Shown here piece by piece: positions 1 through 64,000 of a DNA stretch of 64,000 nt. A program made the translations under genes and the position numbers. The stretch's first letter is position 1. Each line of letters opens with the position of its first letter. The notes below the pieces were generated by a model that was not told the DNA's origin, ran no database searches, and saw nothing but the letters and a program-made list of their open reading frames with translations. The DNA comes from Bacillota bacterium (lineage in GTDB: Bacteria; Bacillota; Clostridia; Lachnospirales; Lachnospiraceae): the NCBI GenBank assembly GCA_023395555.1, contig JAEWYQ010000003.1, positions 1 through 64,000 of the forward strand. The letters are read 5' to 3'.

Positions 1-170
1 GTTCTGGTTTCTTTGGCACTGGCATCAATGCGTTTGTCCATCTCGTTAATGAGAGTTGTCTCAGTTTTCTCCGCTCTGGCATCGATGCGTTTGTCCATCT
101 CGTTAATAAGCGTTGTTTCTGTTTTGACAAACATAACTTGTAATGCTTGTAAATCCTTCTCGTCTAACAC
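1..170 (-). CDS. Partial coiled-coil protein with 19-residue repeats
   Basis: This is the N-terminal part of a gene that runs off the left edge of the window. It probably starts at a GTG at 170, preceded by a very G-rich ribosome site. The visible 56 residues hold two copies of a 19-residue unit, each built around INEMDKRIDA, with heptad spacing typical of a coiled coil. The overlapping plus-strand open frame is the antisense shadow of this repeat. It lies downstream of, and in the same direction as, the XRE regulator at 283-720, so the two may be co-transcribed. Function is unknown. Similar short coiled-coil proteins occur near phage-like regulators, but nothing here proves a prophage. Confidence 0.6.
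   Translation of the reverse strand, partial: MLDEKDLQALQVMFVKTETTLINEMDKRIDARAEKTETTLINEMDKRIDASAKETR
19..132. repeat. Two 57-bp in-frame tandem repeats
   Basis: Copies start at 19 and 76. The first 35 bases of each differ at only a few positions, and the period of 57 keeps the reading frame (19 codons). They encode the coiled-coil repeat of the partial minus-strand gene. A third, more diverged unit may follow beyond the window edge. Confidence 0.75.
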
Positions 171-282
171 TTTAATCCCCCCCTTTGAATTTATGGATAG
201 AGCGCTAATACTCCGAAGCCTGGTTTGAAGTAAACGATGCGATTGTCTGCCGTGGTATCTGCCCGTATATTCAAACAATTTA

Positions 283-720
283 TCAATTCTCCCGGAAATT
301 ATCCGTGATATCTTTATCGTGCTGTAAAGCTTCTTCTGCCCCTTCCGTTGCATGGGCGGGGGAATAGCCGGAATATACCATCAAGTGAGGCTTATTGCAT
401 CTTATATATTCCATTTCAAGGACAGTGTCAACCGTATGCCTGCCTTTATCGTCAATGGAGCGATATTTATGCAGGTGGGATTGTTCCTGGCGCGTGATTG
501 AACCGGAGGGTTGAGGATTTTCATCCCACCCCATGAGGTAAGCAGGAGAGCATTGCAGCGCGTCTGCCAATAGCTTTATTTTATCATGCCTGACATTTTT
601 AATCTCTCCGCTTTCGTATCTTTGTACTGTAGGAGTACTTACGCCTATTAATTTTGCTAACTCGTCCATTGTCATATCTAATATGGTCCGTCTATGTTTA
701 ATCATATCCTTGAATTCCAA
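283..720 (-). CDS. XRE-family (Cro/CI-type) transcriptional regulator
   Basis: A 145-residue protein with an N-terminal helix-turn-helix at about residues 6-65, matching the XRE/lambda-repressor fold (DELAKLIGVSTPTVQRYESG is the HTH core, followed by the usual A-x-YLMGW end of the domain). The C-terminal 75 residues have no recognisable domain and no LexA-type protease signature, so it is not a self-cleaving CI repressor. The start follows a weak ribosome site. Upstream, reading the minus strand, a TTGCGA/TATTAT promoter with 17-bp spacing overlaps inverted repeats that could be its own operator. Role: probably autoregulation plus control of a neighbouring accessory gene. The family call is firm; the target is unknown. 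Confidence 0.85.
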   Translation of the reverse strand: MEFKDMIKHRRTILDMTMDELAKLIGVSTPTVQRYESGEIKNVRHDKIKLLADALQCSPAYLMGWDENPQPSGSITRQEQSHLHKYRSIDDKGRHTVDTVLEMEYIRCNKPHLMVYSGYSPAHATEGAEEALQHDKDITDNFREN

Positions 721-771
721 TTTTTCACGCTCTTCCCTATAGTGATTATTACCACCATAATATCATATAAG

Positions 772-828
772 TTACATATTCGCAATAGTGAAATACGAGT
801 ATGTAATGGTTATTTGCGTAAACGCAAA
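772..828. promoter_or_regulatory. Inverted repeats upstream of the XRE gene (candidate operators)
   Basis: Two dyads are visible: TTACATA (772-778) with TATGTAA (800-806), and the 16-bp palindrome TTTGCGTAAACGCAAA (813-828). The first sits on the probable minus-strand promoter of the XRE regulator. Binding of that regulator is inferred from position only. Confidence 0.45.
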
Positions 829-836
829 ATAAAAAC

Positions 837-1416
837 ATGAGATTTAGGAAGTGGAGGAAAGGTGGAAAAGCAGAAAGAAAAGCAGAAAGAAAAACCGAAG
901 GAAAGTACGATGCAAAACACATATTGCAGTACTGGTCTGCTAGATACAGCCGGGTTGGGACAGGTATATGTGGAATGATAAAACTGGGAATGACAGCGCA
1001 GCCAGGAAGCTCTGGCGGCTGGCCGGATGAAATAATAGAAAGGAAATCAGTTCGGTTATTGATACCAGATCATTAAGAAAACAAGACGGACAGACCCTTG
1101 CCTAACACGGCAGGGGCCTTTGGTACCGTCATGTTTTGGGTTTTGTTTTAAGGTAATGCAAGTATATCATGCATGGGCAGATCTGTAAATATGACAAAAT
1201 GTATAAATATACAACATGATTTTAGTGCATTATGCATATCCGTAGGGCGCCTATCGCCTTTTGTCCTCACATTTCAAGGTATTCAGACATGTAATAAATA
1301 TGTCCGGTATTATTTGATAAATGCTGGCTTTTTTTGATAGGTTGAATTATAATTATTGTAATATTATATCTTATTTTTAATAATCTGCAATAATGATATA
1401 AGGGGCGTGGAGTGAA
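837..1416. other. Gene-poor spacer
   Basis: About 580 bases separate the XRE region from the DUF5717 gene. A 79-codon open frame at 837-1076 has skewed Lys/Arg/Gly composition at its start and no recognisable domain, so it is not called as a gene. Around 1083-1137 an imperfect stem (AAGACGG pairing near CCGTC, enclosing CCTTGCC/GGCAGGGG) ends in a T-rich run and may be a terminator. The stretch 1140-1400 is AT-rich and probably holds the promoter of the downstream operon, but no clear -35/-10 pair stands out. Confidence 0.5.
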
Positions 1417-4400
1417 TTGAAGGATAAGATAGAGCGTTTTGCAAGAGGAGAATTGGAATATGAGCAGCCGGTGCTTTGTCTGTCAGAGGGGGAGATCATA
1501 GCAGACGGAGGGCAGTCCGTTCTGTCGTCCATCAGCATTACGGTGGAGGCAGGGAAGAGCTGTGAGGGCAGCTTTACTGTCAGCAACCACATGGGAAGCT
1601 GTGTGGAGGGACAGGTCTATTCCTCCAACCGCCTGCTGCAGATCAGGGAGCCTTCCTTCCGGGGAGAGTGCTGTGTTGTGAACTATTCTTTTCAGGCGGC
1701 ATATCGGAAGGCGGGTGAAACGCTGCAGGGAGAGATCGCAGTGGTAAGTGATTGCGGTGAGGCGGTCATTCCCTTTACCGTTCAGGTAGAGCAGGCTCAT
1801 GTGATGACCTCTCTGGGGAAGATCAAGGATTTATTTCTGTTTGCCAACCTGGCCCGGGCGGACTGGGCGGAGGCGAAGAAGGTGTTTCGCGGGGAGGAGT
1901 TTGAACGGGTTTTTCTAAGTAATGAGGAACGTTACCGTTATCTGTACCGCAATCTGATTAAAAGCAGTTCTGCCAGTCAGGCCTTAGAGGAATTTCTGAT
2001 CGCGATCCACAAAAAAAATGTGCTCCGGCTGGAAGTTGACCGCACCCGGCTAGAATATACGGTAACCGGGGAGGAAATCAGCGATAAGGTGGTTCTCACA
2101 AGGAACCATTGGGGATATGCCGAAATCAAGGTGAGCACTACCGCACCTTTTCTTAAATTGGAACAGAAACTATTATGGGCGGACCGCTTTACCGGCAGCA
2201 CCCATCCTATTTCCTTCACCATAGATCCGGGTAAGCTGCGCCCGGGGAAGCACTACGGACAGATCGTGATACGGTGTATATACCAGACCATCCTTGTGGA
2301 TGTAATATGCCGGTGTCCCGGTACCGGCCGGCAGGAGAGCGAATCCCGGCATGATGTGCCGCATACGATGGATATCGGCGGACATGGTACAGGTATATCA
2401 AAGAGCAGGAGGCTGGAAGCCGGGTTTATGGAGAGCTATCTGGACTTTCGCCTGAACCGGACCGGGGCGGAACGGTATGCAGAGAAGCTCCAGAGTATTC
2501 TTAGAGAGCTTCCGGACCGGCCGGACAGTCAGGTGAAGAATTTGATCAAGGTGCATCTGGCAATGGTATCAGGCAGAAGAAAGCTGGCAAAGGAACTGCT
2601 GGAGATCCTTTGGAGGGAAGAGAGCCAAGGGAAAAGCACCCTTGAGAAGGAACGTTTCGGGAGAAGTGTACCGGAAAAGAAGCATCCCGGAAGGAATATT
2701 CAGGTAAAGAACGGGCAAAAGGGAGATATTCCGGAACAGAGCAAAACGGAAAGGGAGAGCTTTTGGAAGGGAAGCCCGGCGCTGGAGGAATGTGCGCATT
2801 TATATTTGGAATGTCTGTATTCCAGGGATGAGGCTGCGATCAGTGAGGCAGTGGGACGGATACGGCGCTGCTATGAGAATGGGAACAGGGATTGGCGGAT
2901 ACTTTGGTTTCTTCTTAATCTTGACAGCAGCTATAATAAATTCCCGGGCAATAAGCTGGCGGATATCAGGGAGCAGTATGAGCTGGGCTGCCGCAGTCCT
3001 ATCTTGTATTATGAAGCGGTCTGTCTTTTGAATAAAGAGCCGGTGCTGCTCCGGGAGCTGGATGATTTTGAGATTCATATAGTAAATTACGGAATCCGGA
3101 ACCATATTCTTGCGAAGGAGCTGGCGCGCCAATTCATCTATCTGGCGGGCAGGAGAAAGACCTGGCACCCGGTGCTTTTTGGCTCGTTAACCAGACTATA
3201 TCGGGAATATGCGGATAACGACACCCTGTCCGCAATCTGCAGCCTTTTAATTAAAGGGATGAGGAGGGCGGAGAAATATTTTGAATGGTTTCGGCTGGGT
3301 GTGGAAGCACAGCTTCGAATCACGGAGCTGTATGAATATTATATGCACTGCGTCAGCTATGACCGTGAGGAAATGATCTCACAGCCGGTGCTGCTGTATT
3401 TTATCTATAACAGCAATCTGAATGACCGGAAGAAGGCATATCTGTATGCCAATATTATCCGATACAAGGACCGGAATGAGATGATTTACCGGAGCTATCA
3501 AAAACGGATGGAGATATTTGCAGCAGAGATGCTGAAGGCCCATCAGATCAACAAGGATCTGGCGGCGCTGTACCAGGAGTTTTATGCGGACCGCGAGCCC
3601 GGTGCCCAGCTCTGCGGGCATCTGCCCTATGTGATGTACCGGCAGGAGTTCTATTGTGATAATCCCAATATTGAAAGTGTCAAGGTGGTACATCGGGAGC
3701 TGGCTGCAGAGGAAACCTATCCCCTGGTAAAGGGCAGGGCCCAGATAGACATTTTCACAAAACAGGCACAGATTATGCTGGTGGACGGGGGAGGCAACCG
3801 TTATCTGGAATCGATCCCTTATAAGATCACGCCCTGCCTGAACCCGGAAGACTACGAGAGCCGCTGCCTGGAACACAGCGGGCATCCCATGCTTTTGCTC
3901 CATCTCTTTGACCGTTACCAGAGACATCGGATTATGAACCCGGCGGCGGCGGAGCTGCGCAAGCGGGTGCTGCTGGTGGAGGGACTGACCGATGAATACG
4001 CTGCGGAATGCCAGCAGGCATTGATCGAGTATTATTATGAAAATTACAACGATGAGCTTCTGGAACATTATCTGAAGCTGCTTGACTTACGTCGCCTTAA
4101 GCCTGCGGAGAGGCCAAAGTATCTGGAATTCATGGCGGTCAGAAGACTTTATGACCATGCCCTGGCTGCCCTGGAGACATTCGGATTTGACGAAATTGCG
4201 CTGAATCGCCTGGTGAAGCTGCTGTCCGGGTGGATGCTGACCCCGGAGGCAGACCATCACAATGAGTTGATGGTACAGCTTTGCCGCTATGTTTATATCC
4301 AGGAAAAATATGATGAGAAGATTCTGATGTATCTGCTTCGGTACTATGAGGGACCGGAAAGAGAGATGCTGAAGCTCTGGAGGACGGCGGGGAGCTTCGA

Positions 4401-5208
4401 GCTGGAGGCTCATTTGTTAGAGGAGCGCCTGCTGGCCAGGATGCTCTATACCCGGAGCGATGACCCGGACAGCTTCCCGGTCTTTACACAGTATTACAAG
4501 GAGGCCACAAATCGTACGCTGGTGCGGGCTTATCTTACTTATCATGCATACCGGTATTTGGTGCGGGAGCAGGAGCTTCCCGGGGAGCTGTTCCCGATTA
4601 TGAAACGGGAGCTGAATTACGAGGAGAATGAAATATGCCTTCTTGCCTGGCTGAAGCATAATGTATCCAACCGGGAGCTTACCGGGAGCGAACTGGCCTT
4701 TGCGGAATATCAGATTGACCGGCTGGGGAGGAAAGAACTTCTCCTGCCCTTCCTTGCAGGATACGGAGACCGGATGGCGCTGCCGGGCAAGCTTCGGGAT
4801 AAATGCTGTATTACCCATATTGCGGATCCGGGAAGCCGGGTATACATTCACTACCGCCTGATAAAGCAGGAGGAACATACGTTGGCGGCGAATGAGTTTA
4901 TAACACAGCGTATGACCAATGTACTCCTGGGCATCCATGTAAAGGAGCTGGTTCTCTTTCATCACGAAACCATAGAGTATTACATAACAGAAGAATATGA
5001 GGGGAAGGAAACGTCCACGGAAATGATATATGCCCGGTACGAATGTGCCATGCCCATGGCCGGAGATACAAAATATAATCAAATCAACCGGATGCGGACG
5101 GCAATAGAGCAGGGAGACGGCAATGCCCTGCTGGAGGAAATGGAGTCTTATATACGCAAGGAATATCTGGCCTCCGCCTGTTTTGAATGTATTGGAGCAA
5201 AGAGCTGA
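1417..5208 (+). CDS. DUF5717-family giant helical-repeat protein
   Basis: A 1,263-residue cytoplasmic protein with no signal peptide. It begins at TTG 1417; an upstream GTG in another frame meets a stop at once, and a GGGG/GGAG site precedes the TTG. Residues about 25-130 look like beta-sandwich modules (alternating strands around a GSFTVSNHMGS segment); a second such module follows near 230-300. The rest is mostly alpha-helical with many Leu/Tyr/Arg-rich repeats resembling TPR-like solenoids. A charged low-complexity insert lies near residues 405-455. I recognise it as the DUF5717 family of Lachnospiraceae, which has no assigned function. It is the first gene of a four-gene set with the Hsp70-like protein at 5283, suggesting that they act together. 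The size and solenoid suggest a scaffold; this is inference. Confidence 0.8.
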   Translation: MKDKIERFARGELEYEQPVLCLSEGEIIADGGQSVLSSISITVEAGKSCEGSFTVSNHMGSCVEGQVYSSNRLLQIREPSFRGECCVVNYSFQAAYRKAGETLQGEIAVVSDCGEAVIPFTVQVEQAHVMTSLGKIKDLFLFANLARADWAEAKKVFRGEEFERVFLSNEERYRYLYRNLIKSSSASQALEEFLIAIHKKNVLRLEVDRTRLEYTVTGEEISDKVVLTRNHWGYAEIKVSTTAPFLKLEQKLLWADRFTGSTHPISFTIDPGKLRPGKHYGQIVIRCIYQTILVDVICRCPGTGRQESESRHDVPHTMDIGGHGTGISKSRRLEAGFMESYLDFRLNRTGAERYAEKLQSILRELPDRPDSQVKNLIKVHLAMVSGRRKLAKELLEILWREESQGKSTLEKERFGRSVPEKKHPGRNIQVKNGQKGDIPEQSKTERESFWKGSPALEECAHLYLECLYSRDEAAISEAVGRIRRCYENGNRDWRILWFLLNLDSSYNKFPGNKLADIREQYELGCRSPILYYEAVCLLNKEPVLLRELDDFEIHIVNYGIRNHILAKELARQFIYLAGRRKTWHPVLFGSLTRLYREYADNDTLSAICSLLIKGMRRAEKYFEWFRLGVEAQLRITELYEYYMHCVSYDREEMISQPVLLYFIYNSNLNDRKKAYLYANIIRYKDRNEMIYRSYQKRMEIFAAEMLKAHQINKDLAALYQEFYADREPGAQLCGHLPYVMYRQEFYCDNPNIESVKVVHRELAAEETYPLVKGRAQIDIFTKQAQIMLVDGGGNRYLESIPYKITPCLNPEDYESRCLEHSGHPMLLLHLFDRYQRHRIMNPAAAELRKRVLLVEGLTDEYAAECQQALIEYYYENYNDELLEHYLKLLDLRRLKPAERPKYLEFMAVRRLYDHALAALETFGFDEIALNRLVKLLSGWMLTPEADHHNELMVQLCRYVYIQEKYDEKILMYLLRYYEGPEREMLKLWRTAGSFELEAHLLEERLLARMLYTRSDDPDSFPVFTQYYKEATNRTLVRAYLTYHAYRYLVREQELPGELFPIMKRELNYEENEICLLAWLKHNVSNRELTGSELAFAEYQIDRLGRKELLLPFLAGYGDRMALPGKLRDKCCITHIADPGSRVYIHYRLIKQEEHTLAANEFITQRMTNVLLGIHVKELVLFHHETIEYYITEEYEGKETSTEMIYARYECAMPMAGDTKYNQINRMRTAIEQGDGNALLEEMESYIRKEYLASACFECIGAKS

Positions 5209-5282
5209 GATTTTACAGGCACGGACTGTCCGGCTATTGTGCATGTGCCTGCAATAAGAGCGGTTGAAGGGGGTAGATCGGT

Positions 5283-6557
5283 ATGGAAACCGCCAGAAAA
5301 TTGTTTGTGGGTTATGATTTGTGTGATGATTTTTCACAGGTTAGCTGCTATAGTTACAAATCCCTTGAACCGGTTCCGATTAGCATCAGGAACGGGCAGG
5401 AGCTGATTCCCACCCTGTTATGCGCTCAGGCGGAGACAGGACAGTGGCTGTTTGGTGAGGAAGCCCTTGCCTGCGGTACGAAGGACGGGAGTGTGCTGAT
5501 TGATCATCTTCTGGAGAAGCTGGCAGGGGGAACACAGGTGGAGGTGTTCGGTCACAGCTATTCTCCTGTGGAGCTGATGGGAAAGTATTTCCGAAGGACG
5601 CTGAAGCTGATCAAGGAGCATTTTCCGGTGGAGCCGATTGTACAGATGGTGGTTACCGTCCGTAACACACAGCCGGCGCTGACGGAAGGCATATATGCCG
5701 CCCTGGAACTGCTGGGGCTGGGGAAGGACCGTGTTACGGTAATGAACCATGCGGGTGCATATTTATATTATGTATTAAGCCAGGACAGAAGCCTCTGGGT
5801 GAATGATGTGGGCCTGTTTGACTTCAGCGAGGAAGGGATGCTCTATTACCAGATCCGGCTGAATCGCAGGAACAGGCCGATGATCGCGAGGATTGAAAAG
5901 ACGGACTGCAGTGACACTTTGAAGGATATGATGCCGGAGAAGCAGGACGGGACAGGGAAGCAGCAGGCTTATGTATTCGAGACATTGGCCAGTTCCCTGC
6001 TGTATAAGCAGCTGGTAACCACCCTGTATTTTACCGGAACGGGCTTTCAGGGGAGCTGGGCGATGGGGGCAATAGAACGGCTCTGTGCAGGGAGACGGGC
6101 GTTTCTGGGGCAGAATCTATTTACCAAAGGGGCCTGTTACGCTGCCAAAGAGTTGGCCGAGCATACGCTGGAAGAATTCATCCTGCTGCACGATGATATG
6201 GTGGTAAGCGATATCGGAGTGCGGGTTTACAAAGACACCAGATTTCAGGAGCTTGTGCTGGCGGAGGCAGGGACAATCTGGTATGAAATAGATAGCGGCA
6301 TCGAAGTCATTGTTGAGGGCAGCCCGGAGGGGGAGGCAGAGCTGGAGATAATCCGAAGAAATATCATAACCAGGGATGTGCTGCGGGAGAAGCTGCACCT
6401 GACCGGACTTCCCAGAAGGCCGGACCGGATGACCCGGCTGGAGATCAGGCTGAGCTGTAAGGACAGATCCACCGGAACAATTGCAGTGAAGGATCTGGGA
6501 TTTGGCGAGTTCTATCCGGAGACCGGACAGGTTACGGAATTTACAATAGAGTTGTGA
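5283..6557 (+). CDS. DUF5716-family protein, degenerate Hsp70/actin-like ATPase fold
   Basis: A 424-residue protein with a GAAGGGGG ribosome site before ATG 5283. The layout follows the Hsp70 nucleotide-binding domain. GYDLCDDFSQVS near residue 10 sits where phosphate-1 (DLGTTNS) would be; LIPTLL and FGEEA follow as in DnaK; an AALELLGL/NHAGAYLYYV segment matches the connector; DFSEEG stands in for the phosphate-2 DLGGGT; and a final FTKGACYAA helix matches the adenosine side. A beta-rich C-terminus (about 300-424) could be a substrate-binding-like domain. The glycine-rich phosphate loops are not canonical, so ATP hydrolysis is doubtful. It probably belongs to DUF5716, which I recall occurring beside DUF5717. 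Its role as a pseudo-chaperone or scaffold is inference. Confidence 0.75.
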   Translation: METARKLFVGYDLCDDFSQVSCYSYKSLEPVPISIRNGQELIPTLLCAQAETGQWLFGEEALACGTKDGSVLIDHLLEKLAGGTQVEVFGHSYSPVELMGKYFRRTLKLIKEHFPVEPIVQMVVTVRNTQPALTEGIYAALELLGLGKDRVTVMNHAGAYLYYVLSQDRSLWVNDVGLFDFSEEGMLYYQIRLNRRNRPMIARIEKTDCSDTLKDMMPEKQDGTGKQQAYVFETLASSLLYKQLVTTLYFTGTGFQGSWAMGAIERLCAGRRAFLGQNLFTKGACYAAKELAEHTLEEFILLHDDMVVSDIGVRVYKDTRFQELVLAEAGTIWYEIDSGIEVIVEGSPEGEAELEIIRRNIITRDVLREKLHLTGLPRRPDRMTRLEIRLSCKDRSTGTIAVKDLGFGEFYPETGQVTEFTIEL

Positions 6558-6575
6558 CAAAAGGGGTGAGAATGC

Positions 6576-7427
6576 GTGGGCAAGCTGATATTATGCAGCG
6601 GAGCAAGAACGGCGCGGCCGTATACTTTTCCGGTAAGCGGAATCCGGGTATATTCCATGGAAGAACTCTGCTATTACCTGTTTCACCATGTCCATCTGAT
6701 GGAAGAGGACGTGATCCGGGAGGAGCTGATCGATTGGATCCAAACGGAGTTAAAGCTCCCGGAACGGGCGGAAAAGCTGAGAAAATTAAAGGAGAAGAAA
6801 GCGGATATCAAGACCCTGGTCACAGTGGTTCTCTGCAGCGCCGATTATTATACAGAAAATGAGATTAAGAGCTTATTGAAGCTTTTGGACGAGACAGCCT
6901 CCCTGTCCAGAATTAAGAAAAGCAGCCTGAAGGCAAAGCATTACCTGGATAAACAGCAGTACCGGGAAGCGGCACAAGAGTATGAAGAACTGCTGGCAGA
7001 TGAGGAGGCGAAAGAATTCACGCCGGAGGAATATGGGGATCTTCTGCACAATCTGGCCGTAGCCAGACTCCATACCATCGGCTTTGAGGCAGCAGCCGGA
7101 CTCTTCGAACAGGCCTATGTGCGTAACCGGAGGGAAGAGACGCTGCGCCAGTATCTGACCGTACTTAGAATCCTGGGTTGGGAAGGGCAATGCGGGAATA
7201 TGCAGGAGGAATACCGGGATAAACTGGAGGAATACCAGGTGGAAGAAGAACTGCGCGGAAAAGTAGAGGCTGAGCTGGTCGGCTGGCAGGAGGAGGCGGA
7301 GGCCTGCTCTGCCATGGAAGAGCTCCGAAAGCTGGAGAGACTGATGCGGCAGGGCCGGATGGAGGAATATTACCGCCGTGCGGAGGAAATGCTGGAGGAC
7401 TGGATGGGAAGTTTGCGCCAGATATGA
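6576..7427 (+). CDS. TPR-like helical protein of the DUF5716/5717 operon
   Basis: A 283-residue soluble protein starting at GTG 6576, eight bases after an AAGGGGTGAG ribosome site and 18 bases past the upstream stop. An alternative ATG at 6572 is in another frame. Residues 1-100 are a compact helical domain beginning with a short Cys-Ser-Gly-Ala segment. Residues about 110-200 hold tetratricopeptide-like helices (YLDKQQYREAAQEYEELL, then LLHNLAVARLH and a GLFEQAY helix). The last 80 residues are highly charged and coiled-coil-like. No catalytic motif is seen. The tight spacing places it firmly in the operon. The TPR part suggests an adaptor for the other three products; exact function is unknown. 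Confidence 0.75.
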   Translation: MGKLILCSGARTARPYTFPVSGIRVYSMEELCYYLFHHVHLMEEDVIREELIDWIQTELKLPERAEKLRKLKEKKADIKTLVTVVLCSADYYTENEIKSLLKLLDETASLSRIKKSSLKAKHYLDKQQYREAAQEYEELLADEEAKEFTPEEYGDLLHNLAVARLHTIGFEAAAGLFEQAYVRNRREETLRQYLTVLRILGWEGQCGNMQEEYRDKLEEYQVEEELRGKVEAELVGWQEEAEACSAMEELRKLERLMRQGRMEEYYRRAEEMLEDWMGSLRQI

Positions 7428-7544
7428 CTGCCGGCCCTATGCGGCCCTATGGCGGCAGGCAGGAACCTGCAAAAGATCCTACTTATTAAGGCCTATTTAC
7501 TGTTTGAATAGGTCATCAAAAAGTGAAAGGGCACGTATATAAGA

Positions 7545-8753
7545 ATGAAATTATTTCGCATATTTTCAAAAAAGAAAAAGCAGACGGCAGAGATACTGCC
7601 GCAGGAAGTCCATGAGGAAGCAGTGCCTCACTCCCCGGAGAAGAAAAACAGGGAGGTCAGAAAGCCGGCCAAGCTGGGATCCCTTGCGGAGCAGATAGGA
7701 TACATAAAGGAGAACTGCGATCTGATTCAGGAAAGTGACCGGCGGGTAGCAGAGGCTAAGGTGGAATATCAGGCGGTAACCTCCTATTTGACGGACATAC
7801 AGAAGATTGACCAGATTCCCATGGAGCAGAGGGAAGAACTGGAGAATGCCGCCCGCAATATTATTAATCTCAGCAGGGAGCGCAGCAAGCTCCAGCACAA
7901 GAGCCCTCTCCTTTCCGAGCGTCAGTATCGGCTGTATGAGGGTTATGAGATGCAGATTCCAAAGGATTTGAAGGAGTTAAGGGAAAGCGAGGAATACCAG
8001 CAGGTAATCCAGCAGGATATCGCTCATCTGGAGGAGGAGAGAAGGACGCTGAACCGGGAGGAGAAGGACATTATCAGCAGACAGTCCTTTCTCAAGGGGA
8101 TTGCTGTTACCACCAGTATCATTGTTATTCTGCTTTTCCTGGTATTCGCCCTCCTGTCGAATTACTCCAAGGGCGACTTCACAATTCCGTTTCTGATGAC
8201 CGTGCTCATGGGAATGGTCTCGGCTCTTTACATCTTTATGGAAGCCAGAAAGAATTCGGGGAACGTCCAACTGGTGCAGATGAAGCAGAACCGCCAGATC
8301 ATGCTGATGAACAAGGTGAAGATCAAATCCGTCAATAACCGGAGCTATCTGGATTATACCTATGAGAAATACATGGTAGAAAGCTATTCCCAGTTGAAAA
8401 CTGCCTGGGAGGAATACGTGCGGATGAAGGATGAAGAGAGAAGGTATCAGAGCAACACGGAGCTGCTGGAGTTCTCCCATAATGAATTAATCGATGCCTT
8501 GAAGGAATTCGGTGTGGTGGACTGTGAAGTCTGGATCTATCAGCCCTCCGCTATTCTTGATCCCAAGGAGATGGTGGAGGTGCGCCATCGTCTCAATGTC
8601 CGCAGGCAGAAGCTGCGCGAGGGAATGGAGACCAATATCCGACTGCGGGAGGAAGCGCTGGCCGCAATCCAGCAGACGATGAAGAGCTATCCCGATTGCG
8701 GCGAGGAGGCCCGAAAGCTGCTGCAGCGCTGCGGAATCAATCAGACTGAATAA
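7545..8753 (+). CDS. Coiled-coil membrane protein with two transmembrane helices
   Basis: A 402-residue protein. A basic start (FSKKKKQ) leads into a long charged coiled coil at about 45-180. Two hydrophobic helices follow at about 186-206 and 213-232, joined by a short NYSKGDF loop, and a second coiled coil runs to the end. Both long arms should therefore be cytoplasmic, with a tiny external hairpin. No enzyme motif is visible. The 117-base gap from the previous gene contains two small hairpins but no convincing promoter, so it may still be read with the operon. It would be the natural membrane anchor for the DUF5717/DUF5716/TPR set; this is inference from context. Confidence 0.7.
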   Translation: MKLFRIFSKKKKQTAEILPQEVHEEAVPHSPEKKNREVRKPAKLGSLAEQIGYIKENCDLIQESDRRVAEAKVEYQAVTSYLTDIQKIDQIPMEQREELENAARNIINLSRERSKLQHKSPLLSERQYRLYEGYEMQIPKDLKELRESEEYQQVIQQDIAHLEEERRTLNREEKDIISRQSFLKGIAVTTSIIVILLFLVFALLSNYSKGDFTIPFLMTVLMGMVSALYIFMEARKNSGNVQLVQMKQNRQIMLMNKVKIKSVNNRSYLDYTYEKYMVESYSQLKTAWEEYVRMKDEERRYQSNTELLEFSHNELIDALKEFGVVDCEVWIYQPSAILDPKEMVEVRHRLNVRRQKLREGMETNIRLREEALAAIQQTMKSYPDCGEEARKLLQRCGINQTE

Positions 8754-8780
8754 AATTTTAACAAAGAACAAAAAAACTTA

Positions 8781-8825
8781 TTGACAAAGTGCTATAAGTT
8801 TGTTAAGGTGGAACTAGAAACTAGT
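8781..8825 (+). promoter_or_regulatory. Promoter and palindromic operator of the BlaI/M56 operon
   Basis: TTGACA at 8781-8786 and TAAGGT at 8804-8809 are 17 bp apart. Just downstream lies the perfect palindrome ACTAG-AAA-CTAGT at 8813-8825, over the expected start of transcription. A BlaI-type repressor is encoded 41 bp further on, so autoregulation is likely. The palindrome does not carry the classic TACA/TGTA core of BlaI operators. Confidence 0.6.
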
Positions 8826-8865
8826 GTCATAATGTGAAAGTAGAAAATCGGAAAAGTGAGTTGAT

Positions 8866-9273
8866 ATGGAGATTAAAAATTTGTTATCCACAAAAGAAGA
8901 AGAGCTGATGGAGCTGCTATGGGAAAGTGATAAGCCTCTGACAAGTGTCGAGATAATGAAAATCCCAAATATGTCAGAATGGAATGAGACAAACTTGTAT
9001 CGGACGCTAAATTCCTTGCTGGGTAAGAAATTAATCCAAGTATGCGGTATGGAGCAGTATAAGACGCAATATGCAAGGCAATTCGAGCCGGCCCTTACCA
9101 GGGAAGAATACGCGGTGAGATTCTTAACGGACCGCGGGTTGAAGAAGAGTTCAATTGCTAAAATAGCTATGGCGTTGGTAAAAGCACCGGAAGGAGATGA
9201 AGAAGAGGAAACCGATGAATTGATCGAACAGTTGGAGTCAATCATCGAGGAATTACGCAAAGATAAGAGGTAA
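8866..9273 (+). CDS. BlaI/MecI/CopY-family transcriptional repressor
   Basis: A 135-residue winged-helix protein, normal for the family (about 120-140). The DNA-binding part covers residues 8-80 (STKEEELMELLWES, then the recognition helix in NETNLYRTLNSLL and a wing around GMEQYKTQYAR). The acidic C-terminal third forms the dimer helices. It is followed four bases later by an M56 protease gene, the usual sensor partner whose signalling leads to cleavage of the repressor. No beta-lactamase or PBP2a gene is present here. Instead the third gene of the operon encodes a small exported peptide, which is the probable output. Confidence 0.9.
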   Translation: MEIKNLLSTKEEELMELLWESDKPLTSVEIMKIPNMSEWNETNLYRTLNSLLGKKLIQVCGMEQYKTQYARQFEPALTREEYAVRFLTDRGLKKSSIAKIAMALVKAPEGDEEEETDELIEQLESIIEELRKDKR

Positions 9274-9277
9274 TAGG

Positions 9278-10465
9278 ATGCAGATAACTTTTTTCTCTTT
9301 TAGTATGGCCGTTCTATGGAGCAGTTTGTTAATTACAATGATATATTTATTCCGGAAGAATTACCTGTCTATTCAATTTTACAGTATATCCGGTTTATTA
9401 TTGCTGTATGTGTTTTGCTTAATTAGGATCGTCCTGCCATTAGAGGTTCCTTTTACAAAAGTCGTGGTATCAAAGTATGGATACAATCAGATGGTTCATT
9501 TCTTTCAGATGAGCTTATGGGAAGGAAACGGATATCATCTCAAGGTTGGAACATTGCTTTTTGGACTCTGGGCTATAGGTGCTGTTATAAAGGTCCTGCG
9601 GTACGCTTACTATTACATTAGATCAACCAGAGAAATAAAGAGATTTGAGAAAAAGACGGACTTAAATACGCAAACCGTTATGGATAAGATTCTTCAAGAC
9701 AGAGGAGAGCATATAAGGCCTGCAGTTCTGGTCAGTTCGTCCATTCATGTTCCAATGGGAGTCGGAATTTTTAAGAAGTATATTCTGCTGCCGGACAAAG
9801 ACTACACGGATCGGGAATTATATCATATATTGCTGCATGAATATACGCATTTGCTTCATGGCGATTTAGTTATTAAGATGTTGATAGATCTAATATGCTG
9901 TATTTATTGGTGGAATCCTATTGTATATTTGCTTCGTAAGGATTTGGGACAAACACTGGAGATCAAATGTGATCTGGAAGTAACACGGAATATGGGTAAT
10001 GGAGAAAAAGCGGATTACCTGGAAGTGATTGTTTCGGCCATAAGAGGAGCAAAAGTTCAAAAGGGGAAAGGTGATAAGCAGAAGGGCCTTGAAGTTGGTT
10101 ATGTAAATCTGTTCAATAGCAGTTTTTTAGATGTGAAAGAACGGTTTCAAGTTATATCAAGTTGTAAGGGAGCAAAGTTAGGGAAGAAAGCAAATATAAT
10201 TACATTTTTTGTGTTTTTAGTTGTATTGTTTTTCTCGTATTCATTTGTTGTTCAATCGAGATTTGAAGCGCCTGTAGAAGAAGTTGAGACAAACGAAAAT
10301 ATCCACATAATAAATTCATCTGGAATCATTATAATAAAAAGCGAAGACGGACATTATGAAATCATCATGGAGGACGGGAAGCGTAGCATAATTGATGAGG
10401 AAACGGCATTAAAGATGCAAGAAAGAGGATTTGAAATTATAGATTCAAAGGAGGAAATGGAATGA
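9278..10465 (+). CDS. M56-family (BlaR1/MecR1-like) membrane metalloprotease
   Basis: A 395-residue membrane protein. Hydrophobic helices lie near residues 5-25, 35-55, 90-110 and 305-325. The gluzincin motif HEYTH is at residues 187-191, with a downstream acidic region (LEIKCDLEVTRN) that supplies the third zinc ligand, as in BlaR1. The extracellular C-terminus after the last helix is only about 65 residues and is not a penicillin-binding domain, so it does not sense beta-lactams as BlaR1 does. The tail is acidic and lacks known domains. In BlaR1-like systems, ligand sensing activates the protease and leads to loss of the BlaI repressor. The ligand here is unknown. Its stop overlaps the next gene's start (ATGA). 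Confidence 0.88.
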   Translation: MQITFFSFSMAVLWSSLLITMIYLFRKNYLSIQFYSISGLLLLYVFCLIRIVLPLEVPFTKVVVSKYGYNQMVHFFQMSLWEGNGYHLKVGTLLFGLWAIGAVIKVLRYAYYYIRSTREIKRFEKKTDLNTQTVMDKILQDRGEHIRPAVLVSSSIHVPMGVGIFKKYILLPDKDYTDRELYHILLHEYTHLLHGDLVIKMLIDLICCIYWWNPIVYLLRKDLGQTLEIKCDLEVTRNMGNGEKADYLEVIVSAIRGAKVQKGKGDKQKGLEVGYVNLFNSSFLDVKERFQVISSCKGAKLGKKANIITFFVFLVVLFFSYSFVVQSRFEAPVEEVETNENIHIINSSGIIIIKSEDGHYEIIMEDGKRSIIDEETALKMQERGFEIIDSKEEME

Positions 10466-10704
10466 AAAGGGTATCAATGTTTCTTGCGTGTCTTATAACA
10501 CTATTATCGATGTCTCCGTTACAGGTATCTGCTATGGAGATAACGGAAGAGGCAAGTGTTGTGACAGAATTGGGTGGAGGTATTGTCACACCTTGTGCAG
10601 ACCAAGTTGAAACGATATATAGGCTGTATTATGGGATAGTGCAATATAGAAGATGGAATGCCACCTGGGGATATTGGGTAGATCCATATTGGATTAATCT
10701 CTAA
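10462..10704 (+). CDS. Small secreted aromatic-rich peptide
   Basis: An 80-residue product translationally coupled to the protease gene by an ATGA overlap. Residues 1-24 are a clear Sec signal peptide (Lys-Arg start, hydrophobic core, VSA cleavage site). The mature part is about 55 residues: an acidic stretch, then GGGIVTP, one Cys, and a Tyr/Trp-rich end with YRRWNATWGYWVDPYW. I recall similar short exported clostridial proteins ending in a YRRWNxTxGYWVDPYW-like motif, but know of no assigned function. It has no lipobox and no sortase signal. It may be the ligand, substrate or effector of the adjacent M56/BlaI pair. This is the most unusual gene of the unit. Confidence 0.7.
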   Translation: MKRVSMFLACLITLLSMSPLQVSAMEITEEASVVTELGGGIVTPCADQVETIYRLYYGIVQYRRWNATWGYWVDPYWINL

Positions 10705-10915
10705 AATTGGAGTTCTACATATTGCAGGAAGAGTAGTATTTGAGGCGGTAATTAATGCCAAAATCACTTATATGAACAAACCTTCTTAACATTAATGGGG
10801 AATAATGGAGAATGCATTTGCTGCATATCAATTTAAATATTTGATTTAAATAACTTAGTGGTTTTGGCATTTTTTATTAAGATGAAAAATATGTAACAAT
10901 AGGTTTCATCTACTG

Positions 10916-10943
10916 AAAAACTCACACATAGTGTGAGTTTTTT
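10916..10943 (+). terminator. Rho-independent terminator after the BlaI operon
   Basis: A perfect stem of A-rich arm plus CTCACAC, loop ATA, GTGTGAG, then six T residues. It lies 212 bases past the small-peptide stop. The sequence between holds no convincing gene. Confidence 0.85.
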
Positions 10944-11003
10944 GGTGTTTACTCTTTCTGATTTTCAGATGCTCTATCTTTAATGATAAGCATTGGTATG
11001 CTA

Positions 11004-11045
11004 AAATGATTATCCCACCGCCTAAAGGGAAGGATAATCATTTTT
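11004..11045. terminator. Hairpin with T-tail between operons
   Basis: AAATGATTATCC (11004-11015) pairs with GGATAATCATTT (11032-11043), with T residues following and A residues preceding, so it could act in either direction. A second hairpin, GCGCTTC/GAAGCGC, follows near 11129-11153. Confidence 0.6.
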
Positions 11046-11192
11046 GCTCCCAATCAGGGCAAATATAAATTTTTAACTTATGTTTCCTGTTACCTATATT
11101 ATAGTCTATTTTTACTTGAGAGGAAAGAGCGCTTCTTTTCATTTGCGAAGCGCGGTAGGGTTTCTTGTGCCCCCTTGCCGCTATAAAAACAC

Positions 11193-11221
11193 TTGACATT
11201 AATTCCAACCTCGCATATGAT
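11193..11221 (+). promoter_or_regulatory. Promoter of the valS T-box transcript
   Basis: A strong housekeeping promoter: TTGACA at 11193-11198, 17-bp spacer, TATGAT at 11216-11221. Transcription should begin near 11228, just ahead of the T-box leader. Confidence 0.85.
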
Positions 11222-11257
11222 TATACTAGTGTTTTATTACATTAATCATACGATAAA

Positions 11258-11541
11258 ATGTGAGGATGGAGAGGATTAGATAAGAAATCCTATCAGAGAG
11301 AACCGCTCATTGGCTGAAATGCGGTTCAAGGAGAACTTATTGAAGGTAGCTCCGGAGCAGCAGCTTTGAAACCTTTTGTATGCGGGTCATATGGGAAGGG
11401 TGCGTAGGAGGTGCCGGGAAGTCCCGTTACAGACGCATGAGTTGATATTGTCGGCAGGTGGGAGCGGGAAAGCCGGCGTTATCATGAATAAAGGTGGTAC
11501 CACGGTTCTTCGTCCTTTTTGGCGGGGAACCTTTTTGTTTT
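11258..11541 (+). ncRNA. T-box leader (valine) controlling valS
   Basis: The conserved T-box AAAGGTGGTACCACGG lies at 11490-11505, directly followed by a terminator stem (GGTTC to GAACC, about 11504-11530) with a T-run. Upstream, several stems including ACCGC/GCGGT form Stem I. A plausible specifier is GTA (Val) at 11346-11348, set before a GCTCCGGAGC stem. The downstream gene is valS, so uncharged valine tRNA would stabilise the antiterminator and allow readthrough. The family call is firm; the exact specifier and stem limits are my reading. Confidence 0.9.
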
Positions 11542-11630
11542 GCGGACAGGGCAGACCTGGCGGATAACGCCGGCTGTTACTGGTGTGAGAGATACGAATA
11601 TAATGAAAAACAGAGAGGACGATTAGAGAA

Positions 11631-14312
11631 ATGGAGCAAGAAACAGCAAAGAGTGTTACATTATCGACAACCTATGATCCCAAGGCCATTGAGGAAAGGC
11701 TCTATCATAATTGGGAGGAGAAGAAATACTTCCATGCCGAAGTTGACAGAAGCAGGAAGCCTTTTACCATTGTAATTCCGCCGCCGAATATCACGGGGCA
11801 GCTTCATATGGGTCATGCATTGGATAATACGATGCAGGATATTTTGATTCGATTTAAGAGAATGCAGGGATATAATGCTCTTTGGCAGCCGGGAACCGAT
11901 CACGCCAGCATTGCCACCGAGGTTAAGATTATTGAGCAGATGCGCAAAGAAGGCATTGCCAATAAGGAGGACATAGGAAGAGAAGCCTTCCTGGACAGGG
12001 CCTGGGACTGGAAGAAGGAATATGGAGGCAGAATCATCTCCCAGCTCAAGAAGCTGGGCTCCTCCTGCGATTGGGACAGGGAGCGCTTTACCATGGACGA
12101 GGGCTGTTCCAATGCTGTAAATGAAGTATTTGTGAAGCTTTATAACGAGGGAAAGATATATAAAGGCTCCAGAATCATTAACTGGTGTCCGGTATGCCAG
12201 ACCTCCATCTCCGATGCGGAAGTGGAGCATGAGGAACAGGCGGGACATTTTTGGCACATCAAGTATCCCATCGTCGGTGAGGAGGGCTTTGTGGAGGTGG
12301 CCACCACCCGTCCGGAGACCATGCTGGGGGATACCGCGGTTGCTGTTCATCCGGAGGATGAGAGATACCGGCATCTCATCGGAAAGATGGTTCTGCTCCC
12401 TCTGGTGAACCGTGAGATCCCGGTAGTGGCGGATACTTATGTGGATAGAGAGTTCGGAACCGGCGTGGTTAAGATTACTCCGGCTCATGACCCCAATGAT
12501 TTTGAGGTGGGGAAGCGGCATAATCTCCCGGAAATCAATGTCATGAATGATGATGCCACCATCAATGCCAGCGGCGGCAAGTATGCAGGAATGGATCGCT
12601 ATGAGGCCCGGAAAGCAATTGTAAACGAACTGAAGGAATTGGGGCTGTTGGTTAAGATTGCGGATCATTCCCACAATGTAGGAACCCATGACCGGTGCGG
12701 AACAACCGTAGAGCCTCTGATCAAGCAGCAGTGGTTCGTTAAGATGGATGAGCTGATAAAGCCCGCCATCGAAGCGGTTAAGTCCGGAGAGGTTGAATTT
12801 GTTCCGGAGCGTTTTGATAAGATCTATTTTAACTGGGCGGAAAATATCAGGGATTGGTGTATTTCCAGACAGCTCTGGTGGGGACACCGCATTCCGGCCT
12901 ATTACTGTGCGGGCTGCGGCGAGGTGATAGTTGCCGGAGAGGAGCCCTCCAGATGTCCCAAATGCGGATCCACCCATCTGAGGCAGGATGAAGACACCCT
13001 GGATACCTGGTTCAGCTCTGCCCTATGGCCCTTCTCGACCCTCGGATGGCCGGAAAAGACAGAGGAGCTGGATTATTTCTATCCTACGGACGTGCTGGTA
13101 ACGGGATATGATATCATTTTCTTCTGGGTGCTGCGAATGGTATTCTCCGGCTATGCCCATATGGGAGAGAAGCCCTTCAGCAAGGTGCTGATCCACGGCC
13201 TGGTTCGGGATTCCCAGGGACGCAAGATGAGTAAATCCCTGGGCAACGGAATCGACCCGCTGGAGGTAATTGATAAATATGGCGCGGATGCCCTTCGCTT
13301 CTCTCTGATCACCGGCAATGCCCCCGGCAATGACATGCGTTTCTACTGGGAGAAGGTAGAAGCAAGCCGCAACTTTGCCAACAAGGTATGGACCGCCTCC
13401 CGCTTCATTATGATGAATCTGGAAAAGGCCAATGCGGGAGGGAGCATTGACGAGAAGCAGCTAACCCTTGCAGACCGCTGGATTCTCTCCAAGATGAATA
13501 CTCTGGTTGCCGAAGCAACGGAAGGTCTGGAGAATTATGACCTGGGTATTTCGGCTCAGAAAATCAATGATTTTATCTGGGAGGAGTTCTGCGACTGGTA
13601 TGTTGAGATGGTGAAGCCAAGGCTGTACAGCGAAACCGACGAGACCAAGGCAGCGGCGCTCTGGACGCTGAAGCATGTGCTGATTACCTCTCTTAAGCTG
13701 CTGCACCCCTATATGCCTTTTGTAACGGAGGAGATTTTCTGTACCCTTCAGGAAATGTCCGGTCAGTGTGAAGCGGATTCCATCATGATCTCCAAATGGC
13801 CGGTATATCAGGAAAGCTTTGCCTATGACAAAGAAGCGGACGCGGTGGAGTTGATTAAGGAAGCGGTTAAGGGAATTCGCAACCTGCGTTCGGAGATGAA
13901 TGTTCCCCCCAGCAGAAAGGCTACGGTGATTGTGGTTTCCGACAGCACAAGGATTCGGGATATCTTCAGTGACAGTAAGGTCTTCTTCGCGACCCTCGGC
14001 TATGCCAGTGAGGTTCCTGTCCAGGCGGATAAAGCAGGAATCCCGGAGGACGCGGTATCCATTGTGATTCCGGGTGCGCTGATTTACATTCCCTTTGCGG
14101 ACCTGGTGGATATCGATAAGGAAATAGAACGTCTGAACAAGGAAAAGGAGCGGCTGGAAGGAGAACTGAAGCGCGTCAACGGTATGCTGGCCAATCCCAA
14201 CTTTGTGAACAAGGCGCCGGAAAGCAAGCTGGCAGAGGAACGGGCAAAGCTGGATAAATATACGGACATGATGAAGCAGGTAAAGGAACGCCTGGAGCAG
14301 TTAACGAAATAA
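11631..14312 (+). CDS. valS: Valine--tRNA ligase
   Basis: An 893-residue class Ia aminoacyl-tRNA synthetase that charges tRNA-Val with valine in the cytoplasm. The [15 protein letters not shown] segment near residue 50 carries the HIGH motif (HMGH), and KMSKS follows DSQGRK near residue 530. The central editing domain contains the [14 protein letters not shown] and [15 protein letters not shown] signatures. A Cys-rich zinc-like segment (CAGCGE, CPKCGS) lies near 425-450, and the last 65 residues are the usual C-terminal coiled coil. Length and domain order are normal. Expression is set by the T-box leader upstream. The DUF1576 gene and mgsA follow closely and may be partly co-transcribed. Confidence 0.98.
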
Positions 14313-14335
14313 CCAAAAAACAAATGGGAGAATGT

Positions 14336-15253
14336 ATGGGGCAAAGACGAAGAGAGGAGAAGCTTGCCAGGCATATCCATACGGCTTTTTTTGGAACAAG
14401 TCTGGCGCCGATTCTGTCGGAGATATTCTTCCAGCTGAATCTCCCCCTGCCGTTGAAGCTGTTGCTGGGAGTTGGTGTGGGCTTAAGCATCGGCTTCATA
14501 TTACCTCCCCTGGCCGCTTCGCTGTTTAAGGTGCATAAAGGGTTTGATTTGTATAATGTAGGTTTCACGGCAGGATTGATCGGCACCGTCTATATATCCA
14601 TCTTCCGATCCTACGGCTTTGCTTCGTACAGCCGTCTGGTGTGGAGTGAGGGAAACAACCGGATATTCGGGCTTCTGTTGTCTTGCTGGTTTCTATCCAT
14701 GGTCATTCTTGGTTTTCTCCTGAACGGCAGGCATCTTAAGTCCCTAAGAAGGCTGTTCACCTACTCGGGAGTGGCGCCCAGTGATTTTGTTGCTATGACG
14801 GATTTTGGAACGGCCCTGATCAATATGGGATTGAATGGTTTTCTTGCCCTGGGTTATGTGCTGATGGTGGGAGGAGCTTTGAACGGCCCTACCATCGGAG
14901 GCATTATGACGGTGATGTGTTTTGGCGCTTACGGTAAGCATGTAAGGAATATTGCTCCTATCTTGATTGGCGTAATCATCGGCAGCCTCACTAAGACATG
15001 GAATATCAATGATCCGCCCATTCTTCTTGCTGCCTTATTCGGCACCGGGCTGGCGCCCATTAGCGGGCATTATGGGTGGCTTTACGGAGTGATCGCCGGG
15101 TTTATCAACTCTTCCGTGGTTCTTAATTCGGGAATTCTGCATGCGGGAATGAATCTATATAACACAGGATTTTCGGCGGGGATTGTGGCAGCAGTTATGC
15201 ATCCGGTAATAGAGATGCTTGGTGTCGGTAAGAGTAAAGTAGAGACAGAATAG
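14336..15253 (+). CDS. DUF1576-family membrane protein, apparently short at the N-terminus
   Basis: A polytopic membrane protein of about 305 residues. The start at ATG 14336 has a GGGAG site seven bases upstream; ATG 14324 has none. Two related halves are visible: FFGTSLAPILSEI with DLYNVGFTAG in the first, and LFGTGLAPISGHYG with NLYNTGFSAG in the second, each rich in glycine-containing helices. I recognise the family as DUF1576, whose members are, as I recall, roughly 400-440 residues. This copy begins where the first FGTxLAP repeat starts, so about 100 N-terminal residues seem absent, and valS ends only 23 bases upstream. It could be a natural short form or a truncation. Function is unknown; transport is possible. 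Confidence 0.7.
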   Translation: MGQRRREEKLARHIHTAFFGTSLAPILSEIFFQLNLPLPLKLLLGVGVGLSIGFILPPLAASLFKVHKGFDLYNVGFTAGLIGTVYISIFRSYGFASYSRLVWSEGNNRIFGLLLSCWFLSMVILGFLLNGRHLKSLRRLFTYSGVAPSDFVAMTDFGTALINMGLNGFLALGYVLMVGGALNGPTIGGIMTVMCFGAYGKHVRNIAPILIGVIIGSLTKTWNINDPPILLAALFGTGLAPISGHYGWLYGVIAGFINSSVVLNSGILHAGMNLYNTGFSAGIVAAVMHPVIEMLGVGKSKVETE

Positions 15254-15279
15254 GAAAAGAAGGAAAGAGAGGGAATACT

Positions 15280-15759
15280 ATGCTTCAAGATGAATATATC
15301 AGCTTTACCATTGAGAAACAAAAGCACATAGCGCTTATTGCCCACGACAGCAAAAAGAAGGAATTGGTGGAATGGGTGGAGGCAAATAAGCATATTTTAA
15401 AGAATCATTTTCTGTGCGGAACCGGCACGACGGCACGCATGATTGCAGATAAGACAGAGCTGCCGGTCAAAGCGTACAACAGCGGTCCTCTTGGCGGAGA
15501 TCAGCAGATCGGTTCCAGAATTGTGGAAGGGAATATTGATTTTGTAATCTTCTTCTGGGATCCTCTTGAATCCCAGCCTCATGACCCGGATGTGAAGGCA
15601 CTGCTGCGTATCTGCGCAGTATATGACATCCCTGTTGCCAATAATAAGGCGACAGCGGACTTTATGATCACCTCCAAGTTTATGAATGAGGAGTACGAGA
15701 GAAAGGTGCTTAATTATAACGCAGTAATTCAGCGCCGTATTAAGGAATTGAATCAATAG
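15280..15759 (+). CDS. mgsA: Methylglyoxal synthase
   Basis: A 159-residue cytoplasmic lyase that converts dihydroxyacetone phosphate to methylglyoxal and phosphate. It shows the family's landmarks: IALIAHDSKK at the start, the phosphate-binding CGTGTTA, then SGPLGGDQQIG, and the active-site run FFWDPLESQPHDPDVKALLR. Length is typical (about 130-160). A GAGAGGG ribosome site precedes ATG 15280. DHAP is also a product of the rhamnulose-1-phosphate aldolase encoded at 34638, and methylglyoxal can be reduced through lactaldehyde to 1,2-propanediol, the substrate of the microcompartment. A functional link is possible but inferred, since the genes are 19 kb apart. Confidence 0.95.
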   Translation: MLQDEYISFTIEKQKHIALIAHDSKKKELVEWVEANKHILKNHFLCGTGTTARMIADKTELPVKAYNSGPLGGDQQIGSRIVEGNIDFVIFFWDPLESQPHDPDVKALLRICAVYDIPVANNKATADFMITSKFMNEEYERKVLNYNAVIQRRIKELNQ

Positions 15760-15794
15760 AGAAAGCTTCCTGGCAAAGGAAGAGAAATAAATCC

Positions 15795-15848
15795 AAGGCT
15801 GAGCGGATGTCTCCTGAAAAGGGGATGCCTGCCCGGCCTTATTTTTTG
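15795..15848 (+). terminator. Probable terminator after mgsA
   Basis: An imperfect long stem opened by AAGGC and closed by GCCTT, followed by ATTTTTTG. It contains several mismatches. Confidence 0.55.
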
Positions 15849-16298
15849 TAATATCGGCCTTTTGGTTTCTTGTAAAGTATTATGGAACATCATGAAATAT
15901 TGGGCTTTTAGCAGGTTTTTTCCTGCATATTTTCCAAAGATATCAATTGTTTGATTCCAACTATAATTACAAATTCCGACTCCTCCTAATTTATACAATT
16001 TGTATTAAAAAAAGTGGATCAATCTGTTTAAAACAGATATATTCAACTAATAATTGGGGTGAAAACACTATAAGGGTTGAAAATTTAGTTAAAATAAAGC
16101 CGAAATCGAATAGTTTTAATGTAAATTTGAATGGAAATGATTAAGAATACTGTATAAAATTTCATTATGATTTTAAAGTAATTTTGCTCTTTTCATAATA
16201 TTCCGGCTCCGGTTGATCTGTGCCAATGGAGGGAAGCTTGTGAAACGGAGCAAGAGGTAACCAATCAAATAAATGGGTGAGAAAAGGAGAGATAATCT
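15849..16298. other. AT-rich leader of the giant lyase gene, possibly structured
   Basis: No gene is seen. A 65-codon AT-rich frame at 15947-16144 looks like chance. Near the 3' end (about 16203-16268) several short pairings are possible: GCTCCG with CGGAGC, CTTG with CAAG, and TTGAT with ATCAA, around an AGGGAAGCTTGTGAAAC segment. It superficially recalls parts of known riboswitches but matches no class that I can name. A GGAGAG ribosome site precedes ATG 16299. Confidence 0.35.
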
Positions 16299-19200
16299 AT
16301 GAAGAGAAGACTTCATAAGAGAGTGCTTGCTTTTGTGTTGACATGTGTTATGATTGCAGGCAATCTGGCAGGGGTTGCCAGTGCGGCGTCTCCAACGGAA
16401 GGGCAGGAGCAAACCGAACAAGTAGCTTTGGCGGGAATAGGGACTTCCTCTGCCTTCGACTTTGCTTTTGGAAATGAGATAACAGAGGGGACTGTTTATT
16501 CAGAAGAGACAGGATATGGATTTTCGGATGAAGAGTATAACGCTCCTGCACCTGGATGGGTCAGTGGGGTGTATTATCCCCGTACTTCCAGTTCCTTAGG
16601 AACCGTGAATTATGTAAAGGCGGTATCCGGCAGTGCGATGATCGCAGATTCCCTTGAAATTGGAAGCAAAGTGTGGACCGAAACCGAAAGCTCAGGGTAT
16701 GGGGTTTATACCTATGAGAACACATCTGTTTTTCATATGGATTTGGAAAATGCAGATTATGATGTTACCGTAACCTTTGTGAACCCTGGGGACACGCCCT
16801 ATACAGCCTATGTAAAAGCGGAGAATATCACAAAGGCCAGCGGTATTCAGATGGAACCGGGACAAACCGTTTCGAAAAGCTTTACGGCAGTGCTGGTGGA
16901 CGGTAAATTAGATCTAAAGTTTTTAAAGACAAGCGATGCAAAAGAAGAAGCAGCAGCATCCCTTGGAAAGGTATATGTCAGCAGGCTGCAGATTAACCGT
17001 AAGGCGGCGAAAGAGCCGGGAGTAAAGCCTACGATTTACCTGGCATCCGACTCAACTGTTCAGACCTATGATAAATACTACTACCCTCAGGCAGGTTGGG
17101 GAGAAACCTTACATAACTTTTTTGGTGACTTCATAGAGGAAAGAGAAGCAGTGAATGCTACTTACAGCCAGTCACAGGTCTATGAAGCAGCCAATGTGAT
17201 TGTGGAGAACCGGGCAATTGGAGGAAGAAGCTCCCAGTCCTTCATTGATGAAGGAAAGCTGGATGATTTATTAGAGGATATCCGGCCGGGAGATTATCTG
17301 TTCCTTCAATGGGGACATAATGATGCGACGACTTCCAGGCCGAACCGCTATGTATCCATCGGAGATTTCCCAAAGGCAATCCAATATTACATTGATGGGG
17401 CAAGGCAAAGAGGAGCAACTCCGGTATTGGTAACTCCGGTGGCAAGATACAGCCCCAATGCGGATGGCACCTTTAGCAGTAATTTTGACGGATATCGTCA
17501 GGTAATGATTAGCATGGGCAGCGATCAGGGCGTTCCTGTTCTGGATTTGACCGGAGCCTCCATCAGCTTGTGTGAAGATTTTGGTATCGATGGAGCAAAA
17601 TCCTTATTTCTTCATCTGGCAGCAGGCGATTATGACGGCGCGTATGCCGGCGGCGTGGCAGACTCCACCCATTTGCAATATTACGGAGCCTATAAGTTTG
17701 CCCAGTGTGTCGCAAGATTAATTACCGAGTATGGGAAAGATGCTCAACTGGATGATTTGAAATCCCGTGTGGTTATTAATATTCCTACTCAGACTCCGGA
17801 AGCGGCAGCCAATGTCGTTACGACTATGATTGGTGCTACCAGTGTGAGCCTTGGATGGGATAAAGCGGAAGGCGCAGAATTATATTATATTTACCGTCAG
17901 GAATTAACAGAGGGTCAGACCGTTGACAGTGTGGATTTTACCCATGCCGATAAATATTCTGTAAGCTCCGTAACGAAATATACAGACAAAAATTGTGTCG
18001 GAGGAAGAACCTACGCATATGCAGTAAGGGGCTTTAATGAGAAAGGGCTTGGTGAGCTGTCCTCTGTAATTGCAGCAGAAACCAAATCCGCCCTTTATAA
18101 AATTGATTTTAATTATAAGCCGGACAATGAGGTAATGCCCGGTTATACACCGGTACATAGTTCCCAATTATATGATAAAACATTGGGATACGGCTGGACA
18201 AAGGCGCCTAATAATGGACGTGACCGCGGTATGGCGATCCCGGGCGTCAGCAATGCTTTGACCCGTGAATTCTGTATGGCGGGAGAATTCGCATACGATC
18301 TGCCCAACGGCGATTATGAGATTAAGATTTATTCCGGCGATGTTATGGCAGGCGGTTCTACCGTTAAGTCCGATTTCTTTGCGGAAGGCGTCAGCCTTGG
18401 CACGATATCGGCGAAGCAGAATGTCGGAACTTTAAATGCGGTGATCCGCATTACGGATGGTCAGCTGAACCTTACCATTGGCGGACAGAACGGCTATATT
18501 AACGGTCTTGAGCTTACACCGATCTTAGGGGCTCCGAGTATGCTGTCCTACTCTGAATTGCAGTTCGGTGAAGGGAATGTCACTTTCCTGATCAGTTTTG
18601 AAGGAATTGCCGAAGCGGTATCCTACAGAGTGTATCAAAAGTCTACCACGGACCCGGCCTTCAGCGTGGTTAAGTCCTTCCCGGCAGAGGAATTGGGAGG
18701 ATTGGACGCAAGTGCCATGGCGGCTAATTTCGGTGAGGTCAGACAGTATTATGTAACCGCGGTGCTTGCCGATGGAACGGAAACAGCGCCAAGTAATACC
18801 ATTGAGGTGGCAATGATTGACCCGGATGCGGCACCTCCCCTGGCGCCTGTTAATGTGAGGGTGGAGTCTGCAGGCAGAGCGAATATCTATCTCGCCTGGG
18901 ATACGGTTACAGGTGCTACCTCCTATAATGTATACCGCTCCACAAGATTGGAAGGAATGAAGGGATATAAGGGCTTTACCAAAGTGGGAGAAATTAAGAC
19001 TTCTTATTTCTCTGATACAGACCCTGACATTCGTACCAATATCCCTTATTACTATATGGTAGAAGCGGTTGGCAGAGGAGGAATTGGACCGAAGTCGGCT
19101 CCGGTGCACAGCCCGGTTAATGATATCCTGGTAAGGCAAAAAGCGGAGAATCTATCAGACAGAGCCCTGGTTGCAGTGGATCTGGCCGGTAATAAGGGTG

Positions 19201-22200
19201 CGGATGTAAATATTACAACAAAGGATGCAGACGGCAATGAACTGACGAAGGGGGTATATTTAAGCTGGAGATTGTTCGAGAGTGATTCGGAGAATGTTAC
19301 CTTTGACATTTATAGAAATGATGTCCCCGTTCAATCCGGTCTTACTGTGACAAACTGTGTAGATCCGGACGGCAGGGCAGGGGATGTCTATAAAGTGGTC
19401 GGAAGCTCTGACGGCGCCTCGGGTCTGACTGCAAAGGCAGTTAACAGCTGGGCAAATTATTTCCTTGAATTGCAGTTAAATAAGCCGGAGGATCAGCTGT
19501 TGCCTGACGGAGCCCTTGCCGGTTTTACAGCCAATGATATGTCCGTTGGTGATCTGGACGGAGACGGAGATTACGAATTAATTGTAAAATGGGCTTCTAA
19601 TTCAAAAGATAATTCCAGTGCCGGTTATACCGGAACTACCATATTGGATGCCTATAATGTGGATACTTCCACAGGGACAGCCGATCTTATGTGGAGAATT
19701 GACCTGGGTGTGAATATCCGTACCGGTGCTCACTATACTCAATTCCAGGTATGGGATTTTGATGGTGACGGCAAGGCGGAGCTGATTTGTAAAACGGCGG
19801 ACGGGAGTACTACTTATCAGAATATAGGCGGTAACCTGGTTGAAACCGGTTATGTAGGAGCGGTAAGCGCAAGCGAACTTCCGGTATCGGTTATAAGCCC
19901 TGCTCATGATTATAGAAACAGCAGCGGATATGTACTGAATGGTCCGGAATACCTGACTGCTTTTGACGGTGAAACAGGCGGAATTCTTGCAACAGCAGAT
20001 TATTTGCCGGAGCGCGGCTCGGTGGATGCCTGGGGTGACGGATATGGTAACCGCGTGGACCGTTTCTTATCGGCGGTTGCATATCTTGACGGAGAAAATC
20101 CGAGTGCGGTATTTGCAAGAGGCTATTATACCAGGACCTGCCTTACTGCTTATGATTTAGCGGATACGGACGGGAATGGAAAAGGGGATACCCTTCAGGT
20201 AAGATGGAGGTTTGATAGTAATAATTATCCGAAGAGCCAGTATGGCGAAGTAGAAGCACAGGGTAACCATGGTTTATCCGTGAATGATGTGGACGGAGAC
20301 GGTAAGGATGAAATTATATATGGCGCCCTTGCCATTGAACATGACGGTACATTGAAGTATACAACCGGTCTGGGACACGGAGATGCCATGCATGTATCGG
20401 ATTGGATCCCTTCCCGTCCGGGACTGGAGGTCTTCTCCGTACATGAACACACAAACTCTGAATATCAGGTGGAAATACGTGATGCGGAGAGCGGTGAGAT
20501 TTTATGGGGATACTTTACCGGAAAAGATACCGGGCGCGGTGTTGCGGCTGACGTAGATCCGAACTACATTGGTGCGGAGATGTGGGCCAATGCAGCCTGG
20601 GATGGTGTAGACGGCGGACTTTATTCGTCAACATCGACCTTCGAGAATTTTGTTAAGATTTCTGAGAGAACACCGGATGTAAACTTTAGTTTATTCTGGG
20701 ACGGCGATTTATTAAGCGAATTACAAAACCATACTTTCAATAATGCTGCCTATGTTCCTCTTCGTACCAATATCACAAAATGGAATTATGCGAAGCAGGA
20801 GTCGGAGAAATTATTTGACAGCGCGGAAGTATATACCAGTAATGGTACAAAGGGTAATTTGGGATTAGTGGCAGATATTTTGGGTGACTGGAGAGAAGAA
20901 ATTATTGCAAGAAGCGCTTCGGATGACAGCAAGGTCCGCATCTATACCTCTACCATTATGACGGATTATGTGATACCTGCACTGATGGAAAACAGTGCGT
21001 ATCGTATTGGTGTTGCATGGCAGAATGTAGGATACAACCAGCCGGCCAACTTGGACTATCTATTATCGGAAGGGGTAGTGACATCGAAGTTAAAGCCGGG
21101 AACAGTAACAGCGGATTCTGCGTCCTTTATCTTCTCAGAAGCTTCTGACGGTGTGCACGGACATGATATTACCGGATATGAAGTATACAGAGCGGGGCAG
21201 GATGGGGAATATCAGTTACTGGATACCCTGCAATTGGATGAGTTGGTGGAAGTGACGGAAGACGGTACTTCAGTAAGAGAACCAATTGATTATAAGTTTG
21301 ATTTTGGTGACGGAGCCGTTCAAGAGGGATGGATTAATATTAGGACTGCCAGTGATTCCTATGAAGCAACCGGAACCTATGGATTTACAGACGCTACGAA
21401 GGCATTAGGCTTTTCCCATAAAGGATATACCTATACAGGCGATTTACAATATGTCTATGATGATTGCCTGCTGGGCTGGAATGATAGTGCTGTTTTCGAA
21501 TTTGTGGTAAAGGTTCCAAACGGCAAGTATGAGGTTGCATATCATACATACAATGGTTCCGGGACACAATACAATCAGGTGACAGTGGAAGGTACTAAGC
21601 TGACGGATATCAGAAGAGGAAGCAGTGTCAAGTCCGTGATTGTAGAAACAGTAACAGTGGACGTAAATGACGGTACCATCAATGTTACGAATCAATCCAG
21701 TAAAGGCGGTAATCCGGCTATCTACTTTAACGGTCTTACGATTAAAGAAATCGTAGAGCCGCCGGTAGTTACAGATCCCGCCGATATCACCTACTACGGT
21801 TATAAAGATACGAATGTGGTTGCTGATACAGAATACTCTTATAAAATTGCAGCTATCGTAGACGGAAGAACGTCTTACCTGTCTGCACCGGTAAAGGTTA
21901 AAACCTTAGTGGATATTCAATCCATAGTAGACTTTACCTTGCCTGACCTGGTAGAGGATGCCATTGTGCCGGAAGGCGGTTCCGCAGCGGATTTATTGCC
22001 GGCACAGGTGAATGTAATAGATGCCAATAACAACGAAACAACGGCTGCTATCCATTGGGATGTTACCGGTCTGGATATCACGAATCCGAACACCTATACC
22101 ATAACAGGTACAGTGGCAGGATATGAGGGTGTGATCAGCAAAACGGTAAAAGTAGTTCCGAATAAGATTGATTCTTATCGCTTTGAAGGCTATACAAAAG

Positions 22201-24773
22201 TGAGCGATACAGAGCCTTATTATGTGGTTTACACAGTGAAAAACGGCTCCCTGGAACTTCCTGGGACAGCAGTCTTTGCTTTCTTAAACAAGAGAACAGA
22301 AGCAGCTGCTGTTGTATGGGATGCTTCAGCAGTGGATCTCACGCAGAAAGGAATGTATACCGCCGTAGGTACAACTGCAGCTCTTGCTAAGTTTGGTTCT
22401 CAGACGGTAAAAATGAGCGTGGAAGTAAAAGATGATTATATTACGGGATTTGAAAGTCTTGCACCGGCAGAGGCGGCAATTGGCAGCAGGAAAGAAGATC
22501 TGAGTTCTCTTCTTCCAAAACAAGTAAAAGCCATTTATAAATCAGGCAAAACAAGCACGGTAGATGTAACCTGGGATATGGATATAAACGAAGAACTTCT
22601 TCTGTCAGAGGGAAGCTTTGACGTAAAAGGAGCGGTAGAAGATTATTCCGGTCAGGTGCTTCTCAAGGTGTTTGTGGATTACAAAGCAGTATGGAAATTT
22701 GATTTTGGTATTAATGCGGCAGATGCAGCTCCCGGATGGATCGGTGTTACGGTAAATCCCAAGGGCGGCAAACGCACCGCGGAGCAATTAGGCATCTCTT
22801 ATACCAAAGCAAGAGGCTATGGCTTTGAAGATGGAGCGGCAGTCGTGGAAGGACGCGCGGAAAGCTATAAACAGGAGGGTATTTTACCTTCATTGGTATA
22901 CACGGACTTTGTTATTCCGGATGGTCAGACCTTTATTGCTGATGTGCCGAATGGTACTTATAATATTGAATTTACATCCGGTTCTTTCTATAAGAGTACT
23001 GTTAAAGTGACAGTAGAAAATTCCGGTTCTGTATTTTCGGTAGGCAACAATGCCGAGTCTTATACAATTGGAAAGGTAGCGGATGTAGTAGTAACAGATG
23101 GAAATATATCCATGTACTTTGCGGCAGGAAATACTTCGCGTCTGAACTCCATTGTGATCAGACAGGTTTCGGATGGGGAAGAGCCGGGAACAACGGTGGA
23201 TAAAACAGCGTTGTCACAGGCTGTTAATACGGCAAGGGCCCTGGATAGCAGTAAGTATACAGCAGAAAGTTATGCGGCGGTAGTTCAGGCCATTAATCAT
23301 GCATCTGCAGTACTTGCAAATAATGATGCGACACAGGAAGCAGTGGATGCTGCGGAGCAGGCATTGGATAAAGCGGTGAGAGATTTGGTGGAAAACACGA
23401 ATCCGGTCACGCCGATACCGACACCAACACCGACACCAACGCCACCACCCACACCGAATCCGGTCACGCCAACACCAACACCGAATCCGGTCACGCCAAC
23501 ACCCACACCAAAGCCGGTCACGCCAACACCGACGCCGAATCCAGTCACGCCAACACCCACACCAAGGCCGGTCACGCCGACACCGACGCCAAGGCCGGTC
23601 ACGCCGACACCGGCACCGAATCCGGTCACACCAACATCGGCACCGACCGTAACTCCTGCGCCGGCCAATGAACCAAAGCTGGACGGCAAGGATAAGGTTG
23701 AGGGATGGACGGATATTGTTAAGCATCTGGAGGAAATAAAAGAAGAACCGAAGGAAGAAGGAAAAGAGGAGAGTCAGGAAGAGGATACCGTTGTTATTCA
23801 GGTGGGCGATGCCTCAATTCTTCCCAAGGAAGTGTTGGAAGTAATACAGAAGACAGACAAAACCATTGAACTGCAATTCGAAGATTACAGCTGGATTATT
23901 AATGGTAAGGAAATCTACGGTGAAGAGCTTAAGGATATTGATTTGTCCGTCCTCAGACAGGCAGAGCAAATTCCTCCGGCTGTGATTGAAGAAGTGGCTC
24001 AAGAGGCTCCTCATGTACCTTTACAGTTGGCAGATCACGGTGACTTTGGTTTACGGGCAATTCTTTCTATTAATCTGAACACAGAGAATAAGGGTAAGAT
24101 TGCCAGCCTTTTCTACTACAACCCGGAGACCGGAGCCTTGGAGCTGCAGTCCGCAGGAAGGATTGATGATAAAGGTAAGGTGAATTTAAGCTTCACCCAT
24201 GCTTCCGAGTACATTATTGTAATCGATGATAAAGCATTGTTAACGGAAGCCGCAGTGGAGGAAATTAAGACAGCACCCTCGAAAGCAACCTTATATGTGG
24301 GGGGAACAACAGGGAATACCGCGACGGTCAAGATAGAGCTTCCCGGCCCGGTTAAGGAGGCAGTGGATGCCAAGCTGGCAGATATGAAGATCACTTATAA
24401 GTCAAGTAACAATAAAGTGGTTGCCGTGTCAGCGAAGGGCAAATTAACTGCAAAGGCAAAGGGTACCGCTGTGATTACCGTCACTGTTACCACCGGTGAT
24501 ATAACCAGGACCTATACCGATAAAATCACGGTAAAAGAAGCTTCTATGAAACTGACAAAAGAAACCGGTTCTATGAAGCTTGGAAGTAAGTTTACCTTTG
24601 AAGTAAAGGCATATGGTTATAAGAAAACAGATATTATCTTTACGACAACCAAAAAATCCATTGTTGTAATTGATAAGAAAACAGGATTGGCAGCAGCTAA
24701 ATCAAAAGGCACGGATTACATTGTAATTAAGTGCGGAACACTTACGAAAAAAATCAAAGTAGTAGTGAAATAA
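16299..24773 (+). CDS. Giant secreted SGNH esterase + PL11 rhamnogalacturonan lyase
   Basis: A 2,824-residue exported pectinase. Residues 1-29 are a signal peptide. A malectin/CBM-like module is at about 40-235. An SGNH hydrolase resembling rhamnogalacturonan acetylesterase (CE12) is at about 243-487, with nucleophile Ser252 in ASDST, block-III WGHND and block-V Asp455/His458. An FnIII (500-597), a malectin-like module (598-745) and two FnIII (746-937) follow. The PL11 catalytic domain is at about 945-1600, with calcium-type DLDGDGDYE, DFDGDGKAE and DVDGDGKDE loops. Further on are an FnIII split by a malectin-like insert (1608-1870), three Big_4-like Ig domains (1871-2128), a malectin-like module, a FIVAR segment (2302-2366), a Pro-Thr linker and terminal Ig/Big_2 domains. 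No LPXTG or SLH anchor is seen. It would deacetylate and cleave rhamnogalacturonan-I, supplying rhamnose for the microcompartment locus. Confidence 0.9.
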   Translation: MKRRLHKRVLAFVLTCVMIAGNLAGVASAASPTEGQEQTEQVALAGIGTSSAFDFAFGNEITEGTVYSEETGYGFSDEEYNAPAPGWVSGVYYPRTSSSLGTVNYVKAVSGSAMIADSLEIGSKVWTETESSGYGVYTYENTSVFHMDLENADYDVTVTFVNPGDTPYTAYVKAENITKASGIQMEPGQTVSKSFTAVLVDGKLDLKFLKTSDAKEEAAASLGKVYVSRLQINRKAAKEPGVKPTIYLASDSTVQTYDKYYYPQAGWGETLHNFFGDFIEEREAVNATYSQSQVYEAANVIVENRAIGGRSSQSFIDEGKLDDLLEDIRPGDYLFLQWGHNDATTSRPNRYVSIGDFPKAIQYYIDGARQRGATPVLVTPVARYSPNADGTFSSNFDGYRQVMISMGSDQGVPVLDLTGASISLCEDFGIDGAKSLFLHLAAGDYDGAYAGGVADSTHLQYYGAYKFAQCVARLITEYGKDAQLDDLKSRVVINIPTQTPEAAANVVTTMIGATSVSLGWDKAEGAELYYIYRQELTEGQTVDSVDFTHADKYSVSSVTKYTDKNCVGGRTYAYAVRGFNEKGLGELSSVIAAETKSALYKIDFNYKPDNEVMPGYTPVHSSQLYDKTLGYGWTKAPNNGRDRGMAIPGVSNALTREFCMAGEFAYDLPNGDYEIKIYSGDVMAGGSTVKSDFFAEGVSLGTISAKQNVGTLNAVIRITDGQLNLTIGGQNGYINGLELTPILGAPSMLSYSELQFGEGNVTFLISFEGIAEAVSYRVYQKSTTDPAFSVVKSFPAEELGGLDASAMAANFGEVRQYYVTAVLADGTETAPSNTIEVAMIDPDAAPPLAPVNVRVESAGRANIYLAWDTVTGATSYNVYRSTRLEGMKGYKGFTKVGEIKTSYFSDTDPDIRTNIPYYYMVEAVGRGGIGPKSAPVHSPVNDILVRQKAENLSDRALVAVDLAGNKGADVNITTKDADGNELTKGVYLSWRLFESDSENVTFDIYRNDVPVQSGLTVTNCVDPDGRAGDVYKVVGSSDGASGLTAKAVNSWANYFLELQLNKPEDQLLPDGALAGFTANDMSVGDLDGDGDYELIVKWASNSKDNSSAGYTGTTILDAYNVDTSTGTADLMWRIDLGVNIRTGAHYTQFQVWDFDGDGKAELICKTADGSTTYQNIGGNLVETGYVGAVSASELPVSVISPAHDYRNSSGYVLNGPEYLTAFDGETGGILATADYLPERGSVDAWGDGYGNRVDRFLSAVAYLDGENPSAVFARGYYTRTCLTAYDLADTDGNGKGDTLQVRWRFDSNNYPKSQYGEVEAQGNHGLSVNDVDGDGKDEIIYGALAIEHDGTLKYTTGLGHGDAMHVSDWIPSRPGLEVFSVHEHTNSEYQVEIRDAESGEILWGYFTGKDTGRGVAADVDPNYIGAEMWANAAWDGVDGGLYSSTSTFENFVKISERTPDVNFSLFWDGDLLSELQNHTFNNAAYVPLRTNITKWNYAKQESEKLFDSAEVYTSNGTKGNLGLVADILGDWREEIIARSASDDSKVRIYTSTIMTDYVIPALMENSAYRIGVAWQNVGYNQPANLDYLLSEGVVTSKLKPGTVTADSASFIFSEASDGVHGHDITGYEVYRAGQDGEYQLLDTLQLDELVEVTEDGTSVREPIDYKFDFGDGAVQEGWINIRTASDSYEATGTYGFTDATKALGFSHKGYTYTGDLQYVYDDCLLGWNDSAVFEFVVKVPNGKYEVAYHTYNGSGTQYNQVTVEGTKLTDIRRGSSVKSVIVETVTVDVNDGTINVTNQSSKGGNPAIYFNGLTIKEIVEPPVVTDPADITYYGYKDTNVVADTEYSYKIAAIVDGRTSYLSAPVKVKTLVDIQSIVDFTLPDLVEDAIVPEGGSAADLLPAQVNVIDANNNETTAAIHWDVTGLDITNPNTYTITGTVAGYEGVISKTVKVVPNKIDSYRFEGYTKVSDTEPYYVVYTVKNGSLELPGTAVFAFLNKRTEAAAVVWDASAVDLTQKGMYTAVGTTAALAKFGSQTVKMSVEVKDDYITGFESLAPAEAAIGSRKEDLSSLLPKQVKAIYKSGKTSTVDVTWDMDINEELLLSEGSFDVKGAVEDYSGQVLLKVFVDYKAVWKFDFGINAADAAPGWIGVTVNPKGGKRTAEQLGISYTKARGYGFEDGAAVVEGRAESYKQEGILPSLVYTDFVIPDGQTFIADVPNGTYNIEFTSGSFYKSTVKVTVENSGSVFSVGNNAESYTIGKVADVVVTDGNISMYFAAGNTSRLNSIVIRQVSDGEEPGTTVDKTALSQAVNTARALDSSKYTAESYAAVVQAINHASAVLANNDATQEAVDAAEQALDKAVRDLVENTNPVTPIPTPTPTPTPPPTPNPVTPTPTPNPVTPTPTPKPVTPTPTPNPVTPTPTPRPVTPTPTPRPVTPTPAPNPVTPTSAPTVTPAPANEPKLDGKDKVEGWTDIVKHLEEIKEEPKEEGKEESQEEDTVVIQVGDASILPKEVLEVIQKTDKTIELQFEDYSWIINGKEIYGEELKDIDLSVLRQAEQIPPAVIEEVAQEAPHVPLQLADHGDFGLRAILSINLNTENKGKIASLFYYNPETGALELQSAGRIDDKGKVNLSFTHASEYIIVIDDKALLTEAAVEEIKTAPSKATLYVGGTTGNTATVKIELPGPVKEAVDAKLADMKITYKSSNNKVVAVSAKGKLTAKAKGTAVITVTVTTGDITRTYTDKITVKEASMKLTKETGSMKLGSKFTFEVKAYGYKKTDIIFTTTKKSIVVIDKKTGLAAAKSKGTDYIVIKCGTLTKKIKVVVK
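23455..23645. repeat. 27-bp tandem repeats coding a Pro-Thr linker
   Basis: About seven copies of a 27-bp unit encode NPVTPTPTP-type nonapeptides (N/K/R-P-V-T-P-T-P-T/A-P). They form an extended linker between the FIVAR segment and the C-terminal domains of the lyase. Near-identical DNA makes copy-number change by slippage likely. Confidence 0.9.
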
Positions 24774-24778
24774 TCATG

Positions 24779-24822
24779 AAAAGCTGTAGTACAGGATACC
24801 ATTTCCTGTATTACAGCTTTTT
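24779..24822. terminator. Bidirectional terminator between lyase and LysR genes
   Basis: AAAAGCTGTAGTACAGGA pairs with TCCTGTATTACAGCTTTT with one mismatch, flanked by A- and T-runs. It serves the convergent lyase and LysR genes. Confidence 0.85.
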
Positions 24823-24826
24823 ACTC

Positions 24827-25711
24827 TTAGAAGGAATGCTCTGACAGACTGTCAATAAAATACCGGGCGGCATCCGACAGCGGAATATCCGCATTATATG
24901 CAGCCACCAGCCTGCGGGAGGGGATCGCCTGATCCGTATGAATCACAGCCAATCCTTCCAGCTCCTTGACGCAGAAATCCGGAATAAATGCAATTCCCAA
25001 GCCGATTTTCGCCAGATCAATGAGCAGATCATTGCTGCTTAGTTCAATAGCGGGAACCAGATCCAGAGAATGCTCCAGGAAGAGATTATGCAGAAACATG
25101 CTGGTGGTAGCACGCTTTTCCAGCATCAAAATCGGATATTGGAGCAGCTCTGTAAATCCGATGGGGCGGTCACCCAGGGGAAAGGCATCCGGGCTCGCAA
25201 TGAAGATATCGTGAAACTCTTTCACCGGAAGAACCTGCATCATATTATTCAAGGCGGGGTTGGGAGAGTTGGTGACAATAACATCCACATCGTTGCGCTC
25301 CAGCAGCTTGGCGCATTGCAGGGAAGTGGCATTGGTGACCTTGATATGAATATTAGGATATTTTCTATGAAATTTATTCAGGTAGGGCACCAGATAGTAA
25401 CGGCAGATGGTGTCACTGGCTCCGATTCTTAACTGGACACCGCTCTTCGGATCGGCACAGAGCTGATTCTCCCCGCGGCTGATCAGATTAATGGCGGGCT
25501 CGATATGCTTAATTAACAGCTCCCCCTCCTTGGTCAGCGCCACCCGCTTGGTGCTGCGGATAAACAGGGGCTGATTGAGCCGCTTCTCCAGGGTCTTAAT
25601 AGACTGGCTTACCGCGGACTGAGAGATATACAGGGCGTCCGCCGCCTCTGAAAAGCTCAGGCTTTTCGCTACATGATAAAAGACTTTATACAATTCGTAA
25701 TTAATATCCAT
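24827..25711 (-). CDS. LysR-family transcriptional regulator
   Basis: A DNA-binding regulator of about 294 residues. The preferred start is ATG 25711 (MDINYELYK), behind a GAAAGGG ribosome site; a frame-open extension to 25750 has no such site. The winged helix-turn-helix covers residues 1-60 (SFSEAADALYISQSAVSQSIKTLE). The rest is the two-lobed periplasmic-binding-like effector domain. It is divergent from purL with about 200 bases between them, so it may control purL or something distant. The effector is unknown. Confidence 0.93.
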   Translation of the reverse strand: MDINYELYKVFYHVAKSLSFSEAADALYISQSAVSQSIKTLEKRLNQPLFIRSTKRVALTKEGELLIKHIEPAINLISRGENQLCADPKSGVQLRIGASDTICRYYLVPYLNKFHRKYPNIHIKVTNATSLQCAKLLERNDVDVIVTNSPNPALNNMMQVLPVKEFHDIFIASPDAFPLGDRPIGFTELLQYPILMLEKRATTSMFLHNLFLEHSLDLVPAIELSSNDLLIDLAKIGLGIAFIPDFCVKELEGLAVIHTDQAIPSRRLVAAYNADIPLSDAARYFIDSLSEHSF

Positions 25712-25779
25712 AAATCCCTTTCTATGCAGTATTTGCTGTTTATTAGTCAACCTAATAAAAAGATTAACATATATTAATT

Positions 25780-25807
25780 TTGATTATAAGACATGCTATG
25801 CTATAAT
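25780..25807 (+). promoter_or_regulatory. Probable purL promoter
   Basis: TTGATT at 25780-25785 and a consensus TATAAT at 25802-25807 with 16-bp spacing. Transcription would start near 25814, about ten bases before the long hairpin. Confidence 0.65.
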
Positions 25808-25823
25808 GCAAGTAAATGATGAA

Positions 25824-25897
25824 ATTCGGCAACAGTTCAGATGGGGGAAGGGAACACCTTGCTCTCTTCCCTTCCCCCATCTGAACTGTTGCCGAAT
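25824..25897. repeat. Perfect 31-bp inverted repeat in the purL leader
   Basis: Arms at 25824-25854 and 25867-25897 are exact reverse complements (31 of 31), separated by a 12-base loop. The hairpin would occupy the 5' end of the purL transcript and end 19 bases before the start codon. No T-run follows, so it is not an ordinary terminator. Confidence 0.95.
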
Positions 25898-25916
25898 ATG
25901 AGAGAGGGAGCTGGGA

Positions 25917-28900
25917 ATGGATAAAGTAAAAAGGATTTATGTGGAGAAAAAGACGCCGTATGCGGTAAGGGCGATGGAACTAAGAACAGAGCTGCACAGC
26001 TATCTGGGGATCGAAAGCCTTGAGGCCGTTCGGGTGCTGATTCGTTACGATATGGAAAATATCAGTGAAGAGACTTATCAGAGTTCTCTGGGAACGGTTT
26101 TCTCGGAGCCGCCGTTGGATGTCCTTTATGAGGAGAGTTTTCCTTTTGCTGACGGAGACAGAATCTTTACCGTGGAATATCTTCCCGGTCAGTTTGACCA
26201 GAGGGCGGATTCCGCACAGCAGTGTGTGAAGCTGCTGAATGAGAAGGAAGAACCGGTTATCCGTTCCGCAGCCACCTATGTTCTGTCCGGCCGGCTGTCC
26301 GAAGAGGAATTTGAACGCATTAAGAGCTACTGCATCAATCCGGTGGATTCCAGGGAGGCGGAGGAAAGCAAGCCGGAGACTCTGGTTACCTGGTTTGATG
26401 AGCCGGGAGACGTGGCTATTTTGGAGGGCTTTACGAGACGGGAGGAAGAGGAATTAAAGAACCTGTATGCATCCTTGAACCTGGCCATGACCTTTCAGGA
26501 TTTTAAGCATATACAGAATTATTTCAGCAAGGATGAGCGGCGGGATCCTTCTATGACAGAGATTCGTGTGCTGGACACCTATTGGTCGGATCATTGCCGT
26601 CATACCACCTTTTTGACGGAGCTGAAGGAGGTTACCATAGAGGAAGGCTATTATACGGAACCGATCCGGGGGGCTTATCTCAGCTACCTTGGGGAGAGGG
26701 AGAAGCTGTATGCCGGCAGGGATGATAAATACATCTCCCTGATGGATCTGGCTTTGCTGGCGATGAAGAAGCTGAGGGCAGACGGTAAATTGGAGGATAT
26801 GGAAGTATCCGACGAGATCAATGCCTGCTCCATCATTGTTCCGGTGGAAATCGACGGTAAGACGGAGGAGTGGCTGGTATTCTTTAAGAATGAGACCCAC
26901 AATCATCCGACGGAAATAGAGCCCTTCGGCGGCGCGGCAACCTGTCTGGGCGGTGCCATCCGCGATCCCTTGTCCGGCAGGGGCTATGTATATCAGGCAA
27001 TGCGTGTGACCGGAGCGGCGGACCCTGCGGTTCCGGTGAAGGATACCCTGAAGGGTAAGCTGGCACAGAGAAAGATCTGTACCGGAGCGGCTTCCGGCTA
27101 TAGCTCCTATGGCAATCAGATCGGCCTTGCCACCGGATTGGTGGATGAGATCTACCATCCCAACTATGTGGCCAAAAGAATGGAAATCGGTGCCGTTATG
27201 GGCGCGGCGCCGCGTAAAAATGTAATCCGTGAGAATTCCGATCCGGGAGATGTGATTATATTAATGGGAGGAAGAACCGGGCGGGACGGCTGCGGCGGAG
27301 CTACCGGCTCCTCCAAGAGCCATACCACGGAGTCCATTGAGACCTGCGGCGCGGAGGTTCAGAAGGGAAACCCTCCCACTGAGCGAAAGCTTCAGAGGCT
27401 GTTCCGCAGGGAAGAGGTAAGCCGCCTTATTAAAAAATGCAATGATTTCGGAGCGGGCGGTGTGTCGGTTGCCATCGGTGAGCTGGCTCCGGGGCTTGAG
27501 ATTGAACTGGACCGGGTGCCGAAGAAATATGCGGGGCTGGACGGAACGGAATTAGCCATTTCTGAGTCCCAGGAAAGAATGGCGATTGTAGTTGACCCTG
27601 AGAATGTGGACCGGATGCTTGATTTTGCCGGGGAGGAGAACCTGGAAGCGGTAGTGGTTGCAAAAGTAACCGAAACTCCCCGTCTGGTGATGAACTGGAG
27701 AGGCCGGGAGATCGTGAATATTTCCAGAGCATTTCTGGATACCAACGGAGCACACCAGGAGGCAAGAGCCGAGGTGACAATTCCTTCCCGGGAGGGCAGC
27801 TATTTCCGGAAAGCTGCAATGGATTTGGACGGGGATGTCAGAGAGAATTGGCTGAAGGCCTTATCTGACTTGAATGTCTGCTCCAGGAAGGGGCTGGTGG
27901 AGATGTTCGACAGCTCCATCGGGGCGGGGACTGTAACCATGCCCTATGGAGGAAAATATCAGCTGTCCCCGATTCAGACCATGACGGCGAAGCTCCCGGT
28001 CCTTCGGGGGAATTGCGATACCGTATCCATGATGAGCTACGGCTTTGATCCCTATCTGTCCAGCTGGTCGCCTTTCCACGGTTCCGCGTACGCCGTGCTG
28101 TCCTCGGTTGCTAAAATTGTAGCGGCGGGAGGCGATCACAGGGGAATCCGATTTACCTTCCAGGAGTTCTTCCGGAAGCTGGGCAATGATCCGAAACGCT
28201 GGGGAGAGCCGCTGGCGGCGCTGCTGGGGGCTTATGATGCCCAGCTGAAGCTGGGGCTTCCCTCCATTGGAGGAAAGGACAGTATGTCCGGCAGCTTTAA
28301 TGAGATTGATGTGCCTCCGACGCTGGTTTCCTTTGCGGTGGATATCGCAAAGGGGGGGGATGTGGTTACCACAGAGCTGAAGGAAGCGGGAAATATATTA
28401 GTTCAGTTTGAGATCAGAAGAGATGCCTATGATCTTCCGGATTATGCTCAGGCTGCCGGGCTCTATGACAGGATTACGAAGCTGATGCGGAAAGGAAAGG
28501 TACGGGCTGCTTATGCGCCGGGCTTTGGAGGAATCGCAGAGGCTCTGAGCAAGATGGCCTTTGGTAATATGCTGGGAGTGCGGCTTCCGAAGCAGCTTAC
28601 CGAAGAGGAACTGTTCCTTCCGGGCTATGGGCATATCATTGCCGAGGTTTCCGAAGAGACGGCTATGGCTCTGGAACAGGAAGGGTTTGCTCCGGAGGAG
28701 TTCAGAAGGATCGGAACCGTAACACAGGAGCAGGAATTCCGTTACGGCGATGTGACAATTCACTTGACCGAGGCTCTGAAGGCATGGACGGATACCTTGG
28801 AGACGGTGTATCCTACCAGGGTTCAGACGGGCGGTTCCGGGGCAGAGCAGCGGAAACGGGATAGTGAGCAAGGCTTGGGGAACGAGCAGGAATTGAAGAT

Positions 28901-29786
28901 AATACAAGGTCTGCCGGGCGGGCAGGATTTCGCACAAGGGGAATTGGGCAATAAGAAGATATATCTGTCCCGGAACAAAGCGGCGAAGCCGGTAGTATTC
29001 ATCCCCGTATTTCCGGGAACTAACTGTGAATACGATTCCCTGAGAGCCTTTGAAGCGGCAGGAGCAGAGGCGAGGACAGTAGTCTTTAAGAACCTGTCGG
29101 AAGACAATATCCGTGCGTCGGTGGATGCCTTTGCAAAGGGAATCCGGGAGGCGCAGATTCTCATGTTTCCCGGCGGTTTCTCTGCCGGAGATGAGCCGGA
29201 TGGTTCCGGGAAATTTATCGCCACAGCCTTCCGCAATGAGAAATTGAAGGAAGCCGTAAGCGATCTGCTGAATGTCCGGGATGGACTGGCTCTCGGTATC
29301 TGCAACGGTTTTCAGGCATTGATTAAGCTGGGGCTGGTGCCTCATGGGGAGATTACGCCGCAGAAGGAGGATTCTCCCACTCTGGCGACAAACCATATCG
29401 GGCGGCATATCTCAAAATCCGTCTATACCAAGGTAGTGTCTAACAAATCCCCCTGGCTGATGAAGGCAGAGCTTGGAGGGGTATACTCCATACCGGCTTC
29501 TCATGGGGAAGGGCGTTTTGTAGCCGGTGAGGAATGGATTAAGAAATTGTTTGAGAACGGCCAGGTGGCTACCCAGTATGTGGACTTGAATGGGAAGCCC
29601 ACCATGGAGGAGGATTATAACCCCAACGGCTCCTATTATGCTATTGAGGGAATCACCAGTCCGGACGGAAGGGTGCTGGGTAAGATGGCGCATTCCGAAC
29701 GTATCGGCTCCTCTGTGGCGGTGAATATTACCGGCAATCAAAATCAGTATATCTTTGAATCCGGTGTGGCATATTTCAGGGGATAA
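25917..29786 (+). CDS. purL: Phosphoribosylformylglycinamidine synthase, single-chain
   Basis: A 1,289-residue enzyme of purine synthesis that converts FGAR, glutamine and ATP to FGAM. All parts are fused: a PurS-like N-terminal region, two AIRS-type synthetase halves (signatures DTYWSDHCRHTTF, FKNETHNHPTEIEPFGGAAT, GGRTGRDGCGGATGSS and SIGGKDSMSG), and a C-terminal class I glutaminase (PVFPGTNCEYDS, nucleophile Cys in LALGICNGFQ, SHGEGRF). This is the large single-chain layout, also common in clostridia. A hydrophilic insert of about 45 residues (roughly 970-1015) sits before the glutaminase domain and looks like a linker. The GAGGGAG ribosome site lies just downstream of the perfect hairpin. 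Confidence 0.97.
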   Translation: MDKVKRIYVEKKTPYAVRAMELRTELHSYLGIESLEAVRVLIRYDMENISEETYQSSLGTVFSEPPLDVLYEESFPFADGDRIFTVEYLPGQFDQRADSAQQCVKLLNEKEEPVIRSAATYVLSGRLSEEEFERIKSYCINPVDSREAEESKPETLVTWFDEPGDVAILEGFTRREEEELKNLYASLNLAMTFQDFKHIQNYFSKDERRDPSMTEIRVLDTYWSDHCRHTTFLTELKEVTIEEGYYTEPIRGAYLSYLGEREKLYAGRDDKYISLMDLALLAMKKLRADGKLEDMEVSDEINACSIIVPVEIDGKTEEWLVFFKNETHNHPTEIEPFGGAATCLGGAIRDPLSGRGYVYQAMRVTGAADPAVPVKDTLKGKLAQRKICTGAASGYSSYGNQIGLATGLVDEIYHPNYVAKRMEIGAVMGAAPRKNVIRENSDPGDVIILMGGRTGRDGCGGATGSSKSHTTESIETCGAEVQKGNPPTERKLQRLFRREEVSRLIKKCNDFGAGGVSVAIGELAPGLEIELDRVPKKYAGLDGTELAISESQERMAIVVDPENVDRMLDFAGEENLEAVVVAKVTETPRLVMNWRGREIVNISRAFLDTNGAHQEARAEVTIPSREGSYFRKAAMDLDGDVRENWLKALSDLNVCSRKGLVEMFDSSIGAGTVTMPYGGKYQLSPIQTMTAKLPVLRGNCDTVSMMSYGFDPYLSSWSPFHGSAYAVLSSVAKIVAAGGDHRGIRFTFQEFFRKLGNDPKRWGEPLAALLGAYDAQLKLGLPSIGGKDSMSGSFNEIDVPPTLVSFAVDIAKGGDVVTTELKEAGNILVQFEIRRDAYDLPDYAQAAGLYDRITKLMRKGKVRAAYAPGFGGIAEALSKMAFGNMLGVRLPKQLTEEELFLPGYGHIIAEVSEETAMALEQEGFAPEEFRRIGTVTQEQEFRYGDVTIHLTEALKAWTDTLETVYPTRVQTGGSGAEQRKRDSEQGLGNEQELKIIQGLPGGQDFAQGELGNKKIYLSRNKAAKPVVFIPVFPGTNCEYDSLRAFEAAGAEARTVVFKNLSEDNIRASVDAFAKGIREAQILMFPGGFSAGDEPDGSGKFIATAFRNEKLKEAVSDLLNVRDGLALGICNGFQALIKLGLVPHGEITPQKEDSPTLATNHIGRHISKSVYTKVVSNKSPWLMKAELGGVYSIPASHGEGRFVAGEEWIKKLFENGQVATQYVDLNGKPTMEEDYNPNGSYYAIEGITSPDGRVLGKMAHSERIGSSVAVNITGNQNQYIFESGVAYFRG

Positions 29787-29798
29787 TTAATGATAGAA

Positions 29799-29848
29799 GA
29801 AAAGAGTGTCAAAGGGAATTGTGAGAAAAACCTTTTGACACTCTTTTT
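29799..29848. terminator. Bidirectional terminator between purL and the sigma-factor operon
   Basis: AAAGAGTGTCAAAGG pairs with CCTTTTGACACTCTTT, with A and T runs on both sides. It serves the convergent transcripts. Confidence 0.85.
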
Positions 29849-29851
29849 GTA

Positions 29852-30154
29852 TTAATGAAGCTGGATGTAATTGTAGGCCTCGTTGATGCAAAAATCTGCA
29901 ATTGCCATTCCCATGGCGAAGAAGGTCAACAGGATAATCAACACTATGGCGGTCTTGTCATAAGTTAATTTGTCCACCGACTTAGCATTGGCAAACAGAA
30001 TCTCTCCGCCCAGAAAGAGAAAGAGGATGGGCCAGAGCCGGAAGATCAGATCATAGGTTACACCCGGCAGGATGATCCGAAGCAGGAAGAGGATTCCGAA
30101 TATAATCAGCAGGCCGCCCAGAGTAATGGTGCCCACGCGGTGAGTTTTCGTCAT
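29852..30154 (-). CDS. Small membrane protein, LiaF/DUF5668-like
   Basis: A 100-residue protein with three hydrophobic helices (about residues 9-30, 36-54 and 68-88). The pattern GxLLIxFGILFLLRI followed by LWPILFLFLGGEIL matches the membrane part of LiaF-like/DUF5668 proteins, which often accompany envelope-stress regulators. It is the last gene of the sigma/anti-sigma operon and overlaps the preceding gene by four bases. Role: probably a membrane modulator of the stress circuit; inferred. Confidence 0.7.
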   Translation of the reverse strand: MTKTHRVGTITLGGLLIIFGILFLLRIILPGVTYDLIFRLWPILFLFLGGEILFANAKSVDKLTYDKTAIVLIILLTFFAMGMAIADFCINEAYNYIQLH

Positions 30155-30840
30155 TCTGCATGCCCTCCTTTCTGATTAGTAGATTGATCCTGGTCCGGCT
30201 GGCCTTGGTTGGATGCGGCGTGCTCAAAGGGGCCATTCTCAAAGGGGCTGCGGTTAGACGGGCCATAATCAGATGGAATAGGATCAGCATGGTCATAGTC
30301 AGCCGGCCCATAGTCGGCGGCATCCAGATCCTGTTTCTTGCCGCGAATCAGATATAATCCAAGAGCGATGATGATAAAGGCCACAAGCAGCTGGGGCAGG
30401 GTACGGCCAATCTGGCGCAGATGGGAGTAAAGGAAGGACGGAAGAATGGCATGAAGGAGATCGAGGAAATTATTCCACAAAATGCTCACTCCTATAATGA
30501 TCAGCAGGAGCGCAAGGGTGTAGCGGTACTTTTCCCGGAGTACTCTGACGGTATTCGAGGTAAGATCCGTCAGGAGGATAAACTCATCCTCCAGGGAATA
30601 GAACTCGTCATCCGGCATTGCGCGCAGGTTATGGGTATCAAAAAATGCGTAAAACCAGATGATGGGCATTAAAAACATCAAGGGGCCAAGCTCTAACCAG
30701 GTAGATAAAAAGATGGTCAGGAAGAATAAGGCCATTAAGCTGCTTCCGCGTCTCATAAAGCCCATGTACATCTGCCCGGCGCCCGGCAGCAGGGAAAAAC
30801 AAAAGGTTAAAAAACTACTTTTCTTTCGGGTCATAATCAC
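30151..30840 (-). CDS. TM2-like membrane protein with acidic tail
   Basis: A 229-residue protein. Its start resembles a TM2-type hairpin (LLPGAGQMYMGFMRRG then hydrophobic helices). Further helices lie near 110-125 and 150-165, and the last 60 residues are hydrophilic, rich in Asp, Pro, Asn and Gln, with repeated ADYxxAD-like steps. It overlaps both neighbours, so it is translationally linked in the operon. No enzyme motif is visible. Likely an envelope protein under the adjacent ECF sigma factor. Confidence 0.65.
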   Translation of the reverse strand: MIMTRKKSSFLTFCFSLLPGAGQMYMGFMRRGSSLMALFFLTIFLSTWLELGPLMFLMPIIWFYAFFDTHNLRAMPDDEFYSLEDEFILLTDLTSNTVRVLREKYRYTLALLLIIIGVSILWNNFLDLLHAILPSFLYSHLRQIGRTLPQLLVAFIIIALGLYLIRGKKQDLDAADYGPADYDHADPIPSDYGPSNRSPFENGPFEHAASNQGQPDQDQSTNQKGGHAE

Positions 30841-31414
30841 TTACCTCCACATTAATAATTTGATTGGAAAAGTCCAATATATTCCGGCTGATACGATCCA
30901 TCGTATCCCGTATGGTATTTGTAATAGGAATGCGTTCTTCTTTGGAAGTCTTTCCGGACTCGTGGTTCTCCGGCTGGAGAATTGCGCCGGGAAAATCGGT
31001 GCTGTCATAGGGCTTGCCGTAGGATAGCGTAAGCAGCAGGGCAATGGCGGCGATTGCCGCGGTCCCCACCTTGAGGCTGTAAAGGAACAGCTGCAGCTGT
31101 TTGGAGGCATATCTGGATCTTACGGCAATCTGTACCTCAGGTCTTGAGACGGCTTTCATAATATTTTCTTTCATATCCCGCGGGGCAGGGATGATTTCTT
31201 CCGACATAAAGGCTGCCAGCCGGTCAGAACAGTAATTACAGGAGGATAGATGCATTAGAAATGTTTCCTGCTCTTTGCCGGACAGAGATCCGCTGGAGAA
31301 TGCAGCGAATTCCTCCTGCGAGACATGTCTCATACCGGATCGGTGCGCTGTGTCAGATCTATGTGCTGTTTTGGATACCTGTGTTAAGCCGGTTCTATGT
31401 GGCTTGTTACCCAT
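30815..31414 (-). CDS. Anti-sigma factor with zinc-finger (zf-HC2) domain
   Basis: A 199-residue single-pass membrane protein. The cytoplasmic N-terminus has the zinc anti-sigma motif HLSSCNYC (H-x3-C-x2-C), which in this family binds and holds an ECF sigma factor. One transmembrane helix follows at about 112-132 (VGTAAIAAIALLLTLSYG), then an extracytoplasmic tail of 65 residues. It overlaps the sigma gene by eight bases, the usual coupling for sigma/anti-sigma pairs. The first 27 residues include two TAHRS copies and may be an unneeded extension; a later in-frame ATG (MRHVSQEEF) is possible. Confidence 0.85.
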   Translation of the reverse strand: MGNKPHRTGLTQVSKTAHRSDTAHRSGMRHVSQEEFAAFSSGSLSGKEQETFLMHLSSCNYCSDRLAAFMSEEIIPAPRDMKENIMKAVSRPEVQIAVRSRYASKQLQLFLYSLKVGTAAIAAIALLLTLSYGKPYDSTDFPGAILQPENHESGKTSKEERIPITNTIRDTMDRISRNILDFSNQIINVEVSDYDPKEK

Positions 31415-31952
31415 TGTTCAATGCCCCCTTTCGATATGTTTTTTGCAGCATTGCCCTGGCCCGGTAGATCTGGGTCTGGACGGTCTTCAAATTCTTCCCG
31501 GTGTTGGCGGCTATCTCCGAGGCCGTCAGCTCCCGGTAAAAATAGTCAAATGCTATTTCGCGATATGGTGATTTTAAGCTGTTGCATCGTTGGAATAATT
31601 GCCGTTTGACCTCCAGCTCCAGGACATTTTCCTCGGGAGAGGGATCCTTGGCCTTCTGTATGAGGAAATAGTCATCCTCGGTAGGGATACTGCGATGCTC
31701 CGCGCGTTTTATGAAATCCAGGCATTTGTTGGTTGCAATCCGGCAAAGCCAGGCTTTTTCATATTGCCGGTCAAAGCTGGGCAGGTGCTTGTAGGCGGAA
31801 AGGAAGGTTTCCTGTGCCAGGTCCTCGGCGTCAAAATAATTCTTTACGATCTTATAACAAATAGAAAATATTAAATTTTGATAGGTATCGATCAGATACT
31901 CATAATATTGCTCGGTATTAATTTGCTCCGCCTCCTCTCTCCCTACAACCAT
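31407..31952 (-). CDS. ECF-type RNA polymerase sigma factor
   Basis: A sigma-70 family protein of up to 181 residues with region 2 at about 15-90 (DTYQNLIFSICYKI, YFDAEDLAQETFL, AWLCRIATNKCLDFIKR) and region 4 at about 120-170 (ELTASEIAANTGKNLKTVQTQIYRAR). It directs RNA polymerase to its own promoter set, probably including this operon. The first ATG (31952) lacks a ribosome site. A strong GGGAGAGGAGG sits inside codons 4-8, about eight bases before ATT codon 11 (31922-31920). Initiation may therefore occur at that ATT, giving a 171-residue protein that fits the family better. Confidence 0.9.
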   Translation of the reverse strand: MVVGREEAEQINTEQYYEYLIDTYQNLIFSICYKIVKNYFDAEDLAQETFLSAYKHLPSFDRQYEKAWLCRIATNKCLDFIKRAEHRSIPTEDDYFLIQKAKDPSPEENVLELEVKRQLFQRCNSLKSPYREIAFDYFYRELTASEIAANTGKNLKTVQTQIYRARAMLQKTYRKGALNNG

Positions 31953-32128
31953 AATAACGGGTATGTCTTCAAAACATCTTCAACTATTTTTGTTTTTTCA
32001 GAGCTTTTTTAAAATCAAGTAAATTATAATATTGGTATCATAGTATATTTCATAAGAATGGACAATAGCCCTTGCGGATAAACCAATCAATGGCAGATAA
32101 ATTATTTACAAAGTCATGGAAAGTGTGC

Positions 32129-32182
32129 TTGACATTTGAACTGATGCGTGGTATTGTTTTTATGGAAAGCAAACTTTCCATA
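32129..32182 (+). promoter_or_regulatory. Promoter and operator of the XRE/membrane pair
   Basis: TTGACA at 32129-32134 and TATTGT at 32152-32157 (17-bp spacing) are followed by the perfect dyad TATGGAAAG-CAAA-CTTTCCATA at 32161-32182, on the transcription start. A further half-site CATGGAAAG lies at 32115-32123. The small XRE protein encoded next is the likely binder. Confidence 0.7.
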
Positions 32183-32203
32183 AAGATAAGAAAGGGTGAT
32201 ATT

Positions 32204-32401
32204 TTGAAAAACCGGCTGGAAGAAATACGAAAGCAGAGGGGGATTAAGCAGGAAGAGCTTGCCGCTGCCCTGGAAGTATCCCGGCAGACCATCGGTTCGC
32301 TGGAAAATGGGCGATATAATCCCTCCATTATTTTAGCTATCAAAATTGCCCGATATTTCGGGCTGAGCGTTGAAGAAATCTTTATTTATGAGGAGGAGTG
32401 A
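32204..32401 (+). CDS. Small XRE-family regulator (65 residues)
   Basis: The protein is almost entirely one helix-turn-helix (RLEEIRKQRGIKQEELAAALEV, recognition helix SRQTIGSLENGR), closing with the GLSVEEIFIYEE end typical of YozG/PF01381-type regulators. The chosen start is TTG 32204, nine bases after AAAGGGTG; the longer open frame from 32072 would run through the promoter and operator. It is followed four bases later by a membrane protein gene. Such pairs usually consist of a repressor and a membrane effector. It is probably autoregulated through the dyad at 32161. Confidence 0.85.
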   Translation: MKNRLEEIRKQRGIKQEELAAALEVSRQTIGSLENGRYNPSIILAIKIARYFGLSVEEIFIYEEE

Positions 32402-32405
32402 GGAA

Positions 32406-32843
32406 ATGAAGCAGTATAAAATTGGTGGGCATATTGTTTTTACAGTAATCGGGTTTCTCATTTTTAGTGCGGGATTGATCCTGGTAAAGCTGTTGCCGGA
32501 AGCGGATGGCATACTTAAGACGCTGCCATATATTTGTGTCGGCGTGGGAGCGGGCATTTTTGGAGGCAATCTGGGGGCGGCTATCAGCAACAGGGCGCTA
32601 AGCAAAAATCCGGAAGCCGCAAAGCAGGCAGAAATTGATCAGAAAGACGAGCGCAATCAGGCCATCCGCGATAAAGCAAAAGCAAGGGTTTATGAAATGA
32701 TGATATTCGTGTATGCCGCAATATTACTTGCCTTTGCACTGATGCAGGTTAATATGTATGTTATCCTTACTCTTACCGCAGTCTACCTGTTTTTTATCTT
32801 TGCCAATGTCTATTATCTGGCAAAATATAATAAAGAGATGTGA
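32406..32843 (+). CDS. Four-helix membrane protein paired with XRE regulator
   Basis: A 145-residue protein. The start is ATG 32406 behind GAGGAGTGAGG; the open frame extends upstream only by overlapping the regulator. Helices lie near residues 8-28, 37-58, 98-116 and 118-138, with a charged cytoplasmic loop (AEIDQKDERNQAIRDKAKARVYE) in the middle. The QKDERNxxIRxKA loop is a recurring feature of small XRE-linked membrane proteins in Firmicutes (DUF2178/DUF6442-like). Function is unknown. Confidence 0.7.
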   Translation: MKQYKIGGHIVFTVIGFLIFSAGLILVKLLPEADGILKTLPYICVGVGAGIFGGNLGAAISNRALSKNPEAAKQAEIDQKDERNQAIRDKAKARVYEMMIFVYAAILLAFALMQVNMYVILTLTAVYLFFIFANVYYLAKYNKEM

Positions 32844-32849
32844 AATACG

Positions 32850-32895
32850 GATCAGCCCGTGGCATGTGGTTCTCACTGCCGCGGGCTGATCTTTA
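32850..32895 (+). terminator. Terminator after the XRE/membrane pair
   Basis: GATCAGCCCG pairs with CGGGCTGATC (10 bp), extended inside by GGCA/TGCC, then CTTTAAT. Confidence 0.75.
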
Positions 32896-32952
32896 ATCGT
32901 TCTCTTGCACTCCCTTGAAAGTTGTGCTAAATTCAAAAGAGGAGGCGATAAG

Positions 32953-33402
32953 ATGCTGGAGGTTAGATTCTATGAAGAGGTGGAAGACGAGCTGCTGAAA
33001 TTTGCGGTAATCGCAGCCAGAATGAACGGACAGTGGGTGTTTTGCAAGCACAAGGAGCGAGATACCTACGAGCTTCCGGGGGGACACCGGGAACCGGGAG
33101 AGAATATTCTGGATACAGCACACAGGGAATTGAAGGAAGAGACCGGAGCCCGGGAGTATGAGATCACTCCGGTATCGGTTTACAGCGTGGTCAGGACAAC
33201 AGAGGAGGGAACATCCCAGGAGACCTTCGGACTCCTCTGCTTTGCCAGGATTCATAGCCTGGGTTCCCTGCCGGACTATGAGATGGAGCGTGTGGAGCTG
33301 ATGGCGGAGATGCCGGAGGCGTGCACCTATCCGTTGATACAGCCTAAGCTGTTGGAGAAGGTAAGAAGCTTTCTGGCGGAAAGGGAATCCGGCAAAATAT
33401 GA
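32953..33402 (+). CDS. Nudix hydrolase
   Basis: A 149-residue enzyme that hydrolyses a nucleoside diphosphate linked to another group. The Nudix box is complete: GGHREPGENILDTAHRELKEETGA fits G-x5-E-x7-RE-x2-EE-x-G. The start is ATG 32953 after AGAGGAGG; an upstream frame extension to 32905 overlaps no gene but lacks a ribosome site. The substrate cannot be read from the sequence. It is followed closely by an M42 peptidase gene. Confidence 0.92.
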   Translation: MLEVRFYEEVEDELLKFAVIAARMNGQWVFCKHKERDTYELPGGHREPGENILDTAHRELKEETGAREYEITPVSVYSVVRTTEEGTSQETFGLLCFARIHSLGSLPDYEMERVELMAEMPEACTYPLIQPKLLEKVRSFLAERESGKI

Positions 33403-33425
33403 GGAAAAGGAGAAAAGGATTAACA

Positions 33426-34454
33426 ATGAATACCATGGATTATATCATTCAAACGCTGGAGAGACTGGTCAATATCCCCAGCCCCTCGGGTTACACCCGG
33501 GAAGTAATGGAATTTGTAGAAAAGGAGGCCCGGGGCTTTGGCTATTCCTGTGAATACAACCGGAGGGGAGGTCTGCTGATCTCGGTTCCGGGAAAGCAGG
33601 CTAAGACCCTGGGACTGTCCGCTCATGTGGATACTCTGGGAGCCATGGTCCGCTCCATTGATTCGGAAGGAATACTTCGGTTTACCTTAGTGGGGTCCTA
33701 TACCATGCATAGTGTGGAAGGGTCTTACTGTAAGATCCATACCAGGGACGGAAGAACCTATACCGGTACGATTTTAGCTAAAAGCTCTTCCGTACATAGC
33801 TATGACGATGCCAGAACCCAGGAGCGCACGGACCGGAATATGGTGGTTCGCATCGATGAACCTGTAAAGTCCAAGGAGGAAGTTCTTGCCCTGGGAATTA
33901 ACAGCGGGGATTATATCAGCTTTGACGCCCAGTTCCGGTATACGGAGAGCGGTTTTATCAAATCCAGGCATCTGGACGACAAGGCATCCGTAGCCGTGCT
34001 GCTGGGTCTGCTCCAGGAGCTGAGCCGGGAGGGCGCGGTGCCGGAGAATTCCCTGAAGCTGCTGATCAGCAACTATGAAGAGGTGGGTTATGGTGCCAGC
34101 TGTCTCCCTGGTGAGATCAGTGAATTCCTCGCGGTGGATATGGGAGCCGTAGGCGATGATCTGAACGGGAGCGAATACTGTGTCTCCATTTGTGCAAAGG
34201 ATTCTGCCGGTCCTTATGACTATGAGCTGACCAGCCGTCTGATTTCCCTGGCTAAAGAGCATGAGGTTGACTATGTGGTGGATATCTTCCCTCACTATGC
34301 TTCCGATGCCTCCTGTGCCCTGCGTTCCTCCAATGATATCCGGGGCGCGCTGATTGGACAGGGGGTCAATGCCTCCCATGGAATGGAGCGCACCCACCGG
34401 TCGGGATTGCAGAATACCCTGAAGCTACTGGAGGCGTATATTGGAATTATATAA
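33426..34454 (+). CDS. M42-family metallo-aminopeptidase
   Basis: A 342-residue cytoplasmic peptidase of the FrvX/glutamyl-aminopeptidase group, which forms large tetrahedral particles in characterised members. Metal ligands are recognisable: His and Asp in LSAHVDTLG, Asp in SRHLDDKASV, the Glu pair in NYEEVGYG, Asp in AVDMGA, and His in FPHYASDAS. The start is ATG 33426 (MNTMDYI) after AAGGAGAAAAGG; the longer frame overlaps the Nudix gene. It probably completes peptide breakdown and has no evident role in the sugar pathway that follows. Confidence 0.9.
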   Translation: MNTMDYIIQTLERLVNIPSPSGYTREVMEFVEKEARGFGYSCEYNRRGGLLISVPGKQAKTLGLSAHVDTLGAMVRSIDSEGILRFTLVGSYTMHSVEGSYCKIHTRDGRTYTGTILAKSSSVHSYDDARTQERTDRNMVVRIDEPVKSKEEVLALGINSGDYISFDAQFRYTESGFIKSRHLDDKASVAVLLGLLQELSREGAVPENSLKLLISNYEEVGYGASCLPGEISEFLAVDMGAVGDDLNGSEYCVSICAKDSAGPYDYELTSRLISLAKEHEVDYVVDIFPHYASDASCALRSSNDIRGALIGQGVNASHGMERTHRSGLQNTLKLLEAYIGII

Positions 34455-34520
34455 AGGTACGCCGGGGTATATGCAGCAGGCTTATCAAAAATTTCCAAAA
34501 ACAAAACCCAAACAAATAAA

Positions 34521-34620
34521 TACAAACAAAAACAACAAAAAAGTTGCATTTTCATATTGACTTACCCGTAATTTAATGTTACAATTCAGGTAAATAATAC
34601 AAATACAAACAAAAACAACA
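34521..34620 (+). promoter_or_regulatory. Aldolase promoter with paired 17-bp operator-like sites
   Basis: Promoter TTGACT (34557-34562), 17-bp spacer, TACAAT (34580-34585). Two identical sites TACAAACAAAAACAACA flank it at 34521-34537 and 34604-34620, with starts 83 bp apart. The A-rich CAAA-repeat form resembles sites of DeoR-family sugar-phosphate regulators, and such a regulator is encoded at 44950. The same arrangement recurs at 37160-37259. Confidence 0.8.
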
Positions 34621-34637
34621 TTAACGGGAGGCTATAT

Positions 34638-35444
34638 ATGATTAAATCGGAATATGAAATCAAAAAAGAAATTTGTGAAATTGGAAAGAGAATTTATAAC
34701 AGAGGGATGGTTGCGTCCAATGACGGTAATATCTCTGTTAAGATCGGCGAGAACGAGTTCCTTTGCACACCTACCGGCGTCAGCAAGGGATTTATGACAC
34801 CGGAATACATCTGCAAGGTTGATCGTGACGGCAAGGTAATCCAGGCAAATCCGGGATTCAAGCCCTCTTCCGAGATTAAGATGCACATGAGAGTATATAA
34901 GGAGAGACCTGATGTAGTATCGGTGGTACACGCTCATCCCATGTATGCTACCGGCTTTGCTATTGCAGGCATACCCCTGACCCAGCCCATTATGCCGGAG
35001 GCGGTTATCACCCTTGGCTGTGTTCCCATTGCGGAGTACGGCACCCCCTCCACCGATGAGATCCCGGATGCGGTATCCAAGTACCTTCCTTATTATGATG
35101 CGGTGCTGTTGGAGAATCATGGTGCCTTAACTTACGGCGACTCTCTTCTCAATGCATATCATAAGATGGAGTCCGTTGAGTTCTATGCGCAGCTTCTGTA
35201 CATTGCCAAGCAGCTGGGCGGACCTAAGGAATTATCCGAGGAGCAGGTTCAGAGATTGTATGAGATCCGCAGACAGTTCGGTATGACCGGCAAGCATCCG
35301 GCCAATATCTGCAAGGAAGTGAACCATGGAGCCAACAGCTGTCATGGCTGCAGCGGCAAGGCGAAGGAAGCCGGCAAGGAGAACACCGACGAGCTGGTGT
35401 CTCAGATTGCAAGCAAGGTGATCGAACAGCTTGGATTAAAATAG
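34638..35444 (+). CDS. Class II fuculose/rhamnulose-1-phosphate aldolase with C-terminal encapsulation peptide
   Basis: A 268-residue zinc aldolase that splits L-fuculose-1-phosphate or L-rhamnulose-1-phosphate to DHAP and L-lactaldehyde. Family marks: SNDGNISVK at residue 29, the catalytic Glu in SSEIKMH, zinc ligands in VHAHP, and the third His in LENHGAL. Beyond the usual 215-residue body a Cys/His/Gly linker (CHGCSG) leads to an amphipathic helix DELVSQIASKVIEQLGLK. This matches the peptides that direct enzymes into bacterial microcompartments and is known for aldolases of the C. phytofermentans-type locus. The ribosome site is GGGAGG. The rhamnulokinase downstream favours rhamnose as one substrate; fucose is equally possible. 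Confidence 0.92.
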   Translation: MIKSEYEIKKEICEIGKRIYNRGMVASNDGNISVKIGENEFLCTPTGVSKGFMTPEYICKVDRDGKVIQANPGFKPSSEIKMHMRVYKERPDVVSVVHAHPMYATGFAIAGIPLTQPIMPEAVITLGCVPIAEYGTPSTDEIPDAVSKYLPYYDAVLLENHGALTYGDSLLNAYHKMESVEFYAQLLYIAKQLGGPKELSEEQVQRLYEIRRQFGMTGKHPANICKEVNHGANSCHGCSGKAKEAGKENTDELVSQIASKVIEQLGLK

Positions 35445-35484
35445 TCCCCTTTTCAGCAAGGTGCGGACAAGCTATAACATGAGA

Positions 35485-35608
35485 AGTTTGAAAGAAAACC
35501 ACTTTCAAACTCTTTATTGAAGCAGTATCACAAGCAAAGCTTGTGATATGCACGGGCGTAAAAATGAGAGAAGGGCAGGTCTGTCTTAGGAAGGCAGCTT
35601 ACCCTTCT
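35485..35608 (+). promoter_or_regulatory. Three successive hairpins between aldolase and kinase genes
   Basis: AGTTTGAAAG/CTTTCAAACT (35485-35511, then CTTTATT), TATCACAAGC-AAA-GCTTGTGATA (35526-35548, perfect), and AGAAGGG/CCCTTCT (35569-35608). The first may be a partial terminator; together they could stabilise or uncouple the aldolase message from the kinase message. Confidence 0.6.
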
Positions 35609-35674
35609 ATCCTCGTTTTAAGCAAGAAGCGGCAGTTTATAGTTTATTAAAATTAAGAATCAATGAGGTGCAGC

Positions 35675-37114
35675 ATGAACAGATATTATCTGGCAGTAGA
35701 TATCGGTGCCTCCAGCGGCCGTCACATCCTGGGATGGATGGAGGACGGAAAGCTGAAGACGGAAGAGGTGTACCGTTTTAATAATGGATTGACCCGGAGA
35801 AACGGGCATTTATGCTGGGATTTTGACCAATTGTTCCGGGAGATTGTAGCCGGTATGAAGTATTGCAGGGAAATTGGCAAGCATCCCGTCAGCATTGGAA
35901 TTGATACCTGGGGCGTGGATTTTGTACTATTGGATCAGGAGGATCGGCTTCTGGGGGATTATGTTGGTTACCGGGATCACAGAACGGAAGGAATGGACGG
36001 GAAGGTCTATCAGATCATTCCCGAGAAGGAGCTGTACGGCAGGAGCGGAATTCAGAAAGCGATTTTTAACAGCATCTATCAGCTGTATGCCATCAAGGAA
36101 GAGAACCCGGAGCATCTGGAGAAGGCAAAGAGCTACCTCATGGTTCCGGAGTATTTTAATTTTCTGTTGACCGGAGTGAAGATGGCGGAGTACACCATAG
36201 CAACAACCTCCCAATTGATCGATGCCAGAACCGGGAATTGGGATTATGAGCTGATGGATCTTCTGGGATTTCCGGGGGATATCTTTCAGCCTATCCATAT
36301 GCCGGGAACAGAGGTTGGTAGTCTGAGGCCGGAATTGGCGGAGGAAATCGGATATGATCTTAAGGTCCTCCTGGTAGGCAGCCATGATACGGCATCTGCG
36401 GTAGTATCTGTTCCGGCGGAGGGAGAGGATGTGCTCTACATCAGCTCCGGCACCTGGTCCCTTATGGGAGTGGAGCGTAGGGAACCGGATCTCAGCAGCC
36501 AGAGCCAGGAACATAATTTTACCAACGAAGGCGGATATGATCACCGTTTCCGCTATCTGAAGAATATCATGGGCCTGTGGATGATACAATCTGTCCGCAA
36601 TGAGCTGAAGGAAGGGCAGCCCGGCAGTAAGTATGACCGGGGAGAATATTCCTTCGCGCGGCTCTGTACCATGGCGGAAGCAAACAGCGATTTTAAGAGC
36701 CGTGTGGATGTGAATGATGCATCCTTCCTGGCACCGGATAATATGATAGAAGCCATCCGAAGCTATCTGACCGCAACGGGGCAGCGTCTGCCGGAGGATG
36801 TGGGGCAGTTGTCCGCCTGTGTCTATCAGAGCCTGGCGGATTGCTATGCCGAAACGGTGAAGGAGCTGGAAATGATCACAGGAAAAGTCTACCCCGCAAT
36901 TCATATTGTGGGCGGCGGCTCCAATGCGGATTATCTGAACCGCCTGACGGCAGAGAAGACGGGTAAGACCGTATATGCCGGTCCCGGAGAAGCTACGGCA
37001 ATCGGCAATATAGCCGTGCAGATGCTTAGCCAGGGGGTATTTGAAAATCTGTCCAAAGCCCGTGCCTGTATCTACGAGTCCTTTGATATCAAGGAATATA
37101 AGAAAAGCATATAA
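35675..37114 (+). CDS. rhaB: Rhamnulokinase
   Basis: A 479-residue FGGY-family sugar kinase that phosphorylates L-rhamnulose to rhamnulose-1-phosphate. The N-terminal ATPase fold begins AVDIGASSGRHI; the substrate and catalytic-base region is SIGIDTWGVDFVLLD; the second half has GSHDTASAVVSVPA, ISSGTWSLMG and the nucleotide-binding HIVGGGSNADYLNRLTA. These strings are typical of RhaB rather than fuculokinase. The chosen start is ATG 35675 with GAGGTG six bases upstream; an in-frame ATG at 35663 has no site. No encapsulation peptide is seen, so it should act in the cytoplasm, feeding the aldolase. No rhamnose isomerase or transporter is in the window. Confidence 0.93.
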   Translation: MNRYYLAVDIGASSGRHILGWMEDGKLKTEEVYRFNNGLTRRNGHLCWDFDQLFREIVAGMKYCREIGKHPVSIGIDTWGVDFVLLDQEDRLLGDYVGYRDHRTEGMDGKVYQIIPEKELYGRSGIQKAIFNSIYQLYAIKEENPEHLEKAKSYLMVPEYFNFLLTGVKMAEYTIATTSQLIDARTGNWDYELMDLLGFPGDIFQPIHMPGTEVGSLRPELAEEIGYDLKVLLVGSHDTASAVVSVPAEGEDVLYISSGTWSLMGVERREPDLSSQSQEHNFTNEGGYDHRFRYLKNIMGLWMIQSVRNELKEGQPGSKYDRGEYSFARLCTMAEANSDFKSRVDVNDASFLAPDNMIEAIRSYLTATGQRLPEDVGQLSACVYQSLADCYAETVKELEMITGKVYPAIHIVGGGSNADYLNRLTAEKTGKTVYAGPGEATAIGNIAVQMLSQGVFENLSKARACIYESFDIKEYKKSI

Positions 37115-37159
37115 ATGAGGAACATTCCAAAATACAGAGTGGTAAAGAAAACAACGCAA

Positions 37160-37259
37160 TCCAAATAAAAACAACAGATATATACCGGATTTATATTGAC
37201 TCCACAGGGATGAAGTGATACAATACAGATAAAAGATATAAATCCAAATAAAAACAACA
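37160..37259 (+). promoter_or_regulatory. Main microcompartment promoter with paired 17-bp sites
   Basis: Promoter TTGACT (37196-37201), 17-bp spacer, TACAAT (37219-37224). Identical sites TCCAAATAAAAACAACA lie at 37160-37176 and 37243-37259, again 83 bp apart and at exactly the same offsets from -35 and -10 as in the aldolase promoter. They differ from the aldolase sites at two of 17 positions. Confidence 0.82.
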
Positions 37260-37305
37260 TTGCATATTGCCGAGAAGATCAGCAATAAGCGAAGGGGGTA
37301 ACAAC

Positions 37306-38733
37306 TTGACAGAAAAGGATGTGCTGCTTGAACAGGTCGTCAGGCAGGTATTAACCCGTTTACAGGAAACTTCGGAGCATACATTACATAATAATGCGGA
37401 GTCTAAGGCTACGTCATCGGCGGCAGGAGCCTTAGGCATCTTCGAGGATATGAATGATGCCATTGAAGCGGCGATCAAAGCACAGAAGGTAATGCAAAGA
37501 CTGTCCATGGATGCCAGGGAAAAGATTATCAGCAATATCCGCAGGAAGACCAGAGAGCACGCTGCGGTCATGGCGAAGATGGCGGTGGAAGAGACCGGAA
37601 TGGGCAATGTGGGTGACAAGATTTTAAAGCACCAGCTTCTGGCTGAGAAAACACCCGGCACGGAGGACATTACGACCGTGGCCTGGTCGGGAGACCGGGG
37701 ACTGACCCTGGTGGAGATGGGCCCCTTTGGTGTGATCGGAGCCATCACTCCCTGCACCAACCCCAGCGAGACCGTACTCTGCAACAGCATAGGAATGATT
37801 GCGGGCGGCAACACAGTAGTCTTCAATCCCCACCCTGCGGCAGTTAAGGTATCTAATTATGCGGTAACTCTGATAAATGAAGCTTCTATTGAAGCGGGAG
37901 GCCCGGAGAATATTGCGGTATCGGTGGTTAAGCCCACCATGGCCACCAGCGATATTATGCTGAAGCATAAGAGCATTCCTCTGATTGCGGCAACCGGCGG
38001 ACCGGGCGTGGTGACCACGGTGCTTTCCTCCGGCAAGAGAGGAATCGGAGCCGGTGCGGGTAATCCGCCGGTACTGGTGGATGAGACGGCGGATATCAGG
38101 AAAGCGGCGGCGGATATCGTGAACGGAGCCACCTTTGACAATAATCTTCCCTGCATCGCGGAGAAGGAAATTGTGGCTGTAAGTGAGATTGTAGACGAAT
38201 TAATCCACTATTTAAGAGAAAACGGCTGCTGCATGATCAACAAGGAGGAACAGGACCGGCTGACGGAAACCGTACTGAAGGACCATAAGCTGAACCGGAA
38301 ATGTGTCGGCAAGGATGCCCGGACCCTGCTTTCCATGATTGGGATTGATGCTCCCGAAGGAACCCGCTGCATTATTTTTGAAGGCGAGAAGGAGCATCCG
38401 TTGATTGCGGAGGAACTGATGATGCCGATACTGGGAATTGTCAGAGCCAGGGATATTGATGACGCAATTGAAAAAGCAGTGTGGCTGGAGCATGGCAACC
38501 GTCATTCCGCCCATATGCATTCCAAGAATGTGGATCATCTCACCCGTTTTGGCAAGGCAATTGACACGGCTATCTTTGTAAAGAATGCTCCCTCCTATGC
38601 GGCTCTTGGCTTCGGCGGGGAAGGCTTCTGCACCTTTACCATAGCGAGCCGTACCGGAGAAGGCTTAACCTCCGCCCGTACCTTTACCAAGCAGAGACGC
38701 TGCGTTATGTCCGACAGCTTGTGTATCCGATAA
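37306..38733 (+). CDS. pduP: CoA-acylating propionaldehyde dehydrogenase (PduP type)
   Basis: A 475-residue enzyme that oxidises propanal to propionyl-CoA with NAD+ and CoA inside the microcompartment. It starts at TTG 37306 behind GAAGGGGG. Residues 1-20 (EKDVLLEQVVRQVLTRL) are an amphipathic encapsulation helix, followed by a linker and the aldehyde dehydrogenase fold: cofactor region GAITPCTNPSET, GGPGVV, and active-site Cys283 in DNNLPCIAEKE. Length and motifs match PduP/EutE. It opens the long operon running through the shell genes to the BMC-T protein, under the paired-site promoter. Confidence 0.93.
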   Translation: MTEKDVLLEQVVRQVLTRLQETSEHTLHNNAESKATSSAAGALGIFEDMNDAIEAAIKAQKVMQRLSMDAREKIISNIRRKTREHAAVMAKMAVEETGMGNVGDKILKHQLLAEKTPGTEDITTVAWSGDRGLTLVEMGPFGVIGAITPCTNPSETVLCNSIGMIAGGNTVVFNPHPAAVKVSNYAVTLINEASIEAGGPENIAVSVVKPTMATSDIMLKHKSIPLIAATGGPGVVTTVLSSGKRGIGAGAGNPPVLVDETADIRKAAADIVNGATFDNNLPCIAEKEIVAVSEIVDELIHYLRENGCCMINKEEQDRLTETVLKDHKLNRKCVGKDARTLLSMIGIDAPEGTRCIIFEGEKEHPLIAEELMMPILGIVRARDIDDAIEKAVWLEHGNRHSAHMHSKNVDHLTRFGKAIDTAIFVKNAPSYAALGFGGEGFCTFTIASRTGEGLTSARTFTKQRRCVMSDSLCIR

Positions 38734-38758
38734 TTGAGATGAAGAAGGAGTAATTGCA

Positions 38759-39964
38759 ATGGATATCAGTTCAGAGAAGATTGAAGATATAGTAAAACAA
38801 GTGCTTCGGGAGTTGAAGCAGGTTCCCGCAGGCGCACAGGCCGCTTCCAAAAGCCATGCGGTTCCCGCAACCAGCAGAGTGGCAATGCTTACCGGGCTGG
38901 AGAAGATCGAGCTGAAGGAATACCCCATCCCGGAGCTGGGAGACGACGATATTCTGGTCAAGGTGGAAGGCTGCGGCATCTGCGGCACCGATGCCCATGA
39001 GTACAAAAGAGATCCCTTTGGATTAATCCCGGTAGTGCTGGGACACGAGGGAACCGGCGAGATCGTTAAGATGGGAAAGAATGTGACCAGGGACAGTGCC
39101 GGAAAGCCTCTCCGGATAGGGGATAAGGTAGTGACCTGTATGATTTTCAAGGACAATCCCGACATTACCATGTTCGATCTGAATAAGCAGAATGTGGGCG
39201 GTGCCGATGTATATGGCCTGTTACCGGATGACGACACCCATTTGAACGGCTGGTTTGCAGATTACATTGTAATTCGGGGCGGATCCACGGTGTTCAATGT
39301 CAGCGATCTGGATCTGGATTCCAGAATTCTGATTGAGCCCTGCGCCGTGCTGATCCATGCGGTGGAACGGGCGAAGACTACGGGAATTCTGCGTTTTAAC
39401 AGCAGAGTTGTAGTTCAGGGCTGCGGCCCCATCGGTTTAATCTGCATCGCGGTACTTCGCACCATGGGAATTGAGCATATTGTTGCGGTGGACGGCGAAC
39501 AGAAGAGATTGGATTTTGCCAGGGAGATGGGCGCGGCAGGAACAGCGAATTTCAAGGAACACAAGGGAATTGAAGCACTGACGGATGCGGTAAGCCAGGC
39601 CTTCGGCGGACATCTGGCGGACTTCGCTTTCCAGTGCACCGGTTCACCCGCGGGACATTCCAATATCTATAAATTTATCCGCAACGGCGGCGGACTGTGC
39701 GAGCTTGGTTTCTTCATAAACGGCGGAGATGCAACCATCAACCCGCATTTTGATATCTGCGCCAAGGAGATTACAACCGTGGGCTCCTGGGTATATACCT
39801 TAAGGGATTATGCCACCACCTTTGATTTCTTAAAGAGAGCCAAAGGCATCGGGTTACCGATGAATAAGTTGATCACCCACAAATATCCTCTGGACAAAAT
39901 CAATGATGGATATATTACGAACCTTAAGATGGAAGGCTTAAAGATTGCCGTTGTTAATGAATAA
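38759..39964 (+). CDS. Zinc alcohol dehydrogenase with N-terminal encapsulation peptide
   Basis: A 401-residue medium-chain dehydrogenase. Residues 5-20 (SEKIEDIVKQVLRELK) form an encapsulation helix, joined by an Ala-rich linker to the enzyme. Catalytic-zinc ligands are Cys75 and the His-Glu pair in LGHEGTG; the NAD site is VVVQGCGPIGL. The four-cysteine structural-zinc lobe is missing, as in several sugar dehydrogenases. It probably reduces propanal to 1-propanol to recycle NAD+, and may also reduce lactaldehyde to 1,2-propanediol, since no other reductase lies in the locus. This differs from the iron-type PduQ of classical Pdu systems. Confidence 0.88.
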   Translation: MDISSEKIEDIVKQVLRELKQVPAGAQAASKSHAVPATSRVAMLTGLEKIELKEYPIPELGDDDILVKVEGCGICGTDAHEYKRDPFGLIPVVLGHEGTGEIVKMGKNVTRDSAGKPLRIGDKVVTCMIFKDNPDITMFDLNKQNVGGADVYGLLPDDDTHLNGWFADYIVIRGGSTVFNVSDLDLDSRILIEPCAVLIHAVERAKTTGILRFNSRVVVQGCGPIGLICIAVLRTMGIEHIVAVDGEQKRLDFAREMGAAGTANFKEHKGIEALTDAVSQAFGGHLADFAFQCTGSPAGHSNIYKFIRNGGGLCELGFFINGGDATINPHFDICAKEITTVGSWVYTLRDYATTFDFLKRAKGIGLPMNKLITHKYPLDKINDGYITNLKMEGLKIAVVNE

Positions 39965-40022
39965 GTTTTAAGGCTTCGAATGTGACGGTTTGCAGTATTT
40001 TGTCAGAATGGAGGAGTAAGGG

Positions 40023-40337
40023 ATGGATCATGCGGTTGGTATGATTGAGGTATACGGTCTGGTTGCGGCTTTTGTAGCGGGCGACGCGGGATGTAAGGCC
40101 GCGGATGTTACAATGGAGCCCTTTGACCGCAACAAGCCGGCCAACGCGGATGCCCTTCCGGTTCCGCTCATCGTTACGATTAAATTCCGTGGTACGGTGG
40201 ATAATGTAAGAGCGGCGGTGGAAGCGGCAGAAGCGGCGGCAAATCAGATTTCCGGGGTAATTACAAAGCATGTGATTGCCAAGCCGGAGCAGGATGTTCA
40301 AAAGCTGCTGAAAATCAGTGGTCTTGATAAAAACTAG
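40023..40337 (+). CDS. BMC-H shell protein (longer variant)
   Basis: A 104-residue single-BMC-domain protein. The core runs from GMIEVYGLVAAFVAGDAGCKAADV to the VITKHVIAKPEQDV end that packs hexamer edges. An insertion of about ten residues (DRNKPANADALP) sits between the first helix and strand 2, so the pore-side loops differ from the other hexamers here. It starts 59 bases after the dehydrogenase gene with AGGAG. It probably contributes a minor facet hexamer with distinct permeability; pore specificity is unknown. Confidence 0.88.
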   Translation: MDHAVGMIEVYGLVAAFVAGDAGCKAADVTMEPFDRNKPANADALPVPLIVTIKFRGTVDNVRAAVEAAEAAANQISGVITKHVIAKPEQDVQKLLKISGLDKN

Positions 40338-40369
40338 CATAAACACAAGAATTGATTAGGAGGATAAAA

Positions 40370-40648
40370 ATGATGGCACAGGAAGCATTAGGAATGGTAG
40401 AGACCAGGGGTCTGACCGCAGCGATTGAGGCTGCTGACGCAATGGTAAAGGCAGCAGAGGTTGTATTGGTAGGAACCGAGAAGATCGGCTCCGGTCTGGT
40501 GACTGTAATGGTCAGAGGCGATGTAGGCGCAGTTAAGGCAGCCGCTGAGGTAGGTGCAGCTGCAGCTTCCAAGCTGGGTGAGCTGGTAGCGGTTCATGTT
40601 ATTCCCAGGCCCCACGCAGATGTTGAGAAGATCTTACCCAGAGTTTAA
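40370..40648 (+). CDS. BMC-H major shell hexamer (PduA/PduJ-like)
   Basis: A 92-residue canonical BMC-H protein ([30 protein letters not shown], pore loop KIGSGLV, then [12 protein letters not shown] and [14 protein letters not shown]). It is nearly identical to the product of the internal start at 41318. GGAGG precedes the tandem ATGs at 40370/40373. Small size and high conservation suggest the bulk facet protein through which propanediol passes. Confidence 0.93.
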
Positions 40649-40649
40649 T

Positions 40650-40768
40650 TTCATAGCTGCTATGCAGCTATGAAATTATGAGCAAGCAGCGAAGCGGATT
40701 GCGAATATCCGAACTGCTACGCGGCTATAAGTTAGGAGCAAACAGTGAAGCGGATTGCGAATATCCGA
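40650..40768. repeat. Hairpin and two 31-bp direct repeats between shell genes
   Basis: TTTCATAGCT pairs with AGCTATGAAA (about 40650-40676). Then two near-identical copies start at 40682 and 40738 (period 56), each containing a CGGAT/ATCCG dyad around TGCGAAT. They lie in the 145-base gap inside the operon and look like REP-type mRNA-stabilising or processing elements. Confidence 0.7.
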
Positions 40769-40793
40769 CTAACCGGAAAGGCATGATTATCGG

Positions 40794-41081
40794 ATGAAAT
40801 CTTTAGGATTTATCGAAGTTCAAAGTGTCACCGCCGCCATTGAAGCCCTGGACACCATGTGCAAGACGGCTGAGGTGGAATTCGTTACCTGGGAGCGGAA
40901 GCTGGGGGGCCGGCTGGTTACGGTCATTGTCCAGGGGGAAGTGGCTGCGGTAACGGAAGCAGTGGAGGCAGCGGCAGCAAGCTCCCTCAAGCCCTGTGTT
41001 CATGCGGTTATCCCCAATCCCCATGAGGAAACCGTGAAAATGGTTCAGCTCAGTGCGAGCCGGCTGAAGGTAGGAGGCTGA
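40794..41081 (+). CDS. BMC-H shell protein (divergent)
   Basis: A 95-residue BMC-domain protein ([36 protein letters not shown], later [10 protein letters not shown] and [13 protein letters not shown]). The Trp-Glu-Arg-Lys segment before the pore and the Lys-Leu-Gly-Gly pore loop differ from the KIGSG loop of the major hexamers, so it should form a chemically different pore. Its stop is two bases before the next start, indicating tight co-translation. Confidence 0.9.
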
Positions 41082-41083
41082 TT

Positions 41084-41596
41084 ATGGCTGACAGTAAGAA
41101 GCAGGTTGATCTAAACGAGCTAATGAAAAATAAAAGCATAGATTCACCTAAGAAGGCACCAAAAAAAGAGACAGCAGAGCTGACAGCAAGAGGAACGGCC
41201 CGAAGAAGCAGGAAGGACGCCTCGTCCGGCGCGGCGGAAGCAGCGGCTGTGTCCGGGGAGAACTCCCAGACCACAGAAATAAATATTGAAAAAGGAATCA
41301 TCAAGGAGGAAAAGAGAATGGCTCAGGAAGCATTAGGAATGGTGGAAACAAGAGGACTGGTAGCGGCAATTGAAGCAGCGGATGCCATGTTAAAGGCAGC
41401 TAATGTAGTATTGGTAGGAACCGAGAAGATCGGTTCCGGCCTTGTCAGTGTTATGGTACGCGGCGATGTAGGCGCGGTTAAGGCAGCGGTAGAATCCGGC
41501 GCCAGCAGCGCCTCCAAGCTGGGTGAATTAGTAGCTACCCACGTAATTCCCAGGCCCCACAGCGATGTTGAAAAGATCCTTCCCGCATTAAAATAA
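41084..41596 (+). CDS. BMC-H shell protein with 78-residue N-terminal extension
   Basis: A 170-residue product. Residues 79-170 are a complete major-type BMC-H domain, nearly the same as the protein from 40370. Residues 1-78 are a Lys/Ala/Ser-rich, probably disordered extension with a short VDLNELMKN helix near its start. Both possible starts have strong ribosome sites: TAGGAGG before ATG 41084, and AAGGAGG (41303-41309) before the in-frame ATG 41318. The gene can therefore give a long protein and a standard 92-residue hexamer. Because BMC-H N-termini face one side of the hexamer, the tail could bind cargo or another shell. The dual output is inference from the two sites. Confidence 0.85.
41303..41320 (+). 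promoter_or_regulatory. Internal ribosome site and ATG within the extended shell gene
   Basis: AAGGAGG at 41303-41309 lies eight bases before ATG 41318-41320, in frame with the upstream start. The protein from here begins [13 protein letters not shown], just as the separate hexamer encoded at 40370 does. Confidence 0.8.
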
Positions 41597-41630
41597 GAGG
41601 GGTACGACAACAGGAAATGAAGGAGAGAAC

Positions 41631-41663
41631 CTTGAAATAGGTACGGACAGTGCCTGTTTCAAG
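41631..41663 (+). promoter_or_regulatory. Hairpin before pduL
   Basis: CTTGAAATAGG pairs with CCTGTTTCAAG (11 bp including one G-U), followed by CCTCTTT. It may be a weak terminator or a stability element dividing the shell genes from pduL. Confidence 0.55.
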
Positions 41664-41736
41664 CCTCTTTCTTCTTTCATCAAAACACAAGCTATATTTT
41701 TTGTTAACAGAAATGAAAAAGGTGCAGGTGAATATC

Positions 41737-42390
41737 TTGGATGAGTTGACAATGGAAAGAATTACAAAATTGGTGATTGAGGCGGTAAAGCAGACAGAGG
41801 GGAACGCCCTCCAAAATGCCGGCTTTCTTGTACCCGTAGGCGTATCTGCCAGGCATATCCATCTGACACAGGAGGATGTGGAAACTCTTTTTGGAAAGGG
41901 CTATGAGCTGACCAGGAAGAAGGAATTAATGGGCGGACAGTTTGCCGCCAATGAGACAGTTACCATTGTAGGCTTGAAACTCAGAGCCATGGAGAACGTA
42001 AGAATTCTCGGGCCGGTCAGAAGCAGCTCCCAGGTGGAAATCTCTTCTACCGACGCCATCAAGCTGGGTATTAAAGCGCCCATTAGAGAGTCCGGTGACA
42101 TCAAGGGCTCCGCACCCATTGCCGTAGTAGGGCCTAAGGGTGTGGTTTATCTCAAGGAAGGCTGCATCATTGCGAAGCGGCATATTCATATGTCTCCCGC
42201 AGATGCGAAGGCGGCCGGAGTACAGGACAGACAGATCGTGTCCGTGAAGGCGGACAATGAACGCGGAACGGTATTTAATCATGTATTAATCCGGGTAGAT
42301 AAAAGCTTTACCCTGGAAATGCATCTTGATACGGATGAAGCGAATGCAGCGAATATTATTACAGGTGATACTGTAACCATCATAAAATAA
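41737..42390 (+). CDS. pduL: Phosphate propanoyltransferase PduL with encapsulation peptide
   Basis: A protein of about 217 residues that converts propionyl-CoA and phosphate to propionyl-phosphate, recycling CoA in the lumen. The duplicated PduL fold shows both zinc-binding motifs: VSARHIHLTQEDV near the N-terminus and AKRHIHMSPADA in the second half. The first 20 residues (ELTMERITKLVIEAVKQT) form an encapsulation helix. I favour TTG 41737, which follows AAGGTGCAGG; an ATG at 41713 lacks a ribosome site, and a GTG at 41728 is also possible. No propionate kinase gene is nearby, so acyl-phosphate would be used by a general acetate kinase. Confidence 0.9.
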   Translation: MDELTMERITKLVIEAVKQTEGNALQNAGFLVPVGVSARHIHLTQEDVETLFGKGYELTRKKELMGGQFAANETVTIVGLKLRAMENVRILGPVRSSSQVEISSTDAIKLGIKAPIRESGDIKGSAPIAVVGPKGVVYLKEGCIIAKRHIHMSPADAKAAGVQDRQIVSVKADNERGTVFNHVLIRVDKSFTLEMHLDTDEANAANIITGDTVTIIK

Positions 42391-42396
42391 TATTAC

Positions 42397-42431
42397 AGTT
42401 CAGTCGGTGCTGTGGCACCATCGGCTGAACT
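42397..42431 (+). promoter_or_regulatory. Hairpin between pduL and the BMC-P gene
   Basis: AGTTCAGTCG...GTGC pairs with GCAC...CGGCTGAACT with a 3-base bulge. No T-run follows, so it is more likely a stabiliser than a terminator. Confidence 0.5.
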
Positions 42432-42486
42432 ATAATAAAATAAATCCCATAGGCATAAACCCTAGGAAGAGTGAGCAGGTGAGCAC

Positions 42487-42765
42487 ATGATTGTAGGCAA
42501 GGTTGTAGGAACCGTTGTAGCAACAAGAAAAAATGAAAATCTGGTGGGCTGTAAGTTTTTAATTGTAGAACCCTTCCCTTCCATGGGAGCCTCCCAGGAG
42601 CCCGGCAAAAGCAGATTTGTAGCAGTTGACCATGTGGGTGCGGGAGTGGGGGAGGTTGTCATCGTGGCCAAAGGAAGTGCCGCCAGAATTGGCACCAACC
42701 GGGTTGATTCACCCATTGATGCAGCCATTGTCGGAATTGTTGATAATGTAACGGAACTGGAGTAA
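42487..42765 (+). CDS. BMC-P pentameric vertex protein (EutN/CcmL family)
   Basis: A 92-residue beta-barrel protein that caps the vertices of the polyhedral shell. It begins with MIVGKVVGTVVATRKNENLVGCKFLIVE and contains the family's AVDHVGAGVGEVVIVAKGSAAR core and the DAAIVGIVD end. Length is typical (85-100). It is the only pentamer gene in the window and is thus needed for shell closure. Its stop lies six bases before the pduS start. Confidence 0.95.
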   Translation: MIVGKVVGTVVATRKNENLVGCKFLIVEPFPSMGASQEPGKSRFVAVDHVGAGVGEVVIVAKGSAARIGTNRVDSPIDAAIVGIVDNVTELE

Positions 42766-42771
42766 GAAGTC

Positions 42772-44106
42772 ATGGATAGTATGGAACTGACGGGGATAGT
42801 GAAAGACAGCGCGGTAGTTGGCGCAGGCGGGGCTGGCTTTCCGACATATGCCAAAATGGATAAGAAGGCGGAGACCATTATCCTGAACTGTGCGGAATGC
42901 GAGCCCTTATTAAAGGTTCACAGACAGCTGCTGCAAAAATATGCTTATGAGATTATGGAGACGCTGTCTGTAATCGCCGAAGTGCTGGAAGTGAAGCAGA
43001 CGATAATTGCCATCAAGAGAAATTATACAGGGACAGAGGAAGCCGTAAGGGCGAGTCTTTCCTCCTTTCCCGGGCTGGAATGCCGGCTGCTGCCGGAGGT
43101 GTATCCCATGGGCGACGAGGTGGTGCTGATTTATGAGCTCCTCGGCAAGGTGGTGCCTCCGGGAAGCATTCCGCTGGAATTGGGCGTGGTAGTCTTCAAT
43201 GTGGAGACCGTATGGAATATACATCAGGCAATCCGGCATAAAACACCGGTTACCTCCAAATACCTCACCATTACCGGGGCAGTGAAACGGCCCGTTACAG
43301 TTAAGGTTCCGGTGGGCATATCGGTGGATGAGGCGGTGCAGCTGGCAGGCGGCCCCGCCATTGCGGAACCCGCCTATCTCATGGGCGGCCCCATGACAGG
43401 GACCATCGTGGGAGCCTACACCCCTGTGACCAAAACCACCAATGCCATCATTGTACTTCCGGCAGATCACCAGATCATACAGAAGAGGCTCAGCAATTCC
43501 TCCATTGATATGAAGCGTGCCATGGCGTCCTGCTGCCAGTGTGAGATGTGTTCCGACCTCTGTCCCAGATATCTGCTGGGCCAGCCCATCACCCCCCATT
43601 TGTTCATGCGGGCGGCAACCAGCTGCAGCACGGTGGATGTGGGTCCCTATCTGGATACCATGTTCTGCTGCTCCTGCGGTGTTTGTGAGCTTTTTGCCTG
43701 TCCCCAGGGCCTGGCTCCCAGAACACTGATTACGGAATATAAGAACGGCCTGCGAAGCAAGGGAATTGCCATACCGAAGGGAATACCGCTAAAGGGCGTG
43801 AATACTGCCCGGCCCCACAGGCTGGTGCCCATGGGACGGCTGGTGGCAAGACTTGGCCTGTCTGAATATAATCACGATGCCCCCCTGGAGGAAGAGAAGG
43901 CGGAGCCGAAGCGGGTGAAGGTGATGTTAAACCAGCACATCGGAGCTCCAGCGATTCCTGTAGTACATAAGAATGACCGGGTGGAGCAGGGAGCGGTGAT
44001 TGCCGCCGCGGCGGAGGGCAAGCTGTCCCTTCCGGTGCATGCCCCGATATCCGGTGAGATATTAGAGGTCAAAGATCAATTTATCATTATTTCGAGAGGA
44101 CGTTAG
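42772..44106 (+). CDS. pduS: PduS-like RnfC/SLBB iron-sulfur flavoprotein
   Basis: A 444-residue electron-transfer protein related to PduS and RnfC. The N-terminus has the flavin/NADH-binding region (VVGAGGAGFPTYAK, LNCAECEPLL), then an SLBB domain around residues 180-235, and two Fe-S motifs: C254-C-Q-C-x2-C-x3-C and C300-x-C-x2-C-x4-CP. The C-terminal 80 residues form an RnfC-like barrel (sandwich hybrid). In B12-type Pdu systems PduS reduces cobalamin. Here the dehydratase is a glycyl-radical enzyme, so cobalamin is not needed; it may instead pass electrons across the shell via the neighbouring BMC-T protein or supply the activase. That role is inferred. Confidence 0.9.
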   Translation: MDSMELTGIVKDSAVVGAGGAGFPTYAKMDKKAETIILNCAECEPLLKVHRQLLQKYAYEIMETLSVIAEVLEVKQTIIAIKRNYTGTEEAVRASLSSFPGLECRLLPEVYPMGDEVVLIYELLGKVVPPGSIPLELGVVVFNVETVWNIHQAIRHKTPVTSKYLTITGAVKRPVTVKVPVGISVDEAVQLAGGPAIAEPAYLMGGPMTGTIVGAYTPVTKTTNAIIVLPADHQIIQKRLSNSSIDMKRAMASCCQCEMCSDLCPRYLLGQPITPHLFMRAATSCSTVDVGPYLDTMFCCSCGVCELFACPQGLAPRTLITEYKNGLRSKGIAIPKGIPLKGVNTARPHRLVPMGRLVARLGLSEYNHDAPLEEEKAEPKRVKVMLNQHIGAPAIPVVHKNDRVEQGAVIAAAAEGKLSLPVHAPISGEILEVKDQFIIISRGR

Positions 44107-44112
44107 TGCATT

Positions 44113-44661
44113 ATGGGTAAAGCAATCGGAATGGTAGAATATAAAACAGTATCCTCGGGTATCTTTGCGGCTGATTTAATCTGCAAGACGGCGGAGGTGG
44201 AGCTGATCGAGGCGCAGACCGTGTGCCCGGGCAAATACATCGTATTATTCACCGGGGAGCTCAGCGCCGTAAGCGCCTGTATTGATGCGTCGAAGCATAC
44301 TTTCCCGGAGCAGCTCATTGACCGCTTTATGCTGGGCAATCCTCACGAAGGGATATTTCCGGCAATCTATGGGACTTCCCGGATTGATAAAATCCGTGCC
44401 CTTGGAATTTTGGAAACATTTTCGGCAGCCTCCATCATTGTTGCCGCCGACGAAGCGGCGAAGACCTCTGAAGTGGAGCTGATCGAGCTCCGTATCGCCA
44501 GAGGAATGTGCGGTAAATCCTATATGCTTCTTACCGGGGAGATTGCCGCGGTGGAAGCTGCGATTGCAAAAGCAAAAGCGGCAGTCGGAGAGAATGCAAT
44601 GTTCCTTGACTCTTCCGTCATTGCCAACCCGGACAGCAAGCTGTGCCGGAGCATCATGTAA
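44113..44661 (+). CDS. pduT: BMC-T trimeric shell protein, PduT-like with pore Cys38
   Basis: A 182-residue protein of two fused BMC domains (residues 1-90 and 91-182). Cys38 lies in AQTVCPGKY, at the position where PduT uses Cys38 from each subunit to hold a [4Fe-4S] cluster in the trimer pore. The second domain carries a similar GMCGKSYMLL segment. The gene starts six bases after pduS, as expected for partners in electron transfer across the shell. It ends the long operon; a 288-base gap with repeats follows. Confidence 0.9.
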   Translation: MGKAIGMVEYKTVSSGIFAADLICKTAEVELIEAQTVCPGKYIVLFTGELSAVSACIDASKHTFPEQLIDRFMLGNPHEGIFPAIYGTSRIDKIRALGILETFSAASIIVAADEAAKTSEVELIELRIARGMCGKSYMLLTGEIAAVEAAIAKAKAAVGENAMFLDSSVIANPDSKLCRSIM

Positions 44662-44772
44662 AGCATAGAATAGCTGCTCTGTATAAAAAATGCCATGGTA
44701 CGGACACTTAACACACTGTTATTAATGTAAAATCCCTCATAGATGGTATATGGGAAATATTCCGTTGGAGAT

Positions 44773-44925
44773 ATGCGGGTAATAAGTATCCAGCAGGAAA
44801 CATGCGGGTAATAAATATCCCGTAAGAGCATGCGGATATTAAATATCCCGCAAGAATATGCGGGTAATAGATATCCCGTAAGAGCATACGGGTATTAAAT
44901 ATCCCGCAAAAACATGCGGGTATTA
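44773..44925. repeat. 28-bp tandem repeat array upstream of the DeoR gene
   Basis: About 5.5 copies of a 28-bp unit of the form ATGCGGGTAATAAATATCCC plus a CGTAAGAGC-like tail. Each unit contains a near-palindrome CGGG-TAT...ATAT-CCCG. The first copy is 29 bp and the last is cut short at the ribosome site of the regulator gene. The 111 bases before it (44662-44772) hold no gene. There are no unique spacers, so it is not CRISPR. It may be an operator cluster or an mRNA leader element. Confidence 0.85.
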
Positions 44926-44949
44926 CTATAAAAGAAGGTAGGTGGAAGG

Positions 44950-45738
44950 ATGCTTGCGATTGAGAGAAGAAATCAGATTCTAGCCATGCTCCAGAAGGAG
45001 AGCAGGGTGGTGGTGGGAGATTTGGCCCGGATATTCCAGGTAACAGAGGAGACCATCCGCCGGGATCTGGAGAAGCTTGAGAAAGAGGGTTATGCAAAAA
45101 AAGCCTACGGAGGAGCAATCATTAATGAAAGCTTTAATGTGGACCTCCCCTACACGGTGAGAAAAAAAGCCAATGTCCAGAGCAAACAGGATATTGCCGA
45201 GCTGGTGGAAGCCCTGATCCAGGACGGCGACCATATCATGATGGATTCCAGCTCTACGGCGGTTTATATCGCAAAGCACCTGAAGCATAAGAAAAATCTG
45301 ACGGTGATCACCAATTCGGTCGAGATACTTCTGGAGCTGTCCGATGTGGTGGGATGGAAGGTCCTCTCCACCGGCGGAATGGTGAAGGAAGGCTCCCTTT
45401 CCCTGGTTGGCTATCAGGCGGAGAAGATGATCCGCTCCTTCCATGTGGATAAGACCATCACTTCCTGCAAGGGAATTGAGATCGATAAAGGAATGACGGA
45501 TTCCAACGAGATGGAGGCTCAGGTCAAGAAGCTGATGATGGACTCTGCCAATGTGAAAATCCTGGCGGTGGACAGTTCTAAATTTGACCGGATCTCCTTT
45601 ACCAGAATTGAGGATCTGTCGGAGCTGGATGTGATCGCGACGGATATTGAGCCGGATCAGAAATGGAAGCAGGCGCTCAGCACGATGAACATTGAATGCT
45701 GCTACAAGAAGAGCAGGGAACAGGTAGAAAAAGAATAG
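44950..45738 (+). CDS. DeoR-family transcriptional regulator of the locus
   Basis: A 262-residue regulator with an N-terminal DeoR helix-turn-helix (RRNQILAMLQKESRVVVGDLARIFQVTEETIRRDL, then LEKEGYAKKAYGGAI) and a sugar-phosphate-binding C-terminal domain (IQDGDHIMMDSSSTAVYIAKHL, VITNSVEILLEL, LSTGG, ILAVDSSKFDR). Family members release DNA on binding a phosphorylated sugar, here plausibly fuculose- or rhamnulose-1-phosphate or DHAP. Likely targets are the paired 17-bp sites at 34521-34620 and 37160-37259. It is read with the dehydratase genes that follow 32 bases later, so it may control its own operon via the 28-bp array. Confidence 0.92.
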   Translation: MLAIERRNQILAMLQKESRVVVGDLARIFQVTEETIRRDLEKLEKEGYAKKAYGGAIINESFNVDLPYTVRKKANVQSKQDIAELVEALIQDGDHIMMDSSSTAVYIAKHLKHKKNLTVITNSVEILLELSDVVGWKVLSTGGMVKEGSLSLVGYQAEKMIRSFHVDKTITSCKGIEIDKGMTDSNEMEAQVKKLMMDSANVKILAVDSSKFDRISFTRIEDLSELDVIATDIEPDQKWKQALSTMNIECCYKKSREQVEKE

Positions 45739-45770
45739 GAATCAATTGATGCAGGAGGAGAAGGCCGGTC

Positions 45771-48293
45771 ATGGAAAAGTATAATGATATGGAAATTGTG
45801 AAGAGTCCCAGAATTGAGAGACTAATAGAGGCATTGTATGCAAAGATGCCGGAGGTGGAAGCAGACCGGGCGGTATTGATTACCGAGAGCTATAAGAGCA
45901 CGGAGAGCGAACCGGTTATTATCCGCCGTGCCAAGGCCTTTGAGCATATTTTGAAAAATATTCCGATTACGATCCGCGAGGATGAGCTGATTGTCGGAAG
46001 CGCTACCAAAGCGCCCAGAGGCTGCCAGACCTTCCCCGAATTTTCCTTTGCATGGCTGGAAGCGGAATTTGATACCCTTGCAACCCGGAGCGCCGATCCG
46101 TTTTATATATCAGAGGAGACAAAGGCGGCTCTGAAGGATGTGCACCGCTACTGGGAGGGCAAGACCACCAGCGAGCTGGCCACCTTCTATATGACGCCGG
46201 AGACAAAGCTGGCCATGGAGCATAATGTGTTCACACCGGGAAATTATTTCTATAACGGGGTGGGGCATGTTTGTGTTTCTTATGACAAGGTTCTGGCTGT
46301 CGGCTACGAGGGAATCCAAAAGGAAGCCGAAGAGGCCATGGCCCGTCTGAAGGGATCGGACATGGACTATGCAAAGCGCAGCTCCTTCCTGGAGGCGGTG
46401 ATTATCAGCTGCCGTGCGGTAATGGATTACGCCCTGCGGTATGCGAAGCTCGCCCGGATAGAGGCAGCCGTCTGCAAGGATGCGGTCCGCAGACAGGAGC
46501 TGGAGAAGATCGCCCAGAATTGTACCAGAGTGCCGGCCAAGGGAGCAAGGAATTTCTATGAGGCCTGCCAGTCCTTCTGGTTTATACAGATGCTGCTTCA
46601 GATAGAGAGCAGCGGCCATTCCATTTCTCCGGGACGTTTTGACCAATACATGTATCCTTATTACAAGAAGGACAGGGACAGCGGCGTTCTGACCAGGGAA
46701 TTTGCCCAGGAGCTGATGGACTGTATCTGGGTAAAGTTAAATGATCTGAATAAGGTTCGGGATGCAGTGTCTGCAGAGGGATTCGCAGGTTACAGCCTGT
46801 TTCAGAATCTCATTGCCGGAGGACAGGATGTCCAGGGCGTCGATGCAACCAATGATCTTTCCATGATGTGTCTGGAGGCCTCCATGCATGTGAGACTTCC
46901 CCAGCCCTCTCTGTCAGTCCGGATCTGGAATAAGACACCCCATGAGTTTTTTATAAAAGCTGCAAAGCTGACCCGGCTTGGCCTTGGTATGCCCGCCTAT
47001 TATAATGACGAGGTGATTATCCCCTCTCTTATGAATCGGGGGCTGCCCCTTGCGGATGCCAGGGATTACTGTATTATCGGCTGTGTGGAGCCCCAGAAGG
47101 CGGGGAAGACCGACGGCTGGCATGACGCGGCATTTTTCAATATGTGCAGGCCCCTGGAGCTGGTCTTTAGCGACGGTATGGATCAGGGAGTACGCCTTGG
47201 CGTATCTACCGGGGATGTGGAAAAGATGAGCTCTTATGAGGAATTCTTTGCCGCCTATCAGAAACAGATGGATTACATGATCGAGCTTCTGGTCAATGCG
47301 GATAACTCCATTGATGCCGCTCACGCCCAGCGCTGTCCGCTGCCCTATCTCTCCTGTATGATAGAGGATTGCATCGGACGGGGCACCAGTGTTCAGGAGG
47401 GCGGCGCGGTCTATAACTTTACCGGACCCCAGGGCTTTGGCATCGCCAATATGGCTGATTCCCTCTATGTAATCAAGAAGCTGGTATTTGAAGAGAAGAA
47501 GATTTCCATGAAGGAATTGAAAAAAGCTCTTGAGATGAACTTCGGCAAGGGCATTGATCCGGCGGTCGCAGAGGATGTAACGAAGGTTATTGTAAAAGAG
47601 CTGAGCAAGACGGGACATAAGGTTACGGAAGCAGATGTTGCCCGGATTTATACCCAGGCATTGCTGGGCGGTATGAGTGAGAAGGAACGGCAGCGCTATG
47701 AAGAGATTCTGGAGCTGATCAATGAGCAGCCCAAGTTTGGAAATGATATTGCCGAGGTGGATGAGCTGGCAAGAGAGGCGGCCTACACTTATACGAAGCC
47801 CATGGAAACCTATCGGAATCCCAGGGGCGGTCAGTACCAGGCCGGGTTATATCCCGTATCTGCCAATGTGCCCCTGGGAGCCCAGACCGGAGCGACCCCT
47901 GACGGAAGACTGGCGCGCAAGCCCATTGCGGATGGTGTATCCCCGGCATCGGGAAGAGATAAGCTGGGACCGACAGCGGCATGTAATTCCGTATCGAGGC
48001 TGGATCATGGGATTGCCTCCAATGGTACGCTGTTTAACATGAAGTTCCATCCTTCCGCGTTGAGCGGGGTCAAGGGACTGGAGAACTTTGTTGCCCTGCT
48101 GCGGACTTATTTTGACCAGAAGGGAAGCCACATGCAATTTAATGTAGTCAGCCGCGACACGCTGCTGGATGCTCAGAAAAATCCTCAGAATTATAAGAAC
48201 CTGGTGGTTCGCGTGGCGGGCTACAGCGCCATATTCACCTCGCTGTCCAGGTCCTTGCAGGATGATATTATTGAAAGAACGGAGCAGCATTAA
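45771..48293 (+). CDS. Glycyl-radical 1,2-propanediol dehydratase (B12-independent)
   Basis: An 840-residue glycyl-radical enzyme that dehydrates (S)-1,2-propanediol to propanal in the shell without cobalamin. The thiyl-radical Cys438 is in CIIGCVEPQ, with Glu440 as the general base; the GCVEP form fits diol/glycerol dehydratases, not pyruvate formate-lyase. The radical glycine is Gly817 in RVAGYSAIF. The loop after GCVEPQ reads KAGKTDGWHD, where choline trimethylamine-lyase differs. Only about 11 residues precede the conserved core, with no clear encapsulation helix, so targeting may rely on another partner. The activase follows 20 bases later. Confidence 0.93.
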   Translation: MEKYNDMEIVKSPRIERLIEALYAKMPEVEADRAVLITESYKSTESEPVIIRRAKAFEHILKNIPITIREDELIVGSATKAPRGCQTFPEFSFAWLEAEFDTLATRSADPFYISEETKAALKDVHRYWEGKTTSELATFYMTPETKLAMEHNVFTPGNYFYNGVGHVCVSYDKVLAVGYEGIQKEAEEAMARLKGSDMDYAKRSSFLEAVIISCRAVMDYALRYAKLARIEAAVCKDAVRRQELEKIAQNCTRVPAKGARNFYEACQSFWFIQMLLQIESSGHSISPGRFDQYMYPYYKKDRDSGVLTREFAQELMDCIWVKLNDLNKVRDAVSAEGFAGYSLFQNLIAGGQDVQGVDATNDLSMMCLEASMHVRLPQPSLSVRIWNKTPHEFFIKAAKLTRLGLGMPAYYNDEVIIPSLMNRGLPLADARDYCIIGCVEPQKAGKTDGWHDAAFFNMCRPLELVFSDGMDQGVRLGVSTGDVEKMSSYEEFFAAYQKQMDYMIELLVNADNSIDAAHAQRCPLPYLSCMIEDCIGRGTSVQEGGAVYNFTGPQGFGIANMADSLYVIKKLVFEEKKISMKELKKALEMNFGKGIDPAVAEDVTKVIVKELSKTGHKVTEADVARIYTQALLGGMSEKERQRYEEILELINEQPKFGNDIAEVDELAREAAYTYTKPMETYRNPRGGQYQAGLYPVSANVPLGAQTGATPDGRLARKPIADGVSPASGRDKLGPTAACNSVSRLDHGIASNGTLFNMKFHPSALSGVKGLENFVALLRTYFDQKGSHMQFNVVSRDTLLDAQKNPQNYKNLVVRVAGYSAIFTSLSRSLQDDIIERTEQH

Positions 48294-48313
48294 GAGGCAG
48301 GGAGAGGAAAACG

Positions 48314-49156
48314 ATGAGTGAAAACAATGGTAAGCTGCAAACTGCTTATCCTGTGCCTGATGAAATAACAGGAAGAATATTTGACATACAGAGGTACTCC
48401 ATCCATGACGGCCCGGGAATACGGACTATCATTTTCCTGAAGGGCTGCAGGCTGAGGTGCCGGTGGTGCTGCAACCCGGAGTCACAGGAATATGGGATAC
48501 AGACGATGCAGCTCCAGGATACGCCGGGCAGATCCAAGGTGGTTGGAAGGGATGTGACCGTCGGGGAGATCCTGGGAGAGATTCGCAAGGATTACTCCTA
48601 TTACCGCAGATCGGGAGGAGGAGTAACCCTGTCCGGGGGAGAGGCGTTATGCCAGCCTGAATTTGCCGTGGCATTGCTTCGTGCCTGCCAGGAAGAAGGC
48701 ATCAGCACCGCGATAGAAAGCTCCGGCTATGCGGACTGGGATGTCCTTAAGGAGTATCTTCCGTATCTGGATTATTTTCTGCTGGATATCAAGCATATGG
48801 ACAGCCGGAAGCATGAGGAATTCACCGGCAGGCCTAACGGCTTAATTCTTGAAAATGCAAGGAAAATAGCGGAATCAGATGCCAATCTGACCATCCGGAT
48901 ACCGGTGGTGCCCGGATTTAATCATACGAAACAGGAGATTAAGGCGATTGCAGAGTATGCCGCCTCCCTTCCGGGCGGAAGGCCCGGGGCCAGAGAGCTG
49001 CATCTGCTGCCTTATCACCGTCTGGGACAGGATAAATACCAGGGACTGGGAAGGGAATATACCATGGCCCACATTGAACCTCCCGCTAACGAATACATGG
49101 AGGAGCTGCTGCAGGTCGTCCTGGAAACCGGTTTGAAGGGTCAGATCGGAGGCTAG
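48314..49156 (+). CDS. Radical-SAM activating enzyme for the dehydratase
   Basis: A 280-residue S-adenosylmethionine radical enzyme that installs the glycyl radical on the dehydratase. The cluster motif C45-x3-C49-x2-C52 is in KGCRLRCRWCCNPE. Later signatures include GGGVTLSGGEAL, DIKHMD and HLLPYHRLG. Many dehydratase activases carry an insert with two extra [4Fe-4S] clusters after WCxNPE; here only about 20 residues without a cysteine cluster link it to the TVGEIL helix, as in pyruvate formate-lyase activase. It is therefore the short form. PduS is a candidate electron donor, by inference. Confidence 0.93.
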   Translation: MSENNGKLQTAYPVPDEITGRIFDIQRYSIHDGPGIRTIIFLKGCRLRCRWCCNPESQEYGIQTMQLQDTPGRSKVVGRDVTVGEILGEIRKDYSYYRRSGGGVTLSGGEALCQPEFAVALLRACQEEGISTAIESSGYADWDVLKEYLPYLDYFLLDIKHMDSRKHEEFTGRPNGLILENARKIAESDANLTIRIPVVPGFNHTKQEIKAIAEYAASLPGGRPGARELHLLPYHRLGQDKYQGLGREYTMAHIEPPANEYMEELLQVVLETGLKGQIGG

Positions 49157-49256
49157 TGCAGAAAGTCAGAAAAAATCAGAAAACCATTGGTGAGAGGTTT
49201 GAAGGGACCGCCGCCTGTATATAAACTATGAGTCCGTATATCTGGAGGGAATATCC

Positions 49257-49628
49257 ATGGAAGAAAGAATGTCCAAAGAAGAAAAACTAAGAATTATACA
49301 GGAGATCGTTCCGGGGAAACAGATCACTCTGGCCCATGTCATAGCCAATCCTGACAACAGCTTGTATGGAAAGGTAGGGATGGAGCGGAGGGAAGCCGGA
49401 GGACGCTCGGCAATCGGAATTGTAACCATGAGTCCCGGAGAGACAGCAATTATTGCAGGGGACATTGCGTTGAAGACCTCCGGGGTATCCCTGGGGCATG
49501 TGGACCGGGTGAGCGGAACCCTCCTGGTGAACGGAAGCGTGGCCGATGTGGAGGCTTCCCTGACGGCTATCGTTGAATATGCGGAGCAAAAACTGGGATT
49601 TACAGTATGTCAGATCACGAAAACCTGA
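49257..49628 (+). CDS. pduU: Circularly permuted BMC-H shell protein (EutS/PduU type)
   Basis: A 123-residue shell protein in which the BMC fold is permuted: it opens with the IIQEIVPGKQITLAHVIANPD segment normally found at the C-terminus, followed by AIGIVTMSPGETAIIAGDIALKTSGV and VNGSVADVEASL. This matches EutS/PduU. GGAGGG lies six bases before ATG 49257. It ends the microcompartment locus before a strong terminator. Such proteins have a beta-barrel capping the pore and may bind an encapsulation peptide. Confidence 0.93.
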   Translation: MEERMSKEEKLRIIQEIVPGKQITLAHVIANPDNSLYGKVGMERREAGGRSAIGIVTMSPGETAIIAGDIALKTSGVSLGHVDRVSGTLLVNGSVADVEASLTAIVEYAEQKLGFTVCQITKT

Positions 49629-49667
49629 TTTTCGTACGGCATGGACATCAAAGAAAAGATTTGAGAA

Positions 49668-49710
49668 TGGCACAGAAGAATGCCCCCGAGGACACTTCTG
49701 TGCCATTTTA
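49668..49710 (+). terminator. Terminator ending the microcompartment locus
   Basis: TGGCACAGAAG pairs perfectly with CTTCTGTGCCA around a 16-base loop, then TTTTA. From here to 49948 no gene is seen; a TATAAT at 49883-49888 may be the chemoreceptor -10, without a clear -35. Confidence 0.9.
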
Positions 49711-49948
49711 AAATACATCCCAGGTAAAAGTGTGAAAAGGTGCTGCCCGCATTTATTTTGGTTTTTATCAAATTATTGTATCGGAAACGAGAATTGTGAT
49801 ACTGAAATTCAGATTATATGAATTTAGCCTCAGAAAGTTCCTTAACTTGTATTATTATCTAGTAAATTGTGGATTAAAATGATATAATAACCATATGGAA
49901 ACTGCAGCTTAGGCTTATAAAAACAATATAAGAACTCTGGAGGAAAAT

Positions 49949-52147
49949 ATGAAAAGGACGGATGATAACCACTTTAGCAAATTGCTAACGAAAGGAGCGG
50001 ATTTAGTAAAGGGGAAGAAGAAAAAGGCGGAGGAGACAAAGATAAGGATAGAGAAGGACAAGAAGGAGCTGATGGAACATGCGGCCAAGCTTAATTTTTT
50101 CTCTACGATTCGTTTTAAACTGGTAGGTTCCTTCCTGGTGCCCATTGCATTTATTATTATTCTGGGAATTGTATCCTTTTCCAAAGCATCTCAGGGAATG
50201 CAGAACAGCTATGAGAAGGCAACGGCGGATGCCATTAACATGACCGGCAAGTTCCTGCGCTTTGGTTTTGCGTCGGTGGAGGCAACCTCGATACAGTATG
50301 TCAACGATAGCGTGATTACGAAATATTTTATGAATCTGAGCGATATCGTGGAGGCGAATACTACCCGGAGAACCATAACCAGTTCTCTTACCGCCAAGCA
50401 GATAACAGATGAGTTTATCCAGAATGTGTACATGCTGTCAGATGTGGTAACTCCCATTACCAGCGCAGGGAGTTACTATAAGGAAGGGATTCTTGCCAGT
50501 ATCAAGGAAACCGAGGCAGGAGAATTTCTAAAGAATAACCGGAACAAGCTTTTGTGGGACGGACAGGACGCCGAGCTGGATGCGCTGCTGAATTCCAAGT
50601 CCGATGACTATTCCATGCGTCTGGTTCGTAATTTTGTAGGTGTGGATGCGGTACTGATTATCGAAATTAAAGCCAAGGCAGTTATGGATATTATGGCAGG
50701 CCTGGAATTTGATAAGAGCGGATACCTGGGCTTCGTTACGCCGGACGGCAGGGAGCTCATTGATGTTTCCCTGAAGAAGCAGGATCCCGGAATAGATTTG
50801 GAGGCGCTGTTGGCAGAACCGGTATTCTACAATGAGCCCTTTTATCAGGATGCCCGGAAGGGAGAAGCGGTTCAGGACTCGAAATACGTAGAATACAGAG
50901 GGGCGGAGTACTTATTCCTCTATACCAAGATCGGTGATACCGGGGCCATGCTCTGTGCCCTGATGCCCAAGGCTGTCATTACAAGCCAGGCAGACAGCAT
51001 TAAGGATCTTACGGTTATCATTGTTATTGTCGCGCTGGTGCTGGCTACGCTGATCGTTGTGTGGCTGACCACCGGAATAGACCTGACGATCAAGAGAATC
51101 ATTGATAAGCTTAAACTTGCGGCGAAGGGGGATCTTACGGTTCAATTCAATTCTAAGCGCAAGGATGAGTTTAACATTCTGATTGACGAGATTCAACTGA
51201 CCTTTGCGAATATGAAGGATCTGATACAGCAGGTGAAGGAGCTGAGCGGCGAGGTGTCGGAGTCCTCGGCCAATGTATCCAGAACATCGGAGGCATTCCT
51301 GAAGTCCTCGGAGGATATTGCTTCCGCAATGAACGAGATTGAACAGGGAATTAACCAGCAAGCAAGGGATGCGGAAGAATGTCTGGTTCAGATGGACAGC
51401 TTGTCCCAGAAGATTGAAGTGGTGGGTGAGAATACTAAGGAAATCGGCCAGATTGCCGACACCACCAGAAAGAGTGTTGAGGCTGGTACCGTTGTTTCCA
51501 AGGAACTGAACGATCAGACAAAATCCACCACCCTGATTACCACTGGAATTATTAAGGATGTTGAGCGGCTGGCAGAGAAATCTTCCACCATTCATAAGAT
51601 CATCAATGTGATCAGTGACATTGCGAATCAGACCAATCTGCTATCCTTGAATGCTTCCATCGAAGCGGCCAGGGCAGGGGAGCATGGTATGGGCTTTGCC
51701 GTGGTTGCCAGTGAGATCAGAACCCTTGCGGAACAGTCCAAGAATTCTGTGAATGATATTAAGAAGATCATCGGCAGCATCCAGGAGGATACCAAATCCG
51801 TAGCGGAGACGGCTCGTAAGTCGGAACGGGTATTGCAGCTCCAGGAGAATGCGGTTAAGAATACCACAGCTTCCTATCAGAATATCAGTGAAAGTGTGGA
51901 AAGCCTGGTTGTATTCCTTAAGCATATCACGGATAATGTTGCCAATATTGAGGAGGCCAGAGTCAGCACTCTGGCAGCGATTGAAAATATATCGGCGGTA
52001 CTGGAGGAGATTGCGGCATCCTCGAATAATGTAAACCAGACCGCTGCCGATCAGTTAGGTTCTGTGGAATCACTGAGCAAATCGGCAGCGAAGCTGAAGG
52101 ATAATGCAGATGACCTGGTAGATGAGGTTCAGAAATTCAAAGTATGA
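49949..52147 (+). CDS. Methyl-accepting chemotaxis protein
   Basis: A 732-residue chemoreceptor. A basic, highly charged cytoplasmic N-terminus of 50 residues precedes TM1 (about 56-77). A ligand-binding region (about 80-345) of dCache-like pattern follows, then TM2 (about 352-375), a HAMP domain (to about 425) and the signalling coiled coil. The conserved tip is [21 protein letters not shown] near residue 560. GGAGG lies seven bases before ATG 49949. The ligand is unknown; its place after the sugar locus allows, but does not show, sensing of a related compound. Confidence 0.95.
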
Positions 52148-52182
52148 TGACTTGATAATATTGAATAGTAGATAATAAATGA

Positions 52183-52220
52183 GGCGCTTTTTGATGGTAA
52201 TCAAAAGGCGCTTTATTTAT
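52183..52220 (+). terminator. Terminator after the chemoreceptor gene
   Basis: GCGCTTTTTGAT pairs with ATCAAAAGGCGC (one G-U) around a GGTA loop, then TTTATTTATT. Confidence 0.75.
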
Positions 52221-52248
52221 TATCCTTGGATGATTTAATAAAAAAAAC

Positions 52249-52303
52249 TTGACATTACCGTGTATGTAAGTTTATAGTGTGTATATATAAGATATACACT
52301 ATA
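52249..52303 (+). promoter_or_regulatory. Promoter and operator of the GntR/ABC cassette
   Basis: TTGACA (52249-52254) and TATAGT (52273-52278) are 18 bp apart. The dyad TATAGTGT (52273-52280) with ACACTATA (52296-52303) covers the -10, fitting autorepression by the YtrA-type regulator encoded next. Confidence 0.75.
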
Positions 52304-52410
52304 ACACTATAGAAATGCAAAGAAACAGAATGGGGGCAGAAACAAAGCAGATTCTTATTTGGACCAACGTAAAAATAGAAGAAGACAAGATACCATAAGG
52401 GAGGGTTGGA

Positions 52411-52785
52411 ATGAATATACTGATCAGTAATTCCAGTGACAGGCCGATCTATGAGCAGATCACCTCACAGATAAAGCAGATGGTCATTAATGGTGAACTG
52501 GAGGCAGGAAGCATACTGCCCTCCATGCGGATGCTGGCGAAGGAGCTTCGTATCAGCGTGATCACCACGAAGCGGGCCTACGAGGATCTGGAGCGGGATG
52601 GTTTCATTTACACGGTAGTAGGGAAGGGCAGCTTCGTAGCGGAGAAGAATGTAGAATTTGTCCGGGAAGAACAGCTTCGGATTGTGGAAGAGCATATTAC
52701 CAAAGCGGTAGCAGGAGCAAAGGCCGGAGGAATTGCTTTAAGTGAGCTTCAGGAGATAACCAGAATGATATATGAGGAGGAATAG
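52411..52785 (+). CDS. GntR-family regulator, YtrA subfamily
   Basis: A 124-residue repressor with a winged helix at about 8-78 (PIYEQITSQIKQMVINGELEAGSILPSMRMLAKELRIS, then VGKGSFVAE) and a short dimerisation tail. It lacks the large effector domain of other GntR proteins, as is normal for YtrA types linked to ABC exporters. The ATPase gene starts three bases after its stop. The palindrome over the promoter is the likely operator. Confidence 0.92.
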   Translation: MNILISNSSDRPIYEQITSQIKQMVINGELEAGSILPSMRMLAKELRISVITTKRAYEDLERDGFIYTVVGKGSFVAEKNVEFVREEQLRIVEEHITKAVAGAKAGGIALSELQEITRMIYEEE

Positions 52786-52787
52786 AT

Positions 52788-53708
52788 ATGACAGGAACAG
52801 ACAGACAAGGAAGAAACGGAGCAGGAACGGGTATGCAGGGAGGGAGCGGATCGGACGCAATCGCAGTTAGGGGGCTGACCAAACGATACCGGGATTTCCC
52901 CCTGGACAGCATCAGCTTTCGTGTGCCGAAGGGAGTCATTATGGGCTTTGTGGGAGAGAACGGAGCCGGTAAGACGACGACCATTAAAGCAATCCTGGAT
53001 TTAATTCATATCGACGAAGGAGAGATTACAGTTCTCGGCTATCCGGCGGCAGGACTTCCGAAAGAGGTGAAGGCATCCATGGGGGTGGTATTTGACGGAA
53101 GCAGCCTCCATGATAATCTGAATGTTGCCGGCACGGGTTTAATTATGAAGAATATTTATCCCAACTGGGATTCTAAGGTATTCGAACAGTATGTCAAGAG
53201 GTTTGAACTGCCTGAAAAGAAGATAGTCAAGGATTTCTCCAGAGGAATGAAGATGAAGCTGTCCATTGCTATCGCATTATCCCATCATGCCAGACTGTTG
53301 ATTCTGGATGAAGCCACCAGCGGACTTGACCCCATGGTTCGGGACGAGATTCTTGATCTCTTTCTGGAATTCATACAGGAGGAGGATCACACCATATTAT
53401 TGTCCTCCCATATTATAAGTGATATCGAGAAGATCGCGGACTATGTAACCTTTATCCATAAAGGAAGAATTGTATTCAGCGAGAGTAAGGATGAGCTGAT
53501 TTATCAATATGGGGTTATTCACTGCCGCAGGGAGGATGTCCCCGGAATTGACCGGAATTATGTGGTGGGTATTCGCGAGAATAATTTTGGTGCGGAGGTT
53601 ATGATAAAAAAGAAGGGTGAATTTGTGAAGCATTACCGCCAGTACCAGGTGGAAAGAACCTCTATTGAGGAGATCATGCTGTTCATCAGCAAAGGAAAGG
53701 AGCTGTAG
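52788..53708 (+). CDS. ABC transporter ATP-binding protein
   Basis: A 306-residue ATPase. Walker A is GENGAGKT (about 56-63), the signature is FSRGMKMKL, and Walker B is LLILDEATSGLDP. The first 22 residues are Gly/Gln-rich and non-conserved; an internal ATG (codon 16) could be used instead, although GAGGAGG supports 52788. It pairs with the membrane protein encoded two bases downstream. The substrate is unknown; YtrA-linked exporters often respond to cell-wall-active compounds. Confidence 0.93.
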   Translation: MTGTDRQGRNGAGTGMQGGSGSDAIAVRGLTKRYRDFPLDSISFRVPKGVIMGFVGENGAGKTTTIKAILDLIHIDEGEITVLGYPAAGLPKEVKASMGVVFDGSSLHDNLNVAGTGLIMKNIYPNWDSKVFEQYVKRFELPEKKIVKDFSRGMKMKLSIAIALSHHARLLILDEATSGLDPMVRDEILDLFLEFIQEEDHTILLSSHIISDIEKIADYVTFIHKGRIVFSESKDELIYQYGVIHCRREDVPGIDRNYVVGIRENNFGAEVMIKKKGEFVKHYRQYQVERTSIEEIMLFISKGKEL

Positions 53709-53710
53709 AA

Positions 53711-54364
53711 ATGATAGGGTTAGTAATCAAAGATTTTGTAAATTTAAAGAAAAACATTAAAATTTTTTCAGTGGCGGCATTATTATATGTGATTATGGCT
53801 TTTACCTCCAAGGATCCCAGCTTTTTCTCCAGTTTATTTACGGTGCTGATCGCAATGCTGACTCTGAATGCCTATTCTTCCGATGAAGCGGCAAAATGGG
53901 ATATCTATGCGCTCACCATGCCGGTTTCGAGAGAGGATATTGTCCGCGGTAAATATGCAATTATGATTTCTTTGACCTTGATTGGTTCTGCGGTAGGAAC
54001 CGTACTTACGATAGTATTGAATGCCGTTCTCGGGAATGAGCAGATTGCATCGGGAGTAATGGGGTGTTGGATCGGTGCGGCTATTGTCATCCTGTTTTAT
54101 AGTATCACCATTCCGTTTATTACTAAGCTGGGAGTGGAAAAGGCAAGATTAATCTTTTTTATGATTTATATCATTCCCTTTGCGATCTTTTTCTTGATGA
54201 GCAACGCAATAAAGGATGGCAGAATTACCATATCGGGGGAACTGATTAATATAGGGTACAGACTCATGGACAATGCATATGTGCTGCTGCCCCTTCTTCT
54301 GCTCTTTGCCCTGGCAGTGTCCTATACCGTATCCGTCCGCCTGTATCTGAAAAAAGAATTCTAA
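53711..54364 (+). CDS. ABC-2-type transporter permease
   Basis: A 217-residue membrane protein with about six helices, starting MIGLVIKDFVNLKKNIK as in bacitracin/YtrC-like ABC-2 permeases (ABC2_membrane_5). It contains the family's Tyr-Ser-Ser-Asp-Glu segment and LTMPVSREDIVRGKY. It is the final gene of the GntR/ABC cassette and depends on the ATPase encoded upstream. Confidence 0.88.
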   Translation: MIGLVIKDFVNLKKNIKIFSVAALLYVIMAFTSKDPSFFSSLFTVLIAMLTLNAYSSDEAAKWDIYALTMPVSREDIVRGKYAIMISLTLIGSAVGTVLTIVLNAVLGNEQIASGVMGCWIGAAIVILFYSITIPFITKLGVEKARLIFFMIYIIPFAIFFLMSNAIKDGRITISGELINIGYRLMDNAYVLLPLLLLFALAVSYTVSVRLYLKKEF

Positions 54365-54454
54365 TACCGGGAGAAACTCCTTTTTCGCATAACTTTTTAC
54401 ATGTGAGCTTCATAGAATAATGTATAAGTTATTGCGCAGAAAGGAGCAGGCGGC

Positions 54455-55015
54455 TTGTATAATCAGTTCAATCATGATAGAGGCAATAATGGGAAGTACG
54501 AATATATACCAAGGCAATCGGTGGAACAGGGAGGATTGATATCTCCGCCTACGAATGAAACACGGCAGGTAAATGGACAGCCGCAGATGCAGCAGATGAA
54601 TGGGCAGCCAAGATCCGCGCCGCCGAATTTTATTCCGGAGGCTCCGAACCGCAGCCAGACTGGAATGCCGGAGGAGGCGGGGAGAAGCAATTTCGGCGGG
54701 CCGGGGAGACCAGGACCGGGAGGCCAGGGACCGGGAAGACCAGGGCCGGGAGGTCAGGGACCGGGGAGGCCAGGACCATGGGGACCGGGACCGGGAAGGC
54801 CGGGGCCGGGCGGGGATGAGCTGCAGAGATTACAGAGGGGTATGAGGGGATGTTTGTTCCGCTTCACTTACATCTGGCTCGTGAATGGTGATGAATTTTG
54901 GTTTTATCCCACCTCTGTGGGCAGGGATTTCGTACAGGGCTTCCGTTGGAGAAGAAACCGGTGGGAATTTGACCGGATCAGCCTGCGAAGAATCTTTTTC
55001 TTCCGTTGTTTTTAG
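54455..55015 (+). CDS. Gly/Pro-repeat protein with conserved aromatic C-terminal domain
   Basis: A 186-residue protein starting at TTG 54455 behind AAGGAGCAGG. Residues 1-75 are Gln/Asn/Pro-rich; about 80-125 are collagen-like GRPGPGGQGP repeats encoded by near-identical DNA. The last 60 residues (GCLFRFTYIWLVNGDEFWFYP, then GFRWRRNRWEFDRISLRRI and CF) are compact and aromatic. I recall this tail as a recurrent small domain in Firmicutes proteins with low-complexity N-termini, of unknown function. No signal peptide is present. It could be a spore or surface-associated protein; evidence is lacking. Confidence 0.75.
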   Translation: MYNQFNHDRGNNGKYEYIPRQSVEQGGLISPPTNETRQVNGQPQMQQMNGQPRSAPPNFIPEAPNRSQTGMPEEAGRSNFGGPGRPGPGGQGPGRPGPGGQGPGRPGPWGPGPGRPGPGGDELQRLQRGMRGCLFRFTYIWLVNGDEFWFYPTSVGRDFVQGFRWRRNRWEFDRISLRRIFFFRCF

Positions 55016-55040
55016 TCTTAGAACTATTTTGCCGAAAGAA

Positions 55041-55086
55041 AGGATGCCAAATAGCTTACAGTTTGGGCTATTTGGCATCCTGTTTT
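55041..55086. terminator. Bidirectional terminator between Gly/Pro-repeat gene and lgt
   Basis: A perfect 15-bp stem, AGGATGCCAAATAGC (55041-55055) with GCTATTTGGCATCCT (55067-55081), then GTTTT. Confidence 0.9.
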
Positions 55087-55128
55087 ATGTTCGTTGGGAG
55101 AAAAGGCTTTCCGCAAGGAGGCGGGGCT

Positions 55129-55953
55129 TTATTCCCCCGATTTGGTTTCTTCGTCTGAAGATATATCGGCATTGGTTCCCGTTTCGCTGGAAAGAGCAGT
55201 TCTGCGGGAGAGCAGACCGAAGACAATCACCATAGCCAGACCGATCAGGAAAAGGAAGATGGCAATGAACTGTGAGGTTGACACATTTCCTACTGTTCCG
55301 CGTTCCAGATCTCCCCGGAAGAATTCCATAACAAAGCGTCCGGCGCTGTAGAACATGAGATAAAAGCCTGCAACCTGGCCGTGCGCCTTGGTTTTCTTCG
55401 ATATCAGCACAAGGATGGCAAAGTGCAGGAAATTCAACGCGCTTGAAAGGGGCTGGGTAGGGATGAGAGACACATTATTCGGCGCGAAATCCGATTCACG
55501 AAAAATGATATGGAAATGGCTTGAAGTCTCCAGCCCATAGCAGCAGCCGGCCAGGACGCATCCCAATCTTCCAAAGCCCTGTGCCAGAGCGATGGAGGGC
55601 ATAACCACATCAAAGAACTGAAGAAAATTCTGCTTGTGCTTCCGGGTAAATAAGAAGCCGGAGAAGATGCCTCCGATAATACCGCCATACACGACAAAAC
55701 CGTGGGTGATATCCAACAGTAAAGCAGGATTGGCAATGATATCTTTCATCTGGGTGATCCAATAAAGCACCTTTGCGCCGATTACGCCGCCCACCAGACA
55801 CCATATAAAAAGATTGAAGACCAGCTCATACTGCATCCCCTTTTTTTTAGCCCGGTATTCTGTCACAAGATAGGCGGCAAGGGCGCCGATGGCGATCATC
55901 AGGCCATAACCGTGAACCGTCAGCGGCCCTATTGTAAATAGATTGTTTTTCAT
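55129..55953 (-). CDS. lgt: Prolipoprotein diacylglyceryl transferase
   Basis: A 274-residue polytopic membrane enzyme that adds diacylglycerol to the lipobox cysteine of prolipoproteins. Family marks: VHGYGLMIAIG near the start, THGFVVYGGIIGG, the Lgt signature GRLGCVLAGCCYG, and a final FRGDLERG before the last helix. About seven helices are predicted. The last 25 residues are acidic and non-conserved. It stands alone, facing the collagen-like gene across a shared terminator. Confidence 0.95.
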   Translation of the reverse strand: MKNNLFTIGPLTVHGYGLMIAIGALAAYLVTEYRAKKKGMQYELVFNLFIWCLVGGVIGAKVLYWITQMKDIIANPALLLDITHGFVVYGGIIGGIFSGFLFTRKHKQNFLQFFDVVMPSIALAQGFGRLGCVLAGCCYGLETSSHFHIIFRESDFAPNNVSLIPTQPLSSALNFLHFAILVLISKKTKAHGQVAGFYLMFYSAGRFVMEFFRGDLERGTVGNVSTSQFIAIFLFLIGLAMVIVFGLLSRRTALSSETGTNADISSDEETKSGE

Positions 55954-56161
55954 GTTCCTTCATCCTCTTTTCCTAATTATAAAATCTTCCTGTAATGTGA
56001 GTTGTGAGAATAACCATAACTGCATCGTACATCACGAAGTGCTTATTTGCGCTACCGGATCATTGTAACATATTTAACCTGAAAAGAAAATATTAATTAA
56101 ACATTAGATAGCAGCAGTCATGTAATAGGAATGGAAACAGTGCAGGATCAAAAAAGCTGAC

Positions 56162-56212
56162 TTGACATTAAGCATTATTTGTATTACTATATATAATACA
56201 AATAATGCTTAA
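56162..56212 (+). promoter_or_regulatory. Promoter fully covered by a 45-bp palindrome
   Basis: TTGACA (56162-56167) and TACTAT (56185-56190) are 17 bp apart. A perfect inverted repeat with 19-bp arms (56168-56186 and 56194-56212) and a 7-base centre spans the spacer, -10 and start. The YtrA-type regulator encoded at 56233 is the expected binder. Confidence 0.85.
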
Positions 56213-56232
56213 TTCGTATTGGAGGTCAGGGG

Positions 56233-56631
56233 ATGATCATTAAGCTGAATACCGCAAGCTCAACACCTATTTATGTTCAGCTGTGCAATGAAATTATTAT
56301 GGGAATTGGAAAGGGAGAGCTGAAGATTGGGCAGGGACTGCCCACAGTCCGGCAAATGGCAGAAGATATTGGCGTGAATATGATGACGGTCACCAAAGCC
56401 TACACTATTCTTAAAAACGAAGGCTATATTGAAATAGACCGCCGCCATGGTGCGATTGTTAAGCCTGCGGCACTTTTAACCGGTGATTTCAAGGAAAGGA
56501 TGGAAAGCGAGCTGTCCCTGCTTGTCACTGAGGCTTCACTGAAGGGAATCAAAAAAGAACATTTTTTGAAGCTGTGCGGTGAAATGTTTGATCATTTAAA
56601 GATTTCACCGCTGGCAGGAGGGAGTCTATGA
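56233..56631 (+). CDS. GntR-family regulator, YtrA subfamily
   Basis: A 132-residue winged-helix repressor (PIYVQLCNEIIMGIGKGELKIGQGLPTVRQMAEDIGVN, then RRHGAIVKP). It is the same subfamily as the protein at 52411 but clearly a different paralogue. Its stop overlaps the start of the downstream membrane gene, so the two are coupled. Operator: the long palindrome directly upstream. Confidence 0.92.
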   Translation: MIIKLNTASSTPIYVQLCNEIIMGIGKGELKIGQGLPTVRQMAEDIGVNMMTVTKAYTILKNEGYIEIDRRHGAIVKPAALLTGDFKERMESELSLLVTEASLKGIKKEHFLKLCGEMFDHLKISPLAGGSL

Positions 56632-57998
56632 CTGTATTTATTATTCTGATGCTTTGCGCCCTGCTTATCCTGATGGCGCAGTTGCTGTCGCAAGGAACCG
56701 GAGCGAAGCCAAATGGAACCATTCTTTTGGGAGTAACCCTGCCGAGTTATGAACTGGGGAACAGCCAGGTATTAAAAATTGTCCGGGATTACCGAAAGGC
56801 CAACCTTCTGACAGGGGGAGGTTTCTTTGTGCTGCTGTTTCCGGGGCTGCTGGTGTATCAATATGGTACCGTCCTCCTGCTTTATCTCCTGGTCTGGTGT
56901 ATCCTGCTTCTTTATACGGGCAATACCCTTCAGAAAATCTATTTCCACAAATTATATTCATTGAAAAGAGAAAAGGGGTGGTATGCGGGGGAGAGGCATG
57001 TAATTAGCATTGATACAGAGGCCAGCAGACGAAAACGGAGGATGCCCGTATCAAGGCTTTGGTTTATCCCTGCCTTTATGATTGCTTTGACCCCTGCGGC
57101 AGTCTCTTTCCCTGGGATGGAGGAAAGAAGCTTTGCCTGGATTATGGCGGCCTGTTCCCTGCTTTATATTGTAATAAGCCTGCTTGCTCATTTGCAAATA
57201 GCAAAAGAGCGGACGGTATCTTATTCAGAGGATACAGAAATCAACCTGGCCTTGAACCGCAGCTATAAATACCAATGGTCAAAATGCTGGGTTGCGGAGG
57301 CATATATGGGAAGCGTCTTTAATATCCTGTTGTACTTTCTGCTCAGAGGTAATACCTTTCCAGTCTCGGTGACAGCTTTGCTTATTTTTACATCCATCCT
57401 TCCTGCCTTTGTTCCTGTTCTCTATGCTTACCATAAGGTTGGAGAGGAACGCCGCGGACTGCTGTCTTTCATTTCGGCCCAGGTCTATTCGGATGAGGAT
57501 CATTATTGGGAGAAGGGAAGCTATTACAATCCCAATGACAAACGGGTATGGGTGGAAAAACGTTTTGGATACGGCACAACAATTAATATGGCTTCAACCT
57601 TTGGTAAGCTGATTAATTGGGTGTATGCGGCAGTTATAATCGGGGTTATAGCGATTGTGTTCTTCCTGATGCCCCTGGATTTTGGCTCCATTGATTTTCA
57701 GATAAAAAGCAACACCGTTTATATAGATGCTCCCCTATATGAGGATCATTTTTCACTGGAGGATATTAAGGAAGTGAAATTGATAGAAGAGCTTCCAATA
57801 GAAGGCAAACGCAATGGCGGGGACAGTTACTTCTTTTATGTCGGAGGTTTTAAGGTGCGGGGGTATGGAATGTGCCGTGTATATGTCTACCGAAATCATC
57901 CGCCCTATATTGCTGCCGTGTTGTCAGACCGGGTGGTCATTTTTAACGGAAAGACACCGGAGGATACGAAGAACTGCTATTTGCAGCTGACAAAATAA
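56628..57998 (+). CDS. DUF1648/DUF5808-type multi-helix membrane protein
   Basis: A 456-residue protein with about eight hydrophobic helices. It begins like DUF1648-associated proteins (GVTLPSYELGN...IVRDYRK) and contains, near residue 300, the DUF5808 motif around YWEKGSYYNPNDKRVWVEKRFGYGTTINMA. The final 90 residues form an extracytoplasmic-looking beta-rich tail. GntR-YtrA plus such a membrane protein is a recurring pair in Firmicutes; the function is unknown, perhaps envelope related. Confidence 0.8.
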   Translation: MTVFIILMLCALLILMAQLLSQGTGAKPNGTILLGVTLPSYELGNSQVLKIVRDYRKANLLTGGGFFVLLFPGLLVYQYGTVLLLYLLVWCILLLYTGNTLQKIYFHKLYSLKREKGWYAGERHVISIDTEASRRKRRMPVSRLWFIPAFMIALTPAAVSFPGMEERSFAWIMAACSLLYIVISLLAHLQIAKERTVSYSEDTEINLALNRSYKYQWSKCWVAEAYMGSVFNILLYFLLRGNTFPVSVTALLIFTSILPAFVPVLYAYHKVGEERRGLLSFISAQVYSDEDHYWEKGSYYNPNDKRVWVEKRFGYGTTINMASTFGKLINWVYAAVIIGVIAIVFFLMPLDFGSIDFQIKSNTVYIDAPLYEDHFSLEDIKEVKLIEELPIEGKRNGGDSYFFYVGGFKVRGYGMCRVYVYRNHPPYIAAVLSDRVVIFNGKTPEDTKNCYLQLTK

Positions 57999-58002
57999 AG
58001 AG

Positions 58003-58046
58003 GGGCTTATGCCATGGGGCGGATTGCCCGCGGCATAAGCCCTTGC
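58003..58046. terminator. Terminator between the DUF5808 and MerR genes
   Basis: GGGCTTATGCC pairs with GGCATAAGCCC (11 bp), followed by TTGCTGTT. Confidence 0.75.
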
Positions 58047-58115
58047 TGTTACCTCACCTGATGATTTTTAAAGATTTTATAAGCAAATGGCAGCGAATTA
58101 TCCATAGAATACTTG

Positions 58116-59120
58116 TCAGGCACCGAGGACAGGATTTTTTTCTCTTATGGGAATCAGCAAATCTAATTGCATTCCCTCTGGTTCACTATTCTCCTGCAGG
58201 GCATGATTTACATAATTCAAATGCTCCTCCAGCCATCCAAACATATTTTCATGGTTCCAGTCTCCTCGGTATTCATATGTTTTGTTGTTCTGCACCCATT
58301 CGGCAAGGCGTCCCCACTCCTCAAAGGCTCCGAAGGGAATCATATACGCGGCATATAGACCCCCCTCAAACTGCTTTCTGGTCAGTGGTTTGGGAACAAC
58401 CATGTCTTCGGGAACCGTTACCCACATTTCATAGCCGTGATAATTCGTTTCATCGACAGGATTAGGAGCGTTAAATCCGTAGTGCCTGACGTCGGGCTTC
58501 ACATGAATCAGATCACTTTCCCGCACAAATTGGCCCAGTACCTGGCCCACATGCATCTCTGGGTCATCTCCGACATACTGGTATGTTGCTACGGCTGCCG
58601 GGGGCAGATATACAATGCGCACATCCCGGTCAGATAATCTGTTTAATTGTTCATTTGCCTGGTTTAACTCGTTCATGGCAGTGTCCTCCTTAAAATTAAT
58701 CTTTGTTAAAGAAAGAGGAGCGATCATGGAGAGTATGGCAGTATCATTCAATAGATCGGAGTTTAAGCTGACGCCTGACCTGGTGCGCAGCTCCTCCACA
58801 AACCGGTTGAGAATGTCCCGGATGGTTGACAGCGAGCCGATTTCAGCATCCAGCTCACTGATGTTTTCCATAAATACCTCGATGGCCTGCAAGGTACTGT
58901 GATTGCCCAGAAGAATGGCAATCTGCTTCAGGGAAATGCGCAGCTTGCGTAAAACAAGGATTTGTTTCAGCCGCAGACAGGCGTTCTCGTCATATACCCG
59001 GTAGGAATAGTCCTCCATCCGCTGGCTTTGCAATAATCCGATCTGTTCATAGTAACGGAGCGTTCTTGTGGATACCCCGAATAGCTTGGTCACCTGAGTG
59101 ATAGTCTTTAGTTCCTTCAT
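58116..59120 (-). CDS. MerR-family regulator with GyrI-like effector domain
   Basis: A 334-residue regulator. The start is ATG 59120 behind AAGGAGGGTG; a 14-codon upstream extension has no such site. Residues 1-70 are the MerR winged helix (ITQVTKLFGVSTRTLRYYEQIGLL), then a coiled coil to about 130. The C-terminal 180 residues resemble an AraC-type effector-binding (GyrI-like) domain (VRIVYLPPAAVATYQYVGDDPE, GYEMWVTVPEDM, GGLYAAYMIPFG). BmrR-like regulators of this layout sense hydrophobic compounds. No efflux gene adjoins it. Confidence 0.9.
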   Translation of the reverse strand: MKELKTITQVTKLFGVSTRTLRYYEQIGLLQSQRMEDYSYRVYDENACLRLKQILVLRKLRISLKQIAILLGNHSTLQAIEVFMENISELDAEIGSLSTIRDILNRFVEELRTRSGVSLNSDLLNDTAILSMIAPLSLTKINFKEDTAMNELNQANEQLNRLSDRDVRIVYLPPAAVATYQYVGDDPEMHVGQVLGQFVRESDLIHVKPDVRHYGFNAPNPVDETNYHGYEMWVTVPEDMVVPKPLTRKQFEGGLYAAYMIPFGAFEEWGRLAEWVQNNKTYEYRGDWNHENMFGWLEEHLNYVNHALQENSEPEGMQLDLLIPIREKNPVLGA

Positions 59121-59256
59121 AGCACCCTCCTTCTTTATAGTAAGGATTATAAAGTGCGACACGACGTAAGAGTCAATAGCAATAATTCATTTTAATTTAT
59201 TTTAATTCATTATGGTACGTTAAGCAAGGGATTATTGCCCTAAGGAAACAAACAGG

Positions 59257-59286
59257 TTGCAGCAGACAGAGCAAGAATGCTATAAT
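59257..59286 (+). promoter_or_regulatory. Promoter before the leader ORF
   Basis: TTGCAG (59257-59262), 18-bp spacer, extended -10 TGC-TATAAT (TATAAT 59281-59286). Start of transcription would be near 59293. Confidence 0.6.
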
Positions 59287-59336
59287 GGTATAAATGAAAC
59301 AAGGGTTTATACCTGGTTGACCGGGAGGTGAGCAGT

Positions 59337-59396
59337 ATGAAGCATATCATGTCAAGAAAACATCACAACAACAAAGCCTTGTCCCATGCAGAATAA
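59337..59396 (+). CDS. Possible 19-residue leader peptide
   Basis: ATG 59337 follows GGGAGGTG by six bases. The open frame encodes 19 residues rich in His, Asn and Lys (SRKHHNNKALSHAE at the end) and stops at 59396. Its last codons overlap the left arms of two competing RNA stems. Strong ribosome site, position after a promoter, and overlap with structure suggest an attenuator-type leader. It is too short for any homology argument. Confidence 0.4.
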   Translation: MKHIMSRKHHNNKALSHAE

Positions 59397-59454
59397 CGAT
59401 AATGTAAGCCGTTTTTGCATGGGATGAGAGGGATACATTATCTGCTTATTCTGC
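59382..59454 (+). promoter_or_regulatory. Mutually exclusive stems (candidate RNA switch)
   Basis: Stem A: TCCCATGCA (59382-59390) with TGCATGGGA (59416-59424). Stem B: GATAATGTA (59398-59406) with TACATTATC (59434-59442), extended by GCAGAATAA (59388-59396) with TTATTCTGC (59446-59454). All arms are perfect. A and the extended B share bases 59388-59390, and A's right arm sits in B's loop, so they compete or form a pseudoknot. Confidence 0.6.
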
Positions 59455-59489
59455 CTTTATTTGATTACGAAAATAAGGAGCGGATAAGG

Positions 59490-59747
59490 ATGAAATATAT
59501 TAACGCAGCAGATGTATTACCGGAAGAATTATTAAGGGAAATTCAAGGATATGTAAAAGGGGATTTGCTTTATATCCCCCATGGCAACCGACAGAAGAGA
59601 TGGGGCGAAAAAAGCGGCTCCCGTACCTATTATTTGCAGAGAAATAATGATATTAAAAGGAAGTATAAGGCCGGGAAATCCATTTCCCAGATATCTGAGT
59701 CATATGGATTGGCATTTGATACGGTTAGAAGGATCATTTACAGTTAA
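59490..59747 (+). CDS. CD3324-like small helix-turn-helix protein
   Basis: An 85-residue protein; start ATG 59490 after AAGGAGCGGATAAGG. It reads MKYINAADVLPEELLREIQGY, then YIPHGNRQKRWGEKSGSR and a C-terminal helix-turn-helix (IKRKYKAGKSISQISESYGLAFDTVRRIIYS) of the Mor/CD3324 type. Members are small putative DNA-binding proteins of unknown target in clostridia. The 369-base region ahead of it contains the leader ORF and competing stems. Confidence 0.8.
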   Translation: MKYINAADVLPEELLREIQGYVKGDLLYIPHGNRQKRWGEKSGSRTYYLQRNNDIKRKYKAGKSISQISESYGLAFDTVRRIIYS

Positions 59748-59904
59748 AAAAAAGAGAATAGTTTGGAATTGCACGATAAGGGCCGTTGCAGAAGGAATTT
59801 TCGCCGTGATATATTGTGATACTTCTCCAGGATATGTTGTGATACAGGGGAAGGGGATCATAGATATACGGGGTTAAATCCATTTTACAGCGGCCTTGCG
59901 TGGT

Positions 59905-60732
59905 TTAATTGTATTGGAATCTTTGCCGGTAAGCCTCGTAAAACATGACGGTTGCCGCACAGCCTACATTAAAGGAGGAGGCATAGGAGGATTCCGCCAT
60001 TGGAATAGTGCCCAGGATATCGCAGGCTTCCTGGAAGGCATGGCATAAGCCGTCCGTTTCGTTACCGATCATAAACAGGGTCGGCTTAGTCAGATCCAGA
60101 TGATACAGGGGATGCTCTTTATGGGCGGTGGTTCCGATGGATTGGAAGGTGGGGTATCTCTTCTTCATTTCGCCCAGGAAATCAAAAATCCTCTGATTTT
60201 CCGGCACACGAATCACTCTCATATTGAAAAAGGAACCCATGGAGGAGATTATTACATCAGGATCATACAGGTCTACCGCATGTCCTGTGATGAAAAGCGC
60301 TTCCACGCCCAGGGAATCGCAGGAGCGGATTATGGTTCCCAGATTGCCCTTATTGGAAGGACGGTCAAACAATGCCAGAATGGGATTGTCGGAGAAGCTT
60401 AACCCATCCAGGTTATCTTCCTTCATTTTTATAATGGCCAATAGTTCCGAGGTGTCCTCTTTGCCACTAAGCTCTTTCATTAACGGCAAAGACAGCTCGT
60501 AATTTATTTCTGTTTTGACGGAGCTTAATAATCCCTTCGCCCAATCGGATAAGGAAAGCTCCTTGCAGTACAGGAAGGCTTGAATCTTCCAGCTGTTTTT
60601 GACGGCTTCATTGATATTTCGGACACCTTCCACTAAGAATTCCTGATATTTATATCTCTTGTTTCTATTTGTTTTCAATACCTCAAATTTCTGATATGCT
60701 GCATTTCTGGAATTGATTTTTTCAATCTTCAT
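59905..60732 (-). CDS. TrmH/SpoU-family RNA 2'-O-methyltransferase
   Basis: A 275-residue SPOUT enzyme that uses S-adenosylmethionine to methylate a ribose in rRNA or tRNA. Residues 1-100 are the substrate-binding domain (SRNAAYQKFEVLKTNRNKR, EFLVEGVRNINEAV). The catalytic domain shows motif 1 in DRPSNKGNLGTIIRSCDSLGVEA, motif 2 in LFMIGNETDGL and motif 3 in MAESSYASSFNVGCAATVMFYE. Here Ser-Tyr-Ala replaces the usual Ser-Leu-Asn at the third motif. Target site unknown. It is encoded alone. Confidence 0.92.
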   Translation of the reverse strand: MKIEKINSRNAAYQKFEVLKTNRNKRYKYQEFLVEGVRNINEAVKNSWKIQAFLYCKELSLSDWAKGLLSSVKTEINYELSLPLMKELSGKEDTSELLAIIKMKEDNLDGLSFSDNPILALFDRPSNKGNLGTIIRSCDSLGVEALFITGHAVDLYDPDVIISSMGSFFNMRVIRVPENQRIFDFLGEMKKRYPTFQSIGTTAHKEHPLYHLDLTKPTLFMIGNETDGLCHAFQEACDILGTIPMAESSYASSFNVGCAATVMFYEAYRQRFQYN

Positions 60733-60923
60733 TTATTTCATAACCCCCATGGAATTAATCGTTGATATGGTTCGGACCTGTTTATTTTAATGCATTATGG
60801 AGAGTTAAGCAAGGGCTTCCTTTTGATGTCATAAACAAGTATAATTATTTATGACATTTATCCAGACCGGTGAAAATGGTAGAATTACTGCATTAAGCTT
60901 CAAATCTGGGGAGGAAGAAGAAT

Positions 60924-61901
60924 ATGCGTTATGAATTTAGTTTTTATAAGGAAGAAGATTTTGATGAGATTGAAGAGATGGTTCTAGCCTCGTATCAATG
61001 GGAATATCCGATCTGGGGATTGAGCCACCATGAATTTTCAAAAGGGTTGCACCCGTCCTTTACCGGGCATTATCACGCATGGGAGCATACGGTGGGCGTC
61101 TACAGAGAGGGCGGGAAGGTGGCAGCCTGTGTTATCAATGAAGGAAATTACGGAGGAGACACATTCCTTCTGTTTGATTCGAAGGAACGGGGGGAGGACA
61201 GGGAGCTTCTGGCGGAGATGATAAGGTTTGCAAAAACATATGCCGCAGGGATAAAGGAAGACCGCTTAACCCGGTATGTGAACCTGTGTGTGCCGGAATG
61301 GAACAAGGTGTTAAAGGAAATGGTTCTGCAGGCAGGCTTTTGCAAGGAGGATCGGGAGGAAGAGCTGTATATCCTTCCCTTTGGAGAAGAGCCGTTCCCG
61401 GTGAAGCTTCCTGAGGGTTATACCTTTGCAGATGCCAATACGACTCCGGATTTTTATCTTTCCAATACCCATCGGCTGTCCTTTGGCTATGGAGGAGATG
61501 ATTATGCATGTGAGCATGGAGAGCAGGCATTCCATGATTTGCGGAAGATGAAGCATCATAGGAAGGAGCTGGATCTGTGCGTTCTGGATGTGCAAAAACG
61601 GCCGGTTGCCATGGCAATCCTGTGGTGTGATGAGAAGATGCCGTATTGTGAGCTGGAGCCGCTGGCTGTTGTGTGGTGGGAGAGAAGAAAGGGAATTGCC
61701 ACAGTAATCCTGCATGAAGCTGCTAATAGGGTAAAGGAGATGTTTCCTGAATGTACGGGAATGCTGGGAGGAGATCAGACCTTTTACCAGAAAATCGGCT
61801 ATGAGAAGAAAGCGAGTATCCACAGATATCACTGGGAGCTGGAGGTCTTCATATCTTGGATAAAGGAATCCTATGATAAAGACTATGCAAAGGAAGTGTA
61901 G
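60924..61901 (+). CDS. GNAT-family N-acetyltransferase
   Basis: A 325-residue protein. An N-terminal GNAT-like half (to about 155) is followed by a second half whose acetyl-CoA region reads LEPLAVVWWERRKGIATVILHEAANRV, matching motif A (Q/RxxGxG/A variant RRKGIA). A final GDQTFYQKIGYEKK matches motif B. The tandem arrangement is common in enzymes of this size. Substrate unknown. The nucleotidyltransferase gene starts 26 bases after it, suggesting a two-gene unit of small-molecule or antibiotic modification. Confidence 0.88.
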   Translation: MRYEFSFYKEEDFDEIEEMVLASYQWEYPIWGLSHHEFSKGLHPSFTGHYHAWEHTVGVYREGGKVAACVINEGNYGGDTFLLFDSKERGEDRELLAEMIRFAKTYAAGIKEDRLTRYVNLCVPEWNKVLKEMVLQAGFCKEDREEELYILPFGEEPFPVKLPEGYTFADANTTPDFYLSNTHRLSFGYGGDDYACEHGEQAFHDLRKMKHHRKELDLCVLDVQKRPVAMAILWCDEKMPYCELEPLAVVWWERRKGIATVILHEAANRVKEMFPECTGMLGGDQTFYQKIGYEKKASIHRYHWELEVFISWIKESYDKDYAKEV

Positions 61902-61927
61902 AGAAAAATTTTATAGGAGAATAGGAT

Positions 61928-62728
61928 ATGGAATTTCAAAATGACAAGACCCTTTCCGTAGAGGTTAAGGAGCAGATCAGGCAAGTAAGGGATGTTTGGT
62001 TAAAATGTATGGAAGAAGCAGTGACAGGCGTGTATCTGCATGGCTCCATTGCATTGAACTGTTTTGTAGAAGGGGTAAGCGATATCGACCTGCTGATTCT
62101 GTGTGACAGACGGATAGACCGGGAGGAGAGGCTTTGTATAGCTAAGAATATAATTGAAATAGACGGCAAGCCATCGCCTCTTGAAATGTCCGCTGTCTGG
62201 ATCAATGACCTGAAGCCTTGGAAATATCCTACACCCTGCCAATTCCATTACAGTGACACCTGGACTGAGCATTACAGGAATTTGCTGAATGGCAGTATAA
62301 AAGAAAGCTTCCTTGTAGATGAAGATTTTTGTGATGCGGATATCGCCTGCCACGCACATCTTACCAATCAAAGCGGCATTTGTGTTTATGGAAAGCCTGT
62401 GAAGGAGGCTTTTCCTATCGTACCGGAGGAGGATTTCTGGAGTTCCATCAGCAATGATGTCGATGAATATGATTTTAAAGCATATGACCCGAGATATTTT
62501 GCAAGCAATATCTTAATTCTTGGGCGGATTCTGTCATACAAAAAAGAGAAGAGGATTTTATCAAAGTATGACGGAGGTATCTGGGTACGCAATTATGTGC
62601 CGGACAGGTTTCGGTATGTGATTGATCATGCCATAAGGGAATGGTATTCCGGTGAGAAGGGCCTCGAATATAAAGAAGTGGACCTGGATGGGCTGAAGCG
62701 ATGGCTGATTGATGAAATAAAGAATTAG
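61928..62728 (+). CDS. Aminoglycoside-nucleotidyltransferase-like protein (DUF4111)
   Basis: A 266-residue protein with the nucleotidyltransferase motif HGSIALNCFVEGVSDIDLLILC (Gly-Ser followed by Asp-x-Asp) at about residues 37-58 and a C-terminal DUF4111 helical domain (SNILILGRILSYKKEKRILSKYDGGIW, then a VIDHAIREWYSG helix). This is the layout of AadA/ANT(9)-type streptomycin or spectinomycin adenylyltransferases. Chromosomal homologues of this kind do not always confer resistance, so resistance should not be assumed. Confidence 0.85.
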   Translation: MEFQNDKTLSVEVKEQIRQVRDVWLKCMEEAVTGVYLHGSIALNCFVEGVSDIDLLILCDRRIDREERLCIAKNIIEIDGKPSPLEMSAVWINDLKPWKYPTPCQFHYSDTWTEHYRNLLNGSIKESFLVDEDFCDADIACHAHLTNQSGICVYGKPVKEAFPIVPEEDFWSSISNDVDEYDFKAYDPRYFASNILILGRILSYKKEKRILSKYDGGIWVRNYVPDRFRYVIDHAIREWYSGEKGLEYKEVDLDGLKRWLIDEIKN

Positions 62729-62744
62729 TATTAGTCTAAAGCGG

Positions 62745-62781
62745 TCTATCCCCCATATAATTAATGATAGGGGGGGATAGA
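62745..62781 (+). promoter_or_regulatory. Hairpin covering the ribosome site of the next gene
   Basis: TCTATCCCCC (62745-62754) pairs perfectly with GGGGGATAGA (62772-62781). The right arm contains the G-run that would serve as ribosome site for TTG 62783. It could block translation, or act as a terminator for the upstream pair, though no T-run follows. Confidence 0.65.
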
Positions 62782-62782
62782 T

Positions 62783-63271
62783 TTGCTTGGATGGATGAAG
62801 GAAAATAGAAAGAAATTAATAATATTAATATTATTCTTTGACTTGATTCTTATTTGTGCTCTATATGGGAAAACGGATCGTTACCTAAAGGATGGGACAA
62901 CTGCTGCCATGCATTCCTTTGATACGAAAGACCAGTATAATCAGTTGCTGGTGAATACTTACTTGACAGAAATCATGGAGGCTTCGGATGATTTTTATGA
63001 TGGATACTATACGATTTCTCCAATTGTAAATTATTATAGTATCTTTGTCAAAAAGGTTTCAGCGGATGGCCGTACGTATTATGTTACCTTCACGTCAAAT
63101 CCATACCTGGGGCCGCATGATACCATTGGTATCGATGAAATTACCTTTTCGGCTGATTACCTTGGAAATGTGAAGTTGGAGAATTTCAATCACCTGAAAA
63201 GTTATCATTTGCCGGATAATCTGAAAGACTTGGAAAAGAAGCAATTTCCCGAAAAATATTATCAAAATTAG
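62783..63271 (+). CDS. Membrane-anchored DUF3888-like protein
   Basis: A 162-residue protein starting at TTG 62783 (an in-frame ATG at 62795 is an alternative). One N-terminal helix (about 11-28, LIILILFFDLILICALYG) acts as an anchor or signal. The exported part contains a pattern of alternating strands (YDGYYTISPIVNYYSIFVKKV, then YYVTFTSNPYLGPHDTIGIDEITF) resembling the DUF3888 family. Function unknown. It converges with the minus-strand gene ending at 63268, overlapping it by four bases. Confidence 0.7.
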   Translation: MLGWMKENRKKLIILILFFDLILICALYGKTDRYLKDGTTAAMHSFDTKDQYNQLLVNTYLTEIMEASDDFYDGYYTISPIVNYYSIFVKKVSADGRTYYVTFTSNPYLGPHDTIGIDEITFSADYLGNVKLENFNHLKSYHLPDNLKDLEKKQFPEKYYQN

Positions 63272-63588
63272 CCGGGATTAAAAAGCTGCCATCTGATCGC
63301 TAATAAATGTCCGTCCATTATGGACTGCAATGCTTCGATTATGTCTTTGTAGTATTTTTGAAATCTTTCATCAGTTTCTAAATAGTGCAATGCGTCAAAC
63401 CTTATTAATCGGTCAACAATATATTCCGAGATATGTTTTTTGTAGTCTTTGCTGTTTTGATACCTGTTAATTGCTATATTTCCTTGCGCTTGCTCCTGTA
63501 ATAATCTGTTATAAAGGTCATGAGTAATAAGCTCATTCTGGATCGGAACTTCATTTTCACAAACAAGCTCCGGCTCCCAGTTTTTCAT
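63268..63588 (-). CDS. Hypothetical protein
   Basis: A 106-residue soluble, largely alpha-helical protein (YNRLLQEQAQGNIAINRYQNSKDYKKHISEYIVDRLIRFDALHYLETDERFQKYYKDII). I do not recognise a family. Its ATG overlaps the stop of the small frame at 63585-63749, so the two are read together. Both lie downstream of the ABC transporter gene on the same strand. Confidence 0.65.
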   Translation of the reverse strand: MKNWEPELVCENEVPIQNELITHDLYNRLLQEQAQGNIAINRYQNSKDYKKHISEYIVDRLIRFDALHYLETDERFQKYYKDIIEALQSIMDGHLLAIRWQLFNPG

Positions 63589-63749
63589 TCCCTCATAAAT
63601 CCTTCCTCATTCAATTCATAGACTGAGCAAGTCTTATTTTTATAAGTCAATTCAAAAGCATTGGGATAACATTCATATAGAATAGGTTTACCATTCTTGC
63701 CGTTTGAAATGATAAAGTCAAAATCATCCTGGCTATTTTCATAGTCTAT
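63585..63749 (-). pseudogene. Short coding frame without a standard start codon
   Basis: The minus-strand frame gives about 53 residues with protein-like composition (DDFDFIISNGKNGKPILY, then ECYPNAFELTYKNKTCSVYELNE). An AAAGGAG ribosome site lies just upstream, yet no ATG, GTG or TTG occurs in frame near it; an in-frame TAA is followed by ATA-GAC-TAT. The nearby ATG is in another frame. Either ATA is the start or the start codon was lost. Its stop overlaps the ATG of the next gene (ATGA). Confidence 0.45.
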
Positions 63750-63827
63750 TTACTCCTTTATTTTCGCCGGTATCTTTCCTGTCTTATTAACCAATGTTCA
63801 CAAAGAAAAACAGAAACAGAGGTTCAT

Positions 63828-64000
63828 CTAATTATACCATTTTGCTTGTGCCGTGTATAGCTTTGCGTATTCACCGCCAGCCACCAATAAGATATCATGG
63901 GTTCCGTCCTCAACGATATCACCATCCTGCATAACAATAATTCGGTCCACTAACTTACATAGGCCAACCCGATGCGAAATAATAAGGGCTGTTTTGTCCG
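63828..64000 (-). CDS. Partial ABC transporter ATPase (C-terminal end)
   Basis: The last 57 codons of a gene that continues past the right edge. The residues include the H-loop ALIISHRVGLCKLVDRI, then VMQDGDIVEDGTHDIL and a closing GEYAKLYTAQAKWY. This is the standard end of an exporter-type ABC protein (fused membrane and ATPase domains). It was read directly from the minus strand. Confidence 0.88.
   Translation of the reverse strand, partial: DKTALIISHRVGLCKLVDRIIVMQDGDIVEDGTHDILLVAGGEYAKLYTAQAKWYN

Follow-up and report, generated by a model that had tools for sequence, protein, structure and literature searches.

Among non-canonical Hsp70s, Ssz1 of the yeast ribosome-associated complex (RAC) is the nearest worked-out analogue of the protein considered here. 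According to the sections of the source used, Ssz1 has no lid, binds ATP and does not hydrolyse it, binds nascent chains weakly, has a J-domain partner at the ribosome and, as a non-canonical Hsp70, works with an active one (PMC7083937). Parts of a similar kind occur in the GAP1-N2 GTPase-centric systems, some of which carry Hsp70, GrpE and FNIII-TPR proteins in Firmicutes and some of which hold a second Hsp70 gene without a peptide-binding domain, as the portion of that source used here reports (PMC7159879). Two genes of the operon studied here, gene 2 and gene 1, are members of the Pfam families DUF5716 (PF18980) and DUF5717 (PF18983, PF18984), the descriptions of which give no function, and no published description of the operon was found in the literature searched.

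We analysed a four-gene operon in a window of 64,000 nucleotides (the window being the whole stretch of DNA studied), together with an expanded form of it found elsewhere in the order. Like canonical DnaK/GrpE, gene 2 has the DnaK fold in both of its domains, and the expanded operon encodes a GrpE-domain protein besides three Hsp70s whose motifs are intact. Gene 2 differs, however, in being without the ATPase motifs, most of the stretch holding lobe IIB and the lid, while the expanded operon differs in its four Hsp70 paralogues, giant scaffold, TPR protein and, sometimes, membrane hairpin. Moreover, the operon comes on top of a canonical dnaK, which was present in all 12 reduced genomes searched for HSP70. 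The resemblance to Ssz1 lies in a lidless protein without catalytic residues that has a substrate beta domain; gene 2 differs in its shortened lobe IIB stretch and is not known to associate with the ribosome, and no DnaJ domain was matched by Pfam in the operon proteins scanned, namely the four window genes and ten expanded-operon proteins. With the GAP1-N2 systems, as far as the consulted portion of their description goes, the operon has in common a gene neighbourhood that combines Hsp70, GrpE and a beta-sandwich-TPR protein, but its extra Hsp70 keeps the beta domain and loses the ATPase site.

Organization of the Window Operon

The four window genes are real and form an operon (Table 1), with the ORFs located on the plus strand exactly where the preliminary description had placed them. 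Its assignment of the first two to DUF5717 and DUF5716 was borne out by Pfam matches over the curated cut-off (DUF5717_N, E 5.8e-269, and DUF5717, 8.2e-83, for gene 1; DUF5716_C, E 2e-90, for gene 2). No hydrophobic segment over the threshold was found in genes 1-3.

Table 1. Genes of the window operon.
Feature	Coordinates	Strand	Basis
Gene 1, DUF5717 giant scaffold, 1263 aa, TTG start	1417..5208	+	ORF list, Pfam
Gene 2, DUF5716 pseudo-Hsp70, 424 aa	5283..6557	+	ORF list, Pfam, fold model
Gene 3, TPR-like protein, 283 aa, ILCSG motif at N-terminus	6576..7427	+	ORF list, homologues
Gene 4, two-helix membrane hairpin, long polar coiled-coil-like flanks, 402 aa, optional	7545..8753	+	ORF list, hydrophobicity

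A Herbinix homologue of gene 1 (L009:6413-9961) was modelled with a pLDDT of 87.8 and a pTM of 0.63. The model has two Ig-like (MSP/PapD-like) beta domains with a helical domain between them, followed in order by an alpha-solenoid, a small beta domain, a second alpha-solenoid, a beta domain and C-terminal helices; this predicted structure and its fold matches support the earlier reading of gene 1 as a solenoid with beta domains. Gene 3 has no Pfam match over its cut-off (TPR_16, 15.1 bits vs 32.7), and 7 of 38 members of its alignment match TPR_12 at E<=0.01. Its homologues in the expanded operon are longer and clearly of the TPR kind, both of the two scanned matching TPR_2 (5e-26 and 2.1e-11), in agreement with the TPR nature first proposed for gene 3.

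The two-helix membrane character attributed to gene 4 is likewise upheld by two hydrophobic stretches, at residues 180-210 and 212-234. Given the basic stretch behind this pair (9 K/R and 3 D/E in 232-275), both ends of the protein are probably cytoplasmic, as judged from charge. A profile search found gene 4 in 105 of 250 family genomes; the profile was built from close relatives, so that a very divergent gene 4 may escape it. It was not found beside gene 3 in 35 of 84 scorable tree rows, with at least six changes on the tree (5 of 91 loci having been dropped for short, fused or missing genes), and whole-genome searches did not find it elsewhere in any of the 18 tested genomes without an operon copy. 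Because over half of the family genomes yielded no gene 4, the family cannot depend on it for tethering.

The Gene 2 Protein

Window gene 2 has no match to Pfam HSP70 (PF00012) at E<=0.1; its expanded-operon homologue in L181 does match that family (1.4e-17). The protein is arranged as a nucleotide-binding domain (about residues 1-300), a linker (about 299-306) and a beta substrate domain (about 307-424), and the Hsp70/actin-type fold of the former and the substrate domain were both recovered, the DnaK fold spanning the two. The beta domain alone gives a weak fold match to DnaK (P 0.0032), and the match between gene 2 and DnaK is far poorer than that between MreB and DnaK (P 1.1e-23). Identification of gene 2 as a divergent Hsp70 is strongly supported. 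The preliminary description had seen an Hsp70 nucleotide-binding layout with altered phosphate loops, and fold matches and motif counts agree with it: its DLCDDFSQ and DFSEEG loops lie where it placed them, and the phosphate loops GTT and GGGT and the catalytic Glu were each found in none of 124 gene 2 relatives. It had limited the likeness to that domain, however, and here it has to be corrected, given that the chain continues into a DnaK-like beta substrate domain.

The alpha-helical lid is absent, both the protein and its model stopping at the beta domain. The span between the phosphate-2 and adenosine motifs is 59-77 residues in all 124 reduced gene 2 proteins vs 142 in one DnaK and, with the limits of subdomain IIB taken as we assume them to be, gene 2 appears from this comparison to be without most of the lobe IIB stretch. 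Other positions are retained, namely the D8 equivalent in 114 of 124 relatives and the adenosine-side glycines in 123 and 115. Given the survival of D8 and of these glycines, gene 2 may still bind a nucleotide despite the loss of the ATPase motifs. Among the best-conserved positions are those of the TGxGF..W and KGAC motifs on the adenosine side, and the DLGFG motif of the beta domain is near-invariant (D404, G406 and G408, each 124/124). At one locus, a single MAG contig, genes 2 and 3 are fused in frame into 708 aa (L014:5163-7289), which is either real or a sequencing error.

Conservation and Distribution

Loci for this comparison were fetched for holding gene 2 and were selected from the listed, better-scoring matches and longer contigs. 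Genes 1 and 2 are adjacent on the same strand in 91 of 91 loci with both (90 fetched loci and the window; median gap 17 bp), genes 2 and 3 in 89 of 89 (one further locus being cut and one fused; median gap 12 bp), and genes 3 and 4 in all 53 loci that yielded a gene 4 (median gap 18 bp). This gene order is far beyond chance, and genes 1-3 thereby stand as the one conserved unit that had been proposed, adjacent in all readable loci. The expectation that genes three and four would both accompany the pair held for gene 3 and only in part for gene 4, given its patchy presence in the family.

Genome draws were subsets of 250 family, 161 order, 291 class and 398 phylum genomes. DUF5716_C was matched in 244 of 250 genomes of the Herbinix hemicellulosilytica family (Lachnospiraceae by NCBI ranks); in the wider draws it was matched in 10 of 291 class genomes, 5 of 398 phylum genomes and none of 14 controls. 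DUF5717 is present in the same 10 class-draw genomes and gene 3 in nine of them, the tenth, G206, having a gene 3 in the neighbourhood (L108, E 5e-26). The class draw gave no expanded-type locus and the order draw gave many, and the draws were apparently stratified differently. Six family genomes have no gene 2 match; gene 1 is also missing in five, and all six may be incomplete.

Five family genomes (G137, G145, G213, G235 and G256) have two DUF5716 matches each vs one in the other 239 positives; G137 holds two reduced operons, and in G145 gene 2 is split in two pieces. One contig labelled Anaerolineaceae (Chloroflexota), L021, nevertheless falls deep within the Herbinix-like clade and probably comes from a mis-binned or mislabelled MAG.

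The Expanded Operon

Matches were obtained in 76 of the 161 order-level genomes, 18 of them strong (E<1e-45) and 58 weaker, mostly with two or three matches each. Twenty expanded loci were read out of these positives, a single one (G928) having a strong match and the other 19 weaker ones; they were again selected from the listed, better-scoring matches and longer contigs, and contig ends or fetch limits truncate several. Since none of the 250 family genomes drawn was of the expanded type, we take genomes of this type to come from other families.

The expanded operon consists of the scaffold gene 1, Hsp70-A, the GrpE-domain protein X, the pseudo-Hsp70 D (corresponding to gene 2), Hsp70-B, Hsp70-C, the TPR gene 3 and sometimes gene 4. 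The order gene 1-A-X-D-B-C-gene 3-gene 4 holds on one strand in 20 of 20 loci for whichever genes are present, with extra ORFs between operon genes in some (e.g., L173, L188, L189). D, B and X occur in all 20 loci. A is present in all but L188 and L189 (18 loci) and C in all but L182 and L188 (also 18). Gene 1 was seen in 17 loci, gene 3 in 15 and gene 4 in 4, these counts including truncated loci. In all three X proteins scanned a C-terminal GrpE domain was found (E 3e-13, 5.4e-12 and 2.2e-9), and in all three C proteins scanned (L181:6495-8573, L185:7046-9223, L186:7500-9590) a VWA domain follows the Hsp70 part, where the lid would be. The motifs GTT, K, E and GGGT are intact in A (17/17), B (20/20) and C (17/17) among rows with an N-terminus, one A row and one C row without it being left out. 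In D, GTT, GGGT and K are absent from all 20 proteins and the Glu is aligned in 4; its phosphate-2 and adenosine motifs lie 131-151 residues apart in every one of the 20.

The joining of Hsp70 and VWA in Hsp70-C is an unusual combination. X of L181 (11870-13804) has some 500 unassigned N-terminal residues besides its GrpE domain, and X of L170 is only 279 aa long. In the latter locus, which belongs to the intermediate genome G928, the homologues of Hsp70-C and gene 3 are each in two pieces (L170:4705-7884), by decay or assembly error.

Chromosomal Place

Among reduced loci with room, 49 of 85 have a divergent class I/II aminotransferase (Pfam), which we take to be HisC-like, on the upstream side, and 27 of 79 have valS on the downstream side. 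The same neighbours flank expanded loci, the aminotransferase 6 of 20 and valS 2 of 20, with both in L185. These shared neighbours point to one ancestral locus for the reduced and expanded operons. As valS was not found within 5 kb downstream in any of nine expanded loci with room, support for a shared place comes from 7 of the 20 expanded loci.

In the window itself, the position upstream of gene 1 is occupied by an XRE-type HTH regulator on the minus strand (283-720). Between gene 4 and valS (8866-10465) there is a pair formed by a BlaI-like repressor (Penicillinase_R) and a BlaR1-like M56 peptidase, neither of which was matched in the other 110 loci compared.

Evidence for Reduction from a Larger Machine

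In a DnaK-rooted tree with 23 gene 2 rows, D is sister to B, and the window type forms one clade inside D, with L170 adjoining. An AU test, for which 16 rows of D (out of 20), 16 of gene 2 and 9 of B were used, rejected holding the expanded D together (p-AU 6.45e-6). Together with the motif counts, the tree indicates that D had become degenerate at a stage when A, B and C still existed, and that the four-gene operon arose through loss of A, X, B and C.

The family operon is without A, B, C and the GrpE-domain gene, and some 70-75 residues are gone from its pseudo-Hsp70 between the phosphate-2 motif and the adenosine motif, where lobe IIB lies. In DnaK, IIB is a lobe gripped by GrpE. The IIB shortening, the loss of the operon GrpE and the loss of the active Hsp70s all divide the reduced from the expanded type. 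A second GrpE was found in 8 of 8 expanded genomes, in each case inside X, and none over the cut-off in 7 of 7 reduced genomes searched (G054 having one sub-threshold match of 20.8 bits), all seven of which keep a full-scoring grpE. A further DnaK-like gene occurs in 4 of the 12 reduced genomes searched, three of them long (L149, L150 and L151, presumably HscC-like) and the fourth weaker, lying within a frame of 926 aa; each of the four scores higher against DnaK than against A, B or C, the weakest, in L161, by 112 vs 101 bits.

These sequence comparisons strongly support a reductive origin, by which the window operon would be a reduced chaperone machine that keeps its pseudo-Hsp70 and is without the active Hsp70s and exchange factor. 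The preliminary description had offered a membrane-tethered chaperone-like or scaffold complex; this good, if understated, lead is partly supported, being right on the fold and the parts but having missed the substrate domain and the ancestor. We lean, by a little, towards the fuller history, in which an undescribed assembly of four Hsp70s, with a GrpE-domain exchange factor of its own and a giant Ig-solenoid scaffold, exists in the order, and one whole family converted it to an ATP-free, near-universal core complex, every active Hsp70 and the exchange factor being lost and the pseudo-Hsp70, the scaffold and the TPR protein retained.

Possible Function and Alternatives

We infer that the operon proteins form one physical complex. 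With chances that we put at about even, the window operon is the reduced core of a multi-Hsp70 machine, and its most likely task would be to hold and position clients independently of ATP at or near the membrane. In such a complex gene 2 would work without an ATP cycle; the gene 1 solenoid and gene 3 would dock on its degenerate nucleotide-binding domain, and the beta domain, having no lid, might bind extended peptide segments weakly, by analogy with Ssz1 in yeast. Gene 1, with its Ig pair and solenoids, would be the scaffold, gene 3 could be an adaptor to clients or to the housekeeping DnaK, and gene 4, where present, would anchor the whole to the membrane's inner face; clients might possibly be passed to the housekeeping DnaK.

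It is possible, but in our judgement rather unlikely, that gene 2 is instead a pseudo-actin-like building block joining genes 1 and 3 in a purely structural scaffold, a membrane or division-site organizer that binds no client. A very large solenoid in gene 1, the near-universal presence of gene 2 in the family, the loss of the ATPase motifs in 124 of 124 relatives and of the lid would all suit such a role, and the conserved TGxGF..W and KGAC motifs could be packing sites. Yet the beta substrate domain is kept with its near-invariant DLGFG motif, and the ancestral operon encoded three intact Hsp70s besides a GrpE-domain protein, which together point to protein handling. Less probable still is a regulatory co-chaperone that binds and tunes the housekeeping DnaK/GrpE in trans and not clients. 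Hsp110, like Ssz1, is a non-canonical Hsp70 that acts alongside an active one, gene 3 is TPR-like, and dnaK and a full-scoring grpE persist in the reduced genomes searched (12/12 and 7/7, respectively); against this, no linkage to dnaK or grpE was seen, and gene 2 is without most of the lobe IIB stretch. Membership in the GTPase-centred GAP1-N2 conflict systems is disfavoured and seems very improbable, even though the portion of the source used here describes the same kinds of parts in Firmicutes, namely Hsp70, GrpE and a beta-sandwich and TPR protein (PMC7159879). Those systems, as described there, are built on a GTPase and GAP1, neither of which had a Pfam match in the four window genes or ten expanded-operon proteins scanned, and a gene found in 244 of 250 family genomes, with a single match in 239, is unlike a patchy conflict system.

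Significance

To the DUF5716 and DUF5717 families this work adds an Hsp70 identity, an operon and an ancestor, by which two families of that kind gain a concrete identity. The bacterial family concerned is a large group of gut and soil bacteria that is dominant in the gut, and the operon, being near-universal in it and clade-restricted, is likely of physiological importance there. Expanded and reduced operons constitute a natural experiment in which the ATPases, the exchange factor and the IIB stretch are discardable and the scaffold, pseudo-Hsp70 and TPR protein are kept, and Hsp70 action without ATP becomes directly testable. If the proposed history is true, the pseudo-chaperone would be the functional heart of the machine, outliving its active paralogues.
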